From Candidatus Abyssobacteria bacterium SURF_5 (GTDB lineage Bacteria > Abyssobacteria > SURF-5): a stretch of DNA of 37,058 nucleotides. A model generated the notes under the pieces. The model ran no database searches. It was not told the DNA's origin and saw nothing but the letters and a program-made list of their open reading frames with translations. The stretch is taken from NCBI GenBank assembly GCA_003598085.1, contig QZKU01000057.1, positions 1 to 37,058 of the forward strand, read 5' to 3'. Position numbers and translations under genes: made by a program. Positions 1 through 37,058 of this stretch are shown piece by piece (within the stretch, counting starts at the first letter, position 1; the number at the start of each line of letters is the position of its first letter).

Positions 1-2
1 TA

Positions 3-950
3 TTTGTTCTTTTGATCTACTCCGGAACGAAACGAAAGAGACGCGAGCTGGCCAAATTTGCGGAGGAGCGGATTCTGCCGCGGCTGGTAATCGGCGTCAG
101 CAGATGGAGAACGAACCTGAAGCACGGCCTGTTCGTCGCCGGCGTTATTTTTCTTCTGCTCGGCCTGCTGGGTCCGCGGTGGGGATTTCATTGGGAGGAC
201 ATCAAACGGCGCGGCGTGGACCTGGTCGTTGTGCTGGACACCTCGGAGAGCATGTTGAGCCAGGACGTCAAGCCGAATCGGCTCGAGCGGGCCAAGCGCG
301 AGATCTATGATCTGGTGAAAATGGTACGGGGAGACCGGTTGGGGCTGGTGGTTTTTTCCGGCGCGGCTTTTGTACAGTGTCCCCTGACGCTGGATTACGG
401 AGCGTTCCTCATGTTTCTCGATTACATTGATACGACCATTGTCCCGCAAAAAGGCACGAATCTGGGTGAGGCGCTCCAGGTGGCGACGGGTTCGTTTGAT
501 GAACAGAAACGCAGTTCCAAGGCGATCATCCTGATCTCCGACGGCGGCAACCTGCAGGGCGACCCGAAGGCGGCGGCAAAAATGGCCAAAGAAAAAGGCG
601 TCAGAATTTACACGATCGGGATCGGCCGTGAAGACGAAGAATCGCCGATCCCGGTGAGCAGCGGGTTCAAATACAGCGAAGGCAGAATGGTAACCACGAA
701 ACTGGAGGACGAAATGCTCCAGGAGATCGCTCTCTCTACGGGAGGCGCCTATGTGCGCTCGGTAACCGGAGACATCGATCTCGAGAAGATATATTATGAG
801 GAAATCAACCAGAAAATGGAAAAGCGCGAACTTCAGGGGGCGCGAGCGAAGCGGTGGGAGGAGCGCTTCCAATGGCCGTTGTGGGTGGCGACGCTGCTCC
901 TGGCGCTCGAGATTGTGGTGGCGGAGAGACAACGTCATGCGACTGATTAG
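3..950 (+). CDS. batB: BatB-like von Willebrand factor A membrane protein, 5' partial
   Basis: The reading frame is open back to the left edge, so the true start lies upstream; the first possible start inside the window is a TTG at 12. Counting from that TTG, a membrane segment covers about residues 38-55. A VWA domain follows, with the MIDAS motif D-T-S-E-S at about 76-80 and the supporting Ser-Asp-Gly-Gly near 175. A second membrane segment lies at about 289-306. This layout (TM, VWA, C-terminal TM) is that of the BatA/BatB proteins of the aerotolerance operon, which display a metal-binding VWA domain outside the inner membrane. BatB rather than BatA is inferred because a BatC-like TPR gene follows directly, overlapping by 14 bases. 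The biochemical role of Bat proteins is not settled. Confidence 0.85.
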   Translation, partial: FVLLIYSGTKRKRRELAKFAEERILPRLVIGVSRWRTNLKHGLFVAGVIFLLLGLLGPRWGFHWEDIKRRGVDLVVVLDTSESMLSQDVKPNRLERAKREIYDLVKMVRGDRLGLVVFSGAAFVQCPLTLDYGAFLMFLDYIDTTIVPQKGTNLGEALQVATGSFDEQKRSSKAIILISDGGNLQGDPKAAAKMAKEKGVRIYTIGIGREDEESPIPVSSGFKYSEGRMVTTKLEDEMLQEIALSTGGAYVRSVTGDIDLEKIYYEEINQKMEKRELQGARAKRWEERFQWPLWVATLLLALEIVVAERQRHATD

Positions 951-1740
951 AATCTCTCTTTGTTTTTTTCTGCTTCTCCTTTCCATGAATTCCGCATCCG
1001 CGGAGAGCCTGGCGAGCAAAGTGCGCCGGGCAAATTCCTTTTTCAGAGACGGGAAATATCAGGATGCCCTGAAAAAATATCAGGAGGCGCAGGTCGAGGC
1101 GCCCGCCGACGAACGGGTGATGTTCAATCTGGGCAACGCACAATACAAGTTGAATGAGAGCGAACGAGCGCTGTCGGAATATCTGCAGGCCGCGCAGACG
1201 GAAGACCCGAAGCTGCGGGCGCAGAGCAACTATAATGCCGGCAACGCTCTTTACCGGATGGGAAAACTCGAGGAAGCGGTTCAGCAGTATCTCAAAGCCC
1301 TCGAAGACAATCCCGAAGATGAGGACGCCAAGTACAACATGGAATTCGTGCGTCGCGAAATCCGCCGCCGCATGGAGCAACAACAGCAGCGGGAGCAGGA
1401 TCAGGAGCAGCAGTCCCGAAGCCAGGAGAATAAAAAGCAGGAGAACTCGTCAAACCAGCAAGATCAGCAGAACGAGAATGAACAGCAGCAGAAGCAGGAA
1501 AAGCAGCAGAATGAGAATCAGCAGGAACAGCAATCTTCTCCCCAAGGGTCCCCGGAGTCGCAAGACGCCGAATCTCGTGCCGGAGAACAAGCTTCAACGG
1601 CCGCGGTCGCCGAGGCAATGAGCAAAGAAAACGTCGAGCGCTACCTTGAGGCTATCGAAGCCGAAAGCGCTCAGAACATGAAGGAATTCCTCAGGCGGCG
1701 ATATCATGGCGAAGTCGTGGCCAATCCTGAAGACTGGTGA
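937..1740 (+). CDS. batC: BatC-like TPR protein with Gln-rich tail
   Basis: A 267-residue secreted or periplasmic protein. I chose the ATG at 937 over an upstream in-frame start because it places a signal peptide (residues 1-22, ending A-S-A) at the N terminus and has a GGAGAG ribosome site just upstream. TPR helices run from about 26 to 130, with the typical N-x-G-N-A-x-Y-x-x-G spacing seen twice. Residues 147-205 are extremely rich in Gln, Glu, Asn and Lys, a low-complexity linker common in Bat-operon TPR proteins. The C-terminal 60 residues look helical again. It overlaps batB and is joined by a GTGA overlap to the next frame. It probably scaffolds the Bat complex; that role is inferred from the family. 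Confidence 0.8.
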   Translation: MRLIRISLCFFLLLLSMNSASAESLASKVRRANSFFRDGKYQDALKKYQEAQVEAPADERVMFNLGNAQYKLNESERALSEYLQAAQTEDPKLRAQSNYNAGNALYRMGKLEEAVQQYLKALEDNPEDEDAKYNMEFVRREIRRRMEQQQQREQDQEQQSRSQENKKQENSSNQQDQQNENEQQQKQEKQQNENQQEQQSSPQGSPESQDAESRAGEQASTAAVAEAMSKENVERYLEAIEAESAQNMKEFLRRRYHGEVVANPEDW

Positions 1741-1859
1741 GCGAGGACGGCGCGGCGCCGATTAACGAGGCGGCATTGCTTGGAAGACCAGTGAAGGATC
1801 AAGATATGAGGGTCAGCGATACAGGAGTATCTGGAAAATCGGGAGGACTGACATCTGCA

Positions 1860-3728
1860 ATGTGGCGCACACTTGTTTCCGGAGCAAATCGACGAATGCG
1901 CGGCTTTCTTCTTGCAGTCCTGGTGCCGGCGGCCATCAATTTTTCCCCCTCCCCGATAGTGCGCGATGTCGTCGCCGAACCGGCGGTGACGCTGCAACTC
2001 GGTACTTCTCAGGCCGAGATCGGCGATCGTATTCCTTTAAGAATAGTCGTTGAAGGCAAGAACGACTTCAGCGAACCTATCTTGCCGCCTGTCAGCGGGC
2101 TCGAGATCGTTTTCCAGGGGCGCGCCCAAAGCGTTCAGATAGTGAACATGCAGGTGAACTCGTCGAAAATCTTCAATTACATAATCATTCCTCAGCAGGT
2201 GGGCGATTACACGCTGGGCCCCGCGCACGTGGAGTATGCGGGCGCAAGCGTGACAAGCAATTCGGCCAGCCTGAAAGTGGCCGCGTCGAACGGAACGCGT
2301 CCGGCGTCAAAGAAAGAAAGGGGCGTTCTGATCGAGGCGAGCGTCGATAATGATAAGCCTTACCTGGGGCAGCAGGTTACGCTGCTGTTCCGTTTCGCCA
2401 GAACGGCCGGCGCCCGCATCCGCAATGCAGGATATGAGCTGCCCGACCTATCCTCGTTCTGGAGCGAGGGAGTCGAGAGCAGGCGGGAATACGCTCAAAA
2501 TATAAATGGTCTGGACTATCTCGTGACTGAGATAGCGATTCCGCTGTTCCCCGTCAAGGAAGGAGAGCTGACGATCGGACCGGTCGTGTTGCGGTACGAT
2601 GAAGTTGTTGCGAGCCGGAGCGAGCCTCAGTCTTCCTCATTTCAGGATCCGTTCGGGAGAAGCGTCTTCGATGACGACTTCTTCAAGATGTTCCGATCGG
2701 AAAATATCGTGAAGCGGACGGCCCAAACCGGCCCGATTACCGTTCACGTGAGACCAATTCCGTCGCAGGACCGGCCGGAGGAATACGGGGGAGGCGTCGG
2801 CAAGTTCAGCATGATGGCCAGATTGAGCAGCGACCAGGTGAAGGTGGGCGAATCAATCACACTCACGCTCTCGTTGAGCGGCGAAGGCAATATCAGGGAC
2901 CTTGCCGACCCGAAAGTCGAAATGAAGGACGTCAAGATATATTCGGACAACCCTGCGGTCACCGTCAAGAATTATCACGAAAAAATCGTCGGCGAAAAAG
3001 TATATAAATTTGCGCTGGTACCGCAACAGGCGGGGCGACTGCAGATCCCGGAGATCGCGATCCCCTACTACAATCCCGAATCGGAGCGGTTCGAGTTTGC
3101 ATCGTCTACCATGCTGGAAGTGGAGGTGCTGCCCGCGGAAAAGGAAACGCTGGTGCTCAAAAAAGCAGACGGCTCCGGAAAAAGTCCTGCAGCATCCGCC
3201 TTGGATGACCTCCTCCCGATTCATGAGCGGATCGGCCAGATGCAAAGCAGCCAACTGGGGGTCTGGCTCCGCCGCATCAGGCCGCTGGCATATCCCCTGC
3301 CGATCCTCGTGTATGCCTTCTGCTTTGTCTACGCCAGGCGGCGGGAGCGTCTCAGGACCGATGTCGCGTACCGGCGCCTGAAGTTCGCCTCCAGAACCGC
3401 AGAGGCATATCTTGCGGATGCAGAAGACTCATTCAACCGAAAGGATTTCAAAACCGTTTTCTCCAAAACGGCGAAAGCGGTCTCCGAATACATCGCCGCC
3501 AAACTGAATATCGCTTCAGCCGGATTGACGCCCGTCGAGATTGAGGAGCTTCTGACGGCTCGCGGCGCGCAACCGGAAGTGGTAAGCGAGCTGAGGGAAT
3601 TTCTGGATTTCTGCGATTACGGGCGCTTTACGTCTTCGAGGAAAAGCTCGAACGCCGCCCGCGACTGCATGGCGAGGGCGCGCCGGCTACTTGAGCGCCT
3701 CGAGGATGAGGAGGGTATCGGCCGATGA
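1860..3728 (+). CDS. batD: BatD-like oxygen-tolerance protein
   Basis: About 622 residues, matching the BatD family: beta-rich extracytoplasmic domains, one membrane segment near the C terminus (about residues 473-493) flanked by an Arg-rich stretch, and a short helical cytoplasmic tail. The start is ambiguous. The frame opens with a GTG at 1737 that overlaps the batC stop, but a signal peptide only begins further in. The ATG at 1860 follows GGGAGG at 1841-1846 and gives a basic n-region, a hydrophobic core and an A-x-A-like site; the ATG at 1896 is also possible. The gene is joined to batE by an ATGA overlap. Family knowledge puts BatD with BatA/B/C/E in an envelope complex linked to stress tolerance. 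Confidence 0.8.
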   Translation: MWRTLVSGANRRMRGFLLAVLVPAAINFSPSPIVRDVVAEPAVTLQLGTSQAEIGDRIPLRIVVEGKNDFSEPILPPVSGLEIVFQGRAQSVQIVNMQVNSSKIFNYIIIPQQVGDYTLGPAHVEYAGASVTSNSASLKVAASNGTRPASKKERGVLIEASVDNDKPYLGQQVTLLFRFARTAGARIRNAGYELPDLSSFWSEGVESRREYAQNINGLDYLVTEIAIPLFPVKEGELTIGPVVLRYDEVVASRSEPQSSSFQDPFGRSVFDDDFFKMFRSENIVKRTAQTGPITVHVRPIPSQDRPEEYGGGVGKFSMMARLSSDQVKVGESITLTLSLSGEGNIRDLADPKVEMKDVKIYSDNPAVTVKNYHEKIVGEKVYKFALVPQQAGRLQIPEIAIPYYNPESERFEFASSTMLEVEVLPAEKETLVLKKADGSGKSPAASALDDLLPIHERIGQMQSSQLGVWLRRIRPLAYPLPILVYAFCFVYARRRERLRTDVAYRRLKFASRTAEAYLADAEDSFNRKDFKTVFSKTAKAVSEYIAAKLNIASAGLTPVEIEELLTARGAQPEVVSELREFLDFCDYGRFTSSRKSSNAARDCMARARRLLERLEDEEGIGR

Positions 3729-4531
3729 AGCTGAATCTGCATGCAAATCCTGCTCAAACGGCAGTTGCCCTTTTGCTGAGCCTCCTCGCAATCTGTTCAC
3801 TGGCGCAGGGCGAGATCCCGGAGGACGCCCTCTTGCCGGAACGGCAGGTAAACGAGATCTTTGACATTGCCAACGAAGAATACAAGGCAGGAAATTACGA
3901 GAACGCCGTTAGCATGTACGAAGGGATATTGTCGACCTTCGCGATACGCAACGCGGACATTCACTACAACATGGGAAACGCCCACTTCAAACTGGGGCAC
4001 TATGGGAAAGCGATCGCTTCGTACCGGAGGGCGCTCCAGATATCGCCGCGGGAGCAGGATATCCTTGCGAACCTGCGCCTCGCGCGCAACATGGCGAGGG
4101 ACAAGCTGGACAGTCCCAAGAGCACCGAGTTGCTGCGCGAAATCTTCTTCTTTCACTATGAATTTAGTAAAATGGAATCGGAATGCATCTTTCTTATTAT
4201 GTATTGTGTCGGGGTTCTGGCCGGCGTCGTCGCCCTCTTAAAGAAATCCAGGGCCGCTCGCTGGACCGCATTCGGAGCGCTGGCCGTGATGGTGGTTTTC
4301 GGATTATCCAGCCTTGTCCACACCTACCGACAGGCGCGCCCGTCCGAAGCAGTGGTCATTGCAGCCGAAGCAGGCGTCCGCACGGGCCCGGGCGAAACGT
4401 ACCTGGTCTCTTTTTCGCTTCACGACGGCGCGGAGCTTGAAATCAGCAAGACACTGGACGGCTGGCATCAAATCGAACTGTCCGACGGACGGCGCGGATG
4501 GATCAAAGACGCGGACATGGAAATCATATGA
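3725..4531 (+). CDS. batE: BatE-like TPR and SH3-domain membrane protein
   Basis: 268 residues. A signal peptide or N-terminal anchor covers about 1-29 and TPR repeats about 40-125 (N-x-G-N-A-x-F-K-L-G-x-Y). Two membrane segments lie at about 153-172 and 180-198. A bacterial SH3 domain fills 208-268, with the usual G-V-R-x-G-P-G and G-W-I features. This TPR-TM-TM-SH3 order is typical of BatE. The ATG overlaps the batD stop in an ATGA, so translation is probably coupled. SH3 domains of this kind often bind cell-wall material, which would place the C terminus in the periplasm; that is inference. Confidence 0.8.
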   Translation: MKLNLHANPAQTAVALLLSLLAICSLAQGEIPEDALLPERQVNEIFDIANEEYKAGNYENAVSMYEGILSTFAIRNADIHYNMGNAHFKLGHYGKAIASYRRALQISPREQDILANLRLARNMARDKLDSPKSTELLREIFFFHYEFSKMESECIFLIMYCVGVLAGVVALLKKSRAARWTAFGALAVMVVFGLSSLVHTYRQARPSEAVVIAAEAGVRTGPGETYLVSFSLHDGAELEISKTLDGWHQIELSDGRRGWIKDADMEII

Positions 4532-4544
4532 GCGGGTATATCCG

Positions 4545-7301
4545 GTGGACTATCTGTACGACCTGAAAAATGCGCTTGCCGGGACGGACGTCCCATCGGC
4601 GGGCGGTGGTGATCGTTCGCTTTTTCTTTTGAAGACGAAGGCGTTCGTATCGGAGAAGAAGAGGGACCTCATGCGGATGCATCTCGAAGGGATGGGAGGC
4701 GCCGCGGTCGTAGCCCGCTATACCGGTTTGGCAGATGCCTTGATCAGCTTCATATTTGAGAAATCATCGAGAGGAGCCGATGCCTGCTCCCGGAGCGGGC
4801 TGATCGCGCTGGGCGGATACGGCCGCAAAGAACTCTGTTTCTGTTCCGATCTCGACATCATGCTGCTGCACGACGGCCCCCTGCAGCAGAGCATGGAGAC
4901 CTTGAACGATTTCCTCGTCCCTTTTCTGTGGGATATCGGCTTCACAGTCGGCCATAGTGTCCGCTCGGTCGACGAGGCCTTGCGGCTTGCACGCAATGAC
5001 GACGTGGTGCTCACCTCCATGCTTGAAGGCCGCCTCCTGTTGGGCAACAGCGATTTCCTGGCTTCCTTCAAGCAGCAGTTGTTTGCGCAACTCCGGGCGG
5101 AAGGCATAAAAAAATTTATCCGAGTCAAGAAGAGAGAGCGAGCGCAGGATTATCGAGAGGCCGGAAGCGAGGTTTATCATAGCGAACCAAACATCAAGTT
5201 GACCGCCGGCGGACTGCGTGATTATCATACCGGCATATGGGCGGTGCTTGCCCAGTTCGGCCTCAAATCTCTGTCTGAGTGTCATACAGAAGGCCTGTTG
5301 ACCGAGGATCAGTTCTTGCGGATTGAACGGGCGCTCGATTTCATCTGGCGCGTCAGGAACCAGATGCATTTAGACGGCGGAGCTCCACATGACGTGCTCA
5401 CCTTGAGTCGACAGGAGAAGATAGCTGCCGTCTTTGGATATCAGCCCACGCGAGGCGCTCTGCCGGTTGAATTATTCATGCAGGACTACTATTCGCACGC
5501 GCACGAACTCCATCATTTCTATGAAGAAATGCTTCGCTTGGCGGGTTTTTCAAGGCCGGTACGGCAGCAGGAGAGGCCCCGCGGCGGAAGAATGGATCAT
5601 GGGTTAAAAATTGCCCGCCGCAGGGTCTTTCTGCCTCCCGATGACTCTCAGTGGTTCCGGGAAGATCCTCCCCGGTTGCTGGAAGTATTCTGGTATTCAC
5701 AGAAGCGGGGGATCATGCTAAGCGAAAGCGGGCTGAACTCCATAAGAAACAACCTTGTATTGATCGACGACAATTTTCGGAGTTCTCCCGTCGCGCGCGA
5801 CTACTTCCTGGCTATCCTGGCGGACCCGTCACGGGTAGGCGCAACGATCCGACAGATGAGCGAGATCGGGCTTCTCGACCGCTACCTGCCAGAGTTTGCG
5901 CAAATCAGAAACCTGGTCAGATATGATTCATTTCATCAGTATCCAGTGCACGAGCATACGCTGCGGGCCCTGGAAACGCTCGCGGTTGTGCCCCAACTCA
6001 AAGAACTGGGCACCGACATTTTGAAAGGGATTCTGACGGAGGTGAAGGATCCCGCAATCGTGAGCCTCGCCATCCTGCTTCATGATTTTGGAAAGGCTCA
6101 TGAAGCGTCGCATGTAACAGAAGGAACGAAGATTGCCGAAGCAATTGCAAGTCGTTTCGGTCTGAATGGAAGTCGTCTCCACACGCTCAACTTCCTGGTC
6201 CGCAACCATCTCAAGATGGCCCACCTCAGTCAGTACCGGGACATCGAGGACCTCGCGATAATACGCTCATTCGCTGCGGAAGTTGGATCCATCGAGATGA
6301 TGAACATGCTGTATCTTCTGACATTCGCCGATCTGTACGCGGTGCGGCAGGGTTCGTGGAACGACTGGAAATCCGCCTTGCTCTATCATCTCTACCAGAG
6401 GACAAAGCAGATGCTGGAGGAACCTCCTTCCGCCGGCGGCGATGGAACCTCGGCCGGCGGCGACGGAATGGGGATCTGGGAATCCGCGAAGGCGCGAGCG
6501 GTAAACCAGTACCTGCCGAAGAAGGAGGCCTCTGAAGTCCGGCGCCATCTCGAGCTCCTTTCGGATCGATATCTGCGGGCGTTTACTCCCAAAGAGATAG
6601 CGGAACACATTCGCATGATTGCCACTCTCAAAAGCAGAAATACCGCATTGAAGTGCATGGCGCTTCCCCAGTACTCGTTCTCGCACATCGTTATCTGCAC
6701 GAGGGACAGGCTCGGGCTTTTCGCCGATATCGCAGGCACATTCGCCGCTCAGCAGATAAGCATCCTCAACGCCTCCATCTTCACACGGTCCGATGGCGTC
6801 GCAATTGACAGTTTCTATGTGGTGGATGCCCGCGGCGATCGCCCGCTGACGTCGACTAAGTGGGCGCAGGTCAAGGATCACCTGAGAAAAGTGCTGCGGG
6901 GGGAGCGCGACGTGAAACGCCTGCTGCAAAGCGCCGAACAAAGCCCCCGCTCCCTGCAGCGAACGATGGTTTCGCTGCGGCGCGGCGTTTACTTCGACAA
7001 CCATGTGTCCGCGACGCATACTGTCATAGATATCGAGGCTCCCGATCGGGTCGGCCTGCTCTATGATATTGCCTCCACTTTCAGCGCAATGGGCCTCAAC
7101 CTTTCTGTTGCGAAGATAACAACGGATGTCCGCCAGGCGCACGATGCCTTTTATGTCACGGATGAAAACAATAAAAAAATCGTTGATCCCTTGCGATTGC
7201 AGGAAATTGAAGAAAGACTTGAAGAAGCTCTCGAACGGAGAAATCCTGCCGCGGCTTCCCTGCTGATCTCAAGGAAAAAAAGGAGAGTGAACGAAAGATG
7301 A
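4545..7301 (+). CDS. glnD: Bifunctional PII uridylyltransferase / uridylyl-removing enzyme GlnD
   Basis: About 918 residues from a GTG at 4545, 13 bases after batE. The frame is open further upstream but that part overlaps batE and lacks family features. Domains in order: nucleotidyltransferase with G-G-Y-G-R-K-E-L followed by S-D-L-D at about 88-105; the GlnD linker; an HD phosphohydrolase domain with H-E-H near 468 and L-L-H-D-F-G-K near 510; two ACT domains starting at about 713 and 825, each with the D-R-x-G-L motif. The enzyme adds UMP to and removes it from PII proteins in response to glutamine. A short Gly-rich repeat (A-G-G-D-G twice) at about 626-640, before the second ACT-proximal helices, looks like an insertion. 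It sits in the Bat run rather than beside nitrogen genes, and overlaps htrA by ATGA. Confidence 0.93.
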   Translation: MDYLYDLKNALAGTDVPSAGGGDRSLFLLKTKAFVSEKKRDLMRMHLEGMGGAAVVARYTGLADALISFIFEKSSRGADACSRSGLIALGGYGRKELCFCSDLDIMLLHDGPLQQSMETLNDFLVPFLWDIGFTVGHSVRSVDEALRLARNDDVVLTSMLEGRLLLGNSDFLASFKQQLFAQLRAEGIKKFIRVKKRERAQDYREAGSEVYHSEPNIKLTAGGLRDYHTGIWAVLAQFGLKSLSECHTEGLLTEDQFLRIERALDFIWRVRNQMHLDGGAPHDVLTLSRQEKIAAVFGYQPTRGALPVELFMQDYYSHAHELHHFYEEMLRLAGFSRPVRQQERPRGGRMDHGLKIARRRVFLPPDDSQWFREDPPRLLEVFWYSQKRGIMLSESGLNSIRNNLVLIDDNFRSSPVARDYFLAILADPSRVGATIRQMSEIGLLDRYLPEFAQIRNLVRYDSFHQYPVHEHTLRALETLAVVPQLKELGTDILKGILTEVKDPAIVSLAILLHDFGKAHEASHVTEGTKIAEAIASRFGLNGSRLHTLNFLVRNHLKMAHLSQYRDIEDLAIIRSFAAEVGSIEMMNMLYLLTFADLYAVRQGSWNDWKSALLYHLYQRTKQMLEEPPSAGGDGTSAGGDGMGIWESAKARAVNQYLPKKEASEVRRHLELLSDRYLRAFTPKEIAEHIRMIATLKSRNTALKCMALPQYSFSHIVICTRDRLGLFADIAGTFAAQQISILNASIFTRSDGVAIDSFYVVDARGDRPLTSTKWAQVKDHLRKVLRGERDVKRLLQSAEQSPRSLQRTMVSLRRGVYFDNHVSATHTVIDIEAPDRVGLLYDIASTFSAMGLNLSVAKITTDVRQAHDAFYVTDENNKKIVDPLRLQEIEERLEEALERRNPAAASLLISRKKRRVNER

Positions 7302-8731
7302 AACAGCCAAGATCATTACAAGTCATCGGTATCACCATTGTAGCCCTGCTCATGTTCCCGGTCAGTGGAGCGACGCTTCAGCAAAAGCCGCCGGAGAGCG
7401 CCCCGCGTGTACTCAAGAACCTTCAGGATTCGTTTGTGGAAATTTCCGAAAAGGCGATGCCGACCGTAGTGCATTTGACATCCGAACGGCTGCCGCTGAA
7501 AAACATGCAGGATAAAATGAATGAAGACCTCTTCAAGATGTTCCCCTTCCCGCCGCACATAGCTCCCGACCAGTTCAGAGCGCTGGCGGCTGGCTCCGGC
7601 GTTATTGTGGACAAACGAGGATACATTCTTACAAATAACCATCTGGTGGACAATTCCGAACTGATTAAAGTGAAGCTGAGCGATCCAGAAACGGGCCGCT
7701 CAAAGGAGTATGATGGGAAAGTTATGGGCCGCGACCCCGCGACCGACCTCGCGGTCGTCAAAATCGAACCCGATCAACCGCTCCCCGAGGCCAGGTTCGG
7801 CGACTCCACCCAGTTAAAGGTGGGCGATTGGGCCATCGCGATCGGAGACCCGTTCGGCTTTGAAAAGACGGTGACCGTCGGCGTCATCAGCGGGCTCGGG
7901 CGCTCGGGTTTCCCGGGACCCCTCAAGGATGTTCGCTACCAGAATTTCATCCAGACGGATGCCTCCATTAATCCCGGCAATTCGGGGGGTCCGCTCCTCA
8001 ACATCAACGGCGAGGTCATCGGGATTAATACCTTTATCCAGGCTGCCGGCACCGGCCTCGGGTTTGCGATTCCGAGTGCTATGGCTCTCGAAGTATACCA
8101 GCAGCTTGTTGAACATGGAGAGGTGATCCGCGGATTCCTCGGCGTTCAAATTGGAGATCTCGACGAAGGTCTCGCGGAGGCGCTCAAGGTGCCCGATCTC
8201 AATGGAGCTCTTGTCGAGCAGGTGATACCCGACAGCCCCGCTGCAGTAGCCGGGCTTCGCCACGGCGATGTGGTTCGGGCCGTTGACGGGCAGCATGTCG
8301 AAACTTCAAAAATGCTCCAGCAGCTGATTGCTCACAAGAAGCCCGGACAGATGGTAGAACTGAAAGTCCTGCGCGAAGGTCAACAGAAGACTTTCGCGGT
8401 TGAGCTGGTGAAATTCCCCACAAAACTTGCGGCGATGGAACCGATTGAGAGGAAGACGGCGCTGGGTCTTGCGGTCGAGGAACTTCCCGCCGAAATGAGG
8501 CAAGCCGGGATGACAGGGGTTATAGTCGATTCGGTTGTTCCAGGCAGCCCGGCCGATCGAAGCGGACTCGCGCAGGGGGATATCATCCTTGAAGTGAATA
8601 TGAAAGAGGTGAATGACGTACGCACATTCCAGCAGGTGCTCGCCTCTTTGCAGCCGGGGCAATGGGTCAGCTTTTACGTCAAACGCGGCGACGTGACGCT
8701 CTATAGGGCGGTAAAAATCCCGGTCGAATAA
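7298..8731 (+). CDS. degP: HtrA/DegP-family periplasmic serine protease
   Basis: 477 residues with an N-terminal signal peptide (about 1-25). The trypsin-like domain carries the full triad: His115 in T-N-N-H, Asp150 in D-P-A-T-D-L-A-V, and Ser229 in G-N-S-G-G-P-L. Two PDZ domains follow, at about 278-370 and 385-475. This is the DegP/DegQ layout of a periplasmic quality-control protease and chaperone. The ATG overlaps the glnD stop (ATGA), with AGGAGAG upstream, so it is the last gene of the Bat-GlnD run. Placement next to envelope proteins suggests a stress-linked operon. The usual family position H-V is H-L here, which is conservative. Confidence 0.93.
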   Translation: MKQPRSLQVIGITIVALLMFPVSGATLQQKPPESAPRVLKNLQDSFVEISEKAMPTVVHLTSERLPLKNMQDKMNEDLFKMFPFPPHIAPDQFRALAAGSGVIVDKRGYILTNNHLVDNSELIKVKLSDPETGRSKEYDGKVMGRDPATDLAVVKIEPDQPLPEARFGDSTQLKVGDWAIAIGDPFGFEKTVTVGVISGLGRSGFPGPLKDVRYQNFIQTDASINPGNSGGPLLNINGEVIGINTFIQAAGTGLGFAIPSAMALEVYQQLVEHGEVIRGFLGVQIGDLDEGLAEALKVPDLNGALVEQVIPDSPAAVAGLRHGDVVRAVDGQHVETSKMLQQLIAHKKPGQMVELKVLREGQQKTFAVELVKFPTKLAAMEPIERKTALGLAVEELPAEMRQAGMTGVIVDSVVPGSPADRSGLAQGDIILEVNMKEVNDVRTFQQVLASLQPGQWVSFYVKRGDVTLYRAVKIPVE

Positions 8732-8760
8732 TCCTTTTGGGATCAAACAGATGTCGGCAG

Positions 8761-8784
8761 AGGGCTGCATTTATGCTGCAAGCC
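8761..8784 (+). terminator. Weak candidate terminator after htrA
   Basis: An imperfect hairpin of nine pairs with one bulged A lies 30 bases after the htrA stop. The T-tract after it is short (TTTGTT). It would separate htrA from the XRE gene, which has its own promoter. The weak T-tract keeps confidence low. Confidence 0.3.
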
Positions 8785-8896
8785 TTTGTTCGATAAGATT
8801 TTTCAAGCCGGGCGAAACGGTAATTCAGGTCCATTCTGGCCGGAGGAGAGTGAAGCCTGTTTTTTGAAGCGGTTAATTTTTTTGTTGTCGTGCTTG

Positions 8897-8925
8897 TTGT
8901 TTTTCTGAAAAATTGCTGATATAAT
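8897..8925 (+). promoter_or_regulatory. Extended -10 promoter of the XRE/ImmA pair
   Basis: A perfect TATAAT at 8920-8925 is preceded by TG at 8917-8918, the extended -10 arrangement. A partial -35 (TTGTTT, 8897-8902) lies 17 bases upstream. Transcription would begin near 8932, leaving a leader of about 14 bases that holds the GGGAGG ribosome site (8935-8940). The XRE protein may bind here to regulate itself, but I see no clear inverted repeat at the promoter. Confidence 0.75.
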
Positions 8926-8945
8926 GACACTTGTGGGAGGTTAAT

Positions 8946-9350
8946 ATGTCTATCGGTAAAATAATCAGAAAGCGACGGCAAGAGATCGGCATGAAGGCAA
9001 ATGAGCTTGCGAAGCGCATTGGCGTCAGCCAGAGTTTCTTGAGCAACATCGAAAACGATCTCAAGATACCCCGTTTCCTCCTCCTCCACAAGATTGCCAA
9101 TGAGCTGAAGATGAGCATGGGGGCTTTTGACGATATAGGCGGGGAAGCAAAGAGTTTCTCGGCCAAGGGAATGAAGGCTTCCAATCGCGAATTGGCCATT
9201 TTGCGTGATCCGGCTTTCGCACCACTGTTCGAGCGTGAGGATTTGGGCGAGCTCTCGGCTCTTGCAAAAAAGGAACTGGCCGAGTTCTATCGTGAGATCA
9301 AGCTCCACGACAGCGACAAGAGAAATCCCGACGGGACACTGAAGGAATAG
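8946..9350 (+). CDS. XRE-family helix-turn-helix regulator
   Basis: 134 residues from the ATG at 8946, five bases after a strong GGGAGG. A TTG at 8931 is in frame but lies at the expected transcription start. Residues 4-60 form a Cro/C1-type HTH: I-R-K-R-R-Q-E-I-G, then A-x-R-I-G-V-S-Q-S-F-L-S-N-I-E, then a P-R-F-x-x-L-x-K-I-A helix. Residues 61-134 are helical and charged with no domain I recognise. It is followed 22 bases later by an ImmA/IrrE-like gene. Such pairs act as a repressor and a protease that cleaves it, or as toxin-antitoxin-like modules. The targets cannot be told from the sequence. Confidence 0.88.
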   Translation: MSIGKIIRKRRQEIGMKANELAKRIGVSQSFLSNIENDLKIPRFLLLHKIANELKMSMGAFDDIGGEAKSFSAKGMKASNRELAILRDPAFAPLFEREDLGELSALAKKELAEFYREIKLHDSDKRNPDGTLKE

Positions 9351-9372
9351 GCGCCAAAAGCAGAGGAGAACT

Positions 9373-9918
9373 ATGCTTTACGAGAGGCTGGAAAGCTTGG
9401 AGAAAAGCACGGACTTCGGGCTCAACAAGCGCCCGCTCGGGTATGGCGATTTCAAGCGCATCTGCAAAAAATATCAGATCTTCGTTCAGGAAAAGCCGCT
9501 GTTGAGCGAGCTCAAGGGCATCTTTACCTGGTACGGAGAAAATCCTTATATCTGCATCAGCTCCCGGCTGCCGGAGCGCGAGCGTACCTTTATCGCTTTC
9601 TGTGAACTAGGACATTTCTTTCTGCACGACCGAAGCAACCATTTCTTCACAAAGATGCAGGATAAGTGGCAGCTCGGCGAAATGGAATATCATACGCGTG
9701 TTTTCGCGCAGCTTGCCATTGTGCCGACGCCCGATCTGATCGAGATATTCAACAAGAGAAGAGAAGCAAGAAAACCGATGAACTTCCGCTACCTGAGCGA
9801 GTTGACCGAATTATACCATACGACGTTCCAGATCATGGACTCGCGCCTGCGCATCTTTTATGACTATATCTTTACGCGGCCCGACGTGCTTGGCCACAAA
9901 GAAAGCCTGCTGGCATAA
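9373..9918 (+). CDS. ImmA/IrrE-like metallopeptidase-fold protein with altered HExxH
   Basis: 181 residues, preceded by GAGGAG. Residues 55-85 read like the core of the ImmA/IrrE (COG2856) domain: a strand with I-C-I-S-S-R-L, then R-T-F-I-A-F-C-E-L-G-H-F-F-L-H. The usual zinc motif H-E-L-G-H is C-E-L-G-H here (Cys77, Glu78, His81), so the first His is replaced by Cys. Downstream, E-M-E-Y-H-T-R-V-F-A-Q at about 103-113 corresponds to the family's E-x-E-A-N-x-F-A segment that supplies the third ligand. The protein may still bind zinc through Cys, or may be a non-catalytic sensor or partner of the XRE protein just upstream. The family call rests on the motif and the pairing. The gene ends 23 bases from the convergent DUF4340 gene. 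Confidence 0.7.
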   Translation: MLYERLESLEKSTDFGLNKRPLGYGDFKRICKKYQIFVQEKPLLSELKGIFTWYGENPYICISSRLPERERTFIAFCELGHFFLHDRSNHFFTKMQDKWQLGEMEYHTRVFAQLAIVPTPDLIEIFNKRREARKPMNFRYLSELTELYHTTFQIMDSRLRIFYDYIFTRPDVLGHKESLLA

Positions 9919-9941
9919 AGAAGCGCCTGCGCTGCTCTCAA

Positions 9942-11669
9942 TCAAAGCCTTTCAACCCACTCCGCAAGAAAAGCTGCTTCCACTTCCATTACTTGCCCGG
10001 AACCTTCTTCCCGAATATAAACCGTTTCCTTTGCAGGCAGCCGTTCTCCCACGACCAGCGTAACCTCCGGCTCAGTTCCTTCACCACTCCATAATCGAAT
10101 GCCCAAGGCGGGTGATTTGAAAAGAGAGGCATCCTGCGTTTCGCCGGAGATGACGTTGACATACTTCAACCGGCTCAACTCCCACAAAAGTTGGTCGACT
10201 TCATACGATTCAGCATTGAGCTTGCGCGGGATGTTCCAACTGACGTCTTTCCTCTTTATTGAATATGTCTCTTCACCTTTTATAAGATCGATTTTCTCGA
10301 TATCGGCCGCCTCGAAATGGGCAACCGATTTATCGATGAGATCATCGGGCTCGACCGACATCTCCTTCACCGCTTCCGCATCGACTACGCATAATTCTCC
10401 CGAAGGCAGAACGGACAGATATTCCTCCTCAGCAGTCATTTGAGTGAACGAAACAAGAATCGGCTCGTTTTCGTCTTGCACCCACAGGCGCAAGCGGAGC
10501 TGAGGCTGTTTCAGGCGGCTTTGAGCTTCTTTGTCAGATCTGACAAAGCGAACAGCTTTCATTTTCGCCAGTCCGCGTAACAACGATTCGATCCGACTTG
10601 CGTCGGCTCGCGTCTCGCGCGGCTCCAGCATCAGCCACTTCCCGGAGTTCTCGTCTTGTTTCACCGACAACTTGCTGTTGTTTGTCTCAATCTCAAGCTT
10701 CCGGACCGATTCAGGGTCGAATTTCGCCAATCGTTCGTCGCGCCATTCGTCGGGTGAGGCGGTTACCTTTTCCAGGATTGCATCATCGAGCTCGAGGACG
10801 CGGCGGCCATCTTCGCCGCGGACGGCATACACGACTTTTGTGTCGGGCGCCGGTTTCGCGCCGAAATAAATCACTTCCCGATTGTCACCTAATCCCAGTT
10901 CCACCCGCGCCTCCGCCGGTTCCAGCCCGTAAGCATGCAGGTCGGGGGCGTTCTCCTCGACAAACTTTTTCACGCGCGCGTAGCGTATCGAATCCAGAAG
11001 CGTGTTGATTTTTTCGGTATCGGCATCGGTTTCCGCAGGAGAGACCATGCGCCATCGGTTTTCGTCCTCTTTTCGCAACGTTACCGATTTCCCATCGCGG
11101 TGCAATGCTATCTCCTCCACATCGGGCGTGGAGAACTGTACCAGTTTTTTATCGCGCAGGGCGTACAGGTCCTGGTCCAGCGCATCCTTGGCCGATACCG
11201 CGACCGTGAAAACATTGGGGGCGTCCTCCTTTTTCATATAGACGTTTTTCCCGTCGGGTGTTGTCGACCCGATCAGGACGCGCTCCGATTTTCCGGCAGT
11301 CGAAACGATCTCAATGGAAAGGTCCGGCTGGTCGAGCCCAAATGGCTTGAGTTCACCCTGCTCTCCCAGGTCTCGCTCAAACTTCACCTCCGCCGCAGCG
11401 GTAATGAGCTGTTTGATTTTGGGTTGCTCCGCGGCCGCCTTCACCGGTTCGGCTATTACCCACTCGCCGTTTCCTTTTTTGACTACGATCGTCTCATCCG
11501 CACGCGCGACGAGCACCGATGCGGCATCCGCCGGATCGAAAGAAAGCACTCGTTTGGCTTGTTCGCCGGCTTCCCTTCTTTTTTGGCCGCCCTGAATCTC
11601 ATACAGATAGAAAAAGACGGCCGCGGCGGCAAACAACAGGAAGATGATCAGCGTGCGCTTGTAACTCAC
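9942..11669 (-). CDS. DUF4340 membrane-anchored protein of a Gld-like ABC system
   Basis: About 575 residues. The start chosen is the GTG at 11667-11669, which overlaps the stop of the upstream gene in a GTGA and follows GAGGAG; the frame is open further upstream but inside the neighbouring gene. One membrane helix lies at residues 5-23. The rest is a series of similar beta-rich units with patterns such as W-V-I-A-E-P, W-R-M-V-S-P and W-L-M-L-E-P, each followed by a helix with I-x-x-L-L. This repeating lipid-transfer-like or scaffold layout is what DUF4340 proteins show. It is the last gene of an ABC operon and probably works outside the membrane with the transporter. Substrate unknown. Confidence 0.82.
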   Translation of the reverse strand: MSYKRTLIIFLLFAAAAVFFYLYEIQGGQKRREAGEQAKRVLSFDPADAASVLVARADETIVVKKGNGEWVIAEPVKAAAEQPKIKQLITAAAEVKFERDLGEQGELKPFGLDQPDLSIEIVSTAGKSERVLIGSTTPDGKNVYMKKEDAPNVFTVAVSAKDALDQDLYALRDKKLVQFSTPDVEEIALHRDGKSVTLRKEDENRWRMVSPAETDADTEKINTLLDSIRYARVKKFVEENAPDLHAYGLEPAEARVELGLGDNREVIYFGAKPAPDTKVVYAVRGEDGRRVLELDDAILEKVTASPDEWRDERLAKFDPESVRKLEIETNNSKLSVKQDENSGKWLMLEPRETRADASRIESLLRGLAKMKAVRFVRSDKEAQSRLKQPQLRLRLWVQDENEPILVSFTQMTAEEEYLSVLPSGELCVVDAEAVKEMSVEPDDLIDKSVAHFEAADIEKIDLIKGEETYSIKRKDVSWNIPRKLNAESYEVDQLLWELSRLKYVNVISGETQDASLFKSPALGIRLWSGEGTEPEVTLVVGERLPAKETVYIREEGSGQVMEVEAAFLAEWVERL

Positions 11670-13054
11670 GAGTGCCTGCTCCTCCTCACGAAAGCAAGAA
11701 TTCCGCCGATCAGCACGAGGCCGGGCAGCACGATCACCGGCAGCACAAAAAGGAGTTTCGCGTCTGTCGCCGTCAGCATGACCGGCTGAAAATTCCTCTC
11801 TTTCGGCGGAATCGCTATTAATGCCTCTTCCCGACCCAGCCAATTCATGGTATTCATGAACAGGTCCGCTCCGCCGGACAGATGAATCTTGGCGTTCGTG
11901 ACGAAATCGGAGTCGCCGAAGACGACGACTGCGCCGCGCTTTGCCTCAGTTGTTTCGCCTTCACTATCGGTGGAGACGGCGATCTCGGCGGCGGCGGCGA
12001 GGGAAATCGGTCCCGCCACGTCTTTGCCGGAATCGAAGGAGGCCGTTCCCTTTTCGAGTGCAGCCATGTCCGTTTCGGCCCAACTGCCGTCGCCGGTTTT
12101 CGCGAGCCAACTCGGCTGGGTTGCGGCAGCATCGTCAACCGAGACCGAGCGTGCGACGGAAAAAAATGAGGCGATACGAAAGCTCGAAGTGATCGGGTGG
12201 CTCGGAGAATACGTCGTCAGCACCGGCATCAGGTAGTCGCCGCCGAACAGCCTGCTGAGGCGGTCAACGACGATATCATTGCCCAAGAGGATACCGTACT
12301 TTTCGAGGAAAGGAGTAAGTGACGGGGCCATTTGCGGATCGACCAGGAACAGCACTCTTCCACCCGCCGCCAGATACTGCTCGATGGCTTGCAGTTCGGC
12401 CTCCGCAAGGTCTGTCTGCGGGCCGGCCACCGCCAGAATCGCGCAGTCGTCCGGCACGCGCTCGGCTCTCATCAGCAGGAGTGTTTCGGGCTGATAGTTC
12501 TTGTCTTCAAGCATTTTCTTCGAGACGCTGAGTCCACCGGCATCCGTGCTGTCCAGCGGGTGCTCCCCGTGCCCTTCGAGGAAGCATACTTTCTTCTTCT
12601 CTGCGCGGGTAACCTTGATAAGAGCGTTGGTGACCTGTTCCTCATCCAGATCTGTAACTGTTTCACGTCCGGTGCCTGTTTCGAAAAACGCGACAGGGAT
12701 CCCGTAGCGGCGGATTTCGGCTTCGCGTGCAAGGTCAGGGGTCAGGTCCGGGTCTATGATGGTCACTTGAAGTGCTTTTGCGTGGCGGCTGTAGAGGTCG
12801 AAAAGCTCCCGGGCCTCTTCGTACGAAGCGCTGCCTTTTCCCACAAACACCGTCACCGCGACAGGGTCCTTCAATTCCTTGAGAACGTTGAGCGTCTGCT
12901 CTGAAAGACTGTGGCGTTTGTTGGCGGTGAAATCCTTTCGCCAGTTGTGCCGATAGGAAAAGGCCTCAATCAGGATAACGATTCCGAGGGCCATCAGGAT
13001 CGCCAGGGCCGTGTTGATTCCGTACCGGGTTGACAATCGCAATCGTGGACTCAT
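11666..13054 (-). CDS. GldG-like ABC transporter auxiliary protein
   Basis: 462 residues with a membrane helix at about 13-31 and another near the C terminus (about 433-453). The extracytoplasmic part has the features of the ABC_transp_aux/GldG family: K-R-H-S-L-S-E-Q-T-L-N-V-L-K near 45, D-P-D-L-T-P near 100, a segment V-C-F-L-E-G-H-G-E, and G-G-R-V-L-F-L-V-D-P. In Bacteroidota, GldG works with GldA and GldF in gliding motility and secretion. In other phyla the same trio occurs without gliding, so motility should not be assumed. It lies one base after the permease gene and overlaps the DUF4340 gene by four bases. Confidence 0.82.
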   Translation of the reverse strand: MSPRLRLSTRYGINTALAILMALGIVILIEAFSYRHNWRKDFTANKRHSLSEQTLNVLKELKDPVAVTVFVGKGSASYEEARELFDLYSRHAKALQVTIIDPDLTPDLAREAEIRRYGIPVAFFETGTGRETVTDLDEEQVTNALIKVTRAEKKKVCFLEGHGEHPLDSTDAGGLSVSKKMLEDKNYQPETLLLMRAERVPDDCAILAVAGPQTDLAEAELQAIEQYLAAGGRVLFLVDPQMAPSLTPFLEKYGILLGNDIVVDRLSRLFGGDYLMPVLTTYSPSHPITSSFRIASFFSVARSVSVDDAAATQPSWLAKTGDGSWAETDMAALEKGTASFDSGKDVAGPISLAAAAEIAVSTDSEGETTEAKRGAVVVFGDSDFVTNAKIHLSGGADLFMNTMNWLGREEALIAIPPKERNFQPVMLTATDAKLLFVLPVIVLPGLVLIGGILAFVRRSRHS

Positions 13055-13055
13055 T

Positions 13056-13838
13056 CTACGCCCTCCCCTTCCACTTCGAGATCTCCAACGAGCGGAGCGT
13101 CAGAAAGATAAAGAATCCGATGAAAACCAGGTAATACGTCAGGTCGTGCGTATTCAAGATGCCGCGGGCGAACGTTTCGATGTGGTCGAAAATTGACAGG
13201 TCGGTAAGTACGGCGTTATACGGCGCCGGAAGCAGGTTTTCCGCGGCTCCCGTCAGCCAGAAAAACAGGAGCAGACCGTAGCTGCCAGCCACGGCTATTA
13301 TCTGGTTTTCCGTCAGTGATGAAATGAAAATGCCCAGCGAGATGAACGCCGCTCCGCTGAGAAGCAGCCCGGCATATCCCATCGCCAAACTCGCAGGTTC
13401 GACCGGCGCAAATCTTCCGGTGAGCGCGGGATACAGGGCCGTCAGTGCGATCATGCATGCGTACACCAGGAAACATGCGAGGAACTTCGCGCCGGTCACT
13501 TCAATGTCGCGCACCGGATACGTCAACAGCAGTTCGATAGCGCCGGACTTCTTCTCCTCGGAGAACGAGCGCATCGTGAGCATCGGTATCATCAGCAGGG
13601 AAAGGAAACTCAGCGTGTAGACCATGGGCTCGAGCACGTACTCGGTGATATTCAAATCGTAATGCTGCATCATATAAGGATTACGCGAGATCTCGAGAGA
13701 ATCGTAATAGAACATAGAAAACCGCAGCGAAAAGATGATGCCGGAGATGAGGAGGAATATCGCGATCACCACATAAGCGATCGGCGACTGGAAGTAGGAA
13801 TACAGCTCTTTCCGGGTCAGGGTCAGCACGTTTCTCAT
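13056..13838 (-). CDS. ABC-2 type transporter permease, GldF-like
   Basis: 260 residues with about six predicted membrane helices, beginning with A-Y-V-V-I-A-I-F-L-L-I-S-G-I-I-F. The signature M-R-S-F-S-E-E-K-K-S-G-A-I-E-L-L-L-T-Y-P-V lies near 90; it is characteristic of ABC-2 permeases of the NatB/GldF type. It is coupled to the upstream ATPase gene by an ATGA overlap and followed immediately by the GldG-like gene. It forms the membrane channel of the transporter; substrate unknown. Confidence 0.87.
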   Translation of the reverse strand: MRNVLTLTRKELYSYFQSPIAYVVIAIFLLISGIIFSLRFSMFYYDSLEISRNPYMMQHYDLNITEYVLEPMVYTLSFLSLLMIPMLTMRSFSEEKKSGAIELLLTYPVRDIEVTGAKFLACFLVYACMIALTALYPALTGRFAPVEPASLAMGYAGLLLSGAAFISLGIFISSLTENQIIAVAGSYGLLLFFWLTGAAENLLPAPYNAVLTDLSIFDHIETFARGILNTHDLTYYLVFIGFFIFLTLRSLEISKWKGRA

Positions 13839-14776
13839 GATGTCACCTCGGCTTCTTTTGCAGTCGCTCGAAGAAAGATATCCTCCAGGCTTGCTCTGTC
13901 AGGCCGAAGCTCGACGAGACCCCAGCCTCTGCGGACGATCTCGGCGGCGATCATCTCACGGGCATCCACGCGCGGTTTCAGAGCGACGCGCACGCGCACG
14001 CACTGATCTTCACTGCCTGTTCGCTCGGCCGTTTCCACTCCTTCAATCGCTGCCAAGGCCTGCAAAACGTCCGCGTCCGGCCCCCGCACAAGCAGGTGCA
14101 GCTTCATCTGCCGATCGGCCTCAAGGCTGCTGAGCGAGTCCCTCGCGACGATGCGGCCCTCGTTGATGATGGCGACGCTGTCGCAGATCATGCTGACCTC
14201 CGGAAGGATGTGGGTGCTCAGGATGATTGTCCGTTTGCCGGCGAGGCTCTTGATCAGGTTGCGGATCTCCACGATCTGGTTCGGATCGAGGCCGACGGTC
14301 GGCTCATCCAGAATAAGCACTTCCGGCTCGTTCAGGAGAGCCTGGGCGATTCCCACGCGTTGGGCGTACCCGCGGGAGAGTTTTGCGACAAGCCTGCCGG
14401 AAATATCGCGGATGCCGCACTTATCCTTGACCTCCTCGATCGCCCGTTTCCGGTCGCGCGCCGGAACCCCCTTCATCCGCGCGACGAATTCGAGATAAGC
14501 GTCGACCTCCATTTCCCCATACAGCGGCACGCGCTCGGGCAGGTACCCTATCCGCCTGCGCACTTCGAGCGATTGCGTGAACACGTCAAATCCCGCTACG
14601 CGCGCCGAGCCGCTGGTGGCGGGAATGAAACACGTGAGGATGCGCATGGTCGTCGTTTTACCGGCGCCGTTGGGGCCGAGAAATCCGAGAATCTCGCCGC
14701 GGTTGACGGTGAAGGAGACATCGGATATTGCGGATATCTGCCCGTAATTCTTGGTCAGATGTTCCACTTCGATCAT
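13835..14776 (-). CDS. ABC transporter ATP-binding protein, GldA/NatA-like
   Basis: 313 residues from the ATG at 14774-14776; the longer frame would start inside a hairpin. Walker A is G-P-N-G-A-G-K-T at 34-41. A Q-loop region, the signature L-S-R-G-Y, Walker B L-I-L-D-E-P and the H-loop S-T-H are all present. The C-terminal about 80 residues form the extra domain common in ABC-2 exporters of this group. It is the first gene of the four-gene operon. Sequence 14777-14819 shows no convincing promoter, so read-through from groEL past the hairpin is possible. Confidence 0.92.
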   Translation of the reverse strand: MIEVEHLTKNYGQISAISDVSFTVNRGEILGFLGPNGAGKTTTMRILTCFIPATSGSARVAGFDVFTQSLEVRRRIGYLPERVPLYGEMEVDAYLEFVARMKGVPARDRKRAIEEVKDKCGIRDISGRLVAKLSRGYAQRVGIAQALLNEPEVLILDEPTVGLDPNQIVEIRNLIKSLAGKRTIILSTHILPEVSMICDSVAIINEGRIVARDSLSSLEADRQMKLHLLVRGPDADVLQALAAIEGVETAERTGSEDQCVRVRVALKPRVDAREMIAAEIVRRGWGLVELRPDRASLEDIFLRATAKEAEVTS

Positions 14777-14819
14777 TATGCCGTTCCCCCGAAAGTTCCC
14801 ATTTCCTCTAAACAAGGAT

Positions 14820-14853
14820 TCCTGTCTCCGCACGCGCACGTGCGGAGACAGGA
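14820..14853 (-). terminator. Perfect 15-bp hairpin after groEL
   Basis: A 15-base arm, a 4-base loop and the exact reverse complement of the arm lie 29 bases past the groEL stop. On the minus strand it is followed by CCTTGTTTAG, only a weak U-tract. It is most likely the groESL terminator, and may also shield the transcript end or allow partial read-through into the ABC operon. Confidence 0.6.
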
Positions 14854-14881
14854 TCCGTTTGCTTCTTCAGCGGCGATCGGT

Positions 14882-16823
<1,942 letters not shown>

Positions 16824-17055
16824 ACCGATACTCCTTTCCCAAACTAGTTCATACTAGATCGAATATCCTCCCGCCTTCTGTGACGGAGCTCACGAACTGT
16901 GAACGGCCGGAATCCCGCGGCCACTACACCTCCCTTCCAAAACTGTAAAGTAGAAAGTAACCCCATCCATGCGGTTTCAAGGAGCCGGCAAGCGCCGCTC
17001 CTGTTAATGTTAAATGGATAAGGTCTGAAAGCAACTCAAACTATCGAACTAATAA

Positions 17056-17072
17056 AGCAATGAGGGTGCCAA
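17056..17072 (-). promoter_or_regulatory. Sigma-54-like -24/-12 element upstream of groES
   Basis: The minus strand reads TTGGCAC, five bases, TTGCT. This matches the sigma-54 consensus (TGGCAC-N5-TTGC) at all ten fixed positions, and GG and GC have the required 12-base offset. Transcription would start near 17045, giving groES a leader of about 220 bases. No enhancer-binding regulator is encoded in the window, so function is unproven. Confidence 0.5.
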
Positions 17073-17079
17073 AGGATTG

Positions 17080-17107
17080 TTGGAAATCACAAATATATTG
17101 TTTCCAA
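17080..17107. repeat. 7-bp inverted repeat upstream of the sigma-54-like element
   Basis: TTGGAAA and its exact reverse complement are separated by 14 AT-rich bases. It lies immediately upstream of the -24/-12 element, where a regulator could bind. It could equally be chance in AT-rich DNA. Confidence 0.4.
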
Positions 17108-17134
17108 TTAGTTACAAACGAGGACGGGATTACG

Positions 17135-17169
17135 AAAAAAGGAGGCAAAGATTAAGTCTTTGCCCCTTT
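17135..17169 (-). terminator. Intrinsic terminator of the large repeat-protein gene
   Basis: On the minus strand, GGCAAAG and CTTTGCC form a 7-bp stem around a 7-base loop, extended by a few pairs past one mismatch, and are followed by TCC and six T. It lies about 240 bases past the stop of the repeat-protein gene and before the groESL promoter region, so it would isolate groESL from that transcript. Confidence 0.6.
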
Positions 17170-17170
17170 G

Positions 17171-17406
17171 GCATGCTGTAATTTGAAGCAGCAGAATCCT
17201 GCCGGCGGTATTTGATGAATTTCGTTCGACAATGAAACGCCTTCAGGATGAACCTGGCGCGGGATGGAAATTTAACATGAATTAAAGACTGATTGATTTT
17301 CAGATTGAAACAGCTACGGTGCGGACACTATTTAAAGGAGGCTGCCCATATGACAAAGGGCGCCGATCGAATTTAACCATCAGGTTCTTTGAAGGGGAGA
17401 CCCTGT
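17171..17406. other. 3' region of the repeat-protein gene, no gene assigned
   Basis: Between the stop codon and the terminator I find no coding sequence with support. On the plus strand a strong ribosome-site-like AGGAGG (17336-17341) precedes an eight-codon ORF (17350-17376), discussed among the findings. Otherwise nothing is evident. Confidence 0.4.
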
Positions 17407-20400
17407 TCAGTCATTTGCGGATTGGCCCTCTTCCTCGTCCTTGACCCGCGCGCTCAGGGCCATTGAGAGACCCTTTCGAAGTGCTTCCTCGGCAGCCTTA
17501 TTGTTCCCCTGGAGGAGGTGATTCTGAGCTATCTTCATGTAATCGGCCGCGAGATTTCCGGCACGTTCCATGCCGGCTTTGCCGAGCATAACGGCATCGG
17601 AAGCCTTTACGAAGGCATCGGCGGCGGCTTCGATGGCGCGATCATAATCATGTTCGCTCAAATATGTGCAGGCGATCTCGTCGAACGAGCGAGCGGCAGT
17701 CAGGACGTCCGGGCAAACTCTGCCGGAATGAAGCACTTGCGCCAGCGCAATCTGATCCTGCGCTTTTTGAATTTCGTGCTGGGCCCGCTCGCGCAGTTCG
17801 AAGCGTTTCTGCTTTACGCGTTCCTGCACCGCTGAGGCCATTGAATGAAGAAGCTCGATGTGGTTTGCAAGAAGCCGGAGGTTTTTCCGCTCGATGATTT
17901 CTGTCGTTTCTTCTGCAAGTTCCGACAGATTCTGGAATTCATCGGGCGCGAACTGCGAAGATGCGGGATCGGAAAGGACAGCCTTATGGAGAGCATCGCC
18001 GGCGTGTAGCGAAGCGGTAAGTTGTTTCCAGCGCTGTTTGTTCTCCTCGGATTCCTCACGTAGCCGCGCGATTATGGCCATGGTTTGCCGGACCAGATCG
18101 AAACTGCCGTCCATATCCCCCTCGATTATGGAATTATCCGCCTGATCCAAAAATGAGCGAGCCTCATCGAGAAGGAGCGAGCCTTCCATAACGAAATCAA
18201 GCTTGGCGCAGGCTTCGACTTCGCTGCGGGCTGCTTGCATTTTCAGGCGGAGCTGGCGCAGGTCTTCTTCGCGCTCCTTCTCGAACCGCTCGCGCAGGAA
18301 TTCGACCTGCCACAATTTTGCGCGGGCGACAGCGAGATCTTTCCGCAGTTCGATCTCCGCCCCGGCGCGCAGCGCGTCGGGCCCGCCGGAAAGCTCGCCC
18401 CATAAGCGCTTGATGTCGAGATACACGCTTTCGAGCGCGTCCGGCGCATAGTAGCCGGAGCATTTTTCCACGGCCCGCTTGACCGCCTGCTCGATCTCAC
18501 TCAGCTCTGCCGTGATCTCACGATGCAATTCTTCCTGTTCCAAGGAGACGCTGGCTTGTATGTCATCCAGCAATTCCCGGAGCGAATCCTCCCGCACCTG
18601 CAAGCTCTCCGGTTCACGCGAGGCAAGGCCGGAAATGAGTTCAGTCAGTTTCGAATAAAGCGCCTCGACGCGATCGGGGCAGCGATAGCAGGTTTCCAGA
18701 GAAACGAGCGCTGCAGCCTTTTCGAGAAGCGCAGCCGCTTCCAGCACAAGATTCGACCATTCTTCGCGCACGCGGCTCTGCGGCTCAATGACATTCATGC
18801 GAAGGCGCTCGATGGCCTCGTCAGCGCATTTTTCGGCTTCCTGTGCATTGCCTTCGAGCAAATATTTCCTGGCGTGTTCGATGAGCATGCCGGCCTGCAC
18901 GAAAGCCGGAGCGACATCGGCGTCAATCCCCGAGGCCGCGGCCGAAGTGAGCAGACTGGCCGCAGTGGAAACGATCGCCTCGATATCTTTCAGTTGGTCG
19001 GTCGCCTCGACATATGATTTTTCAACGTCCGCGATCAGGCGCTCACATTCAGAGATCGCGGCCGAAAGGGCATCGCGGTCGCGGCTGCACAGCGAGGCGA
19101 TCATGTTGCGCTCGGCATGGAGCAGCGGCTCAACCTTGCCAGGATTCACCTTCAGCATCAGTGGGAGATTGAGTGCGCGTATCTTTGCGGAAGACTCGTC
19201 CGCCCGAAGAAAAAGGTCGTTCCATCGGCGCTCGGATTCGGCGATTGCCGGAATGATTTCCTCTCGAAGCAAACGCGCGGTTTCCTCGGCCAGTGAAATG
19301 CCCTTTTCCTGCCGGCCATCTTCAAAACAGGTTTTGGCCTCGGCAATCGCATCCTTGGCCTGAAGCAGCTCCCCCATTGCCTCCTGTGCGAAAGAGCGCG
19401 TCATGGCCTCGTCGAGGACGGCTGAGGCCGCGCGGATGGATTCGCGCAGCCTGATCGTCAACTGCTTTGCCTCTTCGGTCACCCGAAGCGCACTTGCTTC
19501 GGCTTCGATCGCCTTGCTTTCGGCTGACGAGAGGAAATCGCGTACTTCATCCCATCGAGTGCGGCGGGCGCTGGTTTCGGCCCGGTCAAGAAAATTGTAA
19601 GCCTCCTTGAGCGCCTCGGGCGCATGTTCTTTCGCGCCGGCCTTGCGCGCGCGCATGATTACCTGCCGCACCTGCGCGAGCGAAGCCATCACTTCCTCCC
19701 GGCCTTTGCTGCGCTGGGGCGAGAGCAGACTGACGCGCTCGGTGATGATGGCGCCCTGATCGAGAAGGTATCGGAGACGGTCCACGTTGCGGTCGTTGAG
19801 GCAGGGGATCAATTCCTCCCGGATTTCACGAAGCTCGCCGAATTCGAGCGGAGCGTATTCGGGGGCGCCTTCTTCCTCGAGCGCATTTACCTTTGCCCGC
19901 AACGACTTCACCTGTTGCACCAGTTTATCCCACTCTTTTTCGACGCTGTCGGCCTTCTCTGTCGCCTGTTTCAGAAGCTGGACCGCCTGTGACGCCATCT
20001 GAACGGCTTCTTCGTCGAAACCGGAATCCATGAACTTGCGGGCGTCGCCCAGTTTCTTCTTGGCTTCCTCAACCGGGACAGCGACCGCGCGATGGAACGG
20101 GTGCGAACGAGCCCCGATGAGAGCGGTCTGCCCGATATCGTATAATTCCTCGAATTCCGTCCGGAGCCCCGTTTCCGACATCTCCGATTTCAGCGATTTG
20201 ATGATCGAAGAAAAGCTGCCGCGCCCGAAACCGGGCGTGGGGGACGAGGTGTAATATTTCAGCAGCATTTCCTTTAGATTGGCATCGCCGCAGAAATCGA
20301 TATGCACCTTCCTGCCCGTCATCTCTTCGAGGCGGGCGAGCAGTTCCTCATAGGTGTGGCGTTCGAAGGGAGCGGCCGTGAGAACATCGAGGGTTTCTTC

Positions 20401-20688
20401 GGCGAGTTGATACGGCAGCACTTGCAGTTCCAGCGCCGCCTCGGACGGAAGCGCGCTTATGACGGCTTCCGGTATCTGCCGCGGAACCGCCGGAAGAAAG
20501 GCGCCGCCGTACATTTCGGCATAAATCGCGCCGAGGTTGTCGCGTGAAACGTATCCGAGTCTGAACAGTGTCTCCTCAAGCGAAAGGTTGCGCCCTCTTG
20601 CCTTCTGGAGCACTTCTTCGAGTTCCTGCTCTGAGAGAATATTTTTCTGGACGAGGACGTCCCCAAGGGGTTTGTAGGTCTGCGTCAT
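17407..20688 (-). CDS. Large MshEN-domain protein with about eleven 78-residue helical repeats
   Basis: 1093 residues, no signal peptide, no membrane helix. Residues 5-150 resemble the N-terminal domain of GspE/PilB/MshE ATPases (MshEN, which binds c-di-GMP in MshE): P-L-G-D-V-L-V then L-S-E-Q-E-L, a second copy ending R-L-G-Y-V-S-R-D-N-L, then I-P-E-A-V-I and L-P-Y-Q. The first half-site lacks the usual Arg-Leu-Gly and its Gly is Asn16, so ligand binding is doubtful. No Walker motif follows. From about 200 to the end the protein is helical, with a recurring F/Y/C-A-P-D/E motif whose Pro position is at 205, 280, 357, 435, 516, 594, 671, 749, 834, 915 and 993 (Q or M in two units). This spacing is 75-85, mostly 77-78. 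W-x-x-L recurs about 50 residues after the motif in units 1, 4, 6 and 9. Function unknown; a cytoplasmic scaffold is my inference. It is a single-gene unit with its own promoter and terminator. Confidence 0.85.
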   Translation of the reverse strand: MTQTYKPLGDVLVQKNILSEQELEEVLQKARGRNLSLEETLFRLGYVSRDNLGAIYAEMYGGAFLPAVPRQIPEAVISALPSEAALELQVLPYQLAEETLDVLTAAPFERHTYEELLARLEEMTGRKVHIDFCGDANLKEMLLKYYTSSPTPGFGRGSFSSIIKSLKSEMSETGLRTEFEELYDIGQTALIGARSHPFHRAVAVPVEEAKKKLGDARKFMDSGFDEEAVQMASQAVQLLKQATEKADSVEKEWDKLVQQVKSLRAKVNALEEEGAPEYAPLEFGELREIREELIPCLNDRNVDRLRYLLDQGAIITERVSLLSPQRSKGREEVMASLAQVRQVIMRARKAGAKEHAPEALKEAYNFLDRAETSARRTRWDEVRDFLSSAESKAIEAEASALRVTEEAKQLTIRLRESIRAASAVLDEAMTRSFAQEAMGELLQAKDAIAEAKTCFEDGRQEKGISLAEETARLLREEIIPAIAESERRWNDLFLRADESSAKIRALNLPLMLKVNPGKVEPLLHAERNMIASLCSRDRDALSAAISECERLIADVEKSYVEATDQLKDIEAIVSTAASLLTSAAASGIDADVAPAFVQAGMLIEHARKYLLEGNAQEAEKCADEAIERLRMNVIEPQSRVREEWSNLVLEAAALLEKAAALVSLETCYRCPDRVEALYSKLTELISGLASREPESLQVREDSLRELLDDIQASVSLEQEELHREITAELSEIEQAVKRAVEKCSGYYAPDALESVYLDIKRLWGELSGGPDALRAGAEIELRKDLAVARAKLWQVEFLRERFEKEREEDLRQLRLKMQAARSEVEACAKLDFVMEGSLLLDEARSFLDQADNSIIEGDMDGSFDLVRQTMAIIARLREESEENKQRWKQLTASLHAGDALHKAVLSDPASSQFAPDEFQNLSELAEETTEIIERKNLRLLANHIELLHSMASAVQERVKQKRFELRERAQHEIQKAQDQIALAQVLHSGRVCPDVLTAARSFDEIACTYLSEHDYDRAIEAAADAFVKASDAVMLGKAGMERAGNLAADYMKIAQNHLLQGNNKAAEEALRKGLSMALSARVKDEEEGQSAND

Positions 20689-20716
20689 TGAAATGCTCCT
20701 GTGGAGGGTCCCGATG

Positions 20717-20748
20717 CCGCATTTGCCGCGGAAGCAGCGGCATTGCGG
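20717..20748 (-). repeat. 5' leader hairpin of the repeat-protein mRNA
   Basis: GC-rich arms form six pairs, a small internal loop and five more pairs around a 7-base loop. On the minus strand it begins about where transcription should start, so the mRNA would open with this hairpin. That could protect the message from decay. Confidence 0.45.
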
Positions 20749-20750
20749 GT

Positions 20751-20779
20751 ATTATAGTTGAAGCATGCCCAAAATTCAA
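20751..20779 (-). promoter_or_regulatory. Sigma-70 promoter of the repeat-protein gene
   Basis: On the minus strand TTGAAT and a perfect TATAAT are separated by 17 bases, near consensus. Transcription would begin near 20744, giving a leader of about 55 bases that contains a hairpin and the AGGAG ribosome site before the ATG at 20688. Confidence 0.8.
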
Positions 20780-20874
20780 CGAAGAACGGAGGCGCCAAAA
20801 TCCGTGCAGTTTGGTAGACGGCAGGTATCAGCGCTCCGATCCGAACTACCTGCATTTTTCGCATCCTCAGCGCA

Positions 20875-20903
20875 TTGACAGGCGGCGGAGTCTGCTGTAA
20901 AAT
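20875..20903 (+). promoter_or_regulatory. Promoter of tRNA-Arg
   Basis: A perfect TTGACA (20875-20880) and TAAAAT (20898-20903) are 17 bases apart, ending 11 bases before the mature tRNA. This is a strong housekeeping promoter, divergent from that of the repeat-protein gene. Confidence 0.88.
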
Positions 20904-20914
20904 AAGGACAGATT

Positions 20915-20991
20915 GCGCCATTAGCTCAGCTGGATAGAGCACAGGCCTCCGGAGCCTGGTGTCGGGGGTTCAAATCCCTCATGGCGCGCCA
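20915..20991 (+). tRNA. tRNA-Arg (anticodon CCG)
   Basis: A complete cloverleaf: a 7-bp acceptor stem with perfect pairing (GCGCCAT/ATGGCGC), D-arm GCTC/GAGC, anticodon stem CAGGC/GCCTG with loop CTCCGGA (anticodon CCG at 20949-20951), a 5-base variable loop, and a T-arm GGGGG/CCCTC around TTCAAAT with one G-T pair. Discriminator G and an encoded CCA follow. It reads CGG codons. It has its own promoter and no tRNA neighbour in the window. Confidence 0.97.
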
Positions 20992-20992
20992 A

Positions 20993-21113
20993 ACCGGCAA
21001 GCGCAGATGTGAAAGTCCCCCGCCATTCCTTACAGCCAGGCGGAGGGCTATAACGGCAAGAGATGGCGCAGCAATTGAACTGTTTTTCATTTTCCTCATG
21101 CATTCTTGCCGGT
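20993..21113 (+). other. Structured 121-nt segment behind tRNA-Arg
   Basis: The segment is bounded by a 9-bp inverted repeat, ACCGGCAAG (20993-21001) and CTTGCCGGT (21105-21113). Inside lies a nested, imperfect GC-rich stem (CCGCC with GGCGG). No protein gene is seen. It could be a processed small RNA co-transcribed with the tRNA, a small inserted element, or a 3' structure of the tRNA transcript. None is proven. Confidence 0.35.
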
Positions 21114-21166
21114 CAAACACACCACTCCACCGCGAAATACCACTCTGAAACCTGTCGAGGCCTCTC

Positions 21167-22306
21167 ATGAGCATTCGCCTGATGCACCTCGCAGACCTCC
21201 ACCTGGGCGCACCGCTGTCATATCTGGGCGATAAAGCCGAAGAAAGAGCGCGCGAACTGGAATCGGCGCTCGTTCGCGCGCTTTCCGCCGCCGCCGCGAA
21301 AAAAGTCGACGCCATCCTCATTTCCGGCGACCTGTTCGACCGCTTCAATCCACCGCTCGACCTGGTGGCGCGCGTAAAGAACGCGTTCGCGAAACTGAGC
21401 CGCGAGAATATCCCGGTCCTCTTGATACCGGGAACGCATGACAGCCATCGATACGCCCGCTGCATCTATCATCGGGAGCGGTTTCCGGGGGTCGATGTCC
21501 TCATGGAGACTGGAAAACCGGTTCAAAAACAAATCAACGGCCACACGATATATTTCTACGGATTTTCCGGAAGCGATTCGCCGGTTTCTCCCTCATCTCT
21601 TTTTTGCCGTACACCGGCCGACGGCATGCACGTCGCCCTCGTCCATGGAACGGTTGCCGAGAACGACCGATGGGAATCGAGCCCGCGCGATTTTTCCGTT
21701 ACCCCTGCGGATATCGGGAACTCGTCCTTCGATTACGTCGCGCTCGGCCACCACCATAACTTCAAGCAATTCAAACGCGGCAAAACGACCGCCCTCTACC
21801 CCGGCACGCTCGAAGGGCTCACCTTCGGCGAGAGCGGAGACCGTTTTTTGGTCATCGTCGCTCTCGACGAAAACGGGGTTTCGGTCGAGAAGCTGAAACA
21901 TAACCGGAGGGCGTTGAAGGAGATCGAGATCGACCTTTCCCAGTCCGGCCTCGACTGCGGCGAGTCGTTGGAGCGTGCAATTGCCCGCTTCTTCGACGGT
22001 GAGAGCATTGCGAGCGTATCGCTCACGGGATCAATTGATTTTCTTCCGTCCCCGAAGGAGCTCGAAGCCCGCCTGGCGGGCGGATTTTTCCACCTGCAGA
22101 TCACCGATAACACCAGCATCTACGACAGCGCCGTGATGCGGTCGATCGCGCATGACCGGACGGTGCGGGGCATCTTTGCGAGGAAAATGCTGAAAAAGAT
22201 AGAGATTGCGAACGTTGAAGAAAAGCCGGCGCTCGAACTCGCTTTGCGATTGACGCTCCAACAATTCCAGCAGGTGCATTATGAGAATCAGCGCGCTCTC
22301 GATTGA
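21167..22306 (+). CDS. SbcD/YhaO-like DNA repair exonuclease (metallophosphoesterase)
   Basis: 379 residues. The calcineurin-like phosphoesterase motifs are in order: D-L-H-L-G (Asp10, His12), S-G-D-L-F-D (Asp55), G-T-H-D (89-92), V-H-G near 160, and G-H-H-H near 197. The third motif is normally G-N-H-D, whose Asn is a metal ligand in Mre11/SbcD; here it is Thr90. The following gene encodes an SMC-like ATPase overlapping by 26 bases, so the two form a Mre11-Rad50-type nuclease pair, closest in layout to Bacillus YhaO/YhaN. Role in double-strand break processing is by family. Only a weak ribosome site precedes the ATG. Confidence 0.88.
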   Translation: MSIRLMHLADLHLGAPLSYLGDKAEERARELESALVRALSAAAAKKVDAILISGDLFDRFNPPLDLVARVKNAFAKLSRENIPVLLIPGTHDSHRYARCIYHRERFPGVDVLMETGKPVQKQINGHTIYFYGFSGSDSPVSPSSLFCRTPADGMHVALVHGTVAENDRWESSPRDFSVTPADIGNSSFDYVALGHHHNFKQFKRGKTTALYPGTLEGLTFGESGDRFLVIVALDENGVSVEKLKHNRRALKEIEIDLSQSGLDCGESLERAIARFFDGESIASVSLTGSIDFLPSPKELEARLAGGFFHLQITDNTSIYDSAVMRSIAHDRTVRGIFARKMLKKIEIANVEEKPALELALRLTLQQFQQVHYENQRALD

Positions 22307-24431
22307 TGGGTTCGGCCTGTTTGGCGGACGTTTCGAATGCGATTTCCCGGACGGAATCGCGCTTGTGGTCGGCGACAACGAGAGCGGCAAATCGACTATC
22401 GTCTCGGCGATCGGCGCCATCTTGTTCGGGTTCGGAACCGAGAGCGAAAAGGCGCTTTTTGCGCCGGTTTTGGGAGTCGGCCCCCGCTCGGGAAGCCTTG
22501 AGGTCGTATCACAGGGAAAATGCTATCGATTCTCCAGAGACTTCGGCACAAACCGCACCAAGGTCGAGTTGCTTGAGAATAACGGGAACGTTCTCTTCGA
22601 CGGCGTCGCGCGGCAGGCGGGAAGAAGCGACGAGAAGGAACGCTACAACAGAATACTGAACATGGTCTTCGGCATCGAAAGCCGCGACCTTTTTTACAGT
22701 TCGATATTCGTCGAGCAGGGAAAGCTGCCGGCGAAAATGGACACGGTGGTCAGACGCATCGTCAGCGGCAGTTCCTCAGCCGACTATGCGGTGGTCCTGA
22801 AGAACCTCAGGGAATCGTGTGAAGACCTCACGATTTCCGTTCCCTGGGGAAGATCGGCATCTCGGAAGCCCCGGCAGATCGAGTTACTGGACCAGGAAAT
22901 TCGCAGCAAGAGGATCCTCCTGGAGGAATCTCACTCGGCATCGACCTCGCTCCGAGAATTGCGCGGACGCCTGTACTCCCTCGAGCAAAAGCTGAAGCAG
23001 GTCGAGCAAACGATCACCGAGAAGACCACGTGGGAAAAGAACCTCGAGGCGTTCCGGGCGGCGCTCGAGCGGAAGACGCATACGGAAGAAAACCTCAGGC
23101 GCTGCCGAAAAACGAAAGATGAAATCGAGCGGCTGCAGGGCCAAAAAGAGAAACTCGATTCCGAAATACGTGCAGGCTATGCTGAATACCTGGACCTGCC
23201 GGAGACCGCTGAAAAGGATTTGTTCGATCTCTCCCTGCTTGACCGCAGCATCGTCGAGCTGCAGCAACGGCGGCGGCAGTGCATTCAGATTCGACCGGCT
23301 TTTAGACCTGCGCGATTTGCGCCGGCGACCGTCGCGGCCGGGTGCCTGCTTGCCGCATTCGGTATCCTGTTTTTTGAAGGGCGCGCCGCCGTCGTCGCTG
23401 TCGTCTTCGGCCTCGCAGCGGCAACTGTTCCGTTTCTGTTTGCCGCCGTCACTCTGTACCTGAAGCGGTCGGCGCATCAGGTGAAGCTCAATGAGATCGA
23501 CGACCAGCTTCGCCGCCTGATGCAGCAGCAGGAAGAGCAAAGAAAACTTTACCCCGCTCTACCGACAGGTGATATCGGTGAAATCCTTGACCGGCTACGC
23601 TCGCTGAGACGGCTGGTTTCCGAAAGAGAAAAGAGGGAGGAGGCTCTCAAGCAGCATCCACCGAATGAAGATGTCGAGGCCGAATATGACAGGCTAAGCA
23701 ACGACTTGATCACGTTGAACCACGAGATCAAGAGACTTCAAGAAGAGTACCCGCGCCTGGCCGACATCGAGCGGGATGCCGGGATCGGCTCATTTTTGGA
23801 CAAAGCGAGGACCGAAAGAAAAAAGGCCGAGGTCTCGCTTCAGGATCTGATGCGCGAGCGCGACGATGCTCGATATCAGCTTGCCGCACTCGAAACGCGC
23901 GAGGCGATGTCAGAGGAAGCGCTCGAGGAGGAAATAGTGGAGAGCGAGGCCAGGTTGGCCCGCCTGAAACTGCATCGCTCGGCATATTTGCAGGCGGTTG
24001 AGGTTCTCGAGGAGGTAATCTCCGAATTTCGATCCTCGCACCTTGCCAGAATCCAGGAGAAGGCTGCGGAGTATCTGACAACGATTACCGGAAAAGAATG
24101 TCAGGTATGCCTTGATGAGGGTCTAAAGCCCTTGTACCTGGAGCGGGAGGAGCAGCGTCTTGTGCCGGAGCAGTTGAGCCAGGGCGCCCAGGATCAGCTT
24201 GGATTCACCCTCAGGTTGTCGGCCATCGACGAGATGTGCGGCAACATTCGCCTGCCGATTATCCTGGACGATCCTTTCGTCAACTTCGATGAGAAGCGGC
24301 TGGATGCGGTGCAAAAGATGCTGGAAAAATTGTCGTCACTGCACCAGATCATTCTGCTGACGCACGACAAACGGTATTGTGCCTGGCGGCCGCCGTCACT
24401 GGTGCTCGAGAACAACGTCGATTCACAGTGA
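22281..24431 (+). CDS. SbcC/YhaN-like SMC-type ATPase with central membrane segment
   Basis: 716 residues. Walker A is G-D-N-E-S-G-K-S-T at 31-39. Long coiled coils occupy roughly 190-345 and 400-600. Between them lies a hydrophobic stretch at about 350-398 that reads as two membrane helices, taking the place of the Rad50 zinc hook. The ABC signature L-S-Q-G-A-Q-D-Q-L and Walker B I-I-L-D-D-P-F lie near the C terminus. This layout is that of YhaN proteins, which would tether the nuclease complex to the membrane. It overlaps the nuclease gene upstream and the convergent epimerase gene by 9 bases. Confidence 0.87.
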   Translation: MRISALSIDGFGLFGGRFECDFPDGIALVVGDNESGKSTIVSAIGAILFGFGTESEKALFAPVLGVGPRSGSLEVVSQGKCYRFSRDFGTNRTKVELLENNGNVLFDGVARQAGRSDEKERYNRILNMVFGIESRDLFYSSIFVEQGKLPAKMDTVVRRIVSGSSSADYAVVLKNLRESCEDLTISVPWGRSASRKPRQIELLDQEIRSKRILLEESHSASTSLRELRGRLYSLEQKLKQVEQTITEKTTWEKNLEAFRAALERKTHTEENLRRCRKTKDEIERLQGQKEKLDSEIRAGYAEYLDLPETAEKDLFDLSLLDRSIVELQQRRRQCIQIRPAFRPARFAPATVAAGCLLAAFGILFFEGRAAVVAVVFGLAAATVPFLFAAVTLYLKRSAHQVKLNEIDDQLRRLMQQQEEQRKLYPALPTGDIGEILDRLRSLRRLVSEREKREEALKQHPPNEDVEAEYDRLSNDLITLNHEIKRLQEEYPRLADIERDAGIGSFLDKARTERKKAEVSLQDLMRERDDARYQLAALETREAMSEEALEEEIVESEARLARLKLHRSAYLQAVEVLEEVISEFRSSHLARIQEKAAEYLTTITGKECQVCLDEGLKPLYLEREEQRLVPEQLSQGAQDQLGFTLRLSAIDEMCGNIRLPIILDDPFVNFDEKRLDAVQKMLEKLSSLHQIILLTHDKRYCAWRPPSLVLENNVDSQ

Positions 24432-25361
24432 TTTGTTCAGCCACTCGAACTCCCTCTCGAGTCCTTCCACCACATTGAATCGCGGCTGAAATCCAAGCTC
24501 TTTCCGTGCGAGGAATGTATCCGCCCACGTATGGAGCACATCCCCCTTCTGGGAGCCGACCTGTTTTCTTCTCGCCTTTCTCCCCGAAATCTCCTCGAGC
24601 AGTTCGATGGCCTCATTCAAAGAGATTCTCGCTCCGCCGCCGATATTATAGACGGCGCCCGGTTTGCCTTTCTCGATTGCGCACAAGTTAGCACTCACGG
24701 CGTCATCAATATACGTGAAATCGCGTGTTTGCTGACCTGTACCGAATAGCGGGAGCGGCTCGTCGCGCAGAAGCGCACTGATAAACTTGTGAAAGGCCAT
24801 ATCCGGGCGCTGCCTCGGCCCGAAGACGGTGAAATATCGCAGAGAAAGCGCGGGCACTCCATAGTTAACGAAGTAGAGATGGCACAAGTGTTCGCCGGCC
24901 AGTTTGGTGACGCCGTAGGGCGAAAGAGGACGAAGCGGATCGCTTTCGCATACCGGTATTCTCTCAGCGTTTCCGTATACCGAAGAAGAGGACGCAAAGA
25001 TGAATTTCTTTATTGGAACCGCTTTCGCGGCCTCGAGCAGGCGCTGTGTGGCGAGGACATTATAGTCGGAATAGAGTTGGAAGGTGGTCCCCCAGCTCTC
25101 GCGAACTCCCGCCTGCGCCGCCTCATGAAAAACCACATCGCACCCATCGAGTACTTTCGGAAGATCGATGTCGAGAAGGTTTTCTTCTAAGAAGGTGAAC
25201 CGGCTGCTTTGCAGAGCGGCATTGAGATTGCCCCGCTTGACGGCGGGCGAATAGTAATCGGTGAGGCAGTCGATACCAATAACGTCGTGATCGCGGGCGA
25301 GCAGCGCTTCGGAAAGGGAGGAGCCGATGAACCCGGCGGCGCCCGTTACGATTATGCGCAT
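24423..25361 (-). CDS. NAD-dependent nucleotide-sugar epimerase, probably UDP-glucuronate 4-epimerase type
   Basis: 312 residues, extended short-chain dehydrogenase fold. The NAD-binding G-A-A-G-F-I-G is at 7-13, the Ser cluster at 124-127 and the catalytic Y-G-V-T-K at 149-153. D-C-L-T-D-Y-Y near 31-37 resembles UDP-glucuronate 4-epimerases more than GalE. Placement 18 bases after the UDP-glucose dehydrogenase gene supports conversion of UDP-glucuronate to UDP-galacturonate. UDP-glucose or UDP-GlcNAc 4-epimerase remains possible. It is the last gene of the sugar block; no clear ribosome site precedes it. Confidence 0.8.
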   Translation of the reverse strand: MRIIVTGAAGFIGSSLSEALLARDHDVIGIDCLTDYYSPAVKRGNLNAALQSSRFTFLEENLLDIDLPKVLDGCDVVFHEAAQAGVRESWGTTFQLYSDYNVLATQRLLEAAKAVPIKKFIFASSSSVYGNAERIPVCESDPLRPLSPYGVTKLAGEHLCHLYFVNYGVPALSLRYFTVFGPRQRPDMAFHKFISALLRDEPLPLFGTGQQTRDFTYIDDAVSANLCAIEKGKPGAVYNIGGGARISLNEAIELLEEISGRKARRKQVGSQKGDVLHTWADTFLARKELGFQPRFNVVEGLEREFEWLNKSL

Positions 25362-25379
25362 TGCTGGAGCCCGTGCGTT

Positions 25380-26678
25380 CTACTGCCCGATGCCATAGTA
25401 AACGAATCCCTTTTCCCGCATCGTCTGGGGCTGGTAGATGTTGCGACCGTCAAAAATGACGTTGCCCGCCATGAGGCGTTTCATCCGCTCGAAATCGGGA
25501 TTGCGGAATTCGGTCCATTCGGTCACCAGCACGAGTGCATGCGCCCCCGCGAGCGCGTCATACGGACGCTCGCAGTACTTAACTTTGTTCCCGAACAGTT
25601 TTTTGGCCTCTTTCATCGCGACCGGGTCATGCACCTGAATGACGGCGCCGTCTGTGAGGAGCTCGGTGACAATGCTGATTGACGGCGCCTCGCGCATGTC
25701 GTCGGTCCTCGGCTTGAAGGAAAGCCCCCAGAGGGCAATGATTTTTTCTTTGAGATCGTCGTCGAAGTGGCGGCGGATTTTCGGAACCAGGATGCATTTT
25801 TGTTTCGTATTCACCTCGTCGACGGCCTCGAGCACTTTCATCTGATACCCGAATTCGCGCGCGGTCGAGGCCAGCGCCTTCACATCCTTCGGGAAACACG
25901 AGCCGCCGTAGCCGACGCCCGGAAAGAGGAACGTAAATCCGATCCGCTCGTCGAACCCGATCCCTTCACGGACGCTGTTGACGTTGGCGCCGATCAACTC
26001 GCAGAAATTCGCGATCTCGTTTATGAACGAGATCCGGGTAGCCAGCATCGCATTGGCTGCGTATTTCGTGAGCTCGGCGCTGCGGTTATCCATGACGATG
26101 ATCGGCCTGCCCGTGCGCACAAACGGCCGATACAGCTCGCGCATGATCTGGGCGACTTCCGGGCGGTCCGTGCCGATCACCACGCGGTCGGGCCGCATGA
26201 AATCGTCTATTGCCGCGCCTTCCTTCAGAAATTCCGGATTCGATACCACGTCGAAATCCGCAGAGGTTTTTGAGGAAAGCAAGTGCCGCACTCGATCGGC
26301 GGTTCCCACGGGCACCGTGCTCTTGATAACGATGATCTTGTGTCCGTCCATTGCGTCCGCAACGGCCTCGGCTACGCTGAAAACATGCGAGAGATCGCAC
26401 GCGCCGTCATGACATTGCGGCGTACCGACGGCGATGAAAATGATGTCGGATTTACGGACAGCCTCGGCAGTGTCCGCTGTGAACTTTAACCGGTTCTCAT
26501 GCAGATTTCTCTTTATGAGCTCCTCGAGGCCCGGCTCATAAATGGGGGTTCGCCCGCGTTTGAGCGTCTCGACTTTTTTCACGTCGATATCCACGAGGGT
26601 CACGTCATTGCCCATTTCGGCAAGACAGGTTCCAGTCACCAGTCCAACGTATCCGGCGCCGACCACACCGATATTCAT
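25380..26678 (-). CDS. ugd: UDP-glucose 6-dehydrogenase
   Basis: 432 residues. The N-terminal Rossmann motif G-A-G-Y-V-G-L, the Y-E-P-G-L segment near 47, the middle-domain S-N-P-E-F-L-K-E-G near 147 and the catalytic Cys261 in G-Y-G-G-S-C-F-P-K-D are all typical of TuaD/Ugd. It oxidises UDP-glucose twice to UDP-glucuronate. AAAGGAG precedes the ATG. It lies 10 bases after a second, distinct nucleotide-sugar dehydrogenase, so the two supply different uronic acids. Confidence 0.93.
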   Translation of the reverse strand: MNIGVVGAGYVGLVTGTCLAEMGNDVTLVDIDVKKVETLKRGRTPIYEPGLEELIKRNLHENRLKFTADTAEAVRKSDIIFIAVGTPQCHDGACDLSHVFSVAEAVADAMDGHKIIVIKSTVPVGTADRVRHLLSSKTSADFDVVSNPEFLKEGAAIDDFMRPDRVVIGTDRPEVAQIMRELYRPFVRTGRPIIVMDNRSAELTKYAANAMLATRISFINEIANFCELIGANVNSVREGIGFDERIGFTFLFPGVGYGGSCFPKDVKALASTAREFGYQMKVLEAVDEVNTKQKCILVPKIRRHFDDDLKEKIIALWGLSFKPRTDDMREAPSISIVTELLTDGAVIQVHDPVAMKEAKKLFGNKVKYCERPYDALAGAHALVLVTEWTEFRNPDFERMKRLMAGNVIFDGRNIYQPQTMREKGFVYYGIGQ

Positions 26679-26688
26679 CGCTTCTCCT

Positions 26689-28062
26689 TTACGCCTTTAT
26701 GATCTTGCTCTTGCTATTTGTCACTGCTTTGGTCGCGTTGCGGGTATCTATGACCATGGGTGCGTGCTTGACGATATAATTGTAATCATAGCTCGAGTGG
26801 TTTGTGATAATCGCCACGCAATCCATCGACTTCATGAGCCGCGGTGTCAGCTTCACCGAGACCATGTCCAGATCGTACTTCCTCAGCCGGGGAAAGCGAG
26901 GGATGTGCGGATCGTTGTAGCGGACGTCCGCCCCCTGCTTCAGCAGTAGTTCTATTATCTTGATCGCCGGCGATTCGCGCATATCGTCGACATCGGGCTT
27001 GTAGGCCACTCCCAGCACCAGAATGCGCGCCCCCCGAATGCTTTTCCCCTTCAGATTGAGCGCCTCTCCGATTCGCTGAACCACGTGATACGGCACAAAC
27101 GTGTTCACTTCGCCGGCAAGTTCGATGAATCTCGTGTTGAAATCGTACTCGCGCGCCTTCCAGGAAAGGTAGAATGGGTCAATCGGAATACAATGCCCTC
27201 CCAGTCCGGGCCCCGGATAAAACGGCATGAATCCAAACGGTTTTGAGGAGGCCGCTTCAATCACTTCCCAGATATCGATCCCCATTCGCTCGGCGAGCAT
27301 TTTCATCTCGTTCACCAGGGCGATGTTCACACAGCGAAAGATGTTCTCGAGCAGCTTCGTCATTTCCGCCGCGCCGGTCGAGGAGACCGGCACTACCCTC
27401 TCGAATATCTTCGCATACAGTTTTCCGGCCAATTCGCTGCACTTGGGGCTGATCCCGCCGACCACCTTCGGGATTTTCTCTATGGGAAACATGCGGTTGC
27501 CCGGGTCCTCGCGCTCGGGCGAATACGCAAGAAAAAAGTCGCGCCCGGCAGCGAGTTTGCTCCTGCTCAAGATCGGCAGCATCAACTCTTCAGTGGTTCC
27601 CGGGTACGTGGTGCTCTCAAGCACCACCAGTTGGCCCGGCCGCAGCCGCTCAGAGATGGCTTCGGAAGTAGCCGCCACATATTTCAGGTCGGGCTCTTTC
27701 TGCTGATTGAGCGGGGTGGGCACGCAGATGCTGATGCAATCAGGCTCGGCCAGCCGCGAAAAATCTGATGTGGCTGAAAAAAGGCCGGCGCGCGAAAATG
27801 ATTTTACGTTAGCCGAAGGAATGTGGCCGATGTAGCTTTTGCCCGCGTTGAGGGCATCCACCTTCGTCTGGTCTATGTCGAATCCCATCACACGGAAGCC
27901 GCTCCTGCAGAATTCGAGCGCGAGTGGTAGTCCGACGTATCCCATTCCGATCACGCCGATGAGAGCCTGCTTGCTTTCTATCTGCGCCCCAAGTTTGCGC
28001 GAGGCCGCCGTTGAAGCCTTTTTTTTGCGGTTATTCCTGCTGCTGGAATTGCCTGATTGCAT
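26689..28062 (-). CDS. wbpA: UDP-N-acetylglucosamine 6-dehydrogenase (WbpA-type)
   Basis: 457 residues. The Rossmann motif G-M-G-Y-V-G-L-P, the F-D-I-D segment, S-P-E-R-E-D-P-G-N near 181, and the catalytic Cys291 in G-L-G-G-H-C-I-P-I-D-P-F-Y-L are those of the WbpA/WecC/VipA branch, distinct from Ugd. An N-terminal basic, Ser-rich extension of about 30 residues precedes the fold; it overlaps the upstream gene by 32 bases, so a later start is possible. The genes for an oxidoreductase, aminotransferase and acetyltransferase of the same route lie just upstream, which supports UDP-GlcNAc as substrate. Confidence 0.87.
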   Translation of the reverse strand: MQSGNSSSRNNRKKKASTAASRKLGAQIESKQALIGVIGMGYVGLPLALEFCRSGFRVMGFDIDQTKVDALNAGKSYIGHIPSANVKSFSRAGLFSATSDFSRLAEPDCISICVPTPLNQQKEPDLKYVAATSEAISERLRPGQLVVLESTTYPGTTEELMLPILSRSKLAAGRDFFLAYSPEREDPGNRMFPIEKIPKVVGGISPKCSELAGKLYAKIFERVVPVSSTGAAEMTKLLENIFRCVNIALVNEMKMLAERMGIDIWEVIEAASSKPFGFMPFYPGPGLGGHCIPIDPFYLSWKAREYDFNTRFIELAGEVNTFVPYHVVQRIGEALNLKGKSIRGARILVLGVAYKPDVDDMRESPAIKIIELLLKQGADVRYNDPHIPRFPRLRKYDLDMVSVKLTPRLMKSMDCVAIITNHSSYDYNYIVKHAPMVIDTRNATKAVTNSKSKIIKA

Positions 28063-29194
28063 CCACTACCACCGTCCTCTGCTCGTCCGTCAAATAGGGG
28101 AATATGGGTATTGCGAGCGACTCGTTTGCTGCTTTTTCCGCCTCGGGAAAGTCGCCTTTCCGATAGCCCAGGTCTTTGAAACATTGCTGCAGGTGGAGCG
28201 GCAGCGGATAATAGATCTCCGTCGAAATTCCCTTCTCGGCCAGATATTTTCGGAGACTGTCGCGCGAGCGAGTCCTGATAACAAACTGGTTAAAGACGTG
28301 GTGCTGGCCGGGCAAAGCTTCGGGAAGCTTGATGCCGTTCGCCTGCCCGAGCGATTGGAAATATGCCTGCGCCTGTGCGCGGCGCATATCGGCCCACTCA
28401 TCCAGATGGCGAAGCCCAACGAGCAACACCGCCGCCTGGATCGTATCGAGCCGGCTGTTGACGCCCACCATCGCGTGATAGTACTTGGGTTTGCTGCCGT
28501 GCGCGCGGATGATCCGGCACAACTCGGCAAGGCGGTCGTCCGAAGCCGTTATCATGCCGCCGTCGCCGAAGCCGCCCAAATTCTTCGTCGGGTAGAAGCT
28601 CAGGCAGCCGATGTCGCCGATGGCGCCGGCGCTGCGGCCATTACAGCGGGCGCCCAGCGCCTGGGCGGCATCCTCGACGACAGCCAATGAATGCTCGCGA
28701 GCCAGCGGCATCAGCGCCTCCATGTCGGCGCATTGGCCGAACAGATGCACCGGCAATATTACCCGCACGATTTTTCCAGTTTCCCTGTCGCGCGGCAGAC
28801 CGGTCGAGTCGTCCCTCGCGCAGCGATTTCGCAAATAATCCGCCGCACGCTCAATATTTATGTTAAACGTATCCGGCCTGATATCCATGAAGACGGTCCG
28901 CGCGCCGAGCCGGCTGATTGCGCCGACCGTGGCGAAGAACGTGTAGGGAGTCGTTATGACAGCGTCATTCGGGCCGATCCCGAGGGCCATGAGCGCGACC
29001 AGCAGGGCATCGCTGCCGGAGGCGACCCCGATGGCATGTTTGGCGCCGGTATACCGGCAAATCGCCTGTTCGAGTTCGGTCACCTGCGGCCCGAGCACAA
29101 AATGCCCGCTCTCGATGACCGCGTCAATCGCTTCCATTATCTCATCATGATGGGCCTGTATCTGCGGCCGCAAATCGAGGACTGGAACTTTCAT
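28031..29194 (-). CDS. wbpE: DegT-family aminotransferase, WbpE-like
   Basis: 387 residues, PLP-dependent fold type I. Asp175 in V-V-E-D-A-A-Q-A-L contacts the PLP ring nitrogen, and Lys204 in S-F-Y-P-T-K-N-L-G is the Schiff-base lysine. The ribosome site GGAGAAAG precedes the ATG, which abuts the stop of the oxidoreductase gene. In the Wbp pathway, WbpE transfers an amino group to C3 of UDP-GlcNAc-3-oxo-uronate. Neighbours WbpB-like and WbpA-like make this the best fit, though DegT enzymes vary in substrate. A short insert near 122-140 (N-R-C-A-R-D-D-S...R-E-T-G-K) is seen in several members. Confidence 0.85.
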   Translation of the reverse strand: MKVPVLDLRPQIQAHHDEIMEAIDAVIESGHFVLGPQVTELEQAICRYTGAKHAIGVASGSDALLVALMALGIGPNDAVITTPYTFFATVGAISRLGARTVFMDIRPDTFNINIERAADYLRNRCARDDSTGLPRDRETGKIVRVILPVHLFGQCADMEALMPLAREHSLAVVEDAAQALGARCNGRSAGAIGDIGCLSFYPTKNLGGFGDGGMITASDDRLAELCRIIRAHGSKPKYYHAMVGVNSRLDTIQAAVLLVGLRHLDEWADMRRAQAQAYFQSLGQANGIKLPEALPGQHHVFNQFVIRTRSRDSLRKYLAEKGISTEIYYPLPLHLQQCFKDLGYRKGDFPEAEKAANESLAIPIFPYLTDEQRTVVVDAIRQFQQQE

Positions 29195-30223
29195 TTATCT
29201 TTCTCCGACCGGGGGAGACATTTCGAGGGAAATCGGCTTGCCGTCGTTCTCCATGGAATGCTGGGCCGCCTCGAGCACGCGCACCACCCGCACGCCGTCT
29301 TCGCCGTCCGTCAATGGGCGGCGGTCCTTCAGCACGCAGTCGACAAAATGCTGGCATTCGACGCGCAGCGGCTCGGTCATCGTTATGTAAGGGATGCTGA
29401 TGTCCCCGAAGCGCAGCGTGATCGAGTCGCCGTAGCTCTCGTAGCTGACGCCGCTGACGCCCTTATCAAAAATTTTCAGCTTCTCCGTGCTCTCCACATC
29501 GTCGAAAACGACCATCTTTTTGCTGCCGACTATGGTTATCTTGCGCACCTTATGCGGGTCGAGCCAGCTCACCTGGAGCTGCGCCATCTTGTGATCGGCA
29601 AATTTCATGTTAACGAAGACGACATCCTCGATTCCCTGCTGGAGGTATGATTCTCCGCGGGCGCTCACCGAAACCGGTTCCTGCCCGAGCAAGTGAAGAA
29701 TGACGGAGATGTCGTGAGGCGCGAAGCTCCACAACGCGTTTTCATCATGCCTGATCTTGCCGAGATTCACGCGCTGGGAGTAGATATAGAAAACCTGGCC
29801 AAGATCGCCGCTCTCGACCAGTTCCTTGAGAATTTTGACAGCGGGATGATATAAAAGCAAGTGCCCGACCATCAGCTTCAGCCCCATCCGCTCTGCAAGC
29901 GCCTTCATTTCCTCCGCCTGCGCCGAACCCAGTGCAAGCGGTTTCTCAACGTAGACATGCTTGCCCGCCTTCAATGCCGCCATCGTCAGGGGATAATGCG
30001 TGACAGCGGAAGAGCAGATGACGACAGCCCCGACGGAGGCATCCTCGAGGATGTCTTCAAAACGGGCGGTAACTTTGACACCGGGGTAGCTTCCCGTCAC
30101 CGTCTCCCGCCGCTTCAAATCAAGATCGCAACAACATGCCAGCCGGGCATCGCGAAGTTGATGAAAAATGCGAATGAGGTTCTTGCCCCAGTCGCCTGCG
30201 CCCACCAGCCCGATCTTCAGCAT
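29195..30223 (-). CDS. wbpB: Gfo/Idh/MocA oxidoreductase, WbpB-like
   Basis: 342 residues from the ATG at 30221-30223, which overlaps the rmlB stop in an ATGA; the longer frame upstream lies inside rmlB. N-terminal Rossmann motif G-A-G-D-W-G, the family E-K-P-L-A at 93-97, G-H-L-L-L-Y-H-P-A near 130, and S-F-A-P-H-D-I near 167. The last two are typical of WbpB/WlbA enzymes, which oxidise C3 of UDP-GlcNAc-uronate with NAD. It works between the WbpA-like dehydrogenase and WbpE-like aminotransferase encoded beside it. Confidence 0.85.
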   Translation of the reverse strand: MLKIGLVGAGDWGKNLIRIFHQLRDARLACCCDLDLKRRETVTGSYPGVKVTARFEDILEDASVGAVVICSSAVTHYPLTMAALKAGKHVYVEKPLALGSAQAEEMKALAERMGLKLMVGHLLLYHPAVKILKELVESGDLGQVFYIYSQRVNLGKIRHDENALWSFAPHDISVILHLLGQEPVSVSARGESYLQQGIEDVVFVNMKFADHKMAQLQVSWLDPHKVRKITIVGSKKMVVFDDVESTEKLKIFDKGVSGVSYESYGDSITLRFGDISIPYITMTEPLRVECQHFVDCVLKDRRPLTDGEDGVRVVRVLEAAQHSMENDGKPISLEMSPPVGER

Positions 30224-31245
30224 CAGGTCAATCCTCTCATCGAGCCCAGACCGCCGGAATACTGTTTCCTGTAGTACTCGAGGTATTCGCCCGATTTCAG
30301 TTTGCGCCACCACCACTCGTTCTCGGCGTACCATGCGACCGTCTCGCGCATGCCCTCTTCGAACGGCTGCTGAGGCCGCCAGCCGAGCTCCAATATCTTT
30401 TCGCAGGTAATCGAATAGCGCCGGTCGTGGGCGAGCCGGTCGGCCACGGGTTTGATAAGCGATTTCGGCTTTTTGAGCAGTGCGAGGATCATGTGCGTGA
30501 TCTCGAGGTTGGTGCGTTCGTTGCCGCCGCCCACATTATAAATCTCGCCGGGAACCCCCTCATGGAGCACCAGATCGATCGCGCGACAGTGATCAAACAC
30601 ATACAACCAGTCGCGCACGTTCATTCCGTCTCCATACAGCGGCAGCGGGAGGTCATCGAGCGCGTTGGTCACGAAAAGCGGAATCACTTTCTCGGGATAT
30701 TGATACGGCCCGTATGTGTTCGAGCCGCGCGTGATGCAAATGGGAAGACCAAACGTTTTGTGGTATGCCAGCGCGAGAAGCTCGCCGCCCGCTTTGCTGG
30801 CCGAATACGGACTGCTCGGGTTGAGCCGGTCAATCTCGTGAAACGAGCCGTCGTCGATGCTGCCGTAGACCTCGTCGGTCGACACCAGCACGATCTTCTG
30901 CATCGGGTTGCGGCGCGCTTGTTCGAGCAGCACGTATATGCCGAGGATATCGGTCCGGATGAACCCGCTGGGGTCGTGAATGCTGCGGTCAACATGCGTT
31001 TCGGCGGCGAAATTGACGATTGCATCGACCTCGGGCGCGAGCGCGGCCACGGCGGCTGCATCGGAGATGTCCGCCTTCACAAACTTATAGCGAGGATGCT
31101 TCGCGATATCTCTCAGATTGTCCAGATTGCCGGCGTACGTGAGGGCGTCAAGGTTGATGATCTCGTAATCGCCGTGTTTGTCGAGCATATAGCGGACGAA
31201 ATTCGACCCGATAAAGCCGGCGCCGCCGGTAACAAGCAGTCTCAT
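30223..31245 (-). CDS. rmlB: dTDP-glucose 4,6-dehydratase
   Basis: 340 residues. NAD motif G-G-A-G-F-I-G at 7-13, D-A-L-T-Y-A-G-N-L-D-N-L near 33-44, the catalytic triad segment S-T-D-E-V-Y-G (Thr123, Asp124, Glu125) and Y-S-A-S-K at 147-151 are all diagnostic. It makes dTDP-4-keto-6-deoxyglucose, the entry to rhamnose and other deoxysugars. RmlA, RmlC and RmlD are not in the window. It sits between wbpB and wbpD homologues. GAGGGAG precedes the ATG. Confidence 0.93.
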   Translation of the reverse strand: MRLLVTGGAGFIGSNFVRYMLDKHGDYEIINLDALTYAGNLDNLRDIAKHPRYKFVKADISDAAAVAALAPEVDAIVNFAAETHVDRSIHDPSGFIRTDILGIYVLLEQARRNPMQKIVLVSTDEVYGSIDDGSFHEIDRLNPSSPYSASKAGGELLALAYHKTFGLPICITRGSNTYGPYQYPEKVIPLFVTNALDDLPLPLYGDGMNVRDWLYVFDHCRAIDLVLHEGVPGEIYNVGGGNERTNLEITHMILALLKKPKSLIKPVADRLAHDRRYSITCEKILELGWRPQQPFEEGMRETVAWYAENEWWWRKLKSGEYLEYYRKQYSGGLGSMRGLT

Positions 31246-31257
31246 GAAAAATCTCCC

Positions 31258-31902
31258 TCAAGATTCAGACATTGGGGGACAAAGAACGGTCATGCCCCCG
31301 GGTTCCCCTCCATTCGGAACAATTCCTGTTGCCGATTTTCGATATTTTCTGCCGCATTCGCCGCAGGTGAAGCGCCTCGCCGCCTTGTTCAATCCTGCGA
31401 GCTTGCCGCCGCACTCGCAGACCCAGCCGCGATGCCGTGCCGGATTCCCGTAGACGAGCGCGTAAGGCGGCACGTCGCTCGTGACGACCGAGCCGGCCCC
31501 AATGAACGAATATTCTCCGATATAAACGCCGCAGACGATGGTCGCGTTTGCGCCGATCGTGACCCCTTTGCGAACGATGGTGGCGTCAAACGTGCGATCG
31601 ACTCTCGGATATCGCGAGCGCGGCCTGATCACATTGGTGAACACGCACGAGGGCCCGCAAAAAACGTCGTCTTCGAGAATGATGCCCTCGTAGATCGAGA
31701 CGTTATTCTGAATCTTCACGTTGTTGCCGATCTCGGCCGTCGCGCCCACAAAGACATTTTGCCCGATGACGCAGCCTTTCCCGATCCTGGCGCCCGACAT
31801 CACATGCGAAAAATGCCAGATTTTTGTGCCTTCTCCGATGTCGGCCGGTGCGTCGACGACTGCCGTCTCGTGTACAAAATAGTTTTTCTTGTCGGATTTC
31901 AT
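31258..31902 (-). CDS. wbpD: Left-handed beta-helix N-acetyltransferase, WbpD-like, with C-terminal zinc ribbon
   Basis: 214 residues. Residues 10-155 are hexapeptide repeats ([LIV]-G-x-x-x-x) such as [14 protein letters not shown], ending [10 protein letters not shown], the standard coil of sugar acetyltransferases. After the coil comes C-x-C (162, 164) and C-x-x-C (180, 183), a probable zinc ribbon, then a Gly/Pro-rich tail. WbpD acetylates the 3-amino group of the UDP-diamino-uronate made by WbpE. The gene overlaps gmd by an ATGA and lies 12 bases before rmlB. No clear ribosome site is seen, so coupled translation is likely. Confidence 0.85.
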
Positions 31903-32870
31903 GCCAGGCCGTTTTGCCGTTTCAAATATTTGATATCAGCGTCAACCATGAGCTTGACCAGCTCGTTAAACGTGGTTTTTGGCCGCCATCCAAGCTCCCT
32001 GTGAGCTTTTGCCGAATCTCCAAGGAGCAGGTCGACCTCGGCCGGGCGCACGAAACGCTGGTCTATTTTCACATGTTTTTGCCAGTCCATATCGAGATGG
32101 GCGAACGCCGTCTCGACCAGCTCGCGCACAGAATGGGTCTCGCCCGAGCTCACAACGTAGCTGTCGGAATGATCCTGCTGCAACATCAGCCACATCGCCT
32201 CGACGTAGTCTTTGGCGTATCCCCAATCGCGGCGCGCATCGAGGTTGCCGAGGAGCAATTCCGATGCCAGTTCGAGCTTGATCCTGGCCGCGCCGTGCGT
32301 CACCTTGCGCGTGACGAACTCGAGCCCGCGCCGCGGCGATTCGTGATTGAACAGAATGCCGGAACACGCGAAAAGATTATAGCTCTCGCGGTAGTTCACC
32401 GTGATCCAGTGGCCGTACACTTTGGCAACTCCGTAAGGGCTTCGAGGATAAAACGGTGTTGTTTCGGTTTGCGGAGTTTCGACGACCTTGCCAAACATCT
32501 CGCTGCTCGAGGCCTGGTAAAACTTGATTTTGCGGTCGACCACCTTGATCGCCTCGAGCATGCGCGTGACACCGAGCGCGGTCGTTTCGCCGGTCAAAAC
32601 CGGCTGGTCCCAGGAGGTTGGCACGAATGACATGGCCGCCAGATTATATACTTCGGCCGGACGGATCTCACCGATGATTTTGATCATCGACACCTGGTCC
32701 ATCAGGTCCGCTTGCACCAGGTTTATCTTGTCCCGGATGTGGTGGATGCGCTCGAAATTCTCCGTGCTCGAGCGCCGCACCATGCCATAGACTTCGTACC
32801 CCTTTTCCAACAGAAAATCGGCAAGGTAAGAGCCGTCCTGTCCCGTTATCCCCGTTATCAGCGCCCTCAT
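31899..32870 (-). CDS. gmd: GDP-mannose 4,6-dehydratase
   Basis: 323 residues. The NADP motif [11 protein letters not shown] at 6-16 is diagnostic of Gmd; S-S-S-E-M-F-G at 121-127 and Y-G-V-A-K at 146-150 supply the catalytic residues, and [13 protein letters not shown] near 210 is conserved. It makes GDP-4-keto-6-deoxymannose. The adjacent upstream aminotransferase, overlapping by four bases, suggests the product becomes GDP-perosamine rather than fucose or rhamnose; no fucose synthase is present. GGGAGG precedes the ATG. Confidence 0.93.
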
Positions 32871-34066
32871 CTTGCCCTCCCGTTTATCTCCGTCGCCTCT
32901 TTCAACACCTGCAACACCAAAGTCTGATCGTCGTCAGTCATACCCGGATACAGCGGCAAAAAGAAAGACCGCCCGGCCGCCCGCATGGTCTCAGGCAGAT
33001 CGGCATCCCGGACGCTTCCGGCATACGCCGGCTCATTATGGATCGGCTGAATCCCTGGCTTGCTTTCGATGCCCCGCTCATTCATATGCCGCAAAAGCAG
33101 GTCGCGACTGATTTTCTCATCCAACGCCTCGACCACAAAACTCTGAAAGTTAGGGACGGCCCCTTTCGGCCACTCAGGCAACCGCAGCGCCGGCAACCGG
33201 GAAATTTCTTCCTGGTAGCGCGCCGCCAGCCGAGTCCTGAGCCTGATGATTTCATCCAGTTTCTTGAATTGGACAATGCCGATAGCGGCCTGAACATCGG
33301 TCATGCGGTAGTTGTAACCGGCTGATTTACAGCGAATCGGAGTGGATGAGTCGTCCTGCGTCAACCCATGGTTTCTGAGGCTGCGGGCAAGCTGGGCCGC
33401 CTGGTCCGAGTTGGTTAACAGCATGCCGCCCTCGCCCGTGGTTATCACCTTTCGTGGGTGAAAGCTGAGGCAGGCGATTTCGCCAAAGCCGCCGGTCTGG
33501 CGTCCGCCGTACGTCGCTCCGATCGAGCACGCGGCATCCTCGAGAACGACAAGCTTATGCTTTTTCGCGACCTTCATGATCGGCGTCATATCGGCCGGTA
33601 TCCCGATTTGATGAACGACAACCAGCGCGCATGCGTTTTTACTTATTGCGGGTTCAATTTTGGAAGGATCAATATTATACTGATTTCTCTTGATGTCGAC
33701 GAAGATGGGAGTGAGGCCGTTGTGGACTGCGGTATTAGCGGTAGCCACAAAGGAATGCGATGGCATGATCGCGCCCCGGCCGGCGGGAAGACCGGCAGCG
33801 GCGTACGCGATTGTAAGAGCAGATGTGCCGGAGTTGACGGACACCGCGTGTTTTACGCCCGCATATTCTGCCACAAGTCGCTCGAACTCTTCCACTTTCG
33901 GCCCTTGCATCAGCCATCCCGAACGAAGCACTTCGGCGACTGCCTTCTCTTCTTCTGCTGTTATATAGGGCTTGCAGAGGGGAATACAGGAGGACGCAAT
34001 GATTGGTTTCGGCAACGTTTTTTTCACCAAATCTTCGTGAGAACCGAAAAAAGACAGAAAATCCAA
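32867..34066 (-). CDS. DegT-family aminotransferase, probable GDP-perosamine synthase
   Basis: Up to 399 residues. PLP fold type I with E-D-A-A-C-S-I-G near 176 and Lys206 in [15 protein letters not shown]. This F-H-P-R-K-x-I-T-T-G-E-G-G-M form is shared by perosamine and related 4-aminosugar synthases. The TTG start at 34066 has no ribosome site and lies only about 10 bases past the -10 of the promoter; a GTG at 34027 or a later codon is more likely, since homologues begin close to the I-P-L-C-K-P-Y segment. It is the first gene of the sugar block and overlaps gmd, its likely partner. Confidence 0.82.
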
Positions 34067-34075
34067 CGTGTCAAA

Positions 34076-34105
34076 ATTTTAGCATTCAACCTTCCTAAAA
34101 GTCAA
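34076..34105 (-). promoter_or_regulatory. Promoter of the nucleotide-sugar block
   Basis: On the minus strand TTGACT and TAAAAT are separated by 18 bases. It heads a run of nine genes with short gaps or overlaps down to 24423. Its closeness to the annotated TTG start argues for a later translation start. Confidence 0.65.
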
Positions 34106-34204
34106 ATGAACTTGTTGAAAATTCTGACCTTATGACTGGGAAAAAGGCTGTTTTACTCCATCCATGGAAAGTCGCTGCAATCTCGTCTCATTCAACCCGT
34201 CAAT

Positions 34205-36517
34205 TCAAGCTGCCCCGACAGATATTTCGCTCATGAGCGCACGCCTTTCGCAGATTTCGCGGACCGAGCCAACAAGTGTCAGATCACCTTCAAGCCTGAT
34301 GTCTTCGCTCGATGAGCCGAGCATGATGCGCATTTGGCCGGGTTCGACCACTCGTTTGTAGTCGATTCCGATGAAGGAAAACAGGTCGGCCGGCAATTTG
34401 AAGGTAATTATCTTGGATTCCGCAGGTCCGAGCGACACGCGCGCGAATCCTTTAAGTTCCTTGACCGGACGGCTGACGCTTGCCGCCAGGTCTTGCACGT
34501 AGAGCTGGACTACCTCATCGCCGCTGCGGTCTCCGGTATTCGTGATCCTGCAGGAAACCTCGACGACCCCATCGACCGGAATCTCATCGCTCGACAGAGA
34601 AAAATCCGAATATCCGAACGTTGTGTAGCTGAGGCCGTGGCCGAACGGGAACACGGGATCGAGGCCCGGCACGCGCGGAATACCGTGCGCGAGAAATTTG
34701 TGGTTGTAATACGTCGGCTGGGTGCCGGCGCCCCGGCTGAAGGTGAGCGTGGTCTTGCCGCCCGGATTCAAATCGCCGATGAGCGCATCCGCAATAGCGA
34801 GTGCGCCGGCCTGGCCGGGGAACCATGCCTCGATGATGGCTGCGGCTTTTTCGGCGATAGACGAAAGAGCAAATGGCCGGCCATTGAGAAGAACGACGAC
34901 AACGGGAATACCTGTTGACAAAAGCGCATCCAGCAGCTTCGCCTGTCCGCCCGGCAAGGAAAGATCGGTCGCATCGGTCCCCTCGCCCACCGTTCCCATC
35001 TGGAAATGACCCGCTTTGTCGCCGACAACGGCAATGACTGCATCGGCGCCACTTGCCAATGCCATCGCCTCATCGATTCCCGAAAGGTCGTCGCTCATGA
35101 TCTCGCATCCGCGCGCATACGAAATGTCGCTTTTTGGCAGTCGCTCGCGCAGGGCCTCGAGCACCGTCGGCGCGGAAACCACTTTTTCCGCCGCGTCCGG
35201 GAAATGAGTCGAGACCACATGATTTTCAAAGCTGTAGTTGCCGAACAGCGCCATTCGATTGTGCGCGTTCGGCCCGACCACCGCCAGTTTTTTCACCGTT
35301 TTCGATAACGGCAGAACTCCGTTATTAGATAAGAGAATGAGCGACTTCTCAGCCACCTCTTTGGCCACTGCCGCATCTTCGGCAGTATTCAGTTCAACGG
35401 CATCCGGGTCCACGTATGGCCGCTCGAACAGGCCGAGCCGGAATTTCAATCTCAGAACACGCGAAACCGCGAGGTCGATATCCGCTTCTGTTATCAGCCC
35501 CTGCGCAAGGGCATCTCTGAGCCCTTTCGGATATTCGGCGGGCTGTGGAAGCTCGACGTCCAAACCGGCCCAAAGCGCCTTCGCCGCCGCCTGCGTACCG
35601 TTCTCGGCGACCCGATGCAGTAAATGGAGGAAGCTGATGGCGCCGTAATCGGCCACAACGACGCCGTCAAATCCCCACTTCTCGCGCAAAACCTCGGTCA
35701 GCAGCCAGCGAGATGCCGCCGGGGCTTCGCCGTCAAAATCCTGATACGCGTTCATCACCGAAAGTGCGCCACCCTCCTTGACCGCCATCTCGAACGGCGC
35801 AAGGAAAACATCGCTGAACTCGCGACGGCCGACGTGCGCAGGCGCGAAGTTGCGGCCGCCCTCGCTGAATGAGTAGCCGGCGAAATGCTTCAATGTCGCC
35901 GCTACTCCGTTTCTCATGTCGTTTCCTTGAAGGCCCATCACATAATGAGTGACCATGACGCCGACAAGATACGGATCCTCACCGATCGTCTCCTCGATGC
36001 GGCCCCAGCGCGCGTCGCGCGCGACGTCGCATACGGGCGCGAGACCCTGGTGAGTGCCGACCGCCCGCATTTGGCGCCGAATCACATCTCCGACCCGCTC
36101 GAGCAGGCGCAGGTCCCACGTAGCGCCATAGTTGAGGGGCGATGGGAACGAGGTCGCCCCTTGCGCCATGAGTCCGGAGAGGCATTCTTCGTGACAGATC
36201 GCGGGTATGCCAAGCCTGGTGTTCTCAATCAATTTCTTCTGGAGGCTGTTCACCAGTTTTGCGCCCTCTTTTGGATCGATGGGCTGCGTGCCCAGCGGGC
36301 GGGTGATCTGCCCGATGCCGTGCCGCATCTGCTCCTGCGGATCGTAATCGACAGACAGCATCGACTGGTTCGGCGAAAACTCGCCGCTTGCGGCGTCGAG
36401 CTGAAGCCAGACCGAGGTCAATTGAGAAATCTTCTCATCGATGTTCATTCTTGCAAGAAGATCGCGCGCCCTTTCGTCGGCGCTCTTCAACGGGTCCTTG
36501 TATACCAGTTTCGTCAT
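34205..36517 (-). CDS. Glycoside hydrolase family 3 beta-glycosidase
   Basis: 770 residues from the ATG at 36515-36517, preceded by AGGAG; the frame is open upstream but without a ribosome site. The N-terminal TIM barrel carries the substrate-binding K-H-F near 210 and the probable nucleophile Asp290 in G-F-D-G-V-V-V-A-D-Y. The C-terminal alpha/beta sandwich (about 380-590) and a fibronectin-III-like domain at the end (about 660-740) complete the usual bglX/xylosidase layout. No signal peptide, so it is probably cytoplasmic and acts on imported oligosaccharides such as beta-glucosides or xylosides. The exact sugar cannot be told. It has a separate promoter with an operator-like palindrome. 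Confidence 0.92.
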   Translation of the reverse strand: MTKLVYKDPLKSADERARDLLARMNIDEKISQLTSVWLQLDAASGEFSPNQSMLSVDYDPQEQMRHGIGQITRPLGTQPIDPKEGAKLVNSLQKKLIENTRLGIPAICHEECLSGLMAQGATSFPSPLNYGATWDLRLLERVGDVIRRQMRAVGTHQGLAPVCDVARDARWGRIEETIGEDPYLVGVMVTHYVMGLQGNDMRNGVAATLKHFAGYSFSEGGRNFAPAHVGRREFSDVFLAPFEMAVKEGGALSVMNAYQDFDGEAPAASRWLLTEVLREKWGFDGVVVADYGAISFLHLLHRVAENGTQAAAKALWAGLDVELPQPAEYPKGLRDALAQGLITEADIDLAVSRVLRLKFRLGLFERPYVDPDAVELNTAEDAAVAKEVAEKSLILLSNNGVLPLSKTVKKLAVVGPNAHNRMALFGNYSFENHVVSTHFPDAAEKVVSAPTVLEALRERLPKSDISYARGCEIMSDDLSGIDEAMALASGADAVIAVVGDKAGHFQMGTVGEGTDATDLSLPGGQAKLLDALLSTGIPVVVVLLNGRPFALSSIAEKAAAIIEAWFPGQAGALAIADALIGDLNPGGKTTLTFSRGAGTQPTYYNHKFLAHGIPRVPGLDPVFPFGHGLSYTTFGYSDFSLSSDEIPVDGVVEVSCRITNTGDRSGDEVVQLYVQDLAASVSRPVKELKGFARVSLGPAESKIITFKLPADLFSFIGIDYKRVVEPGQMRIMLGSSSEDIRLEGDLTLVGSVREICERRALMSEISVGAA

Positions 36518-36581
36518 GCTGTCGCTCCTGATGTCGGAAATCCTATTGATAACAGATCGTGAAAGCAATCGGCTGAACCTC

Positions 36582-36603
36582 ATTATAATACATGCGCATA
36601 TAT
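36582..36603 (-). promoter_or_regulatory. -10 box and operator-like palindrome of the GH3 gene
   Basis: On the minus strand a perfect TATAAT (36582-36587) lies directly beside a 16-base palindrome centred on ATGCGCAT (36588-36603, 14 of 16 positions symmetric). No good -35 is found at 17 bases. A palindrome with a central CG beside the -10 resembles LacI-family operators. No LacI gene is in the window. Confidence 0.5.
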
Positions 36604-36675
36604 TTCCCTTACCAGAGTTAGAGATTCGTGCTCACGTCTCATAGAAGATAGCGCAAAACTTTGTTTTAGCGGTAG

Positions 36676-36693
36676 GGCCGAATTCATTCGGCC
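36676..36693. repeat. 8-bp palindromic repeat in intergenic DNA
   Basis: GGCCGAAT and ATTCGGCC are separated by two bases. It lies in the region upstream of the GH3 gene and could be a REP-like unit or part of a terminator. No second copy is seen in the window. Confidence 0.5.
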
Positions 36694-36740
36694 TCTCTTC
36701 CGGCACAATTTAAGAAGACCCGGCGCGCACTCCCCCTCTG

Positions 36741-36769
36741 TCGTCATTCCTGCGGAGGCAGGAATCCAG
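36741..36769. repeat. REP-like palindrome of the GTCATTCC...GGAATCCAG type
   Basis: ATTCCTGC (36746-36753), a GGAG loop and GCAGGAAT (36758-36765) form a perfect stem, flanked by TCGTC and CCAG. This matches a form of short dispersed palindrome known from many bacteria (for example the dRS3-like repeats with ATTCC...GGAAT ends). I see one copy here. Confidence 0.55.
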
Positions 36770-36829
36770 GGTCTGCACCAGTTGGCAAATCAGAAAGTGA
36801 GAAGCAATGGGTTCGGCATCATGCCCTTC

Positions 36830-36847
36830 CTTCGTGTCCCCACGAAG
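36830..36847. repeat. 7-bp inverted repeat
   Basis: CTTCGTG and CACGAAG surround a TCCC loop. No T-tract follows on either strand. It is the third hairpin within about 170 bases of this intergenic stretch; the rest of 36518-36930 shows no gene. Confidence 0.4.
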
Positions 36848-36951
36848 TCCAGAGCGTCATGAGCGCAAGACATTTACGAACCTGTCTGTCGGCATGTTCA
36901 AATGTTTGCTCTTTGCAACACTTCTCGACAAACTTGAATGAGGTGATCATC

Positions 36952-37058
36952 ATGAACCGTAAGACTCATTTTCGACAGTTTGAAAAATTAAGCTATTTTG
37001 TATCAAGAACTTACAGAGACAGAAAAAGCTCTAGGCACTACATTTTCTCTGGCTCTCT
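36952..37058 (+). CDS. Start of an unidentified ORF, 3' partial
   Basis: An ATG at 36952 follows a strong GAGGTGA ribosome site by five bases and opens a frame that runs to the window edge, giving 35 residues (M-N-R-K-T-H-F-R-Q-F-E-K...). The peptide is basic and rich in aromatic residues; I do not recognise it. The sequence here is more AT-rich than the rest of the window. No clear promoter is seen. Confidence 0.4.
   Translation, partial: MNRKTHFRQFEKLSYFVSRTYRDRKSSRHYIFSGS

Follow-up and report, generated by a model that had tools for sequence, protein, structure and literature searches.

Introduction

The consensus for c-di-GMP binding by MshEN domains is RLGxx(hh)xxG(hh)xxxxLxxxLxxQ, which occurs twice with a five-residue spacer (Wang et al. 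2016, PMC5013675). Certain motifs that depart from it retain binding (PMC5013675, PMC11731258), while binding has been lost in the MshEN relative XpsE (PMC5013675) and is not seen in the GSPII-A domain of PilF (PMC11731258, PMC12002112). The N domain of X. citri PilB, from which the motif is missing, binds PilZ, and that of GspE/EpsE binds GspL/EpsL (PMC8389850). EzrA, which binds FtsZ, has the topology of spectrins, with three-helix bundles in series and the third helix continuing into the first helix of the next unit; in 2014, it was the sole cytoplasmic spectrin-like bacterial protein known to its authors (PMC4243239). Here, we describe a lineage-restricted protein (the MshEN-rod protein) in which known modules are combined into a new domain architecture whose spectrin-like layout is rare.

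The gene and its orthologs

The window, meaning the whole 37,058-nt stretch of DNA that was analyzed, is one contig of a 5.1 Mb genome (98% complete) from Candidatus Abyssobacteria, a little-known lineage of the deep subsurface that stands under Hydrogenedentota in the NCBI taxonomy. The gene has an AGGAG ribosome site 7 nt upstream of its ATG and appears monocistronic:

17407..20688, minus strand: MshEN-rod gene, 1093 aa, ATG start (ORF and AGGAG at 20696-20700)
20751..20779, minus strand: promoter-like TTGAAT-17-TATAAT, ~60 nt upstream of the gene (consensus match only)
17142..17166, minus strand: strong terminator-like 10-pair stem and T run, 3' of the stop (consensus match only)

The 1093-aa ORF is a real gene, since the family's two other genomes each contain a full-length ortholog, and its extent and strand are as given in the initial annotation. 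One ortholog belongs to SURF_17 (Candidatus Abyssobacteria), the other to a genome labeled Candidatus Poribacteria. They were identified by an alignment-based scan of genome contigs and align end to end with the protein at 46-48% identity with very few gaps; a single-sequence scan of the contigs gave no relatives. Both genomes represent other sequenced genera of the same family, and the remaining sampled genomes are related to the window's genome at domain level only. The contig JACRIR010000001.1 (L040) is titled Candidatus Poribacteria yet falls in the family of SURF_17, which is likely a naming problem. No viral relatives were found in a search of viral sequences, and no plasmid relatives were found over the full length of the protein.

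The neighbors of the gene in the window are a GroEL-type gene on one side and a tRNA-Arg/SbcCD-like pair on the other. In SURF_17, it is flanked by a DUF169 gene and, beyond one small unannotated ORF, by a gene for an HtrA-type protease. Because the flanking genes are not the same between genomes, an operon reading was dropped and the neighborhood gives no function. No pil or gsp genes adjoin the gene in the window or at the SURF_17 locus, and an Rfam scan nearby returned tRNA-Arg only. Two other regions of the window are recorded here: the GroEL homolog (14882-16615, minus strand) has a ~34-residue N-terminal extension in its longest reading, for which an internal start may be the true one, and BatC/BatD-like TPR and BatD-domain genes (796-4531, plus strand) stand immediately ahead of glnD and a gene for an HtrA/DegP-type protease.

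The N-terminal domain

Residues 1-150 are an MshEN/GSPII domain according to Pfam, NCBIfam and PDB profile searches alike. PF05157 matches residues 70-129 (23.9 bits, cut-off 23.1) and NF053729, the MshE-related c-di-GMP domain, residues 7-56 (38.3 bits, cut-off 38); MshEN profiles match 3/3 orthologs (best E 7e-11), and PDB profile matches to MshE (5htl, E 7e-14) and PilF GSPII-A (9g1w, E 2e-13) reach residue 148. Behind the domain, Pfam and NCBIfam detect neither T2SSE (PF00437) nor any other ATPase domain, which bears out the initial description of a GspE/MshE-type head of 150 residues with no ATPase.

20512..20670, minus strand: MshEN_N subdomain, residues 7-59, with two degenerate 24-residue motifs 5 residues apart, PLG..A and SLE..M (NF053729 and motif checks)
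20239..20511, minus strand: MshEN_C subdomain, residues 60-150 (PF05157 and PDB profile matches)
20167..20238, minus strand: variable low-confidence linker, residues 151-174 (pLDDT <50 at 145-173; 28% invariant over 151-175)

The two motifs, PLGDVLVQKNILSEQELEEVLQKA and SLEETLFRLGYVSRDNLGAIYAEM, keep the five-residue spacer, and the strict c-di-GMP motif is absent at both positions. It is unlikely, though to be taken seriously, that we are dealing with a c-di-GMP receptor scaffold whose residues 1-150 bind through a relaxed motif and switch the contacts of the rod. The published relaxed pattern is present in the first motif of one ortholog only, NF053729 scores just above its cut-off, the altered motifs cited above still bind and the genome encodes six GGDEF proteins; against this, both motifs are missing R/K/L at position 1 and Q at position 24 in 3/3 orthologs, and the second has Glu for Gly, the residue whose backbone contacts guanine, also in 3/3. 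Gln is retained in both motifs in 5/8 of the other MshEN proteins scored from the genome and in the first motif only in 2/8, and the motif score of the MshEN-rod protein is the lowest among them, tied with that of protein L008. Since the motif ends are lost in all three orthologs, we doubt that the domain binds nucleotide and consider protein docking the likelier role. Region 35-54 is among the best conserved stretches (15/20 positions invariant across the three orthologs), which would fit a conserved protein contact.

Reuse of the module is illustrated by this one genome, in which MshEN is joined not only to the rod but also to HDOD, to secretion ATPases, to a DnaA-type ATPase and to a ParA/MinD-like one. 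The HDOD and ParA/MinD-like fusions (L005 and L006) are 437 and 512 aa long, respectively, and L008 (G000:C68:40810-41064) is a 484-aa MshEN and Bac_DnaA ATPase protein near a T2SSE ATPase gene.

Repeat units of the rod

Residues 175-1081 carry about eleven units of ~78 residues (mean spacing 79.4), in agreement with the eleven helical units first proposed. Raw autocorrelation peaks at 155, 236, 81 and 78, profile self-alignment is significant (E 4e-12), both consistent with the period near 78 that had been expected, and an iterated unit HMM recovers 10 full units in each of the 3 orthologs.

19918..20139, minus strand: unit 1, residues 184-257 (unit HMM, leave-one-out)
19687..19917, minus strand: unit 2, residues 258-334 (unit HMM, leave-one-out, AF2 of units 2-4)
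19456..19686, minus strand: unit 3, residues 335-411, best DUF4398 match (Pfam, leave-one-out, AF2 of units 2-4)
19210..19443, minus strand: unit 4, residues 416-493 (unit HMM, leave-one-out, AF2 of units 2-4)
18979..19209, minus strand: unit 5, residues 494-570, degenerate (AF2 model; not above shuffles by sequence)
18745..18978, minus strand: unit 6, residues 571-648 (unit HMM, leave-one-out)
18511..18744, minus strand: unit 7, residues 649-726 (unit HMM, leave-one-out)
18274..18510, minus strand: unit 8, residues 727-805, highly conserved (unit HMM; one ortholog above shuffles; conservation)
18016..18246, minus strand: unit 9, residues 815-891 (unit HMM, leave-one-out)
17779..17997, minus strand: unit 10, residues 898-970, weak by sequence (unit HMM, AF2)
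17548..17778, minus strand: unit 11, residues 971-1047, then a TPR-like helical tail (unit HMM, leave-one-out)

Because an HMM necessarily favors the sequences it was built from, we also rescored each unit with a model trained without it, taking 300 shuffles for each sequence (900 total) and the unit's own reverse as controls. Units 1-4, 6, 7, 9 and 11 equaled or exceeded the highest of the 900 shuffle scores in one or more orthologs and unit 8 exceeded shuffles in one ortholog only (12.6 versus 10.9), while units 5 and 10 were not above shuffles by sequence in any ortholog. The unit model gives the protein 536 bits, compared with at most 5.2 for other window proteins, an SMC-like one included. 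A generic coiled-coil or low-complexity artifact without true repeats could draw on the composition of the rod (47% A, E, L and R) and on the weak sequence signal of units 5, 8 and 10, but is already refuted and hardly credible: besides the self-alignment and shuffle results, reversed sequences fail the leave-one-out test, the other proteins of the window, SMC-type included, give no match, and there are DUF4398 matches and regular units in the AF2 model. Plain self-BLAST of the protein and a search for tandem repeats in the DNA of the gene showed no repeat; these are ancient repeats, for which profiles are needed. Units of 34 residues typical of TPRs were not found through the rod, where only weak C-terminal TPR matches occur (E 0.0014-0.13).

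An F/Y/C-A-P-D/E motif had been assigned to eleven positions, and those positions hold, with AF2 middle-helix starts within 0-6 residues of them. The literal motif does not: exact [FYC]AP[DE] is present in two units only (747 and 913) and is partial (HAPE, YAPL, FAQE, RCPD, VCPD) or absent in the rest. Tryptophan near +50 in four units was also found (+49 to +55).

Predicted structure and conserved patches

The full-length AF2 model (3-row alignment) has a pLDDT of 73.5 and a pTM of 0.31, with a poor N domain (pLDDT 40-80), and units 2-4 modeled alone reach a pLDDT of 91. Beyond residue 175, the model is 88% helix, with middle helices starting at 199, 280, 357, 434, 516, 593, 671, 749, 838, 915 and 993. 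It gives a predicted rod of small three-helix bundles joined by continuous helices of ~48 residues (range about 45-54), the long bridging ones being 379-429, 460-504, 538-585, 693-742, 775-828 and 937-985. The third helix of each unit continues as the first of the next except at the junction of units 2 and 3, where a short loop separates helices 302-321 and 326-349. The solenoid or rod of repeated helices anticipated by the initial annotation is supported by the model. Very roughly, it would be ~40 nm long if straight (eleven units at ~24 residues each and 1.5 A per residue). We saw no signal peptide and no hydrophobic or transmembrane segment (highest 19-residue hydropathy 1.41), which points to a cytoplasmic protein.

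A PDB profile search with the rod alone gave no match, and Foldseek matches of the rod to the PDB were not significant (E 0.05-1.2). Vinculin and talin (full-length Foldseek, E 0.04-0.3, TM about 0.1) were dropped as generic helical matches. Viral tape-measure proteins (viral fold search, E 0.7 or worse) were also dropped. Given Foldseek E values of 0.2-1.2 for EzrA and Borrelia BB0323, we call the rod spectrin-like in layout and not a member of the spectrin fold. That it serves as a cytoskeletal or division scaffold, binding a filament protein as EzrA does while the N domain only localizes it, is improbable. The layout is common to FtsZ-binding EzrA (PMC4243239), a PDB match of real coverage; against this, the protein lacks the transmembrane helix of EzrA, its units have 78 rather than ~100 residues, the Foldseek E is 1.2 and no division genes adjoin the gene in the window.

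Three patches stand out, in contrast to spacer units with ~20% invariant positions; they are coarse because only three sequences are available:

20080..20139, minus strand: conserved patch A, residues 184-203, DIGQTALIGARSHPFHRAVA (16/20 invariant)
19897..19956, minus strand: conserved patch B, residues 245-264, KADSVEKEWDKLVQQVKSLR (16/20 invariant)
18280..18339, minus strand: conserved patch C, residues 784-803, DLAVARAKLWQVEFLRERFE (18/20 invariant; 95% of shuffles <=15)

Relation to DUF4398

Judged by sequence, the rod unit is DUF4398-like, at the edge of the Pfam family DUF4398 (PF14346). The initial annotation had recognized no named family with such a layout, which is corrected here because DUF4398 is the best Pfam match, is equal in length and scores on either side of its cut-off. 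The match is 26.0 bits by hmmscan and 30.9 in a genome search (curated cut-off 27.9) and 35.9 bits for the SURF_17 ortholog, with none to the ortholog in the third genome; across this range of 26-36 bits by ortholog and search, the two share a length of 78 and a GA..YAPE-type core. DUF4398 matches occur in 77/386 sampled genomes, mostly in short frames (~100-320 aa) of which the examined ones are mostly exported or OmpA-linked, whereas here about eleven predicted cytoplasmic units follow MshEN. The rod family is present in 3/386 sampled genomes, all of one family, and two other genomes have fragmentary weak matches only.

Long tandem rods matching the Abyssobacteria unit model (39-66 bits; shuffles about 8) are also found in two predicted lipoproteins of ~1100 aa (L078:1927-5238 and L087:733-4035, both minus strand), with DUF4398-like units at ~72-residue spacing and no other Pfam domains found. 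Unlike the MshEN-rod protein, they have a signal peptide with a lipobox-like cysteine and are without MshEN.

In another small phylum, proteins L079 and L081 combine MshEN with a DUF4398-like helical segment and Bac_DnaA, so the MshEN/DUF4398-like pairing recurs. These proteins differ from the MshEN-rod protein in their phylum, their length (983 aa) and their P-loop and DnaA ATPase domains. It is very improbable that the MshEN-rod protein is an ATPase-less relative of them, its rod once a linker, that modulates such ATPases: the combination in L079 and L081 and the MshEN-DnaA protein L008 in the window's genome favor this, but in profile comparison only the MshEN domains align (E 2.8e-7) and the rods match barely above shuffles, leaving rod homology not established. 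The small phylum (G150, G288, G386; L079, L081, L088-L099) has many DnaA-type ATPase domains, those of the MshEN-DnaA proteins and of the 983-aa MshEN, P-loop, DUF4398-like and DnaA protein included, and several cluster on one contig.

Proposed function

With a likelihood somewhat short of even, based on sequence, model and analogy, we propose that the MshEN-rod protein is a lineage-specific cytoplasmic tether or scaffold with a docking head. The N domain, without its c-di-GMP contacts, would work as a protein-docking head in the manner of the non-binding PilB N domain with PilZ or the GspE domain with GspL, and would attach the protein to an MshEN-type complex, whether of a pilus, a secretion system or another kind. 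The rod would reach out to further partners held at residues 184-203, 245-264 and 784-803, with the less conserved units as spacers. Of the cytoplasmic c-di-GMP-linked or pilus/secretion-linked scaffold initially suggested, the cytoplasmic location and the scaffold-like rod are supported, a direct c-di-GMP receptor role is not, and the pilus or secretion link would follow from domain type only. Candidate partner classes in the genome (PilM_2 in three proteins, nine PilZ matches, the GGDEF proteins and several T2SSE ATPases) provide opportunity only.

More speculatively, and with some doubt on our part, tandem DUF4398 units may be a second, unrecognized family of bacterial spectrin-like rods, forming lipoproteins beyond the cytoplasm and, in the present case, a protein within it, with a GSPII anchor stripped of nucleotide binding, as a ~40-nm tether for a pilus, secretion or signaling complex. 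In bacteria, a spectrin-like rod in the cytoplasm is a great rarity; one of eleven units with an MshEN-type head would be a further, new architecture, and DUF4398, which has no known function, would gain a testable structural role.

Comparison with known systems

The N domain has both subdomains of the MshEN/GSPII (T2SSE_N) domains of MshE, PilB, PilF and XpsE, over residues 5-148, and differs from these proteins in having no ATPase behind it. In its degenerate c-di-GMP motif, it resembles XpsE, X. citri PilB and PilF GSPII-A, none of which binds. EzrA and the AF2 model share a cytoplasmic rod of serial three-helix bundles joined by continuous helices, whereas EzrA has five ~100-aa units and a membrane anchor and the rod has a spacing of 79.4 and no transmembrane helix; there is no sequence similarity between them, and the Foldseek match to 4uy3 has a TM of 0.43-0.52 (TMt 0.52) at E 1.2. 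The best-covered PDB match to units 2-4 is the N-terminal domain of Borrelia BB0323 (6rjx/6rjw; TMt 0.62-0.64, prob 1.0), with E 0.2-0.36, 14-15% identity and no MshEN found in BB0323. In layout, the modeled rod comes closest to EzrA of bacteria and BB0323 of Borrelia.
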